DNA of 64,000 bases from Planctomycetia bacterium (GTDB taxonomy: Bacteria; Planctomycetota; Planctomycetia; Gemmatales; Gemmataceae), in NCBI GenBank assembly GCA_005799265.1, contig SYHD01000275.1:1-64000 (forward strand). The letters run 5' to 3'. Of this stretch, positions 1-64,000 are shown piece after piece. The translations under genes and the position numbers were made by a program. Position 1 is the stretch's first letter. Each line of letters begins with the position of its first letter. The notes below the pieces were generated by a model. That model saw nothing but the letters and a program-made list of their open reading frames with translations. It searched no databases and was not told the origin of the DNA.

Positions 1-76
1 AACACCGTCAGCATCCTTTGCCTCCGTTTCCAAAATTGCCCAGGCGACGGGCCTTATTGGAACGGAAGCGGCTGGG

Positions 77-664
77 GTGGGTCCAGATTGGACGCCGATT
101 TTAGCGTGGGGGGTGGGTCCCTTTTGCGCGCCGATTACCACCATTTTCAGCGAGGCGGATGCAACCCGGCTTTATCAGGTCGTCGAATCCTTCGAGGCGG
201 CCTGGCAATCCGGCCGTCAGCCGAGCATGAACGATTTCTTGCCTACGGATGCGCCCCTGCGTCAGGCGGTATTGCACAAGCTGGTCTTCGTGGACCTGGA
301 ATATCGCTTGCGGGCCGGCAAAGCCGTTCGCGTCGAAACTTGTCTAGCGCGTTACCCGGAACTTGCGGCGGATCACGAGACCGTCATTGAACTAATCACC
401 TGGGAATACACGTTGCGCCGCCGCCAGGATCCTGGTGTTTCGGCCGCAGAATACCGAGAGCGCTTACCCGATTTCGCCCTGCCGACTGAAATGGCCGAGC
501 GGGCGGCCGAACTCAACTCGCTACGCAATGACCTGGCGGCTTCGCGGCTACCTGGAGTTGAGCCCGCGGATCTTCCGGACGCGCAGGAGAGGTTGGTGCA
601 TGCGACGGCGGATCCCATCGATCGGCCCGGCGACGATCCGTCGGACCTTCCTGAAATTCAATAG
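77..664 (+). pseudogene. N-terminal module of a planctomycete Ser/Thr protein kinase, truncated before the kinase domain
   Basis: Protein contains YPELAADHETVIELITWEYTLRRRQDPGVSAAEYRERLPD, typical of the region preceding kinase domains in planctomycete STKs. The ORF stops at DLPEIQ with no kinase domain. Confidence 0.6.
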
Positions 665-710
665 GTGTTTGGCCTGTGCAAAAAAATTCGACAAAGACAT
701 GGAGACCGCT

Positions 711-1139
711 ATGCTTCGATACGTTATCTTGCTCTGCCTCGGAATCGTGTGTCTTGCGCCGTTGACCTCTGCCCAGGCGCCAGGCCAACGGCAGTATTAC
801 GCCGCCTGGAACAAGCACACCACGAAGAACTATTACTACCGCAACTACTACTTCAAGAAATCCGCCGACGACGAGAAATACACCTATCATTACGCGCTCT
901 ACTACCCATCCCGGGGTAAGCGGATTTTCATGTACAATCCTCATGCACGCAAATACTGGGGTGCATGGGAAGGGGACAAATACTCGTTGCTGTCCAAGGA
1001 CAAACAAAAAGCATCGCTCGACGAAATTGCCGCGGATGGTAATCGGGTCGTAATTCGGGAAAAAGGGGACGCTCATGGCGTGGATGTCCTGGCTGCCCGC
1101 CGCGTTTTCACTTCTTGCGGCTCTTGGGCTTGTCGATAG
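711..1139 (+). pseudogene. Small secreted hypothetical protein, 3' end apparently replaced by IS66 remnant
   Basis: Signal-peptide-like MLRYVILLCLGIVCLAPLTSAQA. The last ~20 codons run antisense through the IS66 KRGGQPGHPRHE coding region. Confidence 0.5.
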
Positions 1140-1300
1140 GATTCTTGACGATATCGCTGGAAGGCGGTTTGGAGGAGTTGGTGGAGTTTTTCTTGGCGGT
1201 GGCAAGTTGCGCGCAGATTAGCAACTTCGACGCAGAGTTGCTCTACGACTTGCATCAGAGTGGCGCATCCTGCGCGCGTTGGCGTCCCCGCGTTCGTCAT
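1073..1300 (-). mobile_element. IS66-type transposase N-terminal remnant (frameshifted)
   Basis: The minus strand encodes MTNAGTPTRAGCATLMQVVEQLCVEVANL, then in another frame KNSTNSSKPPSSDIVKNPIDKPKSRKK and KRGGQPGHP, the hallmark N-terminal region of IS66 TnpC. Confidence 0.8.
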
Positions 1301-1365
1301 GACGCGATAGCATACTCAATCGCCGAAAACGTGACAATCGGGATCGGCAAGGTGTGAGCGATTAC
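1226..1365. repeat. Left copy of ~140 bp direct repeat bracketing the island
   Basis: Near-identical (about 5 mismatches by eye) to 21211-21350, same orientation. Confidence 0.9.
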
Positions 1366-3458
1366 CATCTAGCGATTTGCGCATCGCGCAGCCAGCGTGA
1401 AGCGCCGCGATAAACGGTGAAAACTCCGAGGTTGGTCAGCAACACCGCATGTAAGCCCGTGAAGCCCAGCGTGAACGCTCCGACCACAGAGCACAGGTTG
1501 GGAATCAGTGTGCGCGTATAGACAGCTCGGCGGCGCAGCGTGTATTGGCGGGATATGTCCCAGAGGCCCGCAAGGGCTGACAAGTCACGGCGGAGAAGGA
1601 ATGCGTCCGCCGGATCTTCGGCTTGACATACGACGTCCCCAAGTGAAATCGCCACGCTTGCCTGTCGGGCTGCCAGGTCGTTGCGGCGGCAATCTCCGAT
1701 GTAAGCCACGCGGCCTCCTTCCTGTTGGCATTCGTCAATGACAGCGCCCCGATCCAGGCTGGAACTGCAATTCCTCACGAAATCAACACCGAGTCGATCG
1801 GCCAAATCGTTGGTGCGGACCGGCGTTCGATCTGAGATCAAGCCGATTTGCAATTTTCCGTCCGACCGAAGCTGGACGAGGGCTTTCGCCAGGATATTGA
1901 GGAATTGGGGATCAGGCCGGAGGTTCTCCCCAAGGTCGATGAGCACCGTATCAATCGTTCCAATGCGCGCAAAGACATCGACGTTTCGAATGACAATGCC
2001 CCGGTCCAATCCCCGGGTGATGTCTTCGAGAGTGCCCAGCGGCGCTATCATGCCTGGACCGGTAGCATAGTCAGGGCGCAGTACAGCCAATGCGGTATTG
2101 ATATCTCCTACCAAAAGGCCGAGCCCGGCCGTCGCAAGCGTCGGAGCGGAAAGATTGCGAGAAAAAGGTTCTCCTCTGCTACTGAGCGATGCCTTCGCTG
2201 GCGTCGTGGCTGCATGAACGACCGTGGCAATGGCGTGAGCGCGAGTCTGAACTCCCACCGATTCGACGCGCACGCTCAACTCTCCTTCAAACACGAGACT
2301 GTTCGCGTAAACCTGGTCACCGGGCTCTTTCCATGCGTGGTCCACGGCTCCCCGGACAAGCCGTTCATCCACCCGAGCGCGGCCGCTGCTGACGACTCCG
2401 TCGACGGGAATCAATCCGCCGCTCCGAACAGCAAGGACATCGCCTGGTTGGACCGCATCGATGGGGACTTCCCAATGCCGGTCGTCTCGGCACACGCTCG
2501 CGAAATGCGCCTGCCGGCGAATTCGCGTCAATAGATGATTCTGAGCGGTCGCCACACGTCGGTGGTACAAGCGATCCCAGAAATTGACCAGACTGGCCAT
2601 GAGGGCGGCAGGGAAGAACATCCCACTTGCCAACGTCAAGCCAGCGATTGCCGAATACACCGTTGCCGGCCCAGGCCGAAGCTGGCGTAACTCCCGTGCC
2701 GCTTCGCCGAACTTGCGGAGATTGCTCCAAACCAATACTCCTGCGCTAAGCGGCGCTACCATGGGGCTGACGAAATCCGCCATGAGAGACAATCCCAAAT
2801 TGGAATTATCGACCAACACGGCTCGGTTGTGATTTGCGATGCTTCCGGACTGTAAATCGGTCAGATCCTTTAACAGTCCTTCAACGACGTACAACAATTG
2901 TCGCAGCGTCAGAGCACTTTCGTCATAAGAAACGAGCAGAGTTCCAGTGTGGCTGTTAGCGCTCGCTTGCGTCACTCCATGGACCGCGCGGAGTTCATTC
3001 TCGATATGCTGAGCTGCTTCGTATTTGCGCCATATTTCATCATGGCGCAGGCGGACTCGACCCGGAAGGCTATGGACGATCTTCCACGTCGAAATCCCGG
3101 CTTCATACCGGAAAATGCTTACCGAACTGGGACGGCTACGCCGAAGGCAAAGACTCTCAGCTGCGGAAGCATGTGATGGGTTCGGTTGGCCAAGCGCAAC
3201 GGCGAGGCGTCTCAAAAAGGTCCCAGAGGCTTGCTCGACGGAATGAAAGAGGATTGCGCGGCCACGAACCGGATCAATAGAAATTTCACGGAGGTTTTCA
3301 AGCTCAAGAACGCGATTCAAAAAACCACGACAGGATGCAGCCGCGGGTTCCGTGAAGATCCCAGGTTCGTCGAGTTGCACTTCCCCGTTGCCGCCTGACC
3401 GGGCTGCGGGAAATGATATGCGGGCCTGGCGTATCATGGTAATTCCGGCCGTTTCCAA
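1362..3458 (-). CDS. Degenerate (pseudo-) P-type ATPase with two HMA-like N-terminal modules
   Basis: HMA_2-type motif WKIVHSLPGRVRLRHDEIW...TGTLLVSYD and the P-ATPase membrane scaffold. DKTGT is replaced by DLGEN, TGES by RGAV, GDGIND by GDCRRND, and the N-domain is missing. Start uncertain (TTG 3458 or ATG 3437). Confidence 0.85.
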   Translation of the reverse strand: METAGITMIRQARISFPAARSGGNGEVQLDEPGIFTEPAAASCRGFLNRVLELENLREISIDPVRGRAILFHSVEQASGTFLRRLAVALGQPNPSHASAAESLCLRRSRPSSVSIFRYEAGISTWKIVHSLPGRVRLRHDEIWRKYEAAQHIENELRAVHGVTQASANSHTGTLLVSYDESALTLRQLLYVVEGLLKDLTDLQSGSIANHNRAVLVDNSNLGLSLMADFVSPMVAPLSAGVLVWSNLRKFGEAARELRQLRPGPATVYSAIAGLTLASGMFFPAALMASLVNFWDRLYHRRVATAQNHLLTRIRRQAHFASVCRDDRHWEVPIDAVQPGDVLAVRSGGLIPVDGVVSSGRARVDERLVRGAVDHAWKEPGDQVYANSLVFEGELSVRVESVGVQTRAHAIATVVHAATTPAKASLSSRGEPFSRNLSAPTLATAGLGLLVGDINTALAVLRPDYATGPGMIAPLGTLEDITRGLDRGIVIRNVDVFARIGTIDTVLIDLGENLRPDPQFLNILAKALVQLRSDGKLQIGLISDRTPVRTNDLADRLGVDFVRNCSSSLDRGAVIDECQQEGGRVAYIGDCRRNDLAARQASVAISLGDVVCQAEDPADAFLLRRDLSALAGLWDISRQYTLRRRAVYTRTLIPNLCSVVGAFTLGFTGLHAVLLTNLGVFTVYRGASRWLRDAQIARW

Positions 3459-3520
3459 AAGCGCAAGGGGCCGCTATTCTGCCTGGCACCAGTCCTTTTC
3501 TGGAATTTCCTGGTGCTCAT

Positions 3521-3742
3521 TTAGCTTGCGCTAGCGGGGCGGTGTAATGAGATCCATTGCTCGTATGCCAAGGATCCGACGAATCCCCATCGCAACAATC
3601 CCAGCGCCAAACGCACGACGATCAGACCGGCGAGGACGCCGAGACTGACTTCCGGAGCAAGCACGATGATTACCCCCGTCATAACCGTGGCACCCAGCGC
3701 CACGGTGAGGAGGCCCGCGATTCGAAGAGCTTTCATCAACAT
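3521..3742 (-). CDS. Small two-TM membrane protein
   Basis: MLMKALRIAGLLTVALGATVMTGVIIVLAPEVSLGVLAGLIVVRLALGLLRWGFV; sits between the two P-ATPase genes in the same orientation. Confidence 0.6.
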   Translation of the reverse strand: MLMKALRIAGLLTVALGATVMTGVIIVLAPEVSLGVLAGLIVVRLALGLLRWGFVGSLAYEQWISLHRPASAS

Positions 3743-3770
3743 GGATTCCTCGTCTTTTAATAGTTCCAGG

Positions 3771-6374
3771 TTACCCGCGCTGACGCGTCGCCAAACGCAG
3801 TTGTTCTTCAAGATTTTTTTGGTTCTGCAAACGGGCGACTTCACGCAAGGGCATGACGCCGTTGATCAAGGCGCCAATCGCCGCGACGTTGTTTGTCAAG
3901 ACAGACGCCATGATGCCGAAACCCATCGTGAAAACGCCACCGATGCACAAGGCGTTCGGCAGGATGATCATACCCCAGCTGCGTTTGACGTTGGCATCGA
4001 GGCGGCGTGAAATGTCGAGGAATTCGCACAGCTTGGCCAGGCTCTCTTCCATGAACACGACCTGGGCGGTGTCGGTCGCGATGGAAGTCGCCCCGCGCAA
4101 CGACACCGATACGTTGGCTTTCTTCAAGGCGATCGAGTCGTTGATGCCATCGCCGACGAAGCAAACCTTACGTCCCTGCTTTTGCAGCATTTCCACGTAG
4201 TCCGCTTTGTCCCCGGGGAGGACGCCGGCAAAATACTCGTCCATGCCGAGACTTTCCGCGAGACGGCGCGTGGGCCCTTCGTGGTCACCGGAAATGATGG
4301 CAAGGTGGCTGATGCCGCGTTTCCGCAATCCGGTGACGATTTCCTGTGCTTCCGGCCGATGCGAGGCGCGGAGTTCGAGAGCGCCCCCAAGTTCATCCCC
4401 CACCGCGACCATCACGAGCGAAAAGCCTTCGTCATGGGCTCGGTCCAGCGAGTGCTGAATTTCGGAGGGAATGGCGATGCCTTCCATCGTCATGAAACGG
4501 GCGCTGCCGACGCGAACCCTCTTTCCGTTCACCTCGACGTTGATGCCGAAACCAACGTGATATTTCGAGTCATCGGTGGTGGGCAATGGCCGTCCGAGTG
4601 TGGCGAACTTCTGCATGATGGCCTTGGCAATGGGATGTCCGAAACGATTCTCAGCGGCGGCTGCATAAGTCAGGATTTGCTCGGCATCGTGATTGCCGCA
4701 GGCGTGGATGGCGCCGACCTCCGGCACTTCGCGCGTCAACGTCCCAGTCTTGTCGAAGAGGACGGTGTCCACATCGTTCATCATTTCCATCGCCCGGCCG
4801 TCCTTGACGAGGATGCCGTGCTGGGCGCACAAGGCCAGGGAGCTGAGCATCGCGAGCGGCGCCGCCATGCGGATGCCGGTGCCAAAATCGCTATTAAGAA
4901 CAGCCGTGGCGCCGGCGGGCCCCATCGCCGCCAGAGCGACGGTACCGATGGCAAGGGTCGGCAACACGGCGCGGTCCGCCATTCGTTCCCCCTTGTTCTG
5001 GGAATCCAGCTTGTAGCCGGCCGAATCATTCAGAATGGAAGCGATCTTCGCCGACGTGGTGTCGGTACCTGCTTTTTCCACCTCGACGAACACCTTGCCC
5101 GCCACCACCATCGTCGAAGCGAACACGTGATCGCCGACAACTTTCTCCGCCGGGGTCGATTCACCGGTCAAGGCGTGCTGGTCGATCATCGCGATGCCTT
5201 CCTTGACGATCCCGTCCACAGGGACCGCCTCGCCCGTGCCGACGACGATGATGTCTTGCGGCTGGACTTGCTCCAGGGGAACTTCGATTTCTTGGCCGTC
5301 CCGGCAGAGCCAAACGAAGCGAGGCTGCTTACCGAACGCGCTCATCAATAAGCGTTTAGAACTGTCCTGGGTCATCTTGACGAGTTTACGTCCAAAACTA
5401 AGGCACCAGCAGAGTACGGACCCTGCGAAAATGGAACCGGTGCCCACGCAAGCCGAGACCACGATGGCGTCGAGCACGTCCACGCCCAGGCGCCGTTCCT
5501 TGACCAATACCTGGTACGCTTCCTTGAAGGTGTGAACGGAGGTGTAAACAAAAACGCCCGTGGCGAGCGGCCATAGAGGCGGCGCCAAGAATTGGGCCGC
5601 TGCCGCCAACGGCACGGACAAGGTGCAGATCGGCAAGTTAAGATCGTTCGGGTCAGGCCGGCCCACATTTTCCACTCGATCCAGGGCGCTGTTGAGGACC
5701 TCCAGCACCTGGTCGCGGCGAATCTGTTGTTCGTTGTAAGCGACCAACACCGTTCCCGTGGCGGGATTCGCCTTGTAGTTATCGATCCCCATCACGCTCA
5801 TCAATTCGCGTTCAATCGACTGGCAAACCTCGCTTCGGCGGTAGAGAACTTCATTCCACAGACGTATCCGGCCCGGCAACTCATGGCGCACCTCCCATTT
5901 CGACACGACCGCGCCTTGACGGAACAACCGTAATTCACCCGCCGCATTCGGTTGCCAGCGCACTTTTCGGGGAGCCGGTCCTGGAGTCTTATGAACGTCG
6001 CCATTGCCGCTTCCACTTCCATCCCCATCTGGCGTATGCCCATTTGGCCCGAGACCATGGCCTACCTTGCCGTTGGGGCGTCCGCTGCCAGGACGTACGG
6101 ACACGTGAGTGCCGGATGCTGCTTTTCCATTCGTACTCGCCAGCAGACTCGCAAGAATCTTGTCGAGAGTTTGTTGCCGGGTCGCCGTTAACGGACAGTA
6201 GCTGATCTGCGCATGGGAACGGCTTCCCTGGACCTCGACACTTCGAACCGGCTCCGCAAGCAGAATTCTGTCTAGGAACGATTGACAGAGATCTCCTGAC
6301 GGGTCAGAGAATAGAACGCGGCTTCGAAGCTCAATAGTGCCTTCGCGAGGGTACGCAACGGAGATATCAATCAC
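3771..6374 (-). CDS. P-type ATPase (P1B-like) with two non-canonical HMA-like N-terminal modules
   Basis: LFDKTGTLTREVP, LTGESTPAEK, RFGHPIAKA (HP motif) and GDGINDSIALKKA all intact; WEVRHELPGRIRLWNEVLY (HMA_2-like). GTG start preceded by GAGAGGA. Confidence 0.93.
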   Translation of the reverse strand: MIDISVAYPREGTIELRSRVLFSDPSGDLCQSFLDRILLAEPVRSVEVQGSRSHAQISYCPLTATRQQTLDKILASLLASTNGKAASGTHVSVRPGSGRPNGKVGHGLGPNGHTPDGDGSGSGNGDVHKTPGPAPRKVRWQPNAAGELRLFRQGAVVSKWEVRHELPGRIRLWNEVLYRRSEVCQSIERELMSVMGIDNYKANPATGTVLVAYNEQQIRRDQVLEVLNSALDRVENVGRPDPNDLNLPICTLSVPLAAAAQFLAPPLWPLATGVFVYTSVHTFKEAYQVLVKERRLGVDVLDAIVVSACVGTGSIFAGSVLCWCLSFGRKLVKMTQDSSKRLLMSAFGKQPRFVWLCRDGQEIEVPLEQVQPQDIIVVGTGEAVPVDGIVKEGIAMIDQHALTGESTPAEKVVGDHVFASTMVVAGKVFVEVEKAGTDTTSAKIASILNDSAGYKLDSQNKGERMADRAVLPTLAIGTVALAAMGPAGATAVLNSDFGTGIRMAAPLAMLSSLALCAQHGILVKDGRAMEMMNDVDTVLFDKTGTLTREVPEVGAIHACGNHDAEQILTYAAAAENRFGHPIAKAIMQKFATLGRPLPTTDDSKYHVGFGINVEVNGKRVRVGSARFMTMEGIAIPSEIQHSLDRAHDEGFSLVMVAVGDELGGALELRASHRPEAQEIVTGLRKRGISHLAIISGDHEGPTRRLAESLGMDEYFAGVLPGDKADYVEMLQKQGRKVCFVGDGINDSIALKKANVSVSLRGATSIATDTAQVVFMEESLAKLCEFLDISRRLDANVKRSWGMIILPNALCIGGVFTMGFGIMASVLTNNVAAIGALINGVMPLREVARLQNQKNLEEQLRLATRQRG

Positions 6375-6450
6375 TAGATAAAGTCCTCTCTGGGCGGATC
6401 ACGCCCACTGGTCGGCTCAAGGAATTCCAATGGAGGAATGAACGCTCGCC

Positions 6451-6843
6451 CTACGCGGGGACGGGAGCAACAGAGAGCCCGCCAACGGAATCAAGCGACC
6501 CGGACGTTGCGATTTTTCCGGCCCATTGGTCGCGAAGTTTGTGAACGGAATCCGCTGCTGCCTGGGCCCCGTCCACCAAGCCGTGGCAAATGACGTTGTC
6601 TTTGGGCACGAAGCTGAGCACCAAGAACGTCGGGAACATGATGCCGTAGGACATGCAGTAACAGGTGGTGTAGATGGTCTTCGAGACGGCGCGGGCAGTG
6701 GTTTCGGCAACGAGTTGCGCGCTCCTTTGAGCATCCGCAGCGCCGGAGCGAATGCCCTTGGATGCCAAAGTCATTGCCGTGGCGTCCCGTTGCGTTTGGG
6801 CGGAGGCCAGTGTCTGGGTATTCACGGCAGGATCGGTGCTCAT
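6451..6843 (-). CDS. Small membrane protein, FPT/GLxDGA family member A
   Basis: SKTIYTTCYCMSYGIMFPTFLVLSFVPKDNVICHGLVDGAQAAADSVHKLRDQWAG. ATG at 6843 with AAGGAGACATCC upstream. Confidence 0.8.
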   Translation of the reverse strand: MSTDPAVNTQTLASAQTQRDATAMTLASKGIRSGAADAQRSAQLVAETTARAVSKTIYTTCYCMSYGIMFPTFLVLSFVPKDNVICHGLVDGAQAAADSVHKLRDQWAGKIATSGSLDSVGGLSVAPVPA

Positions 6844-7007
6844 GGATGTCTCCTTGCTCTTTTGGTGCAAACCAACCATTCTTTGCGTAGCTCAAACATC
6901 GAGAAGCGACGCCGCTTCCCCAACTTCAACACGTCAAAGCATTTCCACAAACAAGTCACAAGAAAAGGACCGGCCTGGACGAGAAAACGCCACAACCGGG
7001 CGCGTAA

Positions 7008-7691
7008 TCAGTGCAGCAACACCCAAACAATTGCCCGAAACGCTAACTCGGTGCTGTTGTGAATTCCCAGCTTGGTACGCATGCGCTCTCGGTACGTTTC
7101 CACGGTGTGAACACTCACGTCGAGTTTGCGGGCGATGCGACGCGTCGTCTCCCCGCGCCCAATCAATTCAAAAACTTCGAACTCGCGCTGCGTTAGCGCA
7201 TGGAGTGGATTGGGGGGAACGTTTTGGTTGGCGTCCGCGACTTCGCACAGCATCTTTTGGGCAATCGTCGGACTGACAAACATTCGGCCTTCCGCCAGCT
7301 CGCAAAGGCCGTACAGAATCTCGTCCGCGCCTGCGCCGTTGCCCATGTAACCCGCTGCGCCCGCGTTGAGCGCCAACCCCGCATACAGAGAATCCTCGTA
7401 ATTGGAGGTGACCAAAATACGATGCCTGGAGTTGGCTTGTTTCATTCGGGCGATAAAATCCAGCCCCATGCCGTTCTTGAGCGACATGGACAATAGGACC
7501 AGGTCTGGGTTGTGAATCTTGACATCGGCGATCGCTTCCTCGGGGGTGGCGGATTCCTTGCAGATCGAAAAACACGGTTGCTCGCGCAGCAGATTCACTG
7601 CTCCCAGCCGCGCCAGGGAACTATCGCTTACGATGTGAACTGTCTTCGGGAGAACGCCGGGTTCACCGGTTCGGCGCAGAAATGGGTGCAT
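7008..7691 (-). CDS. NarL/LuxR-type response regulator with atypical receiver
   Basis: HTH LTQREFEVFELIGRGETTRRIARKLDVSVHTVETYRERMRTKLG. Receiver DLVLLSMSLKNG carries Ser at the phosphoacceptor position. Confidence 0.9.
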   Translation of the reverse strand: MHPFLRRTGEPGVLPKTVHIVSDSSLARLGAVNLLREQPCFSICKESATPEEAIADVKIHNPDLVLLSMSLKNGMGLDFIARMKQANSRHRILVTSNYEDSLYAGLALNAGAAGYMGNGAGADEILYGLCELAEGRMFVSPTIAQKMLCEVADANQNVPPNPLHALTQREFEVFELIGRGETTRRIARKLDVSVHTVETYRERMRTKLGIHNSTELAFRAIVWVLLH

Positions 7692-7928
7692 GACTGCGCT
7701 CCAGTGGGAAAAACGGCGGACTACGTCGTTTTTCCTGGTTCCTATGTGATTCTCCCAAGAGGAGATCCTATCCTTGACAGGGTTTCGCAATGGGAGAGAG
7801 TATCTAATGTAGTAATTTAAGAAACCAGATCAGCCGAGGAGTCGGAATTAACCGGATTGAGGTGTAGTGGAAATCCTGACAAGAAAGTGATGCCGGGGCA
7901 GAAGGTCGGAGGTTCGCACGCAAACAGA

Positions 7929-8513
7929 CTAACTGCCCCCTTTTCGCATGCGCTCTACGGAATCCTTTGCAGCAATAGCGCCCTCCCGCAATCCCCGGCT
8001 CACGGGGTTGTCTGGCAGCATTTCCATGAGGAGGCACGTCGGAAACGCCACGCCATAACCCACGGCATAACCCGCAGTGTAGGCGATTCTTGACAATACG
8101 TCGGTCGGTGCCGACGCCGGTGTCTTATCAGGCGGCCCCTTGACTTCGGCTTCGGCTGCCGCAGCCGCGACTGCGGCGGCAAGAGCGGCGAATGCGTCGG
8201 CGGAACTGGGTTCAGATGGACCGGACGGCGCTTCCGAAACGGAACCCAAAAAGGAAGCCGCCAGATCCTGAAGGGTTGTTGTTTTCACAGCTTCCTTCAC
8301 CTGCGTTTCCGGAATAGGATCCGATTTTTTCGGTGCAGTTTGCGGCGTGGGAGATTGTATACTCCGGCGGTCCCTTGTATCCGGCGATGGTTGGCGAATC
8401 TCGAATACAGCATGTACGCGGCAGTATTTCGACCCGGGTTGAGCCGGATTCTGGCAGCGCGTATTTCGCTTGGTCATCGCCTTGCACAACATCAGTTCAT
8501 CCTCTGCTTGCAT
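7929..8513 (-). CDS. Cys/His metal-binding knuckle fused to FPT/GLxDGA membrane motif (member D)
   Basis: CKAMTKRNTRCQNPAQPGSKYCRVHA near the N-terminus. C-terminal AYTAGYAVGYGVAFPTCLLMEMLPDNPVSRGLREGAIAAKDSV. Confidence 0.8.
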   Translation of the reverse strand: MQAEDELMLCKAMTKRNTRCQNPAQPGSKYCRVHAVFEIRQPSPDTRDRRSIQSPTPQTAPKKSDPIPETQVKEAVKTTTLQDLAASFLGSVSEAPSGPSEPSSADAFAALAAAVAAAAAEAEVKGPPDKTPASAPTDVLSRIAYTAGYAVGYGVAFPTCLLMEMLPDNPVSRGLREGAIAAKDSVERMRKGGS

Positions 8514-8567
8514 CGCCTACCCAGCGTGAAGCCAATAATCATTACGAGTGATTACAGTCAGCATACC

Positions 8568-9623
8568 TCAGACGCGTGTCGGACCATCCATGCTCTCCGG
8601 TATTTCTTCGTCAATGTCGTGCATGATGGTGGGCAGGCGTACGATCATGTACATTCCTAGCACTGATGCCGCCAGTACGACCATCATGCTTGAACCGCTC
8701 ATCTGAATGAAGACGATATTGAAGACCAGAACGGAGATCAGCAATGCCAACAACGAGCATTTGACCTTACGCCGCATACCACGATATTTCTGCCAGTCAC
8801 GTAGCATCATCCCGAACAGTGTTGAACGGACCAGGCGTTCGTTGAGAGCCGGCGACGAACGCACCAAGAAATATGTCGTCAAGAGGAGGAACGGCACGGT
8901 GGGAATGCCAGGCACGATCAGGCCGATCAACGTCATGCCGAAACTTAGTCCTGCCAGGATGAGGTTAATCGCACGTGCAATCCTGACCACCAGCGTGCGG
9001 AACCCTCGTTCCAGGCGGGCCCGTAACGAGAGCGGCCCGACCGCTTCTTCATATACGGCTTCGTCCGCAACGCGCAGCAGACGCGGAAGGTCGATTCCGG
9101 CTGGGGCAAGACGAACCGTGAGAGTGTTGGATAAAGGCCACAAATACACGGACGTAACTCCGGGAAGCGTCCTCAACTCGGTACACACGTGTTGGGCAAT
9201 TTCTCGATTCTGGGCAACGGCCTGGTGGCGCATCTGGAGATACTGTGGGGTCTGACGTAGGATTTCCCAGGCGGAAAACCTCTCATCGCGGCGATAAATG
9301 CGCGTAGAGCGACGACGTAAGGCCAAATCCAGCAAGGAGCGGATTGGGACGCTCACGGCGTTTGGGGCTGGGCTTTGCAGAGCATTCACCAATCTGGTTA
9401 GCCGCATTTCCGCAGCAAACGCAGACGAACATACCAGCTTGGCGGTGCCCCAGAAGTGGTCGATCTCGAGCGATTGGACCTCCGCAACGCCAAACACCCG
9501 CTCGATGAAATCGCGACAGTCCAGCGTATCAGAATTCTTGAACAACCCTGGCGCCTCGACCCAAACCGCGTCGGACGTGGAACGAATCGAGACACCGGAC
9601 GGGACAGGCTCGCTATTGGACAT
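8568..9623 (-). CDS. DUF454 (YbaN-like) membrane protein with N-terminal HMA-like modules
   Basis: LILAGLSFGMTLIGLIVPGIPTVPFLLLTTYFLVRSSPALNERL is DUF454-like. The N-terminus VWVEAPGLFKNSDTLDCRDFIERVFGVAEVQSLEIDHFWGTAKL matches the 20417-20863 protein and the two P-ATPases. Confidence 0.8.
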   Translation of the reverse strand: MSNSEPVPSGVSIRSTSDAVWVEAPGLFKNSDTLDCRDFIERVFGVAEVQSLEIDHFWGTAKLVCSSAFAAEMRLTRLVNALQSPAPNAVSVPIRSLLDLALRRRSTRIYRRDERFSAWEILRQTPQYLQMRHQAVAQNREIAQHVCTELRTLPGVTSVYLWPLSNTLTVRLAPAGIDLPRLLRVADEAVYEEAVGPLSLRARLERGFRTLVVRIARAINLILAGLSFGMTLIGLIVPGIPTVPFLLLTTYFLVRSSPALNERLVRSTLFGMMLRDWQKYRGMRRKVKCSLLALLISVLVFNIVFIQMSGSSMMVVLAASVLGMYMIVRLPTIMHDIDEEIPESMDGPTRV

Positions 9624-9642
9624 CGCATCACCCCGAATTCGT

Positions 9643-9756
9643 TCAGGCAATGAGGATTCCCACTGCCAGCAAACCTGCGACCCAACCGATGGCGAACACA
9701 AAACCAGTCAACAGGCCTTCAAAGATCATATTCGCGACGCGGGTAATACTGCACAT
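9643..9756 (-). CDS. 37-aa single-TM micropeptide
   Basis: Manual translation MCSITRVANMIFEGLLTGFVFAIGWVAGLLAVGILIA*; AAGGAG located 7 nt before ATG; sits in the gap between two collinear genes. Confidence 0.55.
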   Translation of the reverse strand: MCSITRVANMIFEGLLTGFVFAIGWVAGLLAVGILIA

Positions 9757-9791
9757 CACTTGCTCCTTATTAAATTGCTTGGCGGATAAAG

Positions 9792-10145
9792 CTACTGTTG
9801 TGTTGCCGTGGGGAAACGGCGTTCCATGTCGTCAAGTAACCGGTCGATGACGGAAATTCCGTGTCGGGTCGCGCGGGGATACCGTTGGCCGAGGTACGCA
9901 TGCACTTTTTTGAAGGTCCCTGGCGCCAGAATCAACCCACCTGCGATGATGAGCGGCGTTCCGAATGGACCGGGAAAAGGGAAGGCGAGTACCCCTGCTG
10001 CCACCAAGACGCAACCTATCGGCGCCGGGAGACTTGTGATCCGCGCCACGCTTGCGTCCTCGTCGACCGCTCCATCCGATGTTGCGTTCGTGGCCTTGGG
10101 CGGAGAACTATACTCGACCTGCTTGTCTTCGACTGTTGGTTCCAT
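9792..10145 (-). CDS. Small membrane protein, PGPGW-like
   Basis: PIGCVLVAAGVLAFPFPGPFGTPLIIAGGLILAPGTFKKVHAYLGQRYPR. Confidence 0.6.
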   Translation of the reverse strand: MEPTVEDKQVEYSSPPKATNATSDGAVDEDASVARITSLPAPIGCVLVAAGVLAFPFPGPFGTPLIIAGGLILAPGTFKKVHAYLGQRYPRATRHGISVIDRLLDDMERRFPTATQQ

Positions 10146-10219
10146 GAAGATGCACCATTGAAATCGCTCGGCGATTTGTATCCGTCTGGCCCGTTCAAAC
10201 AGCAAGGAATCGGCGCGCG

Positions 10220-10591
10220 CTAGTGGGTTCCGTTGATTTTCGCGGTCTTGCGAAAGCGACGCTCGGCCAGGGCATCCTGGACACGCTCGATTCGATCATG
10301 CACTTTCTGAGCCGCATCGGCGTAAGTATCATTCGCCTTGTCGGCAACCTTCTTCGCGACATGACTCACACCCTCATGGACCCGTGCGGCGGCTTGTTCG
10401 CCCGACTGTGCACCATCGCACAGCCCATGTCCAAACGCATTGTCGAGGGGCAAACTCTTGATGATCAACTGCGTGGGGAACATCACTCCAAATCCCACGA
10501 AATAGCTCAGAGAATACACCGTACGGGAAATGACCCCAGGCGTTTCCTCGACGGGCTGCTGGGTGGCGACTGCTTCTTCGTTATCGGCCAC
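10220..10591 (-). CDS. Small membrane protein, FPT/GLxDGA family member C
   Basis: SRTVYSLSYFVGFGVMFPTQLIIKSLPLDNAFGHGLCDGAQSGEQAAARV. GTG start at 10591 preceded by AAAGGAGCCC. Confidence 0.75.
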   Translation of the reverse strand: MADNEEAVATQQPVEETPGVISRTVYSLSYFVGFGVMFPTQLIIKSLPLDNAFGHGLCDGAQSGEQAAARVHEGVSHVAKKVADKANDTYADAAQKVHDRIERVQDALAERRFRKTAKINGTH

Positions 10592-10657
10592 GTTGAGGGC
10601 TCCTTTCGCAATATCAGGGCGGCCTCGCAAGCTCGTCCGTGCGGGATGCCCTGGAAG

Positions 10658-11008
10658 TCAGTTGGCAATGGTATCCAAAAGGCGTTTACGCTGGCGCGGT
10701 CGGCGTGGCTTCAACGGCCCAGAACGCCGCCTCGAAGATTTTTCCGAAGTTTCTGTCGCGGTTGTGCCTGGGACCGGAGCATTTGGCGTCGCGTTGGCGG
10801 TCGCTTTTTCAGTCTGCATATCCTTGAAGGCTTCGTTCTGCTCCGCGAATTTGCCTAGCAAATCGCCGTAGGCGCTGCCGAAGCCGGAGGCGGCAGGTCC
10901 AAGCAAGGGCTCAAGCATGGTCCTCACCTTGTCCCAGTTGCGGCCGACAACGCTCCCAATGGCAACGCCCATGGCCAAATACATCAGCTCACTGCGAGTA
11001 ACAGGCAT
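10658..11008 (-). CDS. Small single-TM protein with basic C-terminal tail
   Basis: MPVTRSELMYLAMGVAIGSVVGRNWDKVRTMLEPLLGPAASGFGSAYGDLLGKF...RRRSGPLKPRRPRQRKR. Confidence 0.6.
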   Translation of the reverse strand: MPVTRSELMYLAMGVAIGSVVGRNWDKVRTMLEPLLGPAASGFGSAYGDLLGKFAEQNEAFKDMQTEKATANATPNAPVPGTTATETSEKSSRRRSGPLKPRRPRQRKRLLDTIAN

Positions 11009-11048
11009 GCATAATCTCGAATACAGGCAACTAGGAACGGTCAGTAAT

Positions 11049-11426
11049 TCACGCGGGAACTGGGACGACTGCAAGTGGATTCCCGGCTTCGGCGGCTGTC
11101 TCCGTCCCCGCCCACTGCTTGCGCAGGTTGTACACGGAATCTGCTGCCGCCTGAGCCCCGTCTGTCAAACCATGGCAAATGACGTTGTTCGTCGGAATGA
11201 AGCTGGCGACGAGCATCGTCGGGAAGATAATTCCATAGGACACGCAATAGCAGGTCGTGTAGATAGTCTTCGCGACGACGTTGCTTGCGACGCTCTGCGT
11301 ATCGGCGACTCGAATGCTTTGCGAGGCAAGCGCCATTGCCTTGGCGACCTTTTCCAGGGATGTTTCGCCTGACGGAGTGCTTGTCGCCGCTGACTCGGTC
11401 GGTTGCATGCTGGGATCGGTGCTCAT
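11049..11426 (-). CDS. Small membrane protein, FPT/GLxDGA family member B
   Basis: AKTIYTTCYCVSYGIIFPTMLVASFIPTNNVICHGLTDGAQAAADSVYNLRKQWAG; close paralog of 6451-6843. Confidence 0.8.
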   Translation of the reverse strand: MSTDPSMQPTESAATSTPSGETSLEKVAKAMALASQSIRVADTQSVASNVVAKTIYTTCYCVSYGIIFPTMLVASFIPTNNVICHGLTDGAQAAADSVYNLRKQWAGTETAAEAGNPLAVVPVPA

Positions 11427-11674
11427 TGGTTTCTCCTCGGTGGTTTTGGGGTGATCGGGTCCGATAAAGGAGTCGAAATTCCTCAATTCGCACTAAACGT
11501 CCTCATTCCTTGGTGCGAATTGAGAAGTATTGATCCCACTTCGGACACCTTTCAGGTTGGCAATACCCTCCGCAGTCACCTCAATAATCTAACCATGCGA
11601 TCTTATTGCACAAGTCGCAAAAGAGCGGTAGGCGTGTAGGCAAAACCACCACAACTCGAATGGCCGACGGTTCC

Positions 11675-12358
11675 TCAATTCAGAAGCACCCAAACGATCG
11701 CTCGAAATGACAAGTCGGCGCTGCTGGTAATGCCAAGCTTCGTGCGAATGCGTTCACGATAAGTTTCCACCGTGTGGATGCTCACGTCGAGCTTGCGGGC
11801 GATGCGGCGCGTCGGCTCCCCGCGGCCGATCAGTTCAAACACCTCAAATTCGCGTTGTGTGAGCGCGCGCAACGGATTGGGAGATGCGCTCGAATTGACG
11901 CGGGCCACGTCACACAGCATATTTTGCGCGATCGCCGGGCTGACAAACATACGCCCTTCGGCCAGCTCGCACAGCCCGTAAAGAATTTCGTCGGCGGGAG
12001 CGCTCTTGCTCATGTATCCACAGGCGCCGGCGTTGAGTGCCAACCCCGCATACAGAGCATCATCATAAGAAGAAGTGACCAACATCCGTTGCAAGGGGTT
12101 GGCCTGCTTCATGCGCGTGATGTATTCGAGCCCCAAGCCATTCTTGAGGGACATCGAGAGAAGGACGAGGTCCGGGTTGCAGCTCTTGACATCGGCAAGC
12201 CCTTCATCGGGCGAATTGGACTCCTTGCAGATCGTGAAGCGGGATTGTTCGCGAAGCAGATTTGCCATTCCGAGGCGAACGAGGGAATTATCACTAACAA
12301 CGAGAATTTTCTTTTGCGGAGAGGCCGAATCAATGGAACGTGTCAGGTATGGGTGCAA
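11675..12358 (-). CDS. NarL/LuxR-type response regulator with atypical receiver (paralog of 7008-7691)
   Basis: LTQREFEVFELIGRGEPTRRIARKLDVSIHTVETYRERIRTKLG. DLVLLSMSLKNG again has Ser at the phosphoacceptor. TTG start. Confidence 0.9.
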   Translation of the reverse strand: MHPYLTRSIDSASPQKKILVVSDNSLVRLGMANLLREQSRFTICKESNSPDEGLADVKSCNPDLVLLSMSLKNGLGLEYITRMKQANPLQRMLVTSSYDDALYAGLALNAGACGYMSKSAPADEILYGLCELAEGRMFVSPAIAQNMLCDVARVNSSASPNPLRALTQREFEVFELIGRGEPTRRIARKLDVSIHTVETYRERIRTKLGITSSADLSFRAIVWVLLN

Positions 12359-12599
12359 GATGGACTCCAGGAAAGAAGTCGCACGCTCCCAGCGACATCT
12401 TTACATCAACGCGATTGTTTTGGGACATCCTTTCCGCATAAAGCCGTTGAAGTCAACGAGCAACGGCGTCCTTCGCAGCTTGGCGTCGGCTGTCAACTCC
12501 TCGGTCACGTGCTGACGCAGCTCGCCCGTCAGTTCGACTGGCCCGAAAGCTTCAAAAAGATACGATTGGGGACGGCCAGCTCTCCGATCGTCAGCATTC

Positions 12600-12805
12600 G
12601 TTACTCCAGCTCGGCCTTCAAGCGTTCAAATCTCTTGATTGCGGGCACCGACACCATTCTTGCCCTGGGCCAACCCCGCCCCGCCGCCGGCCAGAAACTC
12701 GTCCTGCCAGCCATACAGTGTCTGTTCACTGATCCCATGCCGCCGCGCCAGCGGCGCCGCTTCCCGTCTTTGCTCGACTGTCAATTCAGATCGGCATCGT
12801 ACATC
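12600..12805 (-). pseudogene. IS3/IS-type OrfA transposase remnant (HTH)
   Basis: Minus-strand frame reads SELTVEQRREAAPLARRHGISEQTLYGWQDEFLAGGGAGLAQGKNG, then a stop. Confidence 0.65.
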
Positions 12806-12945
12806 CCCTCCGGACCGGATAATAGAAGTCTACCCGGCCGCCGGAGCCCTCACCTATGCCGAGTCCCAGGAGATGGAACAATACCCTATTTTGCCCATGC
12901 CTCCAAATGAATTCGCTATGAAATAGCAGTCTGGGCAAAATTTTC

Positions 12946-14238
12946 TTATCGAAAAGTCTCACGGTTCAGGATGCCGGCCAAATCAACGGCTGCATTCCAC
13001 ATATCCGTGAGCGCATCGAGAAAATCGCTTTCCAATGCCGTCAAGGTGCGATGAATGTCGACGTGTGAAGCAAGTGACCTGCCGTCCTTGCCGGCGGCCT
13101 TGCGCGCTTCGGCCGCGGCCTTGCGCGCCATGGGCAGGGCTTCCTGCTCGTGCTGGTTTACCTTTTCCAATGCCTGGTGGTAAGCGCCAAGCATTTGCAA
13201 TGCTTTCACACGCATGTCGTTTTGGATGGCATGCATGGATTCGGTGGCACTGACCACGTTCGACCGGGCTGCGTGAATACCGCCTTGATTTTGATTCCAG
13301 ACGGGAACGGGGAATGTGAGGTTAAACCAGAACTGGTTGTTGCTCGACTGGCCGTTCACGCCCCATTGGTAGGCAGGTCCCAAGGTCGGATTGGGAATCC
13401 AATCAACCTGAGCACGCTTAAGGAGGATCTCGTTCTGCTTTATCAATGATTGACCCACTCGTACCTGGCTACTGTTGTTCGCGACATAATCCAGAAGAGC
13501 GTTGTCATCGACCTGTGGGTAAGGGCCGAGGAGGCTACCGGAAAGTTCCGTGATGGGAAGATTCGGTATCCCCGCGAGGGCGGCTAATTGTTTTCGGCTT
13601 CTGCCCAGGACAACCACGGCGGACCGGTGCAGTCCGACCGTCCGCACGTAGTCGAGTCGAATGGCGGCGAGGTCCGTGTCACTAGCCTTGTTTTTGCCCT
13701 GAGCTTCTTTGCCGGCCTTTTCGAGTTCCGCCAGCGCTTTTAGGATTTCGTCCAGAATCCGCAACCGTGCCTGGGCAGCCAGAGCAACATAGAACTGTTT
13801 TCTCAAGGCGGTTTTCATGGCCATCCGATTGAGCTGAAAAAGCTCGGTGGCCTGCGTGATGGTTTCTTCGACCGCAGCCTGGTCGAGCCGCCGCTTGCCC
13901 ATGACGGGAATTTCCTGTTGGAAGCCGACGTTTGGCAAGCTTTGGCGTCCCGCGAACACAAACGGATTGCCGGAGTTGAAACTCGGATTGGGATAGAGCC
14001 CCGCCTGAATCGCGGCGCCTCGGGACGATTCGATCACGGCTCGGTCGCGCATCAAGATGGGATTGTGCTGATCCGCAATCTGTTCAAGACTCGCCAGACT
14101 GTAGACTTCAATCGCCGGGAGTTTTTGCAGCATTTCCGGCGGCTGCAGTTGGGCAACCTGGGCCGACGCGGGCAACGCACATCCCCACAGCAGGGCCGCC
14201 GCGCACATTGATGTTTCGATCCAGAATCGCATGCTCAA
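12946..14238 (-). CDS. TolC/CzcC-family outer membrane efflux protein
   Basis: Signal peptide, then HNPILMRDRAVIESSRGAAIQAGLYPNPSFNSG...QEIPVMGKRRLDQAAVEE...FNLTFPVPVWNQNQGGIHAARSNV, typical of the OEP family. Confidence 0.9.
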   Translation of the reverse strand: MSMRFWIETSMCAAALLWGCALPASAQVAQLQPPEMLQKLPAIEVYSLASLEQIADQHNPILMRDRAVIESSRGAAIQAGLYPNPSFNSGNPFVFAGRQSLPNVGFQQEIPVMGKRRLDQAAVEETITQATELFQLNRMAMKTALRKQFYVALAAQARLRILDEILKALAELEKAGKEAQGKNKASDTDLAAIRLDYVRTVGLHRSAVVVLGRSRKQLAALAGIPNLPITELSGSLLGPYPQVDDNALLDYVANNSSQVRVGQSLIKQNEILLKRAQVDWIPNPTLGPAYQWGVNGQSSNNQFWFNLTFPVPVWNQNQGGIHAARSNVVSATESMHAIQNDMRVKALQMLGAYHQALEKVNQHEQEALPMARKAAAEARKAAGKDGRSLASHVDIHRTLTALESDFLDALTDMWNAAVDLAGILNRETFR

Positions 14239-14268
14239 TATCTCCAGGCAATGCGCGGATGCCGCGGG

Positions 14269-15231
14269 TCAATACCGGTACTCAGCCCGCAGAACGATCC
14301 CCTGAAGGAGAAATTGGCTGCCGCCGTTCTGCAACGAGGAACTCAAGAACCACCATTGTTCAAGCGAATACCCGGCCGCGAGCCGAAGCGAGGACAAACT
14401 CGGCGGCGTGTAATTAACGCCGAACTCCCCCGCGACGATAACCGCGCCGGTATTAAATGGGCCAGTATTCTGGAAAACGTTCCCCACTCCCGTCGAGGTC
14501 GTCTGAGAAACAGAATTTTTTATCTGTCCAAAAAGACCTTCGGCTCCGCCCCGGAAGTACAACGACAGCGAGGATAGTCCGACCGGTTGGGTGTAGCGCA
14601 GTACGGCTCGTGGGCCGATACCCCAATAATTGGTGGAAGTGTGTGCGCTCAGGATTTGCTGGCCGGTGATCTGGGAATCATGAAACCAGGTGGCCACGCC
14701 GAGGCCGAATCCTACCACCAGTTGCCGACGAAAGAATGGGCTCAACTCGTCCGCGCCGGGCACGATTTCCGAACTGAGGTATTCAAGGTTGACGGTTTGC
14801 ACGTCGAGCCGGCTTTTCTCCTGGCCGGCTCCAGCTTGATCAAAATTCGGGATGACCGTTGTCCCCTGCGTTCCGAATCCCCGGTAAGTGAGGTTGACGT
14901 CCCCCGCGCCGTCGCCGCAACGATAGCCGAGCATGAGTTTCGGCGCTCCGGTCCAGTTGAGCGGGGCTGCGGGATAGACTTCGACGCGATCAGTCACATG
15001 GGGCTTGAGGATGTCGGCCTCGACGCTGCCGTACCACATTCCCGGTGCAAAGAAGGGAGCCGGGCTGAAATATTCGGTTGCGGCTTTCGTCGTCGGTTGG
15101 GCAGGCGTGGAAGCCGGGGGGATCAACCAATTCCCGGATCCTTTCGGGGCCGCCAGTTCCGGGATCGGCTGCGGCGATGGCAGCTGCCCGCACGGCATCA
15201 ACGCCCAAAGGATACTGAAACATACGTTCAT
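14269..15231 (-). CDS. Outer-membrane beta-barrel protein (BBP7/Lpg1974-like)
   Basis: FFAPGMWYGSVEADILKPHV...KLMLGYRCGDGAGDVNLTYRGFGTQG...GIGPRAVLRYTQPVG..., terminal aromatic-rich strand LRAEYRY. Confidence 0.65.
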   Translation of the reverse strand: MNVCFSILWALMPCGQLPSPQPIPELAAPKGSGNWLIPPASTPAQPTTKAATEYFSPAPFFAPGMWYGSVEADILKPHVTDRVEVYPAAPLNWTGAPKLMLGYRCGDGAGDVNLTYRGFGTQGTTVIPNFDQAGAGQEKSRLDVQTVNLEYLSSEIVPGADELSPFFRRQLVVGFGLGVATWFHDSQITGQQILSAHTSTNYWGIGPRAVLRYTQPVGLSSLSLYFRGGAEGLFGQIKNSVSQTTSTGVGNVFQNTGPFNTGAVIVAGEFGVNYTPPSLSSLRLAAGYSLEQWWFLSSSLQNGGSQFLLQGIVLRAEYRY

Positions 15232-15496
15232 TATGCCATCGCTCCACGGCCCTGCGTCACGTTTTTTTCAACCTTGAGTAAATATCGGGCCGACGTTCCT
15301 TTTTCTTGAGAGCGGCGGTGGACGTTTCCGAATTTGCCGATTAAAACGGTGGGTTGGGCGAATCTGGTTCAGTTGGATTTGGTAGTGAAAGCCACTACGG
15401 ACCACTTTTTATTTACCTTCGCAGATTTACTGACCGGAAGTTACAATATTCGTCAATTGATGTTGAGCCTTTTTCATATTGCCAGAGGTAATACCC

Positions 15497-16522
15497 ATGC
15501 TGCCATTGAACGAATACGAAGATAAGCAGGTACGGCACATTGCCGGTTGGAAGGCGGAGCGGACTTCCCTTTTGGGCACCGTCTTAGATCGATTGACGGC
15601 GCCATTAGCAAGAATAGTGCGTAAAGCCATCCCCGAGGATGCCGTTCAGGAATGGGTCCGCGTGGCCTTTGAGGTGTCGGAAGTTTTCTGCCACGTAGAG
15701 AAGGTGACGGCGCGCGCCGGCGTGAAAGACGTCCATGAACTCCTCCACAAGGACTTGGCTTTTTGCGACTCATTGGCAGACCACTTCATTCACCAGGCCG
15801 GCGAGGGGGCGTTGTTCCGCACCCTCACCGGCAGCGGCGGCGGCGCCTTGAACATTCGTATGATGATGAGTTACTCTCTCCAGGCGATTCACACCGTCGG
15901 CTTTTGTTATGGTTTCGGCCTCGACGAGCCTCATGAGCGCGATTACACCATGAGCGTTCTCGAACTGGCTTCAGCGAACACCATGGCGGAAAAGGTCGCG
16001 GCGCTGCATAAAGTCGGCAAGGTCAAGGAAATGATCATTGATGAGGCCCTTACGGAACTTGCCGAGGAAGCGATTGTTGAAGGAATCGCCATGTCCGGCT
16101 CGCTCCACAATATCCCGTTGTTCGGCATGGCGGCCGGCGCCGTTCACGATGCGTATGTCGCGGATAATGTAGCCAAGGTCGCAAAGATTTGTTTCCAGGA
16201 ACGCTGGTTGCATCGTCAGGGTAAAGTGGATGAGATTGCGCCCGATCCTAAGGAGGCCCGCTGGATTCCGCAACGTTACGCCGAGCCGATTGTGACAGGT
16301 GCGTATTATGTCTCCTTCTCGCTCGGCTTCGCCTTGGCGTTTCCTCCCTTACTTCTTGCCAGCCTTATTTCTCCAAAGAGTTCCATGGCCGAGGGGCTTG
16401 CAGATGGATACGATGCGGCCAACCAAGATGTCGATCGCATGAAGGCGTGGGTCAAGGAGTCGGTCACGGCGAACACGTCAATTTCCGTACCGAATCCTGT
16501 GCCCGCCGCAGCAGGCGCATGA
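15497..16522 (+). CDS. EcsC-family-like protein with C-terminal FPP/GLADG membrane motif (member E)
   Basis: IRMMMSYSLQAIHTVGFCYGFGLDEPHERDYTMSVLELASA resembles EcsC. C-terminal TGAYYVSFSLGFALAFPPLLLASLISPKSSMAEGLADGYDAANQDVDRMKAW. Confidence 0.65.
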   Translation: MLPLNEYEDKQVRHIAGWKAERTSLLGTVLDRLTAPLARIVRKAIPEDAVQEWVRVAFEVSEVFCHVEKVTARAGVKDVHELLHKDLAFCDSLADHFIHQAGEGALFRTLTGSGGGALNIRMMMSYSLQAIHTVGFCYGFGLDEPHERDYTMSVLELASANTMAEKVAALHKVGKVKEMIIDEALTELAEEAIVEGIAMSGSLHNIPLFGMAAGAVHDAYVADNVAKVAKICFQERWLHRQGKVDEIAPDPKEARWIPQRYAEPIVTGAYYVSFSLGFALAFPPLLLASLISPKSSMAEGLADGYDAANQDVDRMKAWVKESVTANTSISVPNPVPAAAGA

Positions 16523-16561
16523 GCAAACCGGGATCACCGTGGGCGAGAAGGGGATAGAAAC

Positions 16562-16867
16562 ATGGCCACAAAGGAACGGCTCTACGAACGCAAAGTCAAG
16601 AAACCTTTGGACAAAAAGAAGAAGGAACTCCTCGGCGAAATCGTGAAGAAAAAGCTTGGCGGCGCGATTCAGCGCCAAGAATGGAACGACAACGCCACGA
16701 CACTGACCGTGACCACCCAGCATGTCACCTTTATCCTCTCGTCGGATGCCGAATCCCTGTATGTGGACGCGGAATACTCATGGCTGGCCCGATTTCTTGT
16801 GACGGAAGATAATCGCAAACAAGCTCGCGAGATGGCCATGGCCATTGCCGATGAGGCAGGGCTCTGA
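16562..16867 (+). CDS. Hypothetical protein, 101 aa
   Basis: ORF MATKERLYERKVKKPLDKKKKELL...; collinear with the EcsC-like gene, 40 nt downstream. Confidence 0.55.
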   Translation: MATKERLYERKVKKPLDKKKKELLGEIVKKKLGGAIQRQEWNDNATTLTVTTQHVTFILSSDAESLYVDAEYSWLARFLVTEDNRKQAREMAMAIADEAGL

Positions 16868-16965
16868 TTTGCCTTTCACGCCAGCGAGGATCATTCGCCG
16901 GCGCGACGGGCGCATCGGAGCGGCGTTTTTCACGGTATTCCTGGCGATCGTGCCTATGTCACAGG

Positions 16966-17152
16966 ATGGATTACAGCCTCGTTGGAAGAAAAAAGCACAA
17001 GGACGCCTACGACATTTTCATGGCGCTTCTCGCCGGGACTTCGCTCTACAAGACTTTCAGCGACGAGCTGCCCTCTCACGAAACATCGAATCCCCCCCTG
17101 GTTCGTCGCCGGCGTCGGCATCTTTGTCGGGGTGGCGTTGTTGTTGTTTTGA
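16966..17152 (+). pseudogene. Small tail-anchored membrane protein interrupted by frameshift at a C7 tract
   Basis: MDYSLVGRKKHKDAYDIFMALLAGTSLYKTFSDELPSHETSNPP. After removing one C at 17092-17098 it continues WFVAGVGIFVGVALLLF*. Confidence 0.45.
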
Positions 17153-17199
17153 AAATACTCCCGGCAGGAAAAAGGGCGTTGGCTCGCAAGACGACGGGG

Positions 17200-17964
17200 T
17201 TACCGAGACACGGCTGGCAGTGACATTGGAATAACGGTGCCGCTTTTCGTTACGTGGCAATGGTGCGGACACACCCAGTGCGTGTCGCCGGGGCCGTGAA
17301 TAAGGACTCCCGTAAACGACGCATGATCGCAGACGCCGTAGTCAATGGAGCGGTGTAGCCGTTGAAGATCGTCTGTGATGACGGTGCATGCCAGCTTGGT
17401 AATGCCGGCGTGATCGGGGTGTTCGCCATAGCGCAGCGCCGAAAGGATCTTTTGCCGCACGATGCATTGTTCGATGTCGTCCAGGTCGATTTGAAAATTG
17501 ATTTTCCCGTCGCGCAACTCGTGGAGAATCATGCTGAGTGATCCGCACGCGTGAGAAACTTCGCCGATTCCCTCACGAAAAACGGTACCGACCTCGCCTT
17601 CCTGGGAAATTGCCACGTGCGGCATGGCGTAAAAGACAAAACGACGTTTGCCGTCGGCGAAGGGAGCATGGCTCAAGACGGTTGCGATGCCGCTTTTTCC
17701 CGCTAGCAGGAAGCCGCCGAGACTGCGAAAATCGAACGTCTTGCCCCAGTTTTTGACGACCTCGCTAAATAGGGGTTCGGCAATTTCGTCGCGGCAGGCG
17801 GCGACGACGCCGAGGGTGTTGTCGTAATCAAACCCGAATTGGTTGAGTTCCCGGCATGTCAGCTGGATGTAATCGTCGAGGGGACGGCTGCCGGGAAAAA
17901 GCGCATGGAGGGTTTTGAGGAAGAGGGGTGCCTTTCCGACATCGGCCTCGTTGGATCCTGCCAT
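17200..17964 (-). CDS. LCIB-like (theta-class) carbonic anhydrase family protein
   Basis: GFDYDNTLGVVAACRDEIAEPLFSEVVKNWGKTFDFRSLGGFLLAGKSGIA, FVFYAMPHVAISQEGEVGTVFREGIGEVSHACGSL, DDIEQCIVRQKILSAL. The CRDE, His and SHACG ligand motifs are kept. Confidence 0.85.
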   Translation of the reverse strand: MAGSNEADVGKAPLFLKTLHALFPGSRPLDDYIQLTCRELNQFGFDYDNTLGVVAACRDEIAEPLFSEVVKNWGKTFDFRSLGGFLLAGKSGIATVLSHAPFADGKRRFVFYAMPHVAISQEGEVGTVFREGIGEVSHACGSLSMILHELRDGKINFQIDLDDIEQCIVRQKILSALRYGEHPDHAGITKLACTVITDDLQRLHRSIDYGVCDHASFTGVLIHGPGDTHWVCPHHCHVTKSGTVIPMSLPAVSR

Positions 17965-18196
17965 GACAACCTGCGGTAAAGAGGCTGACTTTGCGGATGT
18001 TCAGGGACACGCTTCAGCTCTTTGTACCGCTCAAGGGTGGCGAAACAAGGCCGGACAAATCGGTCGACGGACGGACGCAGGAAAATGCGCTAAACCTGCA
18101 AACCGCGTTTTTCGTAAGGTAAGCTTCGCCTGGCACTCGCGAAGCTATTCTTGGCTGGCCGAATGCGTGTACAGAACCCTTTGAAAAGGAACTCAA

Positions 18197-19279
18197 GTGA
18201 GCTTGAATTATCTATTGGTGTTCATTCCAATCTGTCTTGGTTTGCGCGTGCTGGACGCCGGTGACATCGCGGTTTTCGCAACGGCCCTCTTATCGCTCGT
18301 GCCCCTGGCAAATCTGCTCGGTACAGCGACTGAACATTTGGCCCACTATTTGGGCGAGACGCTCGGGGGACTGCTGAACGCTTCGTTGGGAAATGTTCCG
18401 GAGATCATCGTTGCGCTTTTGGCACTGTCCAAGGGTTTGAATGACGTCGTGAAAGCATCCATCACAGGCTCTATCCTCGGCAACCTGTTGATAACGCTAG
18501 GGCTCCCCGTGATCCTGGGTGGAATCGGCCGACAGCGGCAAACATTTAACTCTTCGTCTGCAAGACTGAGCACGAGCATCCTGTTTCTGGCGGTGACAGC
18601 CATGGTTGTACCAGCCGCATTTCACCATTCCACGCGTACGATGACGGACACGGAGACCACGGACCTTAGCATCGCCGTCGCCGTTGTGCTACTCGTCGTC
18701 TACGCTCTGAGCTTGGTGTTCACCTTGGTTACACACCAAAATTTGTTCCGCGCGAAGGCGCAGGCCGAAACACCTGAAGTTCCTGATCAGACCGGCGAAG
18801 CGAAAAAGGAGGCTGTGTGGTCGAAAACGAAGGCGTTGTCCGTGCTGGCCGGCAGTACGGTTGTCCTTGCGGTGATCAGCGAGGCGCTCACGGACGCACT
18901 GGAACCTGCCGCGGCGCAGCTTGGAATGACGGAAACTTTTGCTGGTATCATCCTGTTGGCTACGGCTGGAAACCTGGGTGGGATCATTAACGGTGTAGGC
19001 TTTGCACGCAAGGATAAAATGGATTTGACTTTCGCGATCTCGGTCAGCGGCGCAACCCAAGTCGCGCTGCTCGTTACGCCGATTTTGGTTTTCAGTAGCC
19101 TGCTGATGGGGAATCCTATGGACCTCTTGTTCACGCCCTTTGAGATCATCGCCCTATTCCTAGCCGTGCTCATTGTTGGCCGGGTTGCCCCAGACGGCGA
19201 ATGCAACTGGTTCGAGGGAGTAATGCTTGTGGGGGTGTACATGATCCTTGCGATTGCCTTCTTTTTCTTGCCTGCATGA
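18197..19279 (+). CDS. Calcium/proton exchanger (CAX, CaCA superfamily)
   Basis: ANLLGTATEHLAHYLGETLGGLLNASLGNVPEIIVALLALSKG; second alpha repeat FAGIILLATAGNLGGIINGVGFARKDKMDLTFAISVSGATQVALLVTPILV. Confidence 0.92.
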   Translation: MSLNYLLVFIPICLGLRVLDAGDIAVFATALLSLVPLANLLGTATEHLAHYLGETLGGLLNASLGNVPEIIVALLALSKGLNDVVKASITGSILGNLLITLGLPVILGGIGRQRQTFNSSSARLSTSILFLAVTAMVVPAAFHHSTRTMTDTETTDLSIAVAVVLLVVYALSLVFTLVTHQNLFRAKAQAETPEVPDQTGEAKKEAVWSKTKALSVLAGSTVVLAVISEALTDALEPAAAQLGMTETFAGIILLATAGNLGGIINGVGFARKDKMDLTFAISVSGATQVALLVTPILVFSSLLMGNPMDLLFTPFEIIALFLAVLIVGRVAPDGECNWFEGVMLVGVYMILAIAFFFLPA

Positions 19280-19280
19280 G

Positions 19281-20273
19281 TCAATCGCCGATCAGTTTCC
19301 GGAGCCAAAAACTCACGGGCACGAGCAAAGCTGCTCCAAACTGCAAGCAGCCAGCCGTCGCGGGAAGCAATCCTTGCGCTTCGATTGTGGCTCGTGGCAC
19401 GGACCATTTGTTTCCAACGATTGGAGCCAAGAACGCAAGAGGTGATTCCGCTAGCCAGGAGTTGTGTTTCGCTTCCTGGAACATGGTTTCGATTGCTTGC
19501 CTCTCGGAATCGGTCCGTGCCCATTGGTCCAACGTCTGGCGTTCGGCGGCGGTCATGGGGCCGAACCACCGAACTTTCCCATCGGCGCAAGTGAGCTTTG
19601 TTTGAAAGTCCGCCGGCAATTCCGTAAGTCTTTCAGGGCTTTCCAAATTAGCTTCGGTCACGAACCACTTCTCCCAGGAATTGCTCAAGACCACACCGGG
19701 ACCGTGCACGAAAGCGGCGGCAACCTCGCGGCTGGAGAGCACCATCTGGCAGGCGGTGAAGGCAAGCACCCCTGCGCCGAGAGGCGTGATCCACTGCCAA
19801 CGTCTCATCAGGGCGGCAATACCGTTACTACAAAACAGAATGAAAATCGTAGAGACAAGCAACCCGAAGACCATCCCACGGAAGTCGCCGCTGCTTGCGC
19901 CGGCGACCGCGAGGATGTTGTCCAAACTCATCACGAGACTGGCCAGCAAGATGGTGCGTACAGCCACGAAGACGGTTCTGGAAGCCATCAGCTTGGGCTC
20001 ATTGCCGGACTTTTCCGCGCTCACCAATTTGAACGTGATGAAGAAGAGAACGATGCCTCCCACCAACATAAGCCCAGGAACGTACAGCAGGAAGGTGGCC
20101 AAGAAGGTGAACGCGATTTGGAAGAAAATCGCCAACCCGCCGCCGAGGAGCATCGCCATGCGCCTCTGCGCCGGCGGCAAACGGTGGGCCGCGAGCGCGA
20201 TCACCATTGCGTTGTCCGCAGACAATGCAACATTGATCATAAAAATATGAAGTACCGTAGCGGGGCTATCCAT
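19281..20273 (-). CDS. TerC-family (YjbE-like) integral membrane protein
   Basis: MINVALSADNAMVIALAAHRLPPAQRRMAMLLGGGLAIFFQ...LLASLVMSLDNILAVAGASSGD. Confidence 0.9.
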   Translation of the reverse strand: MDSPATVLHIFMINVALSADNAMVIALAAHRLPPAQRRMAMLLGGGLAIFFQIAFTFLATFLLYVPGLMLVGGIVLFFITFKLVSAEKSGNEPKLMASRTVFVAVRTILLASLVMSLDNILAVAGASSGDFRGMVFGLLVSTIFILFCSNGIAALMRRWQWITPLGAGVLAFTACQMVLSSREVAAAFVHGPGVVLSNSWEKWFVTEANLESPERLTELPADFQTKLTCADGKVRWFGPMTAAERQTLDQWARTDSERQAIETMFQEAKHNSWLAESPLAFLAPIVGNKWSVPRATIEAQGLLPATAGCLQFGAALLVPVSFWLRKLIGD

Positions 20274-20416
20274 CGAAATCCCTTGTACACGCCAAATAAC
20301 CTTCCAGGTCTGGCAGCTACAGGACCAGTCTACGAAACGATTTTCTCAGTCAGGTCATTGCTGTTGGGACAGAACTGTAGTGGAAAACTCCACACGAAAT
20401 GAAGATAGGAAAGGAC

Positions 20417-20863
20417 TTATTCAGCCTGGACAATACCCCGGCGAACCAACATCAAGGCAATCGCGTCGAAACGCATCTGAAGATTCCTGAGTGTCGCCTC
20501 AAGGATCTGCAATGGGGAAAGCCCCGCACCGCTGCGCGTAAGATGTGTGACTCGGCGATCCGAAGACAATGCGAGCAAAGAACGGATCGGGGCGCTCACG
20601 TCGGCCGGCGCCGGGTTGTGTAGTGCTTCCACCAATTTGGCCAGCAGGACATCCCGTGGACTAGAAACGCAGTTCAGCTTGGCTGTGCCGGCGGAATGAT
20701 CGATCTCGATTCCCTGAACTTCAGCGACGGCAAAAATCCGCTCAATGAAATCGCCACAATCCGGGGAACGAGAGTTCGTGAAAATTTCCGGAGCCTCCAC
20801 CCAGACCACGCCGCGTTCACAGCGAATCGACACGCTCCCGGAAATAGGCCCATTGTCGGACAT
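20417..20863 (-). CDS. Stand-alone HMA-like N-terminal module protein (truncated paralog of 8568-9623)
   Basis: SGSVSIRCERGVVWVEAPEIFTNSRSPDCGDFIERIFAVAEVQGIEIDHSAGTAKLNCVSS aligns to the DUF454-fusion N-terminus; no TM/DUF454 part. Confidence 0.75.
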   Translation of the reverse strand: MSDNGPISGSVSIRCERGVVWVEAPEIFTNSRSPDCGDFIERIFAVAEVQGIEIDHSAGTAKLNCVSSPRDVLLAKLVEALHNPAPADVSAPIRSLLALSSDRRVTHLTRSGAGLSPLQILEATLRNLQMRFDAIALMLVRRGIVQAE

Positions 20864-21042
20864 CGACATCCCATGAGAACGCGGCAACGTTGCTGCCATT
20901 CAGGACGGCCTTGAAAAGCCGTTCTGCAAAATTCGTAGCCGTTCACGCCATTTGAGTCTTTCCAGCGCGCAGCAGTACGGCTGGGAACGGTGCAGAGCTA
21001 CGTTATGAAGAAGAGCGTTATCAGGAAATGGCACAGGTGCTT

Positions 21043-21285
21043 TCAGGCAGCAGCTTCGACGGCGCGGCGGCGGCAAAATAGGCGGCGATGGATTCCTGGA
21101 GAAACGTTAAGACGCGGCGGCCCGTTTGGGCACATGTGGCCACCACCGTTCAAATGCGTTTGAGCCAGCGTTGACCCGTGGTGCTGTGCGTGCCTTGCGT
21201 TACCTTCCGATTCGACGCGGAGTTGCTCTACGACTTGCATCAGAGTGGCGCATCCTGCGCGCGTTGGCGTCCCCGCGTTCGTCAT
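21043..21285 (-). mobile_element. Internally deleted IS66-type transposase remnant
   Basis: N-terminus MTNAGTPTRAGCATLMQVVEQLRVE is shared with 1073-1300. Another frame gives KVTQGTHSTTGQRWLKRI*TVVATCAQTGRRVLTFLQESIAAYFAAAAPSKLLPE, which resembles the IS66 C-terminus. Confidence 0.75.
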
Positions 21286-21350
21286 GACGCGATAGCATAC
21301 TCAATCGCCGAAAACGTGACAATCGAGATCGGCAAGGCGTGAACGGTTAC
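21211..21350. repeat. Right copy of ~140 bp direct repeat
   Basis: See 1226-1365. Confidence 0.9.
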
Positions 21351-21519
21351 GGTCAAGGCATCCTGACCCCGCGCAGCGCCTGTCCAAACCAGAAAAATAT
21401 GCCGCCGCTGGCAAACGGTGTTATTTTCGTCATGCTGCTTCTCCTGAGAACAACACGCTGGAGCCCTGGCGTTCTGCCGCGGAGACGCGAACGTCAGACC
21501 GTGAGAGGCAACACGGGTG

Positions 21520-23727
21520 TCACTTCCGCAGCAAGAATTCCTTGCTGTTCAAAAGCGCCGCGAGCACGTCCTCCAATGCCGCGCGCCGATTCGATGCGCT
21601 CTCGATCCGCATGACCAGGCCTGAGCGTTCGCGATCGTTCGGCATGCGGCTCAAGGCGGCGAGGAACAACTCCTCGACGATTTCGCCATTCGCTTTGCCC
21701 GCCTTGAGCAATTTGCCGATGCGGTTGTCTGGCTCGGTGATCGCGTGGTTGACGAGCGGGCCGGTCAACATTTGCAGGGCCTGAGCGAGCGTCGTATTGT
21801 CTGAGCGTTCGCAGGCGCAAGCGAGCAAGCGTTCGGGTTTGCCGAACTGCCGCAAGAATTTCGTGCCGGCATTGAGCGTCTCCTTGCGGTGCAGGCTCGG
21901 CAGGCTTGGGATTTGTGCGGCGCGCGTGCCAGACGGGTAGCCGTCAAACGTCGCGGGAACGGCAGTCACCTGGCTGATCGCGTCGAGCAACGCCTCGGCG
22001 GGCAGGCTGCGCACGATCGTATGCGCGTAGTTGGTCTCATCGTCCTTGTTGGTCGCGTTTGGAATGGCCGACAGTTGATACGTGCGCGAGTTCATGATCG
22101 TGCGGATCAGGTGCTTCTGATCGAACTGGTGTTCAGTGAGATCTTTTGCCAGCGCGTCGAGAAGCGGGCCGTTCACGGGCGGGTTCGATTGGCGGAAATC
22201 GTCCTCCGGATCGACGATGCCGCGGCCCATCAGCCAGTACCAGATGCGATTGGCCTGCGTGCGCGCGAAGTAGGGATTTTGCTTGGCCGCGACCCAGTCC
22301 GCGAGCAGCAGCAAACGATCGCTTTTGACGTCCAGTTTGACGACGGCGCCGCCGAGATACTTGGGCGCCAAGACGGCGCCGCTGACGGGATGCTTGACCT
22401 CGCCGGTGTTGATCATGATGACGATCTGTTCGCCCACGAATTCGTGCTTGTCGAATTTGTCCTTGCGCTGGTTGTCGAGGATTTTGTAATCGACTCTCGA
22501 AAAGAACGCAGCCAGCTGGTGGTAATCGTTCTGCGTGAGCTGATTGAACGGATGATTGTGGCACTTGGCGCATTGCATGCGAATGCCGAGGAAGACCTGA
22601 GCGAACGCCTCGGAGCGAATCTGTGGCTCTCGCAGGGCGCGATAGTAATTGGAGGCCGGCTCCTTGTAAGTGCTGCCGCGGCTGGCGACGAGATCGCGCG
22701 CGAACTCGTTGAGCGGCCTGTTGTCGGCGACGCTCTTCCTGATCCAGCCGTGAAAGACCTTGACGCCGGTCTTGTCGAGTTGTTTCTCTTCGACCTTCAA
22801 GAGATCGGCCCACTTGAGCGCCCACGTGTCGGCATATTCGGGCCGTTCCAGTAGGGCGTTGATGAGCTTGGCGCGATTTGGACTGGCGAGAAAAACTCGC
22901 GTCTCGTCGGGCGTCGGCAATAGGCCGATCAGATCGAGATAAGCGCGCCTCACGAAGTCGATGTCGCTGCACAATTCCGACGGATTCACGCGGAGCTTTT
23001 CGAGGCGAGCGTTAACGTGCGTGTCAATGTAGTTGTCACCTTTCGGCCTTTGCCACGCGAAATCCTTGCGCTCGGGCACGAACGCCAGCAGAGCCGTGGC
23101 TTGCTGGTCGAGATAGCGCACCACGATGGTCGTCTCGCCCGGCGCCGTGCTTTGGACGTGTCCCGTGCGCGAAACGTCGATCTTCGGATTGGTCGATTCA
23201 AAGACAGCGAGCGTCGCAAGGTCCGTGGTTGTGCCGTCGGAGAAAGTTGCCCTCGCCTGCACGGTGAGTTCGTCGGCCGGCCGAATGATGTACCGCTCGA
23301 TCGGCGTGACGACCAACTTGGTGAGCCTCGGCGCCGTCGGCGGATCGATGCGCATGCCCTGAGCGATCCAGTCGCGTAAGATGCGATACTCTTCGCTCTG
23401 AACGCCAAAGCGAACGCCCCCTTCGTGCGGCACCTGGCCGGACGGCTTGAGCAAGATCAGGCTGAGATCGGGTCGCTGCGGATTGACGCGGCGACCCAGC
23501 GCATCGCGCGTGAGGGCGGTGCGGTCGAAGTCGAGGTCCTGTCCGCGCAAGGAAAGCTTGAAGCCGCCCTTGCCGTTGAGATTGCCGTGACAAACGCCCT
23601 GGTTGCAGCCGGCGCGCGACAGGACAGCCATTACCTCGTTGCGAAAGCTAACGGGGGTTTGCGCATACAGCGGCGAAGTTGCCAGGAGTAGGAGGAACGC
23701 ACAGGACTCGCGGCGCGGGAAGATCAT
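21520..23727 (-). CDS. DUF1549/DUF1553 domain protein with Ig-like (BID_2) domain
   Basis: SDIDFVRRAYLDLIGLLPTPDETRVFL, FLGIRMQCAKCHNHPFNQLTQNDYH, CHGNLNGKGGFKLSLRG. Confidence 0.92.
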   Translation of the reverse strand: MIFPRRESCAFLLLLATSPLYAQTPVSFRNEVMAVLSRAGCNQGVCHGNLNGKGGFKLSLRGQDLDFDRTALTRDALGRRVNPQRPDLSLILLKPSGQVPHEGGVRFGVQSEEYRILRDWIAQGMRIDPPTAPRLTKLVVTPIERYIIRPADELTVQARATFSDGTTTDLATLAVFESTNPKIDVSRTGHVQSTAPGETTIVVRYLDQQATALLAFVPERKDFAWQRPKGDNYIDTHVNARLEKLRVNPSELCSDIDFVRRAYLDLIGLLPTPDETRVFLASPNRAKLINALLERPEYADTWALKWADLLKVEEKQLDKTGVKVFHGWIRKSVADNRPLNEFARDLVASRGSTYKEPASNYYRALREPQIRSEAFAQVFLGIRMQCAKCHNHPFNQLTQNDYHQLAAFFSRVDYKILDNQRKDKFDKHEFVGEQIVIMINTGEVKHPVSGAVLAPKYLGGAVVKLDVKSDRLLLLADWVAAKQNPYFARTQANRIWYWLMGRGIVDPEDDFRQSNPPVNGPLLDALAKDLTEHQFDQKHLIRTIMNSRTYQLSAIPNATNKDDETNYAHTIVRSLPAEALLDAISQVTAVPATFDGYPSGTRAAQIPSLPSLHRKETLNAGTKFLRQFGKPERLLACACERSDNTTLAQALQMLTGPLVNHAITEPDNRIGKLLKAGKANGEIVEELFLAALSRMPNDRERSGLVMRIESASNRRAALEDVLAALLNSKEFLLRK

Positions 23728-23936
23728 GGCGGGATTTCGAATAGGTGGAAGGAGGTCGGCAATGATGATAGCATACCTGATGGCGTGAGAAACGCCACGC
23801 GAAAACCGAGGCCGCGTGTCCATGAACCTGATCGACGAATTTACCGCTCTGATTGGCGGGCTGCAAGACGCACGAATCGAGTTTGGTGTGTGCGGCGGCG
23901 GGCGTGGCACGGTTAAGTAGCTCGATCCGCCGAATA

Positions 23937-24899
23937 TTATGTCCCGGACTGCGGCTCGGTGCCGTCGGAGTGATCCATGCGGAAGCGTTGAAAGATCATC
24001 GGCCGGGCGAAGGGCTCGATCTGCAGCATGACCATGCCGTTCTGGAAGATGACGACGCGGCCGGAGGATTGGCTGACGACGATGGCGACCGCCTTGGTCT
24101 GCTTGCTAATGGCGGCGGCGGAGATATGGCGCGTGCCCCAGCCCTTGCTGACGCCCAGCGTTTCCTTCGGTGCCGGCGCGTCGATGTACATGCACGCTGC
24201 ATCGGCGACACCGTCGCGCCGGACCAAGATCGCGCCTTCGAGCTGGGCGATGTCCTTGATCTGCTCGCGGACCTTCTTGTCGCGGATGTCCCGTTCCTTG
24301 CGGCTATAGCCTCGGAAGGGATTGAAGTTCAAGGGGCGCGACATCGTCAGCACCTTGTCGGTGTCGCCGACGACGAACATCGTGCCGACCGGTTTGCCTT
24401 CGCGCCCTTCCTGGCCGATCTCGGTCGCCAGTTCAACGACCGCGCGGAGCGTTTCGAGCGGCACGTGCGTGTCGAGCTTGCGCAGGTCGGCGGCGGTAAG
24501 GCGTTCCAGGTGCTCCCCAAGGTGGATGACGCTCAGGCTGTCGATCTGCTCCGGCACGCCCGCCTCGACACCGATACCGTTGTACATGGCGATAACCTGG
24601 GCGCCGCTCTTGAGCTTGTCGGTGGCGACGGCTTCGAGCAGGGCGACGCTCATCTGTTCGTGCGTCGGTGTCGGACCGGGATCAATGTCGAGAATGCGCA
24701 GATCGGGGTTGGCTTGCAGCAGCGTGTGGAGTTCGGGATCCTTGGCCGCGACGAGCAGCTTCTTGGCCGGCAGGATGTCGAGCACCTCCACCCAATCGAG
24801 ATCGGTCTCTGTCATGAGCAGAACCGCGTCGGCGGACAACTCGTCGAGGAGTTGCCGAGCGGCTTTCAGAAGTACGGACGTTTGCAGCGCGAGGGCCAT
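23937..24899 (-). CDS. Diadenylate cyclase (DAC/DisA_N domain) with N-terminal alpha/beta domain
   Basis: EGAILVRRDGVADAACMYIDAP...GWGTRHISAAAISKQTKAVAIVVSQSSGRVVIFQNG corresponds to the DGA and RHR motifs of DAC domains. Confidence 0.82.
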   Translation of the reverse strand: MALALQTSVLLKAARQLLDELSADAVLLMTETDLDWVEVLDILPAKKLLVAAKDPELHTLLQANPDLRILDIDPGPTPTHEQMSVALLEAVATDKLKSGAQVIAMYNGIGVEAGVPEQIDSLSVIHLGEHLERLTAADLRKLDTHVPLETLRAVVELATEIGQEGREGKPVGTMFVVGDTDKVLTMSRPLNFNPFRGYSRKERDIRDKKVREQIKDIAQLEGAILVRRDGVADAACMYIDAPAPKETLGVSKGWGTRHISAAAISKQTKAVAIVVSQSSGRVVIFQNGMVMLQIEPFARPMIFQRFRMDHSDGTEPQSGT

Positions 24900-25118
24900 G
24901 GGATCCGATTTTCAACTCAATGGCAGCGTGTTCGCCGATACGAAGCGAGAAGTATGTTTTATCGCAAGCGCTCACAAGGCATAGAGCGCTTTTCAAAAAG
25001 TTGACGGTAGTCCGTGGTCCGTCGCACAAAACCCTCTTGCTTCCAGGTCGCTCAATAAGGGACAATACGGTTGTGTGTTTATCAGCTATGGACCACGGAC
25101 CACCTACTACGGACTATC

Positions 25119-26474
25119 ATGCAAGAGACGATTCTCCAATCCATCGGCAAGACGCCGCTCGTGCGCTTGCGGCGCGTGACGGAGGGGCTCTCCGCGAGCG
25201 TCTACGTCAAGAATGAGGCAATGAACCCCGGCGGCTCGGTTAAGGATCGCGTCGCCCAGTCGATGATCGCGGACGCCGAGCGGCGCGGCTGGCTGCGGCC
25301 GGGCGGCACGATTATTGAAGCGACCGCAGGCAACACCGGCGTGGGCCTAGCGATGATCGCCGCCGTCAAGGGCTATCGCTGCATCTTCGTCCTGCCTGAC
25401 AAGATGAGCGGCGAGAAAGTGCGCCTCCTCAAGGCTTACGGCGCCGAGGTCGTCATCACCGCGACCAATGTGCCGCCCGACTCGCCCGATAGCTACAACG
25501 GCGTTGCCGATCGGCTCGCGCGCGAAATCCCCGGTGCGTGGCGGCCCAATCAGTTCTCGAATCTGTCCAACCCCGAAGTCCATTACCGCACCACCGGCTA
25601 CGAAATCTGGGAACAGACCGAAGGCAAGATCACTGTCTTCGTCGCCGGCGCCGGCACCGGCGGCACAATCTCTGGCGTCGCGCGTTATCTCAAAGAACAG
25701 AATCCCGACATCAAGATCATCGGCGCCGACCCCGAAGGCTCCATCCTCTCCGGCGACAGCCCCAAGCCGTGGAAGGTCGAAGGCATCGGCGAAGATTTCG
25801 TCCCCAAAACGCTCAACAGCCAGCTCGTCGACGAATGGGTCCGCGTCGGCGACACCGAGGCGTTTCACATCGCCAGGCAACTGGCACGCCGCGAAGGCAT
25901 GCTCCTGGGCGGTTCCAGCGGCACGGTCGTCGCTGCCGCCTTGCGCTACGCCCGACGCTTGACCAGCGAGCACCTCGTCGTCGCGCTATGTGCCGACACG
26001 GGACGCAACTATCTCAGCAAGTTCTTCGACGACGATTGGCTGGCGCAGAACAAGCTGACGACCGCCATCGATGTGCCGCACTCGATCGGCGATCTCCTGA
26101 AATCACGCGGCACACGCAAGCTCGTCAACATCTCGCCGAAAGCGAGCGTCTCCGAAGCGATCAACATTTTGCAGACTTCCGGCATCTCGCAGCTCCCGGT
26201 GCTCGACGACGGCAAATCGGTCGGCTCGATCCAGGAAGTGACGCTCGCCCGCATCCTGCACGATCATGATGATCCCGACAAAATTCGCGTCGGCGACGTC
26301 ATGGCCCGCGCGTTGCCGCAACTGGAGGCGACGGTGCACCTCGACGAAGCGTATCGCCTCTTGCTCGCGGGCAACACGGGCGTGCTGGCGATGCACGAAG
26401 GCAAAGTAGTCGATATCGTGACGCGCATCGATCTGGTGCATTACTGGAACCAGGTGCGGCAGAAGAAGGCGTAA
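25119..26474 (+). CDS. Cystathionine beta-synthase / cysteine synthase-type PLP enzyme with CBS domains
   Basis: SIGKTPLVRLRR, NPGGSVKDRVAQSMI, EATAGNTGVGLAM, GTGGTISGVARYLKE, plus a C-terminal CBS pair (VSEAINILQTSGISQLPVLDDGK). Confidence 0.93.
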   Translation: MQETILQSIGKTPLVRLRRVTEGLSASVYVKNEAMNPGGSVKDRVAQSMIADAERRGWLRPGGTIIEATAGNTGVGLAMIAAVKGYRCIFVLPDKMSGEKVRLLKAYGAEVVITATNVPPDSPDSYNGVADRLAREIPGAWRPNQFSNLSNPEVHYRTTGYEIWEQTEGKITVFVAGAGTGGTISGVARYLKEQNPDIKIIGADPEGSILSGDSPKPWKVEGIGEDFVPKTLNSQLVDEWVRVGDTEAFHIARQLARREGMLLGGSSGTVVAAALRYARRLTSEHLVVALCADTGRNYLSKFFDDDWLAQNKLTTAIDVPHSIGDLLKSRGTRKLVNISPKASVSEAINILQTSGISQLPVLDDGKSVGSIQEVTLARILHDHDDPDKIRVGDVMARALPQLEATVHLDEAYRLLLAGNTGVLAMHEGKVVDIVTRIDLVHYWNQVRQKKA

Positions 26475-26572
26475 TTCCGTCTTCGTTTAGCGCTCGCTTG
26501 CGTCGGCCTGTGTTGAGCGTCTGGGTGCCCGAGTGACGCAATCGGTCGAGCATTACTTATCGAGACCGTGGT

Positions 26573-26782
26573 CTACGCCGGTTCCAACATACGAATCTCG
26601 GCCACGTGCAACAGGAAGCAAACGATGACACGGTCGGTTTCGGGCAATCCGATGATAATCTTCGCCTTCAATAGCTGGGCAAACTCAGGATGTCTGACGG
26701 CATAGACATTCCCGTTGGAGAGGTGAATCTCAAATGGCCTGAAGGGTTGCCGATGGAGTAGTTCTTCAATGGTTTCGTGCAT
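26573..26782 (-). CDS. Small conserved hypothetical (QPFxPFxxxLxxGxxYxVRHPE family)
   Basis: LHRQPFRPFEIHLSNGNVYAVRHPEFAQLLKAKIIIGLPE; paralog of the adjacent gene. Confidence 0.7.
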   Translation of the reverse strand: MHETIEELLHRQPFRPFEIHLSNGNVYAVRHPEFAQLLKAKIIIGLPETDRVIVCFLLHVAEIRMLEPA

Positions 26783-26819
26783 GGCGGGATCCTTGCGCGA
26801 AAGGCCAACAACTCAACGG

Positions 26820-27041
26820 TCACTTCTTGACTCGCCTTGCACGCATCGGTTCAATACCCGCAATCTCCGAGGGGTCACACAATATGAACGATTCAGTTTT
26901 CGGAGGAAATACGACAAACCGGGTTTTCAACAACATGATATTTCGGCGTTCCCGAATCGAGTAAGACTCGCCGTTGTTGAGCCGTAATTGAAATGGCTGA
27001 AACGGCTGACCTTGCAACAGTTCTCGCAGTTTCTCTCCCAT
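26820..27041 (-). CDS. Small conserved hypothetical, paralog of 26573-26782
   Basis: MGEKLRELLQGQPFQPFQLRLNNGESYSIRERRNIMLLKTRFVVFPPKTESFILCDPSEIAGIEPM. Confidence 0.7.
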   Translation of the reverse strand: MGEKLRELLQGQPFQPFQLRLNNGESYSIRERRNIMLLKTRFVVFPPKTESFILCDPSEIAGIEPMRARRVKK

Positions 27042-27069
27042 GGTGAAATTATACAAGAGGAGATAAGGC

Positions 27070-28218
27070 ATGAGCAAGAACGAATCGGGCTTCTCCACCA
27101 AAGCCATCCACGTCGGCCAGGACGCCGATCCCACGACCGGCGCCACCGTCGTGCCGATCTATGCGACATCGACCTACACGCAAGCCGCCCCGGGACAGCA
27201 CAAGGGCTACGAATATTCACGTACCGGCAACCCAACGCGGGCTGCTTTGGAAACGTGCCTGGCCGCCCTCGAAGGCGGCGAACGCGGGCTGGCCTTCGCA
27301 TCGGGCTTGGCGGCGACCACCGCCGTGCTCGCCCAGCTCAAGCCCGGTGATGAAGTGGCGGCCGCGGCCGACCTCTACGGCGGCACGTTTCGGATATTAG
27401 AGCGTGTCTTCAAGCCGTGGGGCCTCGTGGCGCGCTACACCGATGATCCGAGCTCGGACGGCTTTCGCAAGATCATCACGCCGAAGACGAAGATGGTATG
27501 GATCGAGACGCCGACCAACCCACTGCTGCAAATTGTCGATATCGTCGCGATCGCCGAGCTGTCGCACAAAGCCGGCGCGGTCTTGGCTGTCGATAACACC
27601 TTCGCGTCGCCGTACCTGCAACAACCGATCAAGCTCGGCGCCGATCTCGTCGTCCACAGTACAACCAAATACCTGGGCGGACACTCCGACGTCGTCGGCG
27701 GCGCCGTGATCGGCCGGAAGGACCTGTTGACGCCGATTGCCTTCTATCAAAACGCGGCGGGCGGCGTGCCGGGGCCGTTCGACTCCTGGCTCGTCCTGCG
27801 CGGCATCAAGACGCTCGCCGTGCGCATGGATCGCCACTCGGCCAACGCCAGCCAGCTCGCCGACTGGCTCAGCAAGCATCCCGCCATCAGCCGCGTCTAC
27901 TTCCCCGGCCTGGCGAGCCACCCCGGCCACGACCTCGCGAAAAAGCAGATGCGCGATTTCGGCGGCATGATCTCGATCAGCATCAAAGGAGGCAAAGACA
28001 CCGCCTTGAAATTCATGACGCGCACGCAGCTCTTCAGCCTCGCGGAAAGCTTGGGCGGCGTCGAATCGCTGGTCTGCCATCCCGCGACGATGACGCACGC
28101 CTCGATCCCCGTCGAGCTTCGACTAGCGCGCGGCATCGACGACGGCCTGGTGCGCTTGAGCGTCGGCATTGAGGACGTGGCGGATCTGCGTAGCGATCTG
28201 GAGCAGGCGCTGGCGTGA
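27070..28218 (+). CDS. Cystathionine gamma-synthase/gamma-lyase (Cys/Met metabolism PLP enzyme)
   Basis: YEYSRTGNPTRAALETCLAALEGGERGLAFASGLAA...VVHSTTKYLGGHSDVVGGAV...SLGGVESLVCHPATMTHASIP. Confidence 0.95.
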   Translation: MSKNESGFSTKAIHVGQDADPTTGATVVPIYATSTYTQAAPGQHKGYEYSRTGNPTRAALETCLAALEGGERGLAFASGLAATTAVLAQLKPGDEVAAAADLYGGTFRILERVFKPWGLVARYTDDPSSDGFRKIITPKTKMVWIETPTNPLLQIVDIVAIAELSHKAGAVLAVDNTFASPYLQQPIKLGADLVVHSTTKYLGGHSDVVGGAVIGRKDLLTPIAFYQNAAGGVPGPFDSWLVLRGIKTLAVRMDRHSANASQLADWLSKHPAISRVYFPGLASHPGHDLAKKQMRDFGGMISISIKGGKDTALKFMTRTQLFSLAESLGGVESLVCHPATMTHASIPVELRLARGIDDGLVRLSVGIEDVADLRSDLEQALA

Positions 28219-28335
28219 AGATGCCGTCAAGGAGCTACGCACAGAATAGACGGTCCGAGCGATCACGCCAGATCCTGGCCATGACCGACTTTGGCATACC
28301 CTTCGCGCACGGTTCTGACTCTGAATTGTGAAGTC

Positions 28336-28373
28336 AAAAAAAACCGCCCGTGACTTTCGTCACGGGCGGTTTT
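28336..28373. terminator. Bidirectional intrinsic terminator between convergent genes
   Basis: aaaaaaaccgcccgtgac-tttc-gtcacgggcggtttt perfect stem with A/T tracts on both sides. Confidence 0.9.
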
Positions 28374-28414
28374 CAGTTGCAACATAGACACCCGCTAATC
28401 GCGGGGCTTCGAGG

Positions 28415-29680
28415 CTAGAACAGTTGCGCGATCGGGGTCGCCGGACGATCGACGATGCGAATCGGACGGCCGTTCGAGGCGATGTTCTGCTTGTTGTAGT
28501 CGATGCCCAACGCACGGCAAACGGTCGCCATGTAATCGAAGGTGCCGACCGGGCGGTCAACGACTGTGGCGGCGTTGGCGTCGGTGCGGCCGATGACCTG
28601 TCCACCGCGGATGCCACCACCGAACATGACGCTCGACCAGGCGCGCGGGTAGTGATCGCGGCCTGGCATGGCGCCGCGTTGATTGATGTTCGGCGTACGG
28701 CCGAAATCGCCGCACCAGATCACCAGCGTGTTCTGGAGCAGGCCGCGCGTTTGCAGGTCGCTGACCAGGGTGCTCATGGCCGGGTCAACCTGGCCGGAGA
28801 GCTGACGAACGCGTTCAAAGTTGTTCTGGTGCGTGTCCCAGCCGCCGAGGGTGACTTCGACGAACTTGACGCCCGCTTCGACGAGACGGCGAGCCATCAA
28901 GCAGCCGCGGCCGAACGCGCTGTTGCCGTAGGCGGCAGCGGAGGCGGCGGGTTCACGGGAAATATCGAACGCCTGGGTGCCGGTGTCGCGCATCAGCGTG
29001 ACGGCGCGCTGCATGGTGGTGCGGTGCGCTTGCGCGGTGTTGGCGTTGTGTTCACGCTGGAAGCCCGATTCGAGTTGGTCGAGCAGGCCGACGCGGCTAT
29101 TGAACTGGTCGGCGTTGATGCCGGCGCGGAGGTTTTCGACGCCACGGGCGGCGTCATTGACGACCAAGGGCTGATGGCGAGCGCCGAGGAAGCCCGAGCC
29201 GTACGCGCGATTGCCGATGGAGACGAAGCTGGGCAGAGCGGAGGTTTCGCTGCCGAGTTCCTTGGAGACGATCGAGCCGATGCTGGGATAGACGATGCCG
29301 CCTTGGCCTTCGCGATAACCGGTGTGGAGATTGTATTTCGCACGGCCGTGCGCGCCTTCCGGGGTGCTCATGCTGCGGATGATGACGCCGTGGTTCATCA
29401 CGCGGGCAACCTGCGGCAGGTGTTCGCTGATCTGAATGCCGTTGACGCTCGTTTGGATTTGCTGGTACGGGCCGCCCTGGGGGGTGCCGGGACGAAGATC
29501 GAAGGTGTCCTTATGGGTCGGACCGCCATCCATCCACAGGAGGATGCAGTTCTTGGTCTGCACGTTGTTTTCGGCTGCGTGCGAGGCCAGGATGTTGAAC
29601 CAGTTGGACATGGAGTAGCTGAGCACGCCAGCGGCGGACAGCTTCAGGGCTTCACGGCGATTCATCATTTCGCTGAACAT
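28415..29680 (-). CDS. DUF1501 domain-containing protein
   Basis: MNRREALKLSAAGVLSYSMSNWF...LLWMDGGPTHKDTFDLRPG...GGWDTHQNNFERVRQLSGQVDPAMSTLVSDLQ. Confidence 0.95.
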   Translation of the reverse strand: MFSEMMNRREALKLSAAGVLSYSMSNWFNILASHAAENNVQTKNCILLWMDGGPTHKDTFDLRPGTPQGGPYQQIQTSVNGIQISEHLPQVARVMNHGVIIRSMSTPEGAHGRAKYNLHTGYREGQGGIVYPSIGSIVSKELGSETSALPSFVSIGNRAYGSGFLGARHQPLVVNDAARGVENLRAGINADQFNSRVGLLDQLESGFQREHNANTAQAHRTTMQRAVTLMRDTGTQAFDISREPAASAAAYGNSAFGRGCLMARRLVEAGVKFVEVTLGGWDTHQNNFERVRQLSGQVDPAMSTLVSDLQTRGLLQNTLVIWCGDFGRTPNINQRGAMPGRDHYPRAWSSVMFGGGIRGGQVIGRTDANAATVVDRPVGTFDYMATVCRALGIDYNKQNIASNGRPIRIVDRPATPIAQLF

Positions 29681-29759
29681 GGATAAGGCTCCTGGAACGT
29701 GGGTTGGGTGTATCGTTACCCCGCAGGCTCGCTTTCGCTCGCCTGCGGGCTTGGGAGGT

Positions 29760-31472
29760 TTAATGGTTGAGCGTGAATTCGCTCGAGTTCAGCAACACCC
29801 AAAGGATGTCGCCATAGGAGGATCGCGACGTGCTGCCGGGCCGATTGACGTATGCGGTCAACCGTTCCAGCTCGGCGGCGTTCGGTCGGCGGGCCAAGGC
29901 GGTCAAGTAGATCCGTTCAATCGCTTCGGCCGACGTCTTGGCGTTGCCGGTGATCTGGGCCGCGGTCACGTCTGCCTTGTTGGTGAACGGCGAGTTCATG
30001 ATTCTCAGCGCTTGCGGGATGCCATTCTGGTACTCGAGCGGGTTCGCATCTTCGACCCGGAAGAAGTTAATGAAATTGTCGCGCGGCGTTTGCGGTCCTT
30101 TCTTGCCGGCCTTGTCCTTCGGATCTCCCTTGCCGGAGTTGGCGCCAAGGATTACCACCAGCGAGTCGTATTGCTGCTCGGGCGTCATCATGCGAATCTC
30201 TCGCCGCGAGTAGAGATCGAGATCGATCGAGCCGATGTCGGCTTTCGAGACGCTGCTTCTTTGATAGACCTCGCTATTACAGATCGCCCGAATCAGGAAC
30301 TTGATATCGTGGCCGTTGAGCTTGAATTGCTCGGTCAAGGTCGCCAGCAATTCAGGATGCGACGCGGCGTTGTCGTCGTGCATATCGTCAACGGGGTTGA
30401 CGAGACCGCGACCGAAGTATTGATGCCAGAAGCGATTGACCATCGCGCGAGCGAAGAACTTGTTTTCGTCGGCGGTCATCCATTTGGCAAGCGTCGGACG
30501 AGCCGGGCCGCTGGTTTCCATCTTCGGCTCAACGCCTTGGAGGAATTTGGCGGGGACATTCTTGAAGGATTCGGGCAGACCGCCACCCTTCTTGCCGGCT
30601 TTGGCGTTCGGATTTTCGGTAACCGTGAGGGCAACACCCTTCTTGGCCGCCTGTTGCGGCGTGCCGCTGACTTTGGTCTTGAGGAAGAAGGTCGCCATCG
30701 CCCAGTATTCGGTCTGTTTCCAATCGGTGAACGGGTGATTGTGGCATTGAGCGCACTGAAGCTGAACACCCAGGAACATGCGCGTCACGTTGTCGGTGAT
30801 CTTATCAACTGTCGGATTGGCGACGAAGTAGATGCCGGCGGGGTTCTTGTCGATTTCGCCCGTCGACGTGATGAGATCGTACACGACCTTGTTCAGCGGC
30901 GTGTTGTTGTTGAAATGATTGGCGAACCAGCCTTCGAGCGGCTTCTGCACGAGCGCCCGGTTGTTCGATTCACGCGGGATCAAGTGGATCGCCCACATCT
31001 CGGCCAAGTAGTTGCCGAAGCGCGGGTCGGCCAGCAACTGGTCGATTAGCTTCGACCGCTTGCTGGTGTCCTTGTCCGACATGAAAGCCGTGACCTTGTC
31101 GGCCGACGGAATCACGCCGACAATGTCGAGGTAGGCACGGCGAATGAACTCGGAGTCGTCGCACAGGCCCGTCGAGGTAGCCTTCTCGGCGACGATCCGC
31201 TTGCTGATTTCTTGATCGATCAGCTTGGTCAAGCTGGCCGCGTCGATCTTCTGACCATTGGTCAGGCTCTTGGCGACCGGCAGGTTCTTCGATTTCGACG
31301 CGTAGTCGGACTTCTTGCCGAAATCCGGAACTTTCGCTTTGCCCTTGACCTGTGCTTGGATTGGATCCGTGTCCAACGCCACTCCCCCGAAAATGAGGAC
31401 GGCGAAGGTCAGCGTGACCATCGGCCACGCACGGGTCCAAGACCGAGTCTTTGCAGCTTTGGCCTTGGTCAT
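29760..31472 (-). CDS. DUF1549/DUF1553 domain-containing protein
   Basis: DSEFIRRAYLDIVGVIPSADKVTAFM...FLGVQLQCAQCHNHPFTDWKQTEYW. Confidence 0.95.
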   Translation of the reverse strand: MTKAKAAKTRSWTRAWPMVTLTFAVLIFGGVALDTDPIQAQVKGKAKVPDFGKKSDYASKSKNLPVAKSLTNGQKIDAASLTKLIDQEISKRIVAEKATSTGLCDDSEFIRRAYLDIVGVIPSADKVTAFMSDKDTSKRSKLIDQLLADPRFGNYLAEMWAIHLIPRESNNRALVQKPLEGWFANHFNNNTPLNKVVYDLITSTGEIDKNPAGIYFVANPTVDKITDNVTRMFLGVQLQCAQCHNHPFTDWKQTEYWAMATFFLKTKVSGTPQQAAKKGVALTVTENPNAKAGKKGGGLPESFKNVPAKFLQGVEPKMETSGPARPTLAKWMTADENKFFARAMVNRFWHQYFGRGLVNPVDDMHDDNAASHPELLATLTEQFKLNGHDIKFLIRAICNSEVYQRSSVSKADIGSIDLDLYSRREIRMMTPEQQYDSLVVILGANSGKGDPKDKAGKKGPQTPRDNFINFFRVEDANPLEYQNGIPQALRIMNSPFTNKADVTAAQITGNAKTSAEAIERIYLTALARRPNAAELERLTAYVNRPGSTSRSSYGDILWVLLNSSEFTLNH

Positions 31473-31756
31473 AAGTCATTGCTCCCGTTTGCCTTACATC
31501 TGATGTCGGTTCTGGTTTGTCGCAAACTTTGTGACAAAGTCTATCTAGGGTTGTTAACTTAACACCATCGATTCGAGAAAGTTTCGTTTTTTTTAGCTGA
31601 TTCGTTGTGTTATTCAAGTTCGTCTGTAATTTAGTTTATGTCCGCATGCCCTTGCTTGCGGGTTCTCCCCTGCCGCCTCCTCGCGCATTTCCGGTGAAAT
31701 GCGGCTACTTACCGCGTAATCGGCCGATCTCCAAAACCACCTTCGAGGTAATTCAC

Positions 31757-33364
31757 ATGCGTTTCCTATTCCCAGCTGTGGCGCTGGCTCTATTGGCGGG
31801 TCCGGTTTCCGCGGGCGACAAAGGTGTCGTTGGCCGCTGGAAGGTCAATCTCGTTCAGCGCGCATCCATGACGACGCTGTGGCTCCTGCACCTCGACAGC
31901 AAGGACGGCAAGCTCACCGCCAGTGCCGACTCACTGCGCGGGGCTCCGCCGGTCAAGATTGATGAAGTCAAGGTCGTCGGTAACACTCTGGAATTCAAGG
32001 TTCGCCTGGCCGAAAGAGGCGCCGGCGGACCGCAAGAAGTTATCCTCCTTTTCGAGGGCAAGCTGCCGAAAGCCGGCGCCAAGAAGATCCTTGGTTCCCT
32101 CACGGAAAGCGACAATGTGCTCCTGGTTATCCTCGAAGCGACCTCCGCGAAGAGCATTTTCGAGCTGGATCGCGAGACGCTGACCAGCACGCCGGGCGAC
32201 CCGCGTGCCCTCGTTGCGATCTTTGATCTGATCGACAAGGCGAAAGACAACAAGGTCGATGTCAAAGAAATGCAGGAATGGGTTGATGTGTCGCTGAAAG
32301 GCGCCGATTTGTACGGTCCGCGTTACCAAGCGCAGCATCAAATGCGTCTTTTGGATTCGTTGCGTCCGCAGAAAATGTATGCCACGGTGGCGATCGATGT
32401 GGCGCGTCGGGTCGCCAAGCAACTCGATCCGAAGGCGCCGCTGGATACGCAGCTCAACGTGCTGTCGATGGTCGCCGACGTAATGCGCATGGCGGATCAG
32501 CGCGACGCCGCCCTGGAAACGCGCATTGAGAAACTCGAAGGCCAGGCATACGCCGCCTACATGAAGGAGGGGCTTGGCTTCAAGACCCCGAAGTTCGCGG
32601 GCCGCAAGATCAAGAGCAAGCGGGCCGTCCTGGTCGAACTCTTCACCGGCGCCCAATGCCCGCCCTGTGTTGCCGCGGACATGGCGTTCGATGGGCTCGA
32701 AAAGTCTTATGCGTCCAGCGATGTGGTCCTCTTGCAATATCACATGCACATTCCCCGGCCGGAGCCGATGAGCAACGCGGACACGGAAGCACGCTTCGAG
32801 TTCTACGCCGAGACTTATCCCGGCAAGGTCCGCGGCACGCCAACGGCAATCATCAACGGCAAGGTGGAAGGCCCCTCCGGCGGGGGCAAGGACGACGCGG
32901 CGGAGCGCTACAAGACATTCAGCGACATCGTCAACAAGCACCTGGAGACCGCGTCGAACGTCAAGCTCACGGCGACCGCCATCCGCAAGGGCGACAAGAT
33001 CGCGATCACCGCCAAGGTGGACGATCTCGACAAGCCGGGCGACAAGGTCCGCCTGCGCTTGGTCCTCGTCGAGGATTGGGTCCGCTTCAAGGGGAGCAAC
33101 ACGCTGCAGTACCACCATCGCGTTGTTCGCGCCATGCCGGGCGGAGCGCGCGGCTTCATTCTCAAGAAGAAGTCGGCCGAGCACGCCGCGGATGTGAACC
33201 TCGAAGACCTGCGCAAGAGCCTGAATCGCTATCTCGATGACGAGTATCCGGAGGGGGCTCGCCCGATGCGTCTGCGCGACCTGCACCTGGTGGCCTTCGT
33301 GCAGAACGACGAGACGACCGAGATTCTGCACGCCATTGACGTGCCCGTGCGGAATGAGAAATAA
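31757..33364 (+). CDS. Secreted protein with thioredoxin-like CPPC domain
   Basis: Signal peptide MRFLFPAVALALLAGPVSAG; VLVELFTGAQCPPCVAADMAFDGLEKSYASSDVVLLQYH...RGTPTAIINGK. Confidence 0.8.
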   Translation: MRFLFPAVALALLAGPVSAGDKGVVGRWKVNLVQRASMTTLWLLHLDSKDGKLTASADSLRGAPPVKIDEVKVVGNTLEFKVRLAERGAGGPQEVILLFEGKLPKAGAKKILGSLTESDNVLLVILEATSAKSIFELDRETLTSTPGDPRALVAIFDLIDKAKDNKVDVKEMQEWVDVSLKGADLYGPRYQAQHQMRLLDSLRPQKMYATVAIDVARRVAKQLDPKAPLDTQLNVLSMVADVMRMADQRDAALETRIEKLEGQAYAAYMKEGLGFKTPKFAGRKIKSKRAVLVELFTGAQCPPCVAADMAFDGLEKSYASSDVVLLQYHMHIPRPEPMSNADTEARFEFYAETYPGKVRGTPTAIINGKVEGPSGGGKDDAAERYKTFSDIVNKHLETASNVKLTATAIRKGDKIAITAKVDDLDKPGDKVRLRLVLVEDWVRFKGSNTLQYHHRVVRAMPGGARGFILKKKSAEHAADVNLEDLRKSLNRYLDDEYPEGARPMRLRDLHLVAFVQNDETTEILHAIDVPVRNEK

Positions 33365-33380
33365 ATTGACGAGCGCGAAT

Positions 33381-33445
33381 GACAAAGGAGCCGCACACGT
33401 AGTAAGCGCCTCACGATCGCTTACCTCGTGCCCGGCTCCTTTGTT
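33381..33445. terminator. Long hairpin between convergent genes
   Basis: acaaaggagccg...cggctcctttgt 12-bp perfect arms with an additional inner imperfect stem. Confidence 0.75.
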
Positions 33446-33475
33446 TCTGTCCTTGCCGCGCGCTTTATGACACGG

Positions 33476-34948
33476 CTACTTTGGCTGCGTCAGACCAGGG
33501 AAGCTGTCGGTCCGGAACGGCGAGGCCGGCAAGCCTTCGCGATTGTATAGACCGCAAATCGGATGATTCGCCCAGCCGTAGCGAACCGCGATCGGCTCGC
33601 TCACCTTGTCAGAGGAGAGGAGGACGGTGTCTCCCTTGATCTCCGCGACGGCCTTGTGGAAGACCTTGTCCTTGCCGCACACGGTGAAGCCTTCAACGGT
33701 CGAGGAAGGCTCACTCTTCAGGACGCGCCAGGCCGACAACATCGAGCCGTCCTTGTTCTTCTTTTCGAGCGTCGGGGTCAGCGTCCGCGCTTCCAAACCT
33801 CCGCCGACGTGGTCGAAGGTCAGGACCGCCTTGTTGCCGTCGAATTTTGCCGATTTGTACATCGGCCCGGAGTAGACGATCTTCTCGCCGTAGGTTTGCG
33901 CACGCGCCGCCAGCGCCAGCCGATCGCCTGCCGGCCGCTTCGGCGTCGGGTGAATGTCGTATTCGCTGCCGAAGTCGGTGATGACGGCCATGCCGGTGTT
34001 CTTGAGCTTGAGCGTCATGGTCTGGGCTTCGCGCAGTTCGGCCCAGTTGCTCTCGCCCGGGGCCTTGGGGATCTGGTTGAAGGGAGCAAGCTGCACGAAG
34101 TAGAAGGCAAGTTCGGGGTTCTTGAAGTCGGCGCGCCAGTTTTCGATCATGGCCGGGTGCATGGAGCGATACTTGAACGCGTTGCCCGCATTGCTTTCGC
34201 CTTGATACCAGATGGCGCCCTTGACCTGGTAGTTGAGGATGGGATGGATCATGCCGTTGTAAAGGTTCGACGCCGAGTTGGCGCCTGGCTTGGCGCCTTG
34301 CTTCTCAAACGGGTCGAGGGCGGCCTTGCTCATCCAGGTTTCGATGCGCGTGCCGCCCCAACTGGTGTGGATCAGGCCGACTGGAACTTTCAGGTTCTCT
34401 TGCAGATTGCGGCCGAAGAAGTAGCCGACCGCCGTGAAGTTACCGACCGTCTTGGGGCTCGCCGCGATCCAATTGCCGCCGGTCTCCGTTTGTGGTTGGA
34501 GCTGCGGGTTCTTCTTGACGTTGAAGGTGCGTAGCATCGGGTTGGGCGGCGCGGCGGAGGCGTAGGGGAGATCATCGGACTTGATGTAGCTACCGACATT
34601 TGCTTCCATGTTCGATTGCCCCGAGCAAATCCACACTTCGCCGACGAGGATGTCCTTGTAGCTGATCGTGTTGTTGCCCACGATCGTCAGCGCAAACGGG
34701 CCCCCCGCGGCGCCGGTGTCCACTTCGACGACCCACCGGCCGTTGTCGTCCGCCGTCGTGCCGGCTTTACTGTCGCGGAAGGTGACAGTCACTTTTTCGC
34801 CCTTGTCGGCGGTGCCCCAGATCTTCGTTTTCGATTTCTGCTGCAGGACCATGCCTTCGCTGCAAATCGCGTTCGGCTTGACGTCGGCGCGTACCACGGT
34901 CGGCAGCAGCGCCAGGGTGAAGAGGAAGAGGAACAAACGAGTCTTCAT
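33476..34948 (-). CDS. Sialate O-acetylesterase-like (SGNH/SASA)
   Basis: AICSEGMVLQQKSKTKIWGTADKGEKVTVTF...GEVWICSGQSNMEANVG...GAIWYQGESNAGNA. Confidence 0.93.
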   Translation of the reverse strand: MKTRLFLFLFTLALLPTVVRADVKPNAICSEGMVLQQKSKTKIWGTADKGEKVTVTFRDSKAGTTADDNGRWVVEVDTGAAGGPFALTIVGNNTISYKDILVGEVWICSGQSNMEANVGSYIKSDDLPYASAAPPNPMLRTFNVKKNPQLQPQTETGGNWIAASPKTVGNFTAVGYFFGRNLQENLKVPVGLIHTSWGGTRIETWMSKAALDPFEKQGAKPGANSASNLYNGMIHPILNYQVKGAIWYQGESNAGNAFKYRSMHPAMIENWRADFKNPELAFYFVQLAPFNQIPKAPGESNWAELREAQTMTLKLKNTGMAVITDFGSEYDIHPTPKRPAGDRLALAARAQTYGEKIVYSGPMYKSAKFDGNKAVLTFDHVGGGLEARTLTPTLEKKNKDGSMLSAWRVLKSEPSSTVEGFTVCGKDKVFHKAVAEIKGDTVLLSSDKVSEPIAVRYGWANHPICGLYNREGLPASPFRTDSFPGLTQPK

Positions 34949-35081
34949 GGAGGTCTCCCGGGTGTGAAACGTGAATGCCTTTGGTTGAATATGATGCCGG
35001 ATCGGACCGCAAATAGCAATGAGCGAGCATGGAAATTTCTCCCCTCGCCTCCGAAGTACCGGGTAGAGAGGGGAGAAGGCC

Positions 35082-36368
35082 TCAATTGACGCTCGGCTGC
35101 GCCTGCGACAGAAGCCGCCCCGCCTTGATGACGCCGCCTTGCAGCACCGCCAGGAAGCGCGTGCGATCTTCGAGAATCGCGATGTCGGCCAGCACGTCCC
35201 CAGCCACGACGAGCACATCGCCGAGCTTGCCGGGTTGAAGCGTCCCAAAATCTTGCGCACGGCCGACGATCTCCGCGCCGGTCTTGGTCGCGCAGGTGAT
35301 CGTTGCCAGCGGCGAGAAGCCGACGTAGTTGACGAAAAAGGTCAGCTCTTTCGCATATTCGCCGTGTGGGTTCCAGGCGAAACCGAAATCGCCTCCCATG
35401 CCGAGCCGGCCGCCCGCCTTGAGGATGCGCCGCGCCGATTCCGCGCCGCCTTCCATGCACTCGATATGCCCGTCGATGATGCGCTGCGGCATGCCGATGT
35501 CCGGCCCGCGCTCGATGCTGGCTTGTTCGAAACGCAGGGCCGGGATGACCGGCGTATTGCGTGCCAGCAACAGTTCCAGCGTCTCGTCGTCGATAAACGT
35601 GGCGTGCTCCAGCGCATCGTATCCCGCCAAAAGGGCGTTCTTGATGCCCTGCGTCGCCCGACAATGCCCTGTCACCTTCAAGCCGTGGTTGTGCGCGGTC
35701 GCGACGACGGCGTGCATCTCCTCGAACGTCATGCACAGCGTGTGATGATCGTTCGTGTCCGGGGCAGCCGCGTCGCCGGTCGGATACGTTTTGACCCATT
35801 CGACGCCGTCCTTGACGAGTTTGCGCACGGCGGCGCGAGCCTCGTCGGGACCGTTGACGAGTAGTACGAGCCCCTCCATGCCGATCTTGCGAAAGTCGGG
35901 GTTCCAGTCCATCAGCCCGGCGACGCCGCAAATTTCACGGCCGCTCGCAGCCAGGCGCGGCCCGGGCACGATGTCGTTTTCGATCGCTTTTTTCAACCAA
36001 ACGTCCACGTTGAACAGGCAGCCGCCGGAGCGCGCGGCCGTGTAGCCGCATTCGAGGGCGAGCTTCGCATTATTGGCAGCGAGCAGCGTGACGTATTCGA
36101 CGGGATACTTGATGTCGAGATCTTCGAGAGCCGCGACGTTGAAATAAGTCGGATGAAAGTGCGCTTCAACGAGTCCGGGCATGATCGTGCCGCCCTGAGC
36201 ATCGATGCGGCGAGCGTTGGGAGGCGCCGGCGGGGCGGCGGATGCGGGGCCCGCATAGGTTATTCTCCCGTCCGTGATTTGGACTAGCCCGCGCACGACG
36301 GGCGTTGTGCCGGTGCCGTCGATGAGCGTGCCGTTGTGGATGATGAGTGTACCGGGTGCGGTTTTCAT
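35082..36368 (-). CDS. Amidohydrolase family protein
   Basis: NGTLIDGTGTTPVVRGLVQITDGRITYAG...IMPGLVEAHFHPTY...GLKVTGHCRATQGIKNALLAGYDALEHATFIDDE. Confidence 0.9.
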   Translation of the reverse strand: MKTAPGTLIIHNGTLIDGTGTTPVVRGLVQITDGRITYAGPASAAPPAPPNARRIDAQGGTIMPGLVEAHFHPTYFNVAALEDLDIKYPVEYVTLLAANNAKLALECGYTAARSGGCLFNVDVWLKKAIENDIVPGPRLAASGREICGVAGLMDWNPDFRKIGMEGLVLLVNGPDEARAAVRKLVKDGVEWVKTYPTGDAAAPDTNDHHTLCMTFEEMHAVVATAHNHGLKVTGHCRATQGIKNALLAGYDALEHATFIDDETLELLLARNTPVIPALRFEQASIERGPDIGMPQRIIDGHIECMEGGAESARRILKAGGRLGMGGDFGFAWNPHGEYAKELTFFVNYVGFSPLATITCATKTGAEIVGRAQDFGTLQPGKLGDVLVVAGDVLADIAILEDRTRFLAVLQGGVIKAGRLLSQAQPSVN

Positions 36369-36390
36369 GTGCTATCGCCCCATACTGTTT

Positions 36391-36430
36391 CCGTTTAGCG
36401 CTCGCATGGCGCCACGCGAGCGCTAAACGG
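36391..36430. repeat. Palindromic intergenic repeat, family A
   Basis: ccgtttagcgctcgc / gcgagcgctaaacgg perfect 15-bp arms. Confidence 0.85.
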
Positions 36431-36509
36431 AACACGGACTGGCATTCCTCTCTCCTCTGGTTTACACTGTTTTGGTCCCTCGCTCCACCCAAAAAAACAG
36501 GAGTCCGCC

Positions 36510-37829
36510 GTGAGCCGAGTCATCGACCAGTATCAAAAAGCCTGCCAATCACTCGCCGGCGGCGTCAGTTCCTCGACACGCGTCAATCGCGCCGTCGGAC
36601 ATCCGATGTACTTCGATCGCGCCGCAGGCTGCCGGCTGTGGGACCTCGATGGCCGCGAATACATCGACCTCTGCACTAGCCACGGCGCGACGCTGCTGGG
36701 CCACGGCGACGCGCGCGTGCGCCAAGCCGTCGAGGCCGCACTTGAACGCGGCGCCGCCTGCTCCTACGAGAACGAGCAGCACGCCGCCCTCGCCGAACTG
36801 CTGTGCGATGTCATCCCTTGCCTGGAGCGCGTCCGTTTCACCGGCTCCGGTACCGAGGCGACCATGCACTGCATCCGTTTGGCGCGTGCCTTCACCGGGC
36901 GACAGAAAATCCTTAAATTTGAAGGCAACTTTCACGGCTACCACGATCAAGTCATGTTCGCCATCGGCACGCCTGCCGATCAACTCGGCCCGGAGGATAG
37001 GCCGAATCCCTATCCCGGCTCGACCGGCATCGCGGCGGGCCTCGCGGACAACGTCGTCATCGTGCCGTACAATCGCGTCGATCTCTTGGAACAGGCATTC
37101 GACCAGCACGCCCACGAACTGGCGGCCGTCATCGGCGAGCCGATCTACTACAACGCGGGCTGCATCATCCCGAACGAAGAGTTCATCACCGCCATGCGCG
37201 AGCTGACCGCGCACAACGGCGTGCTGCTCATCTTCGACGAGGTGCTGAGCGCCTTCCGCATGGGTCTGGGCGGCGCCCAAGAATATCTCGGCGTCATGCC
37301 CGATCTGTGTACGCTCGGCAAGGCGGTCGGCGGCGGCTATCCGTTAAGCGTGTTCGGCGGCCGGCGCGACATCATGGATCGCCTGATGCCGACGGGCGAC
37401 TGCCAGCACTCCGGCACCTACAACGGCCATCCGGTGGTCGTCGCCGCCGCCCTCGCCGCGATCAATGCGTATCGCCAGCCGGGCTTCTACGATCACATTC
37501 ACGCCGTCGCCAATCTGCTCTACGACGGCCTGACGCAGCTCTTCGCGAAGCACGGCGTCCAGGCCAGCGTACACGGCCTCGGTGCCCGCTTCGGCATCTA
37601 CTTCGGCTTGACCGGCGAACCGCGCAACTATCGCGACGCCGTCCAGCATCAGCGCGACCACATGCTGCGTTTCATCAAGGCGGCGATCGCGCACGGCGTC
37701 TACTTCCACGACTACGGCGGCGCGGCGTGCCACCACGGCTTCTGCGCGGCAATGACGATTGCCGACGCGCAGGAGGCGTTACGACGGCTCGATGCCGCAA
37801 TCGCAACATCGTTTAGCCCCGCGTCGTAG
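36510..37829 (+). CDS. Class-III PLP aminotransferase, glutamate-1-semialdehyde aminomutase-like
   Basis: YIDLCTSHGATLLGHGDARVRQAVEAAL...RFTGSGTEATMHCIRLARAFTGRQKILKFEGNFHGYHD...LIFDEVLSAFRMGLGGAQEYLGVMPDLCTLGKAVGGGYPLSVFGG. Confidence 0.92.
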   Translation: MSRVIDQYQKACQSLAGGVSSSTRVNRAVGHPMYFDRAAGCRLWDLDGREYIDLCTSHGATLLGHGDARVRQAVEAALERGAACSYENEQHAALAELLCDVIPCLERVRFTGSGTEATMHCIRLARAFTGRQKILKFEGNFHGYHDQVMFAIGTPADQLGPEDRPNPYPGSTGIAAGLADNVVIVPYNRVDLLEQAFDQHAHELAAVIGEPIYYNAGCIIPNEEFITAMRELTAHNGVLLIFDEVLSAFRMGLGGAQEYLGVMPDLCTLGKAVGGGYPLSVFGGRRDIMDRLMPTGDCQHSGTYNGHPVVVAAALAAINAYRQPGFYDHIHAVANLLYDGLTQLFAKHGVQASVHGLGARFGIYFGLTGEPRNYRDAVQHQRDHMLRFIKAAIAHGVYFHDYGGAACHHGFCAAMTIADAQEALRRLDAAIATSFSPAS

Positions 37830-37875
37830 ACGCGGGGGGCGGAAACAACCCGCGTCTACGACGCGAGGCCAAACA
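37810..37875. repeat. Palindromic repeat overlapping the aminotransferase 3' end
   Basis: gtttagccccgcgtcgtagacgcggg...cccgcgtctacgacgcgaggccaaac. Confidence 0.75.
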
Positions 37876-37886
37876 GGGAAAATTCC

Positions 37887-39368
37887 ATGCGCATCGCCAT
37901 TGGCCAACTGTGGCAGGAAACCAACACCCTCAATCTGCTGCCGACGACGCGCGCGGATTTCGAGGCGTTCGGCATCTTCGAGGGCACGCAGCTCATCGAT
38001 CGCTTCGCGGAGACCAACGAGCTGGGCGGGTTCATTCAAACGCTGCGCGCCTGGCCAGAACAGCCGGAAATCGTCGGCCTCATGCGATTCGCGGCGTGGC
38101 CGAGCGGGCCAGTGACTTCGAGTATGTTCACAATGCTAATGGATGGCATGGTGGACGCCCTGGAACGCGTCGGCAAAATCGACGCGGTGCTGTTGGCTCT
38201 GCACGGATCGATGGTCGCCGAGTGCGAGCCCGATGTCGAGGGGCATCTGCTCGCGCGGATACGCCAGCTCATCGGGCCGAATATCCCTCTCGTGGCGACG
38301 CTTGATCTGCACGCCAACGTCACGCAGCGCATGGTCGACAACGCGGATGTTCTGCCGTTGTATCACACCGCGCCGCATGTCGATGTGATGAGCACCGGCA
38401 AACGCGGAGCCAAGGCGCTGCGTCGGCTCCTCGACGGCGCCCGGCCTGTCACCGCGTTTCGCAAGATACCGATGGTCGTCCCCGCCGAGCGCGCCAACAC
38501 GCAGGATCCGGACAGCTTCAGCTTCGGCGTGCGCAAGACGCTCGAAAGCTGGGAGCGCAATCCCTTCGTTCTGAGCGCGGGCCTCGCGACCGTGCAGCCG
38601 TGGCTCGATATCCCCGAGTTGGGCAGCGCCGTGCTGGTGACGACAACGCATGACGCGCCGCCGGGGTGGGCTGAGACGAGCTGCGCCAATCTCGCCAAAG
38701 AAGTGTGGACGCATCGTCGCGATTATCTGCCGACGCTGGTGGACATCGCCGACGCCGTACGGGCCGCGCATCAACAACCGGACGGCCTGACCGTCATCAG
38801 CGACAGCGCCGACGCGACCACGTCCGGCTCGACGGGAGACAGCACCGCCGTGCTGAGCGAACTTGTGAAGTACGCTTGGCCTCGCCCTGCCCTGGTCACG
38901 CTCGTCGGCCCCGAAACCGTCGCGGAGGCGAAACGGCTCGGCGTCGGCAGCGAAGCAACCATGACGCTCGGCGCGACGCGCAACCCGCGCGACTTCCGCC
39001 CGCTCACGCTGCCCGTCAAGATTGCAAATATCTTCGATGCGAAGTTTATCTTATCCGGGCATCTCGCCGAGAAGCTGCCGATCGACATGGGCCGCTGTGC
39101 CGTGCTCGTTCATCGCGGCGTACATATTGTGGTGACGTCGCGCTCCGGCCCGCACTTCGCGCCGCAGCTCTTTCAGACGGCAGGGCTGGCCCCATTCGCG
39201 GCGGCTGTCCTGATCGCGAAGAGCCCGTGCGGCTTCCGGGCGGCGTATGCTGAGCGCGCCAGGCAGATCTTCGTCGTCAAGGCGCCCGGCTGCGCCCCGT
39301 CCGACTTCTGGAAGCAGCCGTTCAAGCGCATCCCGCGCCCCTTGTGGCCGTGGGATGAATTGCCGTAG
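37887..39368 (+). CDS. M81 family metallopeptidase (MlrC-like)
   Basis: MRIAIGQLWQETNTLNLLPTTRADFE...LLALHGSMVAECEPDVEGHLLARIRQLIGPNIPLVATLDLHANVTQRMV...SDSADATTSGSTGDSTAVL. Confidence 0.93.
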   Translation: MRIAIGQLWQETNTLNLLPTTRADFEAFGIFEGTQLIDRFAETNELGGFIQTLRAWPEQPEIVGLMRFAAWPSGPVTSSMFTMLMDGMVDALERVGKIDAVLLALHGSMVAECEPDVEGHLLARIRQLIGPNIPLVATLDLHANVTQRMVDNADVLPLYHTAPHVDVMSTGKRGAKALRRLLDGARPVTAFRKIPMVVPAERANTQDPDSFSFGVRKTLESWERNPFVLSAGLATVQPWLDIPELGSAVLVTTTHDAPPGWAETSCANLAKEVWTHRRDYLPTLVDIADAVRAAHQQPDGLTVISDSADATTSGSTGDSTAVLSELVKYAWPRPALVTLVGPETVAEAKRLGVGSEATMTLGATRNPRDFRPLTLPVKIANIFDAKFILSGHLAEKLPIDMGRCAVLVHRGVHIVVTSRSGPHFAPQLFQTAGLAPFAAAVLIAKSPCGFRAAYAERARQIFVVKAPGCAPSDFWKQPFKRIPRPLWPWDELP

Positions 39369-39453
39369 TGCCACGAATGGCCGCTTGCACTACGCCAATG
39401 CGGCGGCTACGATATGCCTGCTCTCCCCACCGTGTCACACCAAGGAGTCTCTC

Positions 39454-40059
39454 ATGAAACGCGTGCTGCTGCCAATCCTCTTCGCGGGTTGTCTTCTCAC
39501 CAATGTTCAAGCCGGCGAGAAAGACGGAACCAAAGAACCGCCGAGGGGCTTCACCTCTCTGTTCAACGGCAAAGATCTCTCCGCCTGGAAAAATGGCGAT
39601 AAACAGAAGACCTGGCTCGCTCAGGACGGCCTCATCTACCACACCGGTAAAGGCGGCGGCAACCTCACCACCGCCAAAAACTATAAGGACTTCGAACTCT
39701 TCGTCGATTGGAAGATCGGCAAAGGCGGCGACAGCGGCATCTACCTGCGCGGCAAACCGCAAGTGCAAATCTGGGACAACAAGGAAGGCTCCGGCGGCCT
39801 CTACAACAACCCCGCCAAGAGCGACGGCCGAGTCCCGCTTGTCGTCGCCGACAACAAGCCCGGCGAGTGGAACACCTTCTACATCAAGATGGTCGGCGCC
39901 AAGGTGACCGTCATCCTCAACGGCAAAATCGTCGTCGATAACGCCGTCTTTCTCAATGGTAAGATCTCGGACGAAGGCACGATCGAGCTGCAAACGCACG
40001 GCAATCCACTCTGGTTCCGCAACGTCTTCGTGCGCGAGATCGGTGCAGACAAGAAGTGA
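39454..40059 (+). CDS. DUF1080 (3-keto-disaccharide hydrolase-like) secreted protein
   Basis: GFTSLFNGKDLSAWKNGDKQKTWLAQDGLIYHTGKGGGNLTTAKNYKDFELFVDWKIGKGGDSGIYLRGKPQVQIWD. Confidence 0.93.
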   Translation: MKRVLLPILFAGCLLTNVQAGEKDGTKEPPRGFTSLFNGKDLSAWKNGDKQKTWLAQDGLIYHTGKGGGNLTTAKNYKDFELFVDWKIGKGGDSGIYLRGKPQVQIWDNKEGSGGLYNNPAKSDGRVPLVVADNKPGEWNTFYIKMVGAKVTVILNGKIVVDNAVFLNGKISDEGTIELQTHGNPLWFRNVFVREIGADKK

Positions 40060-40069
40060 TCTCGCATTT

Positions 40070-40127
40070 CGTTTAGCGCTCGCCTCCTGGCGCCAAGTGC
40101 CTGGCGTCATTTCGCGTGCGCTAAACG
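40070..40127. repeat. Palindromic repeat, family A
   Basis: cgtttagcgctcgcc...ttcgcgtgcgctaaacg. Confidence 0.75.
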
Positions 40128-40200
40128 GATTCACCATTACGCGCCTCCGCCATACAATAGATCATCTATTCGCTCGCGTGCTATTTTGCCGAGATCTTCC

Positions 40201-41202
40201 ATGGACCTGAACGACTTCGGAACCCAACCCACCGATTCACGTAACAACGGCGATCAACGCAACTACTATCGACCGCCTGGCTATTTCGCCGCCGAGACGG
40301 GCAATCGGCCCATGCAGTGGAAAGTTGTGCAGTCCGGCGTCTTCGAAGTCTGCGGCATCACCGCGCGACAACTCCCGGCCGGAGCCTACGGGTGCAGCCT
40401 GAATCAGTACGGCGACGTGCAGCTCATGACGCGCGACCTGCAAGTTGACGACCTCATCGACTTCGCCGACAGCCTCCCCGCCAAGATCCTCGAGGAGATC
40501 GAAAACTTCTGGAATCTCGGCGACCTCTTCCTCAAACATGGCTACCTGCACCGCCGCGGCTATCTGCTCTATGGGCCGCAAGGATCGGGCAAAAGCTCGG
40601 TCGTGCATCAGGTCGTGCATCGCATCATCAAGGGCGGCCACGTCGCGGTCTTCTGCGAACACCCCGGCTTCCTCACGCGCGCGATGGAGGTCTTCCGCAA
40701 GATCGAGCCGGACCGCCCCGTCGTTTGCCTCTTCGAGGACATCGACGCCATCATCGAAATCCACGGCGACAGCGAACTCTTGCAGTGGCTCGACGGCTCG
40801 CACCAGATCAACAAGGTCATCAACATTGCGACAACGAACTATCCCGAACGTCTCGATCGCCGCATCGTGTCGCGGCCCCGGCGATTCGATCGCATCATCA
40901 AGATCGAATCGCCAACGGCCGGAATCCGCGAAACCTATCTGAACAAGAAACTGCCCGACCTCGCAAAGGACGGACAGCTCGCCAACTGGGTTCGCCTGAC
41001 GGATGGCCTGTCGTTCGCCGCCATGGCCGAACTGGTCATCAGCGTCGCGTGTTTGGGCAACGGTCTCGAAGAGACAGTAAACCTGTTGCGCATGCTCGAC
41101 GACAACCGCCCCGACAGCAAGGAATTTGAACGCCCCGGCGCGATGGGCTTCGGCCCCGCGCGGCGGCGACTGCATTCTTCTGAAAATGACATTCCATTTT
41201 AG
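40201..41202 (+). CDS. AAA+ ATPase
   Basis: LLYGPQGSGKSSVVHQVVHRI (Walker A), RPVVCLFEDIDAIIE (Walker B), NIATTNYPERLDRRIVSRPRRFDRIIKI. Confidence 0.88.
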   Translation: MDLNDFGTQPTDSRNNGDQRNYYRPPGYFAAETGNRPMQWKVVQSGVFEVCGITARQLPAGAYGCSLNQYGDVQLMTRDLQVDDLIDFADSLPAKILEEIENFWNLGDLFLKHGYLHRRGYLLYGPQGSGKSSVVHQVVHRIIKGGHVAVFCEHPGFLTRAMEVFRKIEPDRPVVCLFEDIDAIIEIHGDSELLQWLDGSHQINKVINIATTNYPERLDRRIVSRPRRFDRIIKIESPTAGIRETYLNKKLPDLAKDGQLANWVRLTDGLSFAAMAELVISVACLGNGLEETVNLLRMLDDNRPDSKEFERPGAMGFGPARRRLHSSENDIPF

Positions 41203-41209
41203 TAGCTTC

Positions 41210-41247
41210 ATTTAGCGCTCGTTCGACCCCACGTACGCGCTAGACGC
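41210..41247. repeat. Palindromic repeat, family A (degenerate)
   Basis: atttagcgctcgttcg...cgtacgcgctagacg. Confidence 0.5.
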
Positions 41248-41265
41248 ACTCTGGAGGATTTTTCC

Positions 41266-41955
41266 ATGTTCCGCCGTTTCCTATTCGCAAGCATCGTGCT
41301 CACGCTTGGCTCCACCATCGCATACGGCCAAACCGACAAGGATCAGAAGAAGGACGAGCCAAAGCAAGAGGAAAAGAAAGAGGCGAAGAAGGAGCCAGCC
41401 AAGCCGGCGTTCCCCGGCTTCCCGGACATCGACGATTTCCTCAAAAAGCTGCCAGACAGCTTGCCGAAAGAGCAAGTCGATCAGATTCGCAAAAACTTGG
41501 AGCAAGCAAAAAAACGCATGGAGGAGGCGCAAAAGCGGATCGAGGAGTTGAAGACACGCCCGTTGCCGAACATCCCCAACCGCTTCGGCACGCGCGACAA
41601 TCGGCTCGGCGCCCGGCTAGAGAAGCCCAACGACACGCTGGTCGCGCAACTTGGATTGGCCACGGGCAAGGGCCAGGTGCTCGCCGACGTCAAGGACGGC
41701 AGCGCGGCGGGCAAGGCCGGGCTCAAGACACACGACATCCTGCTCGAACTGAACGGCAAGGACGTGTCGAGCAATGCGGCCGAGTTCGCCAAGGCGCTCA
41801 ACGAGATCAAGAAGGACACGCCGGTGGACGCGGTAGTGCTACGCGCCGGCAAGCGTGAAACGATCAAGGGCATCACCTTGCCGGACGTGCCGAAGTCAGG
41901 ACTCACGTTGCCCTTGACGCCGCGCATCGAGCCCAAGCGAACGCCGGCGAAGTAA
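41266..41955 (+). CDS. Secreted PDZ-domain protein
   Basis: LGLATGKGQVLADVKDGSAAGKAGLKTHDILLELNGKDVSSNAAEFAKALNE after a signal peptide and Lys/Glu-rich linker. Confidence 0.85.
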   Translation: MFRRFLFASIVLTLGSTIAYGQTDKDQKKDEPKQEEKKEAKKEPAKPAFPGFPDIDDFLKKLPDSLPKEQVDQIRKNLEQAKKRMEEAQKRIEELKTRPLPNIPNRFGTRDNRLGARLEKPNDTLVAQLGLATGKGQVLADVKDGSAAGKAGLKTHDILLELNGKDVSSNAAEFAKALNEIKKDTPVDAVVLRAGKRETIKGITLPDVPKSGLTLPLTPRIEPKRTPAK

Positions 41956-42064
41956 TCCGCGGCCAGTTGTTTATGCTTGCCCGTGCGCGACTCATCAATG
42001 ATTAATCGACCGTGCGATACATTACTGCGCGGAAATTCACACTCGTTCCAATGAGGAACCGTTC

Positions 42065-42664
42065 ATGTGGCGCTTTTACCGGGATACGCTCGTCAGTTTC
42101 GGCGTGGTGCTCATCTGTCTGGCGTCATTGGGTGTGCTCGTCTACAGCTATGATCACGTCGCGCCCCAACCCCCCACCCAGAATCAGGCCAAGGAGACGC
42201 CCAAGCAGGACCAACCGAAGCCGGTCGAAGCCAAGCAGGCCCAACCCGCCGCGCCGATGCCGCCGCGGCGCGGCTTCCGCATGTTCAGCAAGAAAGCGCG
42301 CATGACGACGCTGAGCGAGCGACTCGGCGTCCGCCTGGAAACGCCGGGCGTGGACCTCATGCTCCAACTCGGCCTGCCCGAAGGCGAGGGGCTGTTGATC
42401 GGCGAAGTCCGCGACGATACGGCGGCCGCGAACGTTGGGATGAAAACGGGCGACGTGCTTATCGAGTTGGGCGGACGCAATGTACCGAGTGATCCGGGCA
42501 CGTTCGATTTTCAACTGAGCGACCTTAAGGCTGCCGAGCCGTTGAACGCCGTGATCCTGCGCGACGGGAAAGCCGAAGTGTTGAAGGGACTGATCCTGTC
42601 CGAGCCGACGGCGCGAACGTTTATCTTTCCGTCCAAAAAGAAGGCAGCTCCTGTCGATCCTTGA
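42065..42664 (+). CDS. Membrane-anchored PDZ-domain protein
   Basis: LGLPEGEGLLIGEVRDDTAAANVGMKTGDVLIELGGRNVPSDPGTF; N-terminal TM VVLICLASLGVLVYSY. Confidence 0.85.
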   Translation: MWRFYRDTLVSFGVVLICLASLGVLVYSYDHVAPQPPTQNQAKETPKQDQPKPVEAKQAQPAAPMPPRRGFRMFSKKARMTTLSERLGVRLETPGVDLMLQLGLPEGEGLLIGEVRDDTAAANVGMKTGDVLIELGGRNVPSDPGTFDFQLSDLKAAEPLNAVILRDGKAEVLKGLILSEPTARTFIFPSKKKAAPVDP

Positions 42665-42684
42665 ATCCAGGCATCGCCAGGCCG

Positions 42685-42741
42685 CAATGTGGTGCGACGC
42701 TCCGCATCGCAAATTCACGACGCGGAGCGCCATGCCACATT
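42685..42741. repeat. Palindromic repeat, family B
   Basis: aatgtggtgcgacgctccgca...acgcggagcgccatgccacatt. Confidence 0.75.
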
Positions 42742-42787
42742 AGCCCTGAACAATACCCGCGACAGGCTCCTTGTTTGGGAGATCGCA

Positions 42788-43237
42788 ATGCCGGCAGGAA
42801 AATACACCTACCCATATCCGCGCCCCGCGGTGACAGTCGATGTGGTGATCGCCACGCGCGAGGCCAAGCCGCGCGTGCTTCTGATTCGCCGGAAACATGA
42901 TCCGTTCGCGGGCGGCTGGGCGTTGCCAGGCGGCTATGTGGAAATGGACGAGGCACTCGATGAGGCTGCCCGGCGTGAATTGTTCGAGGAGACAGGGGTC
43001 AAGGTCAAGGAACTGGTGCAACTGCACACCTTCGGCGCGCCTGACCGCGATCCGCGCGGGCGAACGATCAGCGTCGCCTATCTGGCGTTCATCGATGCCG
43101 ACAAGGTGACGCCGCGCGCCGCGGATGACGCCGCCGAGGTGGGCTGGTTCGCGCTCGCCCGTCCACCGGAGTTGGCGTTCGATCACAAGGACATTCTCGC
43201 CTGCGCGCGTCAGTATTTGCGAGAGCACCATGCCTGA
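42788..43237 (+). CDS. NUDIX hydrolase
   Basis: GGYVEMDEALDEAARRELFEETGVKV (NUDIX box). Confidence 0.95.
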   Translation: MPAGKYTYPYPRPAVTVDVVIATREAKPRVLLIRRKHDPFAGGWALPGGYVEMDEALDEAARRELFEETGVKVKELVQLHTFGAPDRDPRGRTISVAYLAFIDADKVTPRAADDAAEVGWFALARPPELAFDHKDILACARQYLREHHA

Positions 43238-44465
43238 ATCCGTGATCGCTTACGTCGCGCTGGGCAGCAACCTCGGTGAACGCCGCGCGCTCATTGCTGA
43301 GGCGATCACTCATTTGCGTGCGCAACCGGGCGTCGCCGTAATAAGAATTTCTTCGTATCACGAGACGGACCCCGTCGGCGGCCCCACAGGACAGGGCAGG
43401 TACGTGAACGCAGTCTGCGAGCTGCGGACGACGCTGTCGGCCATCGACCTGCTGCGCGTGCTCTTGGCCATCGAAACACGCATGGGACGCATCCGCACGG
43501 AGCGTTTCGGGCCACGCACCATGGATCTCGACCTCCTCCTCTACGGAACCGAAATTGTCCGCGTGGACGAACTGATCGTGCCGCACCCGCGCATGCACGA
43601 ACGATTTTTTGTCCTGGAACCGCTGGTCGAGATCGCGCCGTTGGCCCTGCATCCGGAATTACAAAGCACGGCAATGGACCTGCTCCGGCGTTTGCGGCAA
43701 TCGCATCGGCGCGAACTGACGGGGCAGAATGCCGTCGTCACAGGCTCGACGAGCGGCATCGGACGAGCCATCGCGCTGGCGCTCGCCGACGCCGGCGCGA
43801 ACGTGATCGTGCACGGCCGGCGCTCCCTGGAGACGGCCGAGAAAATCGCCGACGAATGTCGGAGTAAGCGCGTCGAAGCACAGTGCCTACTTGCTGATCT
43901 CGGTTTGGAAAGTGGCTGCGCCGGCCTGGTCGACATGGCATCGAAATCGTTGTCGTCGCTTGACATCTGGATCAACAACGCCGGCGCCGACACGCTGACC
44001 GACGCCGCCGCGCAGTGGCCCTTCGAGCGCAAGCTGGAGGCGCTGTGGGCCGTCGACGTACGAGCGACAATTCACTTGTCGCGCAAAGTTGGCGCGCTGA
44101 TGAAGCAGCAAGGCCGCGGCGTCATTCTCAACATGGGCTGGGATCAAGCCGACACCGGCATGGAAGGCGACAGCGGCCAGCTCTTCGGCGCGGCCAAAGG
44201 CGCGGTGATGGCGTTCACGAAAAGCCTCGCGCTAAACCTGGCGCCAGAGGTACGCGTCAACTGTCTCGCGCCTGGATGGATCAAGACCGCCTGGGGCGCT
44301 CACGCATCCGATGTCTGGCAACAGCGCGTGCGCGCCGAGACGCCGCTCGCACGCTGGGGTAGCCCCGACGATGTGGCTCAAGCCGCCTGCTGGCTCGTCT
44401 CCCCCGCAGCGGCGTTCATCACGGGGCAAATCATCCGCATCAACGGCGGCGCTGTGCGGGTCTGA
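43230..44465 (+). CDS. FolK (HPPK) fused to a short-chain dehydrogenase/reductase domain
   Basis: YVALGSNLGERRALIAEAITHL, RFGPRTMDLDLLLYG, PHPRMHERFFVLEPL (HPPK), then VVTGSTSGIGRAIALALADAGANVIVHGR (SDR). ATG overlaps the NUDIX stop by 8 nt. Confidence 0.92.
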   Translation: MPESVIAYVALGSNLGERRALIAEAITHLRAQPGVAVIRISSYHETDPVGGPTGQGRYVNAVCELRTTLSAIDLLRVLLAIETRMGRIRTERFGPRTMDLDLLLYGTEIVRVDELIVPHPRMHERFFVLEPLVEIAPLALHPELQSTAMDLLRRLRQSHRRELTGQNAVVTGSTSGIGRAIALALADAGANVIVHGRRSLETAEKIADECRSKRVEAQCLLADLGLESGCAGLVDMASKSLSSLDIWINNAGADTLTDAAAQWPFERKLEALWAVDVRATIHLSRKVGALMKQQGRGVILNMGWDQADTGMEGDSGQLFGAAKGAVMAFTKSLALNLAPEVRVNCLAPGWIKTAWGAHASDVWQQRVRAETPLARWGSPDDVAQAACWLVSPAAAFITGQIIRINGGAVRV

Positions 44466-44497
44466 GTATCACCGACGCTGCCACACGAGGGCCTTCC

Positions 44498-45259
44498 ATG
44501 CACCGACTTCCCTTGCTCGTTCTCTTCTTCGCCGCCGCAAACCTCGTCGCCCAGGACGCAGGCAAGACGCAGGCGCGCATCCAGAAAAAAACCTACGACT
44601 TCAAGGAAGCCGGCAAAGAAATGGAGTACGCCCTCTTCGTCCACTCCAAGTACGACAAGCAAAACAAGACGCCGCTGCTGGTCGCCCTGCACGGCCTCGG
44701 CTCCAATCCGCAGCAGATCATGCGCTACAAGGGCCTGACCGACTCGGCCGAGAAGCACGGCTTCATCGTCGTCGCGCCGATGGGCTACAACTCCAGCGGC
44801 TGGTATGGCAACACGAGTCCGTTCAAGAAGAAAACCGAGCCGGCCAATCTCGGCGAACTCAGCGAGAAGGATGTCATGAACGTGCTCGACATCGCCCGCA
44901 AGGAGTTCAACATCGACGAAAACCGCATCTACCTCATGGGCCATTCGATGGGGGGCGGCGGCACTTGGCACCTGGGCCTGAAGTACCCGAACCTGTGGGC
45001 CGGCCTGGCGCCGATCGCGCCGGCCATCTTCCGTAAGGCCGACGACGTCGCCAAGATCAAGCACATTCCCGTCATCCTCATTCAAGGCGACAAGGATAAT
45101 CTCGTACCCGTCGCCGGTGCCCGCCGCTGGGCCGAGGCGATGAAGAAGAACGAAATGAAGTACGAATACATCGAGGTCGCCGGCGGCGGCCACGTCGATA
45201 TCGCCATGCAGAACATGCCCAAGATCTTCGAGTTCTTCGACAAACACAAGAAGAAATAG
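44498..45259 (+). CDS. Secreted alpha/beta hydrolase (esterase/depolymerase-like)
   Basis: PLLVALHGLGSNPQQIMRYKGLTDSAEKHGFIVVAPMGYN...IYLMGHSMGGGGTWHLGLKYP...GGHVDIAMQNMPKIFEFF. Confidence 0.9.
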   Translation: MHRLPLLVLFFAAANLVAQDAGKTQARIQKKTYDFKEAGKEMEYALFVHSKYDKQNKTPLLVALHGLGSNPQQIMRYKGLTDSAEKHGFIVVAPMGYNSSGWYGNTSPFKKKTEPANLGELSEKDVMNVLDIARKEFNIDENRIYLMGHSMGGGGTWHLGLKYPNLWAGLAPIAPAIFRKADDVAKIKHIPVILIQGDKDNLVPVAGARRWAEAMKKNEMKYEYIEVAGGGHVDIAMQNMPKIFEFFDKHKKK

Positions 45260-45281
45260 CCGCTTGCAGCGTAGCAGACGC

Positions 45282-48200
45282 TCACATCCCCGCCTGCGCC
45301 ATGGCCTCGCGCACGTCGCGATGGATGCGGCGGCGCACCAGGTATTCGTCGTCGTCAAGCCGTTTGCGCGCTTGCGGATCGAGCGTGAAATCGTCGCTGA
45401 CCAGGGCCAGCATCATCGCCTCGACGACGTTGAACCGGCTCAGCGAGTAGTGCGTTGTCGTCGTATAGTTATCGTAAACGCCTTCGACTTTCCCGAAGAA
45501 CTCGTGGCAGCGCTCCAGCGCGAACTCCATCGGCGCTTGCCCAAGCGCAGTGAGATACGCGCACCCAACCTTCACGTGATCGACCGTCAGAAGCTTCTTG
45601 CCGATGAGTATGTCGTGCGCCTCATCAAGAATGACCCTCGCCTTGGCTTCCTCGCCGAAGAAGAGCCGGCCTGCAGCGATTTCGAGCAAGAGGCCGAGTC
45701 GCTTGGCGAGCGAATCGCTGGCCATCGTCGGCCAGGCAGCGGCGCGGAGCGCTTGGTCCGCGTTCACAATCGCCTCCACGCGTTCCAGCACATGGGGGAC
45801 CAGATCGCGCAGGCCGAACTTGCGCAGCATGCGAAAACTCCCCGCGAAGAGAGGCGTTAGGCATTCGTACGGCGGCGTTTTCGATCCCTCCAACAGCTTG
45901 AGGAACTCGCCGACCAGGTTATGCACGTCCTCGCGACGATCCAGATGCCCGGCCAGCAGCAATCCCTTTTCAAGCAGCAACGCGGACTCCTCGACCTCCT
46001 TGCCCTTGACGAGCTGGGCCGGCACGCGCGCGAGCACCTCCTCGCCGAACGCCTGTCCGAGCCGCGGCGCCAGTTCGAGCGCGGTCGTCAAGATCCGCGC
46101 CTCCGGCTTCGGCGCCCCCTTGAATTTCTGCTTGCCCTTCATGAGTTGCCGCAAACGCTGCATCAGGACGGCGCGATCATGCTGATCCGCGAGGTCGGCC
46201 AGCTCGCGCGTCAGTTCGTCGGCGAATCGGCCATGCCAGCGGGAATAGGCGTTGCGCCGCTCGAACGGTTCGAGGATGCGCGACTTCTCGCGCATGCGAT
46301 CGATCTTGAGCCGCAAAAAGCGCTGGACGTCCTTGAGTTCCTGAAGCTGCTTCGGTTCGGAGACATGCTCGAGGAAATCGGGATGCTCGATCTCGTCAAG
46401 CTGCGTGAGCATCCGGTCGGGCAATCGGTCGAGCGCGGGTTTGCCGTCGAGCGCCTGCTGAACGCGATAGGCAAAAGCGGCATAGAGCCAACTGTGGACC
46501 TCGTCGGCGTTCACCAGCTCCTTGCCGGCGTCGCGCAGCAGATTGCGTGCTTCGTTGTTTTCGCCCAGGCGCGCCAGACCGAACGCGAAGATCAGGTCGA
46601 TGTAAGCGTGCGTCGCCGGCGTCAGCATATTACCGGTCTTGGCCCAGTCCTGCACATTTTGACGCAAGCGCACGATTTCATCGCGCACGATGCGGAAGCG
46701 GTTGTTCGCCTGGAGTCCCGTGAAGCGTAGGAAGCCCGGCAAATCGAGATCAGGCGTCAGGCCTTGCAGATACAGTCGTTCAAGCAGTCGATCGCGTGCC
46801 CGTGCCAACGTCAGCACATCGCCGCCCGACAGACGATGGAGGGCGTGCCAGGCGAGCCAGAGCACGCGCACGCCGAGCAGCCCTTCGTACTTTTCGAGAT
46901 ATTGCTGCAACTTGCCCAGATGCGGGCGCAGCGCGTCGGTGGGAGGCGCGGCGGCGGCCCCGATAAGATAGGCCATCACAAACCGCGCCTGCCCGTGCGC
47001 TATCACGTCGGATTCGACAACGCGCAGGATCTGTGCGAGGCTGACCGCTTGTTTGGATTCATGCTGCAGCCATGCGCTCGGCCAATCCGGCGGGACGCTC
47101 GGCAACTCCCAGAGCGCGTTGCCCCAGCACACCGCGGCATCGCCCGGCTGATTGAGCGCGCCATTGACTTCAGCCAGCTGGCGCCAAATCACCTGCCGTT
47201 CAGGGTCTTCCAATGGCGTTTGCAGCCCGCTGTAGGCGTGCTCCAATTCGCGCAGTCTTTTCTCAAGCTCACCCGGTTCGACCTTCGTCTCGTTCTCGGC
47301 GTCCGCGTCGGCCTTGCGCGTTTTCTTCTTTTCGATCCCGGCCGACTCGCGCGCCGGCTTGCCCGCGTCGTCCTTTTCGCTCGGCTTCTTCGGCTCCTTT
47401 GGCGCAGCCGGGGGCTTGGGCGGTTTCTTCTCCTTGTCGACATCGTCCTTGCAGATGAAACCCTCGAACTGGAATTGCGTCGCACCGAGCCAGGTTGTCA
47501 TCGCTTGATGATCGTGCTCCAACACGTAGTCGACCCACTCAGGCATGGGACGAAATGCATCGTCGGGCAAACTCTCCGGCGTGAACGTCGCATCGACGTG
47601 CGGATGAAGCCAGGTGATGCGCGACTTGTCCTCGGCGAGAAGGCGTATCACCGCATCGCGACGCAGCGGAGGATGGAGTGCCATGCCGACCGGCGTGAAC
47701 AAATTCGGAATGCGCAGATACGAACGAAACGCGATCCCATCGAGCACGAGCACCGGCGGAACGCTCTTCGACGGCCGAATGCGGACGACAACGATCCGTG
47801 TGCCGTCCTTCTCCCCGATGGCGAACGCCAGCCGGGCGAGCAGCTCATTGTCGCTCGAGCGCACGAAATCTTCGAGGTGCGCGATGCCCGCCTCGCCGAG
47901 CAACCACAACTCCGCCGTGTCGGCAACGCCCGAGCGCGTCAGCTTGACGGGGACGCGGATGTGCTCCGATAGTTCAACATCCTGATACGCGCTAGTCGCC
48001 TCGGGTAGCTGAAAATCGATCACCTCATAGATGTCGCGCAGCTTCGTTTCAGGGACGTACGTCCATTGAGAAGGTGCGCGCAGAAGCAGCCATTGGCCGG
48101 TCGGGGGATGCAATTGCTCGGCCAGGGGATGCGTGAAGCCGATCTGGATCCAAACGCCGGGCGCCGTTTCGCGATAGGCGATCGGCGCAGCGTCCACGCC

Positions 48201-48668
48201 GTTGCGATCGAGCGAACGCAGCAGTGAATAATAGGGCGGCCCAACGACGCGCAACAGCCCCTTCGCAACGCCGTCGCCTTCGAGCCAGCGGAAGCTCTGC
48301 CGATCGTTGCCGAGCCGCAGGATCTCTGTCGCGACTTCGGCAAGCTGATCGGTCCTGGCAAGCTCGAAGAGCACCGGCGTCTTGTCGGAAAGCTCGACGC
48401 CGCGCGGATCGCGCGTGATTGGAAACACTTGCAGCCAGTGGTCCGCTTCGTGAACGAGTTCAAGCGGCGATGTCGTCATCGTCTTGACACCGAGTTTGCG
48501 CAGCTCCTTGTGCGCCGCTGCGGTCAACGCGCCGGCCGGCGTCAACCAGAGCGATTGATCGTCAGCCAGCGCGAACCGCACTGGTGCCGTGCGCACCGAT
48601 TCCGGCACGACGCCGCTCGTCAGCGCCAGGCGCAGCACGTCAAGATTGGGGAAATGCAGGATCGCCAT
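45282..48668 (-). CDS. Large (~1128 aa) uncharacterised protein of FtsH-like cluster
   Basis: Continuous ORF, ATG overlapping the upstream stop (TGATG); helical-repeat-like C-terminal half, Lys/Pro/Glu-rich linker. Confidence 0.85.
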   Translation of the reverse strand: MAILHFPNLDVLRLALTSGVVPESVRTAPVRFALADDQSLWLTPAGALTAAAHKELRKLGVKTMTTSPLELVHEADHWLQVFPITRDPRGVELSDKTPVLFELARTDQLAEVATEILRLGNDRQSFRWLEGDGVAKGLLRVVGPPYYSLLRSLDRNGVDAAPIAYRETAPGVWIQIGFTHPLAEQLHPPTGQWLLLRAPSQWTYVPETKLRDIYEVIDFQLPEATSAYQDVELSEHIRVPVKLTRSGVADTAELWLLGEAGIAHLEDFVRSSDNELLARLAFAIGEKDGTRIVVVRIRPSKSVPPVLVLDGIAFRSYLRIPNLFTPVGMALHPPLRRDAVIRLLAEDKSRITWLHPHVDATFTPESLPDDAFRPMPEWVDYVLEHDHQAMTTWLGATQFQFEGFICKDDVDKEKKPPKPPAAPKEPKKPSEKDDAGKPARESAGIEKKKTRKADADAENETKVEPGELEKRLRELEHAYSGLQTPLEDPERQVIWRQLAEVNGALNQPGDAAVCWGNALWELPSVPPDWPSAWLQHESKQAVSLAQILRVVESDVIAHGQARFVMAYLIGAAAAPPTDALRPHLGKLQQYLEKYEGLLGVRVLWLAWHALHRLSGGDVLTLARARDRLLERLYLQGLTPDLDLPGFLRFTGLQANNRFRIVRDEIVRLRQNVQDWAKTGNMLTPATHAYIDLIFAFGLARLGENNEARNLLRDAGKELVNADEVHSWLYAAFAYRVQQALDGKPALDRLPDRMLTQLDEIEHPDFLEHVSEPKQLQELKDVQRFLRLKIDRMREKSRILEPFERRNAYSRWHGRFADELTRELADLADQHDRAVLMQRLRQLMKGKQKFKGAPKPEARILTTALELAPRLGQAFGEEVLARVPAQLVKGKEVEESALLLEKGLLLAGHLDRREDVHNLVGEFLKLLEGSKTPPYECLTPLFAGSFRMLRKFGLRDLVPHVLERVEAIVNADQALRAAAWPTMASDSLAKRLGLLLEIAAGRLFFGEEAKARVILDEAHDILIGKKLLTVDHVKVGCAYLTALGQAPMEFALERCHEFFGKVEGVYDNYTTTTHYSLSRFNVVEAMMLALVSDDFTLDPQARKRLDDDEYLVRRRIHRDVREAMAQAGM

Positions 48669-48937
48669 CACGTTCCTTGCCCGCGTTTCTCTCGTTCGGG
48701 CTCTTTCGGCAGGCTCACGGGCGCCGCGGGTTGCTTTTCTTCCTCGACGCGTTCGACGAGAATCTGCCCCAGCTCGCTCGCCTTGACGATGCCGCCTTCC
48801 AGTAATTTCTCGACGAGCTTGCGATGCTGCTCTTCATGCTCGTGCGGCAACAGATCGGCATCGGACGCCAGGCTGATGACGATGTCCTTCTTGCCGGTGT
48901 TCGGATCGATTTGCAGACGAATGGTCATCTCGGCCAT
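48668..48937 (-). CDS. Small (89 aa) uncharacterised protein of FtsH-like cluster
   Basis: MAEMTIRLQIDPNTGKKDIVISLASDADLLPHEHEEQHRKLVEKLLEGG; overlaps the start of the 1128-aa gene. Confidence 0.75.
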   Translation of the reverse strand: MAEMTIRLQIDPNTGKKDIVISLASDADLLPHEHEEQHRKLVEKLLEGGIVKASELGQILVERVEEEKQPAAPVSLPKEPEREKRGQGT

Positions 48938-48958
48938 GGCAATCTCCCCACCGCCTTC

Positions 48959-49017
48959 TGTTTAGCGCTCGCGTGAATGCGCCAGTTGCCTGGCGCTTTC
49001 ACGCGAGCGCGAAACGG
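48959..49017. repeat. Palindromic repeat, family A
   Basis: tgtttagcgctcgcgtgaa...ttcacgcgagcgcgaaacgg. Confidence 0.8.
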
Positions 49018-49027
49018 CAAAGCGGAA

Positions 49028-51121
49028 TCACGTTTTTGCGACGATCCCCGCCAACGTCTTCGCGTCGATCACTTTCTTCTCGATGAGCAGATCGCGCAGC
49101 GTTTCGATCAGCGCACGCTGTTCACGCAAAATCGTGACGGCGCGCTGCCGCCCTTCTTCGAGAAGCTCGACGATGCGTCGATCGAGCATCTCTTGTTGAC
49201 TTGCCGACAGCTCGACGCGGCCGCCGGTGTGGTCGTCGCGGAATCGGCACACGGGCACCCCTTCCCCGCCGAGGCCGAACTCCTCGACGAGAGCGCGGGC
49301 AATCGCCGACGCACGCTGCAGATCGCCGACGGAGCCGATCGACACATCTTCAAGCAGGAGAATCTCCGCTTCACGGCCGCCCATGAGGATGCAGATGTCG
49401 TCGAGCAGTTCGGCGCGCGTGACGACATAGCGATGAGCCGGATCCTGATAGCGCACGAACCCCAGCGCGCCCGCAGTGTCGGCCTGGATGGAGATGCGCT
49501 CGATCGGCGTCGCATGCTCGCAAAACAAGGCGCACACCGCGTGCCCCGCTTCGTGCGTGGCGACGACGCGCTCCTCCTTCGGCGTCAGCTTGGGCCGTTC
49601 GATCCATTCGGTCAAGGCGCGATCGACGTCGGCGATCTCGGTCGGCCGCGTCACGTTCTCACGCAGCCGAATGCGCGCCAGCGCCCGGCACAGCGCGTTG
49701 AGATGATCGCCGCTGTGGCGCGTGCCGGCGGCGGCGCCTTCCACCGGATCGCCCGTGCACTTGACCGCGTGCTCCAGCGCGTCGGGCGTCATCTTCAGAT
49801 TCATCTTGGCGTCGTAGATACGCAGGATCGCTCGGCGGTCGTCGCTGTCCGGATATGGGATGCACAGGTGAAACTCGAAACGCCCTGGCCGCAACAACGC
49901 AGGATCAAGCGACTCGACGAAATTTGTCGTGCCGACGACGAACACGAGTTCCTCACGATGAAAGCCATCCATCTCCGTCAGAAGCTGGTTGACCATCGAA
50001 TGCTCGACGCCAGAGCCTTCGTAGGTGCCGCGCGCGGTGGCGAACGAATCCAGCTCGTCGAAGACGATGATCGCGGGGGCGGATTGCCGGGCGCGCTGGA
50101 AGATTTGCCGCAGGTTCTCTTCGGATTCACCGACCCATTTGCTCTTGAGTTCGGGGCCGGAGACGACCGTGATCGCGGCGCCAAGCGCGGTCGCCATCGC
50201 TTTCGCGAACATCGTCTTGCCCGTGCCCGGCGGCCCCCAGAAGATCATGCCGCGCGGGATCAATTCTTCGACACGACTCACTTCGTCCTCCTGCATCAGG
50301 CGATCCTTCAGCGCGAGCACGTCGATGATCTCCTTGCGCAAGCGCTCCTTCACCTTCGCGTAGCCGCCGATGTCGTTGTCGAGATCGACGTTCGGCACTT
50401 CGAGCGTGCCGGTGAGCGTGGCCTGGCGGATCTGGGCGAACGCCTTCTTCGGGTCGGCGGGATAGTCCTCGCCTTCGAGGGTGCCGAGCAATTTGCGTAG
50501 GCGAACCGCGTTGATGCCGGAGACGTGCTTGTACAGCGTCCACGGGTTGAACTGCTTGCCGAACTTGCGCGCCTCTTTTTGCGTGACGAGATGGCGCAGG
50601 CGCGGCCGCGGGATGCCGAGCAGACTGACGCGATGCGGGAACAGGTTCTCGATGACGGTCGGCAGCGGGAACGACGGGTCCTTGAAGCCGAGCCAGACGA
50701 GCTCGGGATTTTCGTACAGAAGCGGGATCACCTCGCGCGCCTCGGTCGTAAGGCCGCCTTGACTGGTAGTCAAGAGGTCGATGTGCGGCAACACGAGCAC
50801 CTTGCGTTCGACAGCCCCGCGCACGGCGTCGCGAATCTGCGCGATCATCGACGCCAGGAAGCCAAGCGGCATCATGCCTTGCTGGTCCTGAGCGCGTTGC
50901 CGGCCGTCGATGAGGACGCACTGCAAATTCGCCTGTTTGAGCCGCGCGCGCAGGTCCATGTAGAGAAACAGGGAGAGATCCTTATCGCCTTCGACGAGGA
51001 CGGGAATGCCGCGCCGCAAGCGCGACGCGACTTCCGCCAGCTCGGCGGCGTACGCGGCCTCGACCGCTTGCTCCGGCGTCAGGTCCTTCGGCAGGTCTTT
51101 TTCTTCGATCAGAATCGACAT
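49028..51121 (-). CDS. FtsH-like AAA+/M41 zinc metalloprotease without obvious TM helices
   Basis: FWGPPGTGKTMFAKAMA, IIVFDELDSFA, LLRPGRFEFHL, THEAGHAVCALF (HExxH), and GDLQRASAIARALVEEFG (third-ligand region). Confidence 0.93.
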   Translation of the reverse strand: MSILIEEKDLPKDLTPEQAVEAAYAAELAEVASRLRRGIPVLVEGDKDLSLFLYMDLRARLKQANLQCVLIDGRQRAQDQQGMMPLGFLASMIAQIRDAVRGAVERKVLVLPHIDLLTTSQGGLTTEAREVIPLLYENPELVWLGFKDPSFPLPTVIENLFPHRVSLLGIPRPRLRHLVTQKEARKFGKQFNPWTLYKHVSGINAVRLRKLLGTLEGEDYPADPKKAFAQIRQATLTGTLEVPNVDLDNDIGGYAKVKERLRKEIIDVLALKDRLMQEDEVSRVEELIPRGMIFWGPPGTGKTMFAKAMATALGAAITVVSGPELKSKWVGESEENLRQIFQRARQSAPAIIVFDELDSFATARGTYEGSGVEHSMVNQLLTEMDGFHREELVFVVGTTNFVESLDPALLRPGRFEFHLCIPYPDSDDRRAILRIYDAKMNLKMTPDALEHAVKCTGDPVEGAAAGTRHSGDHLNALCRALARIRLRENVTRPTEIADVDRALTEWIERPKLTPKEERVVATHEAGHAVCALFCEHATPIERISIQADTAGALGFVRYQDPAHRYVVTRAELLDDICILMGGREAEILLLEDVSIGSVGDLQRASAIARALVEEFGLGGEGVPVCRFRDDHTGGRVELSASQQEMLDRRIVELLEEGRQRAVTILREQRALIETLRDLLIEKKVIDAKTLAGIVAKT

Positions 51122-51137
51122 ACCTGTCTGCTCCACT

Positions 51138-51185
51138 GCGACGCGGAGCGTCGCACCACAATGTGGCACGACGCTCCGCGTCGTG
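51138..51185. repeat. Palindromic repeat, family B
   Basis: gcgacgcggagcgtcgcaccacaatgtggcacgacgctccgcgtcgtg. Confidence 0.75.
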
Positions 51186-51202
51186 ACGGCGCGAACCACG
51201 GA

Positions 51203-51775
51203 CTAAACTTCCAACACAATCGTCAGCGACCCCGTTTGCGCGTCTTCCGACAATTCCTTGATCTGGCCGATCTGGGCGGCTTTCTCCTTGAGCGCATTGG
51301 CGGTGACGCGGTTGACGGCCTGATCGAGTTCCTTGCGCAGATCGAGCAGATGGCCTTCGAGCTGGTCGGTCAATTTTTTCTGAAGCTGCGTCTTTTGCGC
51401 ATCGGCCTGGCGCTGCAGGTCTTGAAGCACTTGCTTGCGAAGGCTCTCCCTCTCGCGCTCTTGCAATTGGCCTACGGGCGCGCCAGACCAGCCCTGGCGT
51501 TCGCCTTCGAGCGTCACGGCTTGCTCGGTCTCGACTTTCACGGTGACCGTCGCCGACGCCGGATCGACTTCGACGATCACGCCATCGCTTTCGCGGCGCG
51601 TCAGCTTGTCGCCAATGCGCTTGAAGCCGCGTTCCAGCAACTCGCGAACGAGCAGCTCAGCCATCCGCTCATGGGGCAAAATTTCCAGCAGCTCCAGGTG
51701 CGTGCTGACATGATCGCTCGCGCGCAAGACGTGACGGGCGCGTTCAGTCACCTTGATCTTGTAGGCTCGGCTCAT
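51203..51775 (-). CDS. Uncharacterised coiled-coil protein of FtsH-like cluster
   Basis: MSRAYKIKVTERARHVLRASDHVSTHLELLEILPHERMAELLVREL...LRKQVLQDLQRQADAQKTQLQKKLTDQLEGHLLDL. Confidence 0.75.
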   Translation of the reverse strand: MSRAYKIKVTERARHVLRASDHVSTHLELLEILPHERMAELLVRELLERGFKRIGDKLTRRESDGVIVEVDPASATVTVKVETEQAVTLEGERQGWSGAPVGQLQERERESLRKQVLQDLQRQADAQKTQLQKKLTDQLEGHLLDLRKELDQAVNRVTANALKEKAAQIGQIKELSEDAQTGSLTIVLEV

Positions 51776-51831
51776 GGCAAATTCCTTACTACCCCCCAGG
51801 ATTCGCAACGCTCATCCTGGGGCTTGGCGAT

Positions 51832-52863
51832 TTACATCGGTTCCACTTCGTGCTGAATGGCACAAGCGTGGGCGGACAAACGATCGCCGTCCACGCATTC
51901 CCATTCGGCCTTCCAGAGTTGGCTGGCGTGGTAGCCTTCGTCGAAGTAGGTGACGGCGCTCGCTTCATGCTGCCACGTTTGCAGGCGATCCATTTGCCTG
52001 ACGAATGCCAGCGATTCCTGATAGATCGCCCGGCGGTCGGCCAAGCGTTCGCCGCGCAGGTCGAGAGCACCGATCCAGTTCCGCGCATTTGGCCCATCGG
52101 CGAACAAGCGCCGCGCCGTGACGAGAAAACAGCGGGCGAGATCGCGGCGCCGGACCGTGTCGATGGCGTCGAGGAATTCGCCGTAGACACGCGTTTGCGT
52201 CACGCCGATCTTGCGCACGCGCGTGACCGCGCCGATGTTTTCCTTGGCGCGTTCGAGCAGGGTCCAGCGCTGGGCGAGATCCTCTTGCAGCGTTTCCAGG
52301 ATGCTCGCGCCGACGCCGACCATCCAGACTGACCAATCAATGCGGTACGGCGTGCTCCCTTCCGCCAATTCTTCCAGAAACACGAGTCGACACAAGCCAT
52401 CTTGATGTAGCGGCAGCCATTTCTTCTGTAACACCGCCTCCGCCTCGGTGCGTTCGAGTGCATCGAACGCGAGATAAAACAGCAGCCGATCGCCGACGGT
52501 CGTTTCCTCGATCTCCGGCACACTCGTACCAAGCGAGCCCGACACCAGTTGCACGAGAAACTCCAGCGCGTGTTTCGAGAACATCAGCCCGAGGTCACCC
52601 GGCGGCGTCCGCTCCCAAAGCCTGCCGTGCACGCTGGTCGCGCCGCGCAAATAACGCTGGCGCATCCAGCCACGGCGCGCCAGGTATTGAACGCAGCCCT
52701 TGGCGAGCGTATCCTGGATCAATGCGACGGCGTCCCGACTCAAGCAGGCCGGGCGTGGGCTGGGCTTGTGAAAAATCAGCGCCGCCTGTTCTCTGGGCGC
52801 TTGATGCAACACGACGCGCAGCACCTGCAACAGATTCGCCTCGAATCGCGATACGGATCGCAT
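51832..52863 (-). CDS. Uncharacterised 343-aa protein of FtsH-like cluster
   Basis: Long ORF collinear with its neighbours; no recognisable motif. Confidence 0.75.
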   Translation of the reverse strand: MRSVSRFEANLLQVLRVVLHQAPREQAALIFHKPSPRPACLSRDAVALIQDTLAKGCVQYLARRGWMRQRYLRGATSVHGRLWERTPPGDLGLMFSKHALEFLVQLVSGSLGTSVPEIEETTVGDRLLFYLAFDALERTEAEAVLQKKWLPLHQDGLCRLVFLEELAEGSTPYRIDWSVWMVGVGASILETLQEDLAQRWTLLERAKENIGAVTRVRKIGVTQTRVYGEFLDAIDTVRRRDLARCFLVTARRLFADGPNARNWIGALDLRGERLADRRAIYQESLAFVRQMDRLQTWQHEASAVTYFDEGYHASQLWKAEWECVDGDRLSAHACAIQHEVEPM

Positions 52864-52873
52864 GCTTCCTCAC

Positions 52874-53494
52874 CTACAATCGCTTCCATAATCCGGCCGC
52901 TTGTTTGGCCGGGAAGCCGTTGATCGTCAACAGACCCTCGGCGAGGCGAATCTCCAGCGTATTGGGCATAAGCCAGCGCGAATCGTTCGGATCGCAGCGT
53001 TCGCTCAGAAAATGCCCGCGTTGATTCGCCGAGCCGATCCAGCGCCGGCGCGTTTCCGGCTCGTCACGATGATACGGGCCGTCAACCAGAATGTCCGTTC
53101 GCTCCAGAAGCAGGTTAACGTTCTTATCGGAAGATTGACGTAGCTCCTCCAGCCGGTAACCGGTGAAGACCAGCACCGACAGTTCGAGCCCATGTGCTGC
53201 CTCGGCAAGCGCCGCCGCATGCGCCGCATGCGCGAACGGCTCACCGCCGAGCAAGGTGATCCCTTCGAGGGCGTGCCTGTCCTTTGCGTTCCGCATTTGG
53301 CTCACAATATCGTCGAGAGACAATTCCGCGCCTCCGACGAACGGCAACATCTCCGGGTTGCAACAGCCCGGACAGCGCAAGGGGCAGCCTTGAAACCACA
53401 GCGCGAAACGTCGGCCCGGCCCCTCGGCTTCCGTCGCGGGGACGATCTGGGCGACTTGCAAGCGCGGTTGGCTTACGTTGGCTGGCAACGTCAT
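52874..53494 (-). CDS. Radical SAM / 4Fe-4S single-cluster protein (NrdG-like activase fold)
   Basis: FALWFQGCPLRCPGCCNPEM (CxxxCxxC) and GITLLGGEPFAHA. Confidence 0.9.
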   Translation of the reverse strand: MTLPANVSQPRLQVAQIVPATEAEGPGRRFALWFQGCPLRCPGCCNPEMLPFVGGAELSLDDIVSQMRNAKDRHALEGITLLGGEPFAHAAHAAALAEAAHGLELSVLVFTGYRLEELRQSSDKNVNLLLERTDILVDGPYHRDEPETRRRWIGSANQRGHFLSERCDPNDSRWLMPNTLEIRLAEGLLTINGFPAKQAAGLWKRL

Positions 53495-53510
53495 GGGCTA
53501 GCACCCCGTA

Positions 53511-53575
53511 GTGCAAGCATCTCGCTTGCACGTTTATCCTATTCGGCTTCGCGCAAGCGAGACGCTTGCACTTCG
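53511..53575. repeat. Palindromic repeat, family C
   Basis: agtgcaagcatctcgcttgcac...gcgcaagcgagacgcttgcact. Confidence 0.75.
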
Positions 53576-53580
53576 GAGTG

Positions 53581-55071
53581 TCACTTGAGATGACTCGCGC
53601 GTAGCTTCACCAGCGCCTCAAGCGCGGCGGTTTCACGTCCCTGTGCGTCAATCAGGCCGCAGTGGGGATAGGTGTGCGGTTGGGCGTCGCTCCAGTGCGC
53701 CCATTGCACGGTGCGGACATACGGCTTGCACAGCGCAAGCGAGGCGAACGCGTCGGTCCAGTCCGCCTGCGCTGCGGGTGTGTAGCCGGCGCGCCAATGG
53801 CCGAGGTTGACGCGCTGGTCGGGATCGGCCAGCTCGGATGCCGACGCCGACGAGGGATACGCAAGCGTCACCTGGATCGGTACGCCCAGAAGCGCGTACA
53901 GATCGAGCACGCGCGACGCGTCAAGCAGGTCGCGGCAATAGCTGCCGCGCGGCGCGACACCCATGACGAATTCGAGCTCGAGGGCCGCGAGCTTCACGCC
54001 GGTGCGGAGGAGATCGTCTGCGAAGGTGAACGGCGTCTTGCTGCGTTCCTGTTGCGCGAGGTACTCGCCCCAGGGATGCGAAATCCCGACGATGATTTCG
54101 AGTTGCGGATTGACGCGTTTGAGCGTGTCGGCGAGGCGGAGCGTGAGCCAGATCAGCTCTTCGTCGCGCCGCGCCAGAATGCCGGCGCGGTTGCTGCCGG
54201 CGCTGACCTGCCAGGTGCGAATGCGCGGCTGATACCGGCGGACGACCATCTCGGCGAATTCGGTAAGACGGAGGCTGAGGGTGTGCAAGTCGGTGGTGTG
54301 TTCCCAAAGCCAATCGGGGAGGTTACGGCCGCCGAAGTCGATCAACGGCCCACCGATGACTTTCAAGCCGTTGGCCAGCGCCCAATCCAGCACGCGGTCG
54401 TGCGCGTCCCACGAGTACGACCCGTTGCCCGGCTCGATCTCCCGCCAGGAGAAGCCAAGGGACACCGTGTTGAACGCTTCCTTGAATCGCGGCGCTTGCG
54501 GCAATTCGTCCGCGCCGGATTCGAGCCGGCAGCTTTGGAGCGTGTCGAACTTCGGCTGGCGTTGATGGCGGAAGTCCAGCACGCGTTCGGTATAGCTGCG
54601 CACCAATTCGTGCGACGCTCGTGAGGCGACGCGCAGGGCCTGTTCGGCGTGTCCCGTCGCGTCCGGGTTGGGCAGCGCCATCAAAGCGCGGCTAAAAGCG
54701 TGAATGGACTCCTTGATTTGATCGCTCAAGATGTCGGGCGTGAGCAGACCGCCGAGGGTCCATTCGGCTGTCTGGCAGCGAAGCTGGTTGAGCTTGCCAC
54801 GCGCCAGTTCGATGGCGAGATCATAGGGCGAGGCGCGTTCCATGAGCGTTGCGGTGCTGGTCATGAGCTGGCCGACGCCGTCGATGCGCCACGGAGTTTG
54901 GAGGTTTCCGCTCTCGTCCACGGTGCGCGTCAGGATGAGGCGATTGCCATCGATGGCGGCCTCGGTGGGATAGGGCATATGGTCCTGACCGCCGGTGACG
55001 CTGGCGCGTTCCAACTCGGGCCGAAGGTCGTCGGCGAGAGTCGGCGGCAGATGGAAACTCATTACACCCAT
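53581..55071 (-). CDS. GH10-like (endo-1,4-beta-xylanase-type TIM barrel) protein
   Basis: FKEAFNTVSLGFSWREIEPGNGSYSWDAHDRVLDWALANGLKVIGGPLIDFGGRNLPDWLWE. Confidence 0.75.
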   Translation of the reverse strand: MGVMSFHLPPTLADDLRPELERASVTGGQDHMPYPTEAAIDGNRLILTRTVDESGNLQTPWRIDGVGQLMTSTATLMERASPYDLAIELARGKLNQLRCQTAEWTLGGLLTPDILSDQIKESIHAFSRALMALPNPDATGHAEQALRVASRASHELVRSYTERVLDFRHQRQPKFDTLQSCRLESGADELPQAPRFKEAFNTVSLGFSWREIEPGNGSYSWDAHDRVLDWALANGLKVIGGPLIDFGGRNLPDWLWEHTTDLHTLSLRLTEFAEMVVRRYQPRIRTWQVSAGSNRAGILARRDEELIWLTLRLADTLKRVNPQLEIIVGISHPWGEYLAQQERSKTPFTFADDLLRTGVKLAALELEFVMGVAPRGSYCRDLLDASRVLDLYALLGVPIQVTLAYPSSASASELADPDQRVNLGHWRAGYTPAAQADWTDAFASLALCKPYVRTVQWAHWSDAQPHTYPHCGLIDAQGRETAALEALVKLRASHLK

Positions 55072-55401
55072 AGTGCGACGTGGGAAAGTGCGTTGATTTA
55101 CCTTGCGCGGGCGAATGCACATTCGCCTGGATCGATCCGCACGCGCTGGGACGCAAGAGTCGTAACGGCGCGCGATCGCGAGGCTTCGTGTGTGACTGTG
55201 ATCGGGTCGGTCTGCCAAATCCTAACGGCGTGGTGGCCGGGGTAGGCAGGTCCTTTATTTGGCAAGTTCGTTAAGCCGCGTGGGAATAGTCAAGCCCACA
55301 GATACCTGAATAATTCTCCCCTCGCCAAACCGCCGTTTCGTTGATGGCCGAAAATCCGACTCAACCACGCAATTCCAACTCGCGCCGATATGAAGAATAA
55401 G

Positions 55402-55476
55402 GGTGGGTGACCGGACTCGAACCGGCGACAACCAGATCCACAATCTGGAGCTCTAACCAACTGAGCTACACCCACC
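55402..55476 (-). tRNA. tRNA-His (GTG anticodon)
   Basis: Minus strand GGTGGGTGTAGCTCAGTTGGTTAGAGCTCCAGATTGTGGATCTGGTTGTCGCCGGTTCGAGTCCGGTCACCCACC. Cloverleaf with 8-bp acceptor (extra 5' G typical of tRNA-His). Confidence 0.95.
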
Positions 55477-55651
55477 ATCCTGAACTCGGATTCCCTGGGC
55501 TATTCAGATCCGAGCCTTTCAGGCTCAAGGCCTGAAGACCGCTTACACTCACGTTATCTTAATTGCTTCCCTCGCTTTGGCAAGCTTGCTTCAAATCGCT
55601 CCAGTTCCCCTCGTCAGGTTGCTTCCCGGCATCGGAGCATCACGAGCACGC

Positions 55652-56962
55652 TTACCCCGCGAAGAAAACAAAAGCAACCAGGACAAACACTGGCAGCAGA
55701 ATGACGCTCGCATACGCCAGGTAGCCGAAGAAGGACGGCATCGGATATCCGAAGCTTTCGGCAATGCTCTTGACCATGAAGTTCGGCCCGTTGCCGATGT
55801 AGGTCATCGCCCCCATGAACACGGCGCCGGCGCTGATCGCCTGCAAAATGAGCGGTTCTTGCGTTGCTAACGGGCCGAAATCCGGCTGTCCGGAGGCGAG
55901 GGTGGCGAACGTCATGTACGTCGGCGTGTTGTCCAGAATGGACGAGACGGCGCCGGTGAGCCAAAAGTATTGCCAGGCTCGCGTGATGCCCAGGTCGGCG
56001 CGGTGCTGGGCCAACAACGCCAGCGCGGGAACCATCGTCACGAAGATGCCGACGAAGATTACCGTCACTTCGATGATTGACTCAAAGGAGAACTGATTGT
56101 TTTCACGCACGCTAGGCGGTGTGAAAAACCAGGAGAGGAGCGCCATCGCCGCCATGAGCGCGCTGGGCCAGGGGCGCTCCAGCTTCAGGTCCCCCGCGAC
56201 ACTTGCCGATTGCAGGAGAACCGCGGCGAGAATTCCGGCGAGAAACACGATGTTGATCGACCCGCCGATGACGAGTGAGCCGTGCCGCGGCGGAAACGCA
56301 GCGCGATCGGGTTCGCGCCAATAGGCGAGCGCGTCCCAAACCAGGGCGATACCGATGACGCTGCTATTCGCCATCAACCAGTGCGGCCACAGCGACAACG
56401 TCCAGAAGAAATCGACTCCATTGAGAAAGCCGAGGAAAAGCGGCGGATCGCCCAAAGGCGTCAACAGACCGCCGAGATTGCAGACGACGAAGATGAAAAA
56501 GAGCGGCAGGTGACCACGGTGTGCGCGAATTGCGTTGATGCGCAGAAAAGGGCGAATCAACAACATGCTCGCGCCGGTCGTGCCGATGACGTTCGCCAGC
56601 ACCGCACCCAAAAGGAGAAAGCCCGCATTGACGAACGGCGTGGGTCGAAACTGGCCTTGGAGCGCGATGCCTCCCGCGACCGTGTACAGCGCCGCCAAAA
56701 GCACGATGAAGTCAACGTATTCGAGCAACGCGTGTTCGAGCTTCAGCAATCCCGGCTGAGCTCCCCGCCATTCCAGGTAGCAAAGATACGCCGCCACCGG
56801 CACGGCGAGGCCGACCGAAACGAGCAGCTTGCGCAGATTGCTGTGCCAAAACTTCGCGGCGACGAGCGGCAGAATGGCGATCGACAGGAGCAGCACGACA
56901 AACGGCGCCAACGACCACGGCGCGACGTTCAGCCTGCCGGCCGCGTCAGCGAATAGCGACAT
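55652..56962 (-). CDS. NhaD-type sodium:proton antiporter / ion transporter superfamily
   Basis: LANVIGTTGASMLLIRPFLRINAIRAHRGHLPLFFIFVVCNLGGLLTPLGDPPLFLGFLNGVDFFWTLSLWPHW. Confidence 0.88.
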   Translation of the reverse strand: MSLFADAAGRLNVAPWSLAPFVVLLLSIAILPLVAAKFWHSNLRKLLVSVGLAVPVAAYLCYLEWRGAQPGLLKLEHALLEYVDFIVLLAALYTVAGGIALQGQFRPTPFVNAGFLLLGAVLANVIGTTGASMLLIRPFLRINAIRAHRGHLPLFFIFVVCNLGGLLTPLGDPPLFLGFLNGVDFFWTLSLWPHWLMANSSVIGIALVWDALAYWREPDRAAFPPRHGSLVIGGSINIVFLAGILAAVLLQSASVAGDLKLERPWPSALMAAMALLSWFFTPPSVRENNQFSFESIIEVTVIFVGIFVTMVPALALLAQHRADLGITRAWQYFWLTGAVSSILDNTPTYMTFATLASGQPDFGPLATQEPLILQAISAGAVFMGAMTYIGNGPNFMVKSIAESFGYPMPSFFGYLAYASVILLPVFVLVAFVFFAG

Positions 56963-57318
56963 GATCCACGACCCATGAATATAGGATGCGTCACGGACTC
57001 ACCACGTTTTTGCAAATGCGTGGTGCGTCTGCGGCTCCCTTCTCGAAAGAACATAGCCGATTCTACGGAACCCGCGATTGGGCAAACAGCATAAGCAAGG
57101 GCAAATGATCGATTCAGGCGTGGTTCAAACTAGGATAGCGCATTTCGTGAGATTTTGAATTCTGCGCTCCGCCAAAATCGAGAGGCACATCCTCTGCGTT
57201 CCAGCGACGACCAAAGCGCTATATCAATTTTTCGGAGAAATCGCTCTAAGCACAGGCAGGCTTCGTGCGCGGCATGAGGCTCGTGGATAGATCCACCCCA
57301 GCGGCCCAGGTTGCCAGA

Positions 57319-60300
57319 ATGGCCTCGTCTTCCCTAAACTTCGATGACTGGAGCTACACGCTCCCCGGCGTCGATCTTGAAGTGCGGCACGGCAGCGCGC
57401 ACGGCGCGACCTATGCGCTCGACGGCGTCGATTTCCTCATCGGCACCGTGCCCGGCTGCGACTTGCGCGTGGTCGCCTCGCTCACTCCCGGTCCCTCCGC
57501 CCGTGCCAGCGCCGCTCCCCGAACCACGGGCGAGAACGCCGCAGTCCTTTGTCTGATCGCGCGCCATCCCGGCGGCGCTACTCTGCGCAGACTGGCTCCC
57601 ACGCATCCCGTTCTCGTCAATGGCAAGAACGTCGCGCAGGCCGAACTCGTGGACGGTGATCGCGTGCAGGTTGGCCTCGTCGAGATTCAAATTCGCATCA
57701 CTCCGGCGCAGTCCGCGGCGGCGCACTCTCCCGACCTCGAGCACGAGAGGCAGGAATTTCAAGAATCCGTCCGACAATTTCGTCAGAAGCTGCTCTCCTT
57801 CCAGCACGACAAGGAAGAATTCGAACGTGCCAAGCAACAGCGCCCCCAGACCGTCTTGGCCGACTCGGAGACACAGCGTGCTCTGTTGCAGACGGACCTT
57901 CTGGAAGAACGCGCCCTTGAAATTGAGCGGCAGAAGAACGAAGTCGCCAAGGCTCGGCAGGAAATCGCTGAGTTGCGTCGCCAGATTCAGGACCGCCGCG
58001 ACAAGGCTTGGCAGTCCGACGATGCCGAAACCGCCCGTTATGACTTCGCCGAGCGCATGCCGCGCGGCCGTCAACGACACGTGGAGACCGGCGATGTCAC
58101 GCAGAGTGCGCTTCGCCTGGACGAGGAACGCCGGCTCTTCAAGGAAACACAGAAGGATGCGCTCGCCGAATTGGCGAGGAAACAGGCAGACCTGCAAGCG
58201 CGTGAGGCGACTCTCGCCGAGAACACCCGCGCGCTGGAGGCGCGCATCAAGCAGTTCGAGGTCGATGTCCTCAAGCTCCATCACCGCGAGGTCGGGCTGG
58301 CCGAGCGCGAGACAGGACAGCAGAAGCAAGAGGATGCGTTGACGCGCCGCAGCGAACAGTTGCGCCGCGACACCGCCGACTTCGAGGCGCAGGTCGTCGA
58401 GATCGATCAATGGCGCGTGCAATTGACCGAAGAGGCCGATCGATTCGCCAAGGAGAAGAAGGCGCAAGAGGCGCTCATTCGCCAGACCGCGGAGCGCGAG
58501 GCCGCGTTCGAAGGGCAGCAAGCCACGGTCACGACCCTGCGCGGCCGACTCGAACGCATGCGCGAGGACCTGCGTGTTCGCGAGCAGAAGCTCGATCAGG
58601 AGCGCGACGCGCTGGCGACGCGCGAATTGAATCTCATCACCAAGGAGCAAGCGTTCGACAAGCTCCAGCTCGACATGGAGACCGACCGGCAGCAGTACGA
58701 TCAGGACCGCCAGCAATGGCTGGAACGCGCCGCCACGATGGAGGCTGCGGTCAGGCAGCTCAAACTCGCCCAGGACAGTCTGCTCAGCCGGGATCAACGC
58801 CTCAAGAGCGACACGCAAGAGCTGGCCGAACGCGCCCAACAGTTCGAGGAAGCCGAGGGGGTTCTGCACAGCCGGCTGGCTCAGCTCGCCGAGACGCAGG
58901 AACGCCTGGACATCGATCGCAAGGCGCATCAAGAGCGCAGCATCAATCTGCTTGAGCGCGAGCAGGCGTGCATCACCCTACAAGAGCAACTCCAGCGCCG
59001 TAGCCAGGAAATCGCGGGTCGGCACAAGGAAATTGCCGATCGCATCCAGGAACATCAAGCCAAGATCGCCGAGGTTGAGGCGTTGCGCAAGGGCATGGAA
59101 GACCGCGAGCAGGAATTCAAGACCCAGGCGGACACCTGGCGCGCGGAGCTTGACCGTCGGGCCGAATGTTTGCAGAAGCAGCACGCGGAGGTCGTCGGTT
59201 TCGACGACAAGTACAAGGACCAACTCGCCTACATAGCCGCCGAACGCAAGGCGCACGGCGAGGAGCGAGCCCAGTTCCATCGCGAACAGCAAGCATCGCT
59301 GGAAAAGGTCGTGCAAACCCGACTCGATCTGGAGAAGACCCACGCTGACGCCCTGGCTCTGCTCGAGCAGCTCCCCGACGCCGAGCTGCGCGCGGGCACC
59401 GCCGTCGATCGCATGGGCTACGCGCGCGAACAGCTTCGCGAACACCTTGGCGAGATCCACGAATATGTGCGCCAGTGCCAGGACGAGCTGACCCAACTGC
59501 GCAGCCGATTGCAAACCGACCTGGCCAAGCTCGACGAGCAAGAGAAACTGTTGCGGCAAAATCAGGACGAGCATCGCCTGGCCGTCGTCGCGTTTCGCCA
59601 GGAGCTGATCGATTGGCAAGGGCAGATCGGCGAGCTGCGTCGGCTCCTGTCGCGCGATGAGACGCGCCTGGAACGTAAGCAAGCCAAGGTCGAGGAACGG
59701 GCCCGCGCGATGGACGAAGCCTCGCAGCGCCTCGCCGAGCACGCCGAAGAATTGCAGGAGCAGGAACGAGATGTCGCCGAACGCCGCAACGAGGTGGACC
59801 GCCACCTCGGCGACATGCAGGCATGGTATCGCGACAAACTACGCGACCTGGCCGGCGTCCCCCTCGTGTCCAACGCATTTCCCCCCTCTCCCTCTGGGAG
59901 AGGGGCCGGAGGTGAGGGCCGAACTGACCGTGAGCTTGCGTCATCGCCGGACGACACTGATCCCGGCATTATCCCGACGAACCGCAGCATTCTGTCTATC
60001 ACCGCGTCCGCCGATCCGGGCGATCAGAAGCTCGGCCAAGTGCTGCGCGATTTGCAGCTCATCGACGCCGACACACTAACGGCGCTTTTAGCGGAAGCGC
60101 GTCGGCAGCGGCGTTCGCTGCGTCAGGTGCTGCTAGCGTCCGGCGTCATCACGCTCTATCAACTGGCGCTCATCGAAGCGGGCAACGTCGGCGGTCTGGC
60201 GCTCGGGCCCGTCCGCATCATTGACCGCATTCGCCATACCGCACTGGAGACCGTCTACCGCGTCTTCGATCCGCGCCGCGGCGTTGAAGCCGTCTTACGG

Positions 60301-60963
60301 CATCTTTCCGAAGCAAACATGACCGACCCGGTGCGCCCAGACGAATTCCGCGACCTCTTCACGCAGGCAAAGCTCAACGATCCACACCTGGCAAACACGC
60401 TGGAAGTGCTGGAACTGTCTGGTCGCCCGGCCGTGCTGCAAGAGTGGTTAACGGGTCTGCCCGCGCAGGATTGGCCCGCCCTCGCCGCCGCACCGGGCGT
60501 GTGCTATCGGCTCTTGACACAAGCTGCTCAAGGTTTGGCGACCACGCACCACGCCGGCATCATCCACGGGCATCTCAACGACGCGCATCTGTTGCTCACT
60601 GCGGACGGCGTTTTGAAAATCTGCGGCATCGGCGAGCCGCCGTGGCTGGCCGGTGTCCTCGGCGACGAAACGCCCACCGAGCGCGACGACTTGCGTGCTC
60701 TCGGCAAGATCGCCTCGAGCTGGTGTACGCCGAGCGGCGTCCGCAAAGGCCCAAAAACGAAGCCGCTGCCGGAAGCGCTGGTGTCGATCCTCTACCGCTT
60801 GACTGCCGACGGTACCACCGGTTATGGCAACGTCGACGAGTTGCTCGACGAACTGCACAAAGCGTCTGCCGCGATCCCTGCCAACACCGAGGCCTGGGAC
60901 CGCTTGCTGAAATACGTCCGCGAACACGGCGCGGCGGAGGCGACGTTGAGACAGTCGGCTTGA
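57319..60963 (+). CDS. FHA-like + long coiled coil + pseudokinase protein
   Basis: N-terminal FHA-like (HPVLVNGKNVAQAELVDGDRVQVGLVEIQI), ~650 aa coiled coil, C-terminal kinase-like fold with HGHLNDAH and CGIGE in place of HRDxKxxN and DFG. Confidence 0.8.
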   Translation: MASSSLNFDDWSYTLPGVDLEVRHGSAHGATYALDGVDFLIGTVPGCDLRVVASLTPGPSARASAAPRTTGENAAVLCLIARHPGGATLRRLAPTHPVLVNGKNVAQAELVDGDRVQVGLVEIQIRITPAQSAAAHSPDLEHERQEFQESVRQFRQKLLSFQHDKEEFERAKQQRPQTVLADSETQRALLQTDLLEERALEIERQKNEVAKARQEIAELRRQIQDRRDKAWQSDDAETARYDFAERMPRGRQRHVETGDVTQSALRLDEERRLFKETQKDALAELARKQADLQAREATLAENTRALEARIKQFEVDVLKLHHREVGLAERETGQQKQEDALTRRSEQLRRDTADFEAQVVEIDQWRVQLTEEADRFAKEKKAQEALIRQTAEREAAFEGQQATVTTLRGRLERMREDLRVREQKLDQERDALATRELNLITKEQAFDKLQLDMETDRQQYDQDRQQWLERAATMEAAVRQLKLAQDSLLSRDQRLKSDTQELAERAQQFEEAEGVLHSRLAQLAETQERLDIDRKAHQERSINLLEREQACITLQEQLQRRSQEIAGRHKEIADRIQEHQAKIAEVEALRKGMEDREQEFKTQADTWRAELDRRAECLQKQHAEVVGFDDKYKDQLAYIAAERKAHGEERAQFHREQQASLEKVVQTRLDLEKTHADALALLEQLPDAELRAGTAVDRMGYAREQLREHLGEIHEYVRQCQDELTQLRSRLQTDLAKLDEQEKLLRQNQDEHRLAVVAFRQELIDWQGQIGELRRLLSRDETRLERKQAKVEERARAMDEASQRLAEHAEELQEQERDVAERRNEVDRHLGDMQAWYRDKLRDLAGVPLVSNAFPPSPSGRGAGGEGRTDRELASSPDDTDPGIIPTNRSILSITASADPGDQKLGQVLRDLQLIDADTLTALLAEARRQRRSLRQVLLASGVITLYQLALIEAGNVGGLALGPVRIIDRIRHTALETVYRVFDPRRGVEAVLRHLSEANMTDPVRPDEFRDLFTQAKLNDPHLANTLEVLELSGRPAVLQEWLTGLPAQDWPALAAAPGVCYRLLTQAAQGLATTHHAGIIHGHLNDAHLLLTADGVLKICGIGEPPWLAGVLGDETPTERDDLRALGKIASSWCTPSGVRKGPKTKPLPEALVSILYRLTADGTTGYGNVDELLDELHKASAAIPANTEAWDRLLKYVREHGAAEATLRQSA

Positions 60964-61128
60964 TTCTTGAACACGTGGGACAGGCGGATCGCATGTCCCA
61001 TGTGTTACGGCTCAAAAATTCCATATCACCGCTAGCGTAGCAAATTTCCCGCGCGGACTTTTCCAGGTTGCTGCAAAGGCTATATCAATCAAGGCCCAAT
61101 CCTCAAGCAGTATTTCCAGGGGGACATC

Positions 61129-61950
61129 ATGTATCAGCGATTCATCGCGTTCGTGCTGTTGGTTGGCGCCGGCAGTATTCAGGCCGAGCCGCTCAAGTTC
61201 TCCGCCACCGGCTGCGGACCGTACAAGCCCGAAGAAGAGCCGTTGCTCGAGAAGCACCTCAAGCTCGTCGATGACGACGCCCAGAGCGAGTTTCTCATCC
61301 ACCTCGGCGACATCCTCTCCGGCGCCAAGAAGGTTTGGCCGGAAGCGGATTACAAGAAGGTTGCCGACATTCTTCGTAAAGCAAAAACACCTACCTTCGT
61401 CGTGCTCGGCGACAACGAGTACAACGATCTCGACAGCCCCGCGGATGGCCTGAAGTTCTGGCGCAAGCACTTTTTGCACTTCGACAAGCAGTTCAAGTAC
61501 GCTTGGACGGTTGGACGCCAAAAGGCGCGCGAGGAGAACTTCGCCTGGACCTCAAAGGGGGTGCTTCTCGTCGGCATCAACCTGCCGGGTGGCCACGTAC
61601 ACGACAAGAACGAATGGGCCAAACGCATGCAGGACGACGCCGACTGGACGAAAGAGTGCCTGACGAAATGGCGTAAGAACGTGCGCGCCGCGGTGGTGAT
61701 GGCCCAGGCGGCGCCGGCGAAGGACCACGAATTGTTCTTCAAGCAATTCGCGAACCAGTGCAAGGAGTTCGCCAAGCCGGTGCTCTATCTGCACGCGGAC
61801 GGGCACGTCTGGCAAGTTGAAAAGGGATTCCGGGCGCCGAATCTGACGCGCGTGCAAACTGACATGATCGGCAAAGCCCCGCCGGTGCTGGTTACGGTGA
61901 CCGATGACGCGAAGGAGCCGTTTGTGTTCGATCGGCGGCTGAAAAAATAA
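61129..61950 (+). CDS. Secreted calcineurin-like phosphoesterase-type protein
   Basis: FLIHLGDILSG...FVVLGDNEYND...VLYLHADGHVWQ; signal peptide. Confidence 0.65.
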   Translation: MYQRFIAFVLLVGAGSIQAEPLKFSATGCGPYKPEEEPLLEKHLKLVDDDAQSEFLIHLGDILSGAKKVWPEADYKKVADILRKAKTPTFVVLGDNEYNDLDSPADGLKFWRKHFLHFDKQFKYAWTVGRQKAREENFAWTSKGVLLVGINLPGGHVHDKNEWAKRMQDDADWTKECLTKWRKNVRAAVVMAQAAPAKDHELFFKQFANQCKEFAKPVLYLHADGHVWQVEKGFRAPNLTRVQTDMIGKAPPVLVTVTDDAKEPFVFDRRLKK

Positions 61951-61955
61951 TCCAG

Positions 61956-62288
61956 TCAGGATAAAGCCAAGAAGGATGCGTTGGGATCAGCGTCGAAAGC
62001 GAGCAAGTCAGATTGACGCAGACGCAACAAGTCCGCGACCGCCGCAGTTGAACAGTTCCCCAGCCGTACCCAGACTACTTTCGGCGGCTGCCCTTGCAAA
62101 AGCGCGCGATGTTGAAAATCAGCGTCCTTCGAGACAATCACCAGATTGTAGGCCGCCGCGTAAGCCCAAACCGCCGGATCGGATTCAGTCGCAAGTCCCA
62201 CGTCGCGGACGTGCTGCGAACCGGGGAATTCAATGCTGAGAAGAACGACCAATCGGTGAGACAGATTTTGGTCGAATAGCAACTTCAT
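61956..62288 (-). CDS. DUF5615 (PIN-like) family protein, putative toxin
   Basis: MKLLFDQNLSHRLVVLL...VRDVGLATESDPAVWAYAAAYNLVIVSKDADFQ. Confidence 0.9.
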   Translation of the reverse strand: MKLLFDQNLSHRLVVLLSIEFPGSQHVRDVGLATESDPAVWAYAAAYNLVIVSKDADFQHRALLQGQPPKVVWVRLGNCSTAAVADLLRLRQSDLLAFDADPNASFLALS

Positions 62289-62528
62289 CTACGCTGCTCG
62301 TTCGGTGGAAGGGATCACCCACAAGCGTCGTTCCCGGTCGGCGGCAAACGCCAGGCAGGCACGGATGTCCTCGACAGTGAGATCGGGAAAATCAGCGAGG
62401 ATCTCTTCGATCGTCATGCCGGAAGCAAGGTATTCAAGCACATCACGAACGGTCATTCGCAGGCCGCGAATACATGGCTGTCCGCTACGCTTGTTCGGCT
62501 CGATGGTAATCAAATGCTCGTAGTTCAT
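62289..62528 (-). CDS. DUF433 family protein, putative antitoxin
   Basis: ITIEPNKRSGQPCIRGLRMTVRDVLEYLASGMTIEEILADFPDLTVEDIRACLAFAADRE. Confidence 0.93.
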   Translation of the reverse strand: MNYEHLITIEPNKRSGQPCIRGLRMTVRDVLEYLASGMTIEEILADFPDLTVEDIRACLAFAADRERRLWVIPSTERAA

Positions 62529-62593
62529 GCGTTCACCTTACGCGTTCACGCTGGAGCTGTCAACCAACGCTTACCACGCCAGTGCTGATGCTG

Positions 62594-64000
62594 TCATGGG
62601 CCCAGCGGCACCGCGGACACCACCAGCATTTTGTCCGCTCCCGCCGTGACGACGCGCGTGCCGTCGGGCGAAACGCTCAACGTGTTGATGCCGGCGCTGT
62701 GACGCGTCACGCTCGCCAGTTCGGCGCCGGTCGTGAGGTCCCACAAACGGAGCGATTGATCCTGGCCCGCGGTCAAAAGACGCTTGCCGTCGGGCGTGAA
62801 GGCGAGGGCGGAAACCATCTGTTTGTGGCCCGCGCATTCGCCGACGACGCGCGGCTTCTCGTCTTGACCTTTGGCGGCAGCATCGTCGGTAAGGGGTTCG
62901 AGACGCCAGATGCGCACAATCGTGTCGAAGTGGGCGGAAGCGAGTCGCTTGCCGTCGGGCGCAACGGCTATGTCGAGGACGTTGCCCGCCTGAGCATCGA
63001 GCAGTTCCGCTTCGAGGCCGCTCTTGAGGTCCCATAAGCGAACCGTCTGATCGCGGCTGGCCGACGCGAGTTGATTGGCATGCGGCGGGAAGACGACGGC
63101 GGTGATGCCTTGCGTGTGCCGGGTGTAGCGCTGCACCTCGCGGCCGGTGGAGACATCCCAGGTTCGGACGGTCTTGTCCTCGCTGCCGGTGGCAAGTCGT
63201 TTACCATCGGCGGAGAAGGCGAGGCATTTGATCGTCGCCGTGTGACCGCTGAAACGCCGCACCTCCTGCCCGCGCACGTCGAAGAGTCGAACGGTGAAGC
63301 CGCACGCGGAAGCGATGTGATCGCCGGTGGGCGTGAAGGCGACGCCGCGAATTTCGCGCGGGTGCGGGGAAAACTTGCGCACGAGCTGCCCGGAAAGTGC
63401 GTCCCACAACAGGAGCGCACCGTCCTTGCCGCCGGACGCGATCAGCTTGCCGTTGGGCGAAAAGCGGGACGACCAGACGGCGTCGAGATGCCCGATCAGA
63501 CGGTGGACTTCCTTCATCTCGATGCGCGCCGCGGGTGCGTCCTGGTAATCGTGCTGGGCGAGTTGGGCCAAAGCGCCGGCCAGGGCGCCGGGCGTCTTGT
63601 AGCGCGCGGCGGGCGACTTTTCCATCAACTTCTCGACGACGCGGGCCAGCGCGGGGGGGGTGTCGCCGCGCAAAGTCTGGATCGGCGTCGGCTCCTGCCA
63701 GCGCTGCTTGTCCAGCTTGGAAATCAGACTGCCGCCGGGGAAGGGAACCTGGCCGGTGAGCAAGTAATAGAACGTGCAGCCGAGGCTGTAGAGATCGGCC
63801 CGGATGTCGGCGCCGTGCGGATCTTCGAGTTGCTCGGGCGCAACGTAGTCCGCGGTGCCGATGACCGAACCGCCTTGGGTGAGCGTGCTGAGCGATTCGT
63901 TGGGCGTGCCGCCGCCGAGTTGCAGCACGCGCGCGACCCCCATGTCGAGTAGCTTGATATAGAAGGATGAAGGCGGAAGGATGAAGGATGAATCTCCGCT
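62594..64000 (-). CDS. Ser/Thr protein kinase with C-terminal WD40 repeats (5' end beyond window)
   Basis: IKLLDMGVARV...GTADYVAPEQLEDPHGADIRADLYSLGCTFYYLLTGQVPF, then multiple WD40 units. The reading frame stays open to base 64000. Confidence 0.93.
   Translation of the reverse strand, partial: SGDSSFILPPSSFYIKLLDMGVARVLQLGGGTPNESLSTLTQGGSVIGTADYVAPEQLEDPHGADIRADLYSLGCTFYYLLTGQVPFPGGSLISKLDKQRWQEPTPIQTLRGDTPPALARVVEKLMEKSPAARYKTPGALAGALAQLAQHDYQDAPAARIEMKEVHRLIGHLDAVWSSRFSPNGKLIASGGKDGALLLWDALSGQLVRKFSPHPREIRGVAFTPTGDHIASACGFTVRLFDVRGQEVRRFSGHTATIKCLAFSADGKRLATGSEDKTVRTWDVSTGREVQRYTRHTQGITAVVFPPHANQLASASRDQTVRLWDLKSGLEAELLDAQAGNVLDIAVAPDGKRLASAHFDTIVRIWRLEPLTDDAAAKGQDEKPRVVGECAGHKQMVSALAFTPDGKRLLTAGQDQSLRLWDLTTGAELASVTRHSAGINTLSVSPDGTRVVTAGADKMLVVSAVPLGP

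Follow-up and report, generated by a model that had tools for sequence, protein, structure and literature searches.

Domain X, a small membrane-associated domain linked to a P1B-class ATPase and its degenerate homologue, as a candidate pump partner

What is the small domain that recurs in five proteins encoded around a P-type ATPase gene, and does it serve the pump beside which it lies? The five proteins are encoded in the window, the whole stretch of 64,000 nucleotides of planctomycete DNA that was analysed. Their common part, here called X, is a real domain of about 65 residues, and its segments match in position and letters those quoted in an earlier note on this DNA. Paralogue A (6451..6879, minus strand; domain at 6520-6708) is encoded directly upstream of the ATPase gene ATP1, and its likely start is the ATG at 6843, behind AAGGAG. 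Paralogues B (11049..11486, minus strand; domain at 11109-11294) and C (10220..10630, minus strand; domain at 10367-10552) also carry X alone, and C has a long, polar, helix-like C-terminal tail. In paralogue D (7929..8513, minus strand; domain at 7938-8117), X is joined to an N-terminal Cys/His segment resembling a zinc knuckle. Paralogue E (15479..16522, plus strand; domain at 16268-16459) consists of an EcsC domain (PF12787) and a C-terminal X.

The earlier note had aligned these five segments as one shared domain without a known name, and both the shuffle test and profiles built from outside data single out A to E. Pairwise scores among A to E lie at z values of 8.7 to 40, and 0 of 2000 shuffles per test, in which the compositions of the membrane half and the tail half were kept apart, reached the observed scores. 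A profile of 74 homologues, containing no window sequence and no EcsC-fused sequence, found A, B, C, D and E at E-values of 5e-27, 4e-25, 4e-18, 2e-20 and 4e-11, respectively. A profile of 24 proteobacterial and verrucomicrobial members, with no planctomycete, gave 4e-20, 2e-19, 1e-13, 1e-15 and 2e-6 and ranked A to E first to fifth among all open reading frames (ORFs) of the window. The next ORF of the window reached about 0.21-0.68 in the outside profiles, and the best shuffled ORF 0.70. Protein E, the weakest by eye, is a true member, because the outside-data profile ranks it among the top five. X is one homologous family. The half-wise shuffles and outside profiles rule out generic membrane composition as the cause of the likeness. 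Neither Pfam-A nor NCBIfam contains a model that matches A to E in the domain region or nine distant X homologues, which rules out a known Pfam or NCBIfam domain as its identity. These results support X as a new domain family.

X occurs in several architectures. The stand-alone form of A, B and C and the fusion behind EcsC, both previously proposed, recur in other genomes. PF12787 covers residues 16-244 of E (E-value 2e-23; 83.8 bits against a gathering score of 30.4), and fusions of EcsC with X are found at other loci (L020/L055, L021, L044, L057, L063 and L127). EcsC makes up the N-terminal part of E and of these fusions and ends before X, which is added C-terminally. The proposed position behind a zinc knuckle held only in part: D does contain X, but this form is found in the window only and the knuckle stays below the curated cut-offs (18.4 against 29 bits for NF041373; 13.9 against 26.3 bits for PF19067).

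An alignment of 52 diverse members spans about 67 columns. X has a common layout: an Ala-rich N-terminal helix, a Tyr/Gly membrane segment, a P-x-x-N turn, and an amphipathic helix with a G-x3-G motif. The Ala-rich helix, often with DPLxxVADAM, is present in full-length members and was missing from the earlier description; its composition is 24% Ala and 5% Glu. Both glycines of G-x3-G ('GLxDG') are invariant in the 52 members, and the motif is kept in 78 of 78 stand-alone members. Two Tyr, one Gly, one Pro and one Ala are conserved at 90% or more in the 52 members. The segment that had been described as amphipathic is indeed a moderately amphipathic helix (mean moment 0.34 versus 0.22 in shuffles, sd 0.11). 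The single transmembrane helix is plausible, but the segment is weakly hydrophobic (mean best 21-residue Kyte-Doolittle value 1.38; above 1.6 in just 14% of 78 homologues), and it may be either a tightly packed spanning helix or a helix lying on the membrane surface. The N-terminal flank of this segment is more positive (2.2 versus 1.5 Lys plus Arg). This suggests that the N-terminus is cytosolic, because both the flanking charge and the N-terminal EcsC and knuckle fusions fit such a topology. In the AlphaFold model, a brief turn at P-x-x-N separates helix 9-77 from helix 84-118. The second helix has a pLDDT of about 93, but pTM is only 0.39, so that the overall fold is uncertain. A fold search of the PDB found no match, and a sequence search of solved structures returned only helical proteins at chance level.

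Of the two neighbouring ATPases, ATP1 (3771..6374, minus strand; HMA_2) is a CopA/ZntA-like pump of the P1B class with intact TGES, DKTGTLT and GDGIND motifs. Its TM4 reads NSDFGTGIRMAAP and not CPC, and its TM6 carries TNN. Nearly all ATP1 proteins have GTGIRMAAP or a close variant in TM4 where P1B1/P1B2 pumps have CPC, and the one ATP1 row with CPC is probably a non-orthologous extra. ATP1 also lacks the HN motif that marks P1B6-like ATPases in TM6; the HN of the Rhodococcus and Priestia yardstick sequences aligns with TN of ATP1, and the variants in the ATP1 clade are TNN or FNQ. ATP2 (1362..3458, minus strand; HMA_2) is a degenerate P-type ATPase-like protein without DKTG and TGES, with GDCRRND and with most of the nucleotide-binding domain gone. 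The DKTG phosphorylation site is absent in 46 of 46 distinct ATP2 copies, in which TGES and GDGxND are degenerate. The P-type framework is retained, with homology in the A domain and the membrane region (PF00122, E-value 1.8e-22; Cu-ATPases of the PDB, E-values down to 3e-17), and ATP2 is present in 44 of the 52 loci with enough sequence. Because its catalytic motifs are missing, ATP2 is read as a conserved, catalytically dead homologue of ATP1.

X and the two ATPases belong to a larger cassette. Its order, which recurs between loci, begins with X, a small one-segment protein, ATP1, a protein of about 105 residues and a 'DTGW' protein of about 170 residues; from there it continues with a small membrane protein, ATP2, a PGPGW-like protein, X or EcsC-X, CAX and DUF454. 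ExoD joins it in alphaproteobacteria. The window holds a small protein with one hydrophobic segment (10658..11074, minus strand), whose homologues lie between X and ATP1 in many loci, a PGPGW-like small membrane protein (9792..10205, minus strand), recurrent in the cassette and below the Pfam cut-off, and a DUF454 protein (PF04304; 8568..9701, minus strand), which in its N-terminal part is similar to the same region of ATP2. A protein of about 100 residues from an unnamed family (16562..16867, plus strand) and a CAX-type cation/proton exchanger (PF01699; 18197..19279, plus strand) are also recurrent in the cassette, and CAX beside X gives a hint, and only a hint, of divalent cations as the substrate. 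Paralogous LuxR-type response regulators are encoded upstream of A (7008..7790, minus strand) and of B (11675..12358, minus strand). In the former, the receiver reads DLVLLSMSLK, and the usual phospho-Asp is apparently Ser; 164 of the 227 residues of the latter are identical to it.

In several phyla, X and ATP1 are encoded in tight linkage. A scan of named genomes gave 65 ATP1 loci in Planctomycetota, Verrucomicrobiota and alpha- and gamma-Proteobacteria. X is found in 54 of them (median distance 416 bp; within 1 kb in 49), usually directly upstream of ATP1 or one gene away, so that the link to adjacent ATPases in the earlier note was strongly borne out by gene neighbourhood. Eight of the 11 loci without a nearby X have less than 1.3 kb of sequence upstream of ATP1; L071 has its closest X some 11 kb from ATP1, and L030 and L084 show no X across more than 9 kb upstream of ATP1. 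Since these 65 loci were found through ATP1, the unbiased part of the evidence comes from order-wide and plasmid searches, in which X and ATP1 were sought separately. In the order of the window's genome, X occurs in four of 102 genomes and ATP1 in the same four, which under independence would happen once in 4.2 million, a figure that is overstated as three of the four share one genus. Among 72,556 plasmids X was found in one, pMRAD05, and no other plasmid gave so good a match to ATP1; its X gene is missing from the annotation and lies 24 bp upstream of ATP1. Elsewhere X is encoded away from any P-type ATPase (Methylococcus L124 and L125, Aquisphaera L127). The cassette is patchy and probably mobile, because neither X nor ATP1 is present in six other genomes of the window's genus. 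The family is sparse: sampling of the phyla found X in at least 2 of 393 planctomycete genomes; among 399 Pseudomonadota genomes, at least 1 had it with a convincing E-value. Both counts are lower bounds, since no more than 15 candidates per genome were scored. A scan of genome contigs with protein A alone gave no match, and ATP1 as the query revealed the loci.

As a rule, a P-type ATPase works by itself or together with a few small subunits. We lean towards the reading that X is a partner subunit, as scaffold, assembly factor or regulator, of a two-component P-type ATPase made of ATP1 and ATP2. This rests on the linkage to ATP1, the constraint on G-x3-G, the dead ATP2, and the precedent of PacL proteins, which are encoded with P1B ATPases and stabilise and cluster the pump (PMC9374683, PMC13043812). 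The active ATP1 and the catalytically dead ATP2 would form one pump complex. The Ala-rich N-terminal helix of X would lie in the cytosol, the Tyr/Gly-rich segment would be packed within the membrane onto the pump or onto further copies of X, and the second helix with its invariant G-x3-G would pack against another helix. The several paralogues per locus would recruit different N-terminal modules, EcsC and the zinc-knuckle-like segment, to one membrane assembly. The contact of X with the pump, its topology and its function are all inferred. Several observations speak against a partner role: gene linkage could reflect a shared pathway, X and ATP1 each occur apart from the other at the loci named above, and both the marginal hydrophobicity for a spanning helix and the low AlphaFold pTM count here. 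Tentatively, one might go further and picture an obligate heteromeric ATP1/ATP2 ATPase in which hairpins of X carry out the assembly and bring in EcsC and zinc-knuckle-like modules as well. Such a modular, horizontally spreading paired pump would not have been described before, and literature searches for such an accessory protein or pseudo-enzyme returned nothing relevant.

X could instead be a general membrane-surface or envelope-stress module, an amphipathic hairpin whose only tie to the ATPases, EcsC, ExoD, DUF454, PGPGW and CAX is a common operon or regulator. The fusion to EcsC, the copies at places without a P-type ATPase and the many other small membrane proteins of the cassette agree with this possible but doubtful reading; however, presence and absence of X track ATP1 exactly in the 102 genomes, and X usually keeps its place upstream of ATP1 or one gene off, even on a plasmid. 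It is unlikely that X serves mainly to inhibit or regulate the pump, as a micro-subunit comparable to phospholamban or to the KdpF of KdpFABC, with its second helix bound to the pump, and not as a scaffold. Its size, single hydrophobic helix and invariant G-x3-G would suit such a role, several paralogues per locus could tune activity, and A and B each lie behind their own response regulator, but X has neither homology to solved structures nor a fold match in the PDB.

Least probable, and only barely credible, is that X is a member of the PacL family (DUF1490/DUF6110) that acts as a metallochaperone and passes a metal on to ATP1. X is of similar size, with one membrane segment, an Ala-rich helix and a gene beside a P1B-class ATPase, and DUF1490 genes likewise lie upstream of P-type ATPases on plasmids of Rhodococcus, Mycobacterium and Pseudonocardia. 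Against this, hhalign of X with an alignment of eight DUF1490 proteins gave a probability of only 0.3-0.5%, which rules out X as a PacL/DUF1490 homologue, and in Pfam neither DUF1490 nor DUF6110 matches any X member. Beyond the membrane segment, X contains little His and Cys (1.8%; on average 0.4 such residues among the last 25). In X the Ala-rich segment comes first and the membrane segment second, whereas in PacL an N-terminal membrane helix is followed by Ala/Glu repeats. The PacL membrane helix carries K9 and GxxG (PMC13043812); K9, G17 and G20 are invariant in the DUF1490 alignment A8 and have no counterpart in X.

In planctomycetes, verrucomicrobia and alpha- and gamma-proteobacteria, the cassette couples an active pump, a conserved dead copy and a new small membrane protein, whose gene can go uncalled, as in pMRAD05. 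If confirmed, ATP1/ATP2 would be a candidate active/pseudo-enzyme P-type pump. These ideas are testable in culturable hosts such as Methylococcus, Xanthobacter and Methylobacterium.

Among known systems, KdpFABC is a P-type ATPase complex with small accessory membrane subunits. The X system showed no sequence relation to it. Nothing like KdpA was noticed among the genes of the X loci, and ATP1 is assigned to the P1B class. DUF6110 proteins are small membrane proteins without a metal-binding motif beside P1B6 ATPases (PMC9374683), which resembles X beside its P1B-type ATPase. PF19605 (DUF6110) matched none of A to E, 11 domain segments or nine distant X members; a search of the window's genome and 299 Pseudomonadota genomes found no DUF6110 member, but its controls were also not found. 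PacL is a small Ala/Glu-rich membrane protein needed for the abundance and clustering of CtpC (PMC9374683, PMC13043812). X shares with PacL1-3 (DUF1490, PF07371; partners of CtpC, CtpG and CtpV in Mycobacterium tuberculosis) a small, Ala-rich make-up with one hydrophobic segment, a gene immediately ahead of that for a P1B-class ATPase, a set of several paralogues in a genome, and a small-residue motif implicated in helix packing. Encoding with a P1B-type ATPase, as for PacL, is also seen for X, given the 49 of 65 ATP1 loci with X within 1 kb. X differs in having no C-terminal Asp/His-rich metal-binding motif, a difference that is not decisive alone, as PacL2 has only half of the motif (PMC9374683). 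The pumps differ too, since in ATP1 GTGIRMAAP replaces CPC and TNN replaces HN, and since ATP1 is accompanied by a dead twin. By analogy, X may work like mycobacterial PacL; if this is borne out, P1B pumps would have, beside PacL, a second small-protein partner that evolved independently.

Two LuxR-type response regulators lie just upstream of copies of X, the shared domain of about 65 residues, on the reverse strand of the window: one (7008-7790) precedes paralogue A and the other (11675-12358) precedes paralogue B. The regulators are paralogues, identical at 164 of 227 residues, and regulator and X form a duplicated unit. Because Ser apparently replaces the usual phospho-Asp of the receiver (DLVLLSMSLK), both regulators may be phosphorylation-independent. 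Genes for an outer-membrane efflux protein (12946-14238), an LCIB-type carbonic anhydrase (17200-17964) and a TerC-family membrane protein (19281-20273), all on the reverse strand, are found near the cassette.

X also occurs outside ATPase loci, in Methylococcus (L124:8675-9376 and L125:8917-9405) and Aquisphaera (L127:9044-10108). One Methylococcus copy is followed by a PGPGW-like gene, and the Aquisphaera copy, an EcsC-X fusion, adjoins an Hsp70-like gene. On the Methylobacterium radiotolerans plasmid pMRAD05 (NC_010518.1), 24 bp separate the P-type ATPase gene from an X gene upstream of it (L140:8197-8658), which has no entry in the PLSDB gene table.

ATP2, the conserved degenerate P-type ATPase (window 1362-3458, reverse strand), lies beside the intact one, ATP1, and is also present in L032, L038, L046, L075 and others. 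The DKTG phosphorylation site is missing in all 46 distinct ATP2 copies. In 26 loci, an unnamed protein of about 170 residues with a conserved DTGW motif is encoded between ATP1 and ATP2 (L075:12335-12853, L061:12858-13361, L028:6113-6805); its L075 copy had no match in Pfam. Directly upstream of ATP2, an unnamed protein of about 80 residues with one hydrophobic segment (L061:13348-13590, L028:5881-6111) has homologues in 24 loci. ATP1 of planctomycete G013 (L020/L055; L020:13759-16467) carries DNTGTLT in place of DKTGTLT; this "active" pump, too, is possibly degenerating, unless a sequencing error accounts for the base. ATP1 and ATP2 form a conserved pair of one active and one pseudo P-type ATPase; the papers searched describe no pair of this kind.
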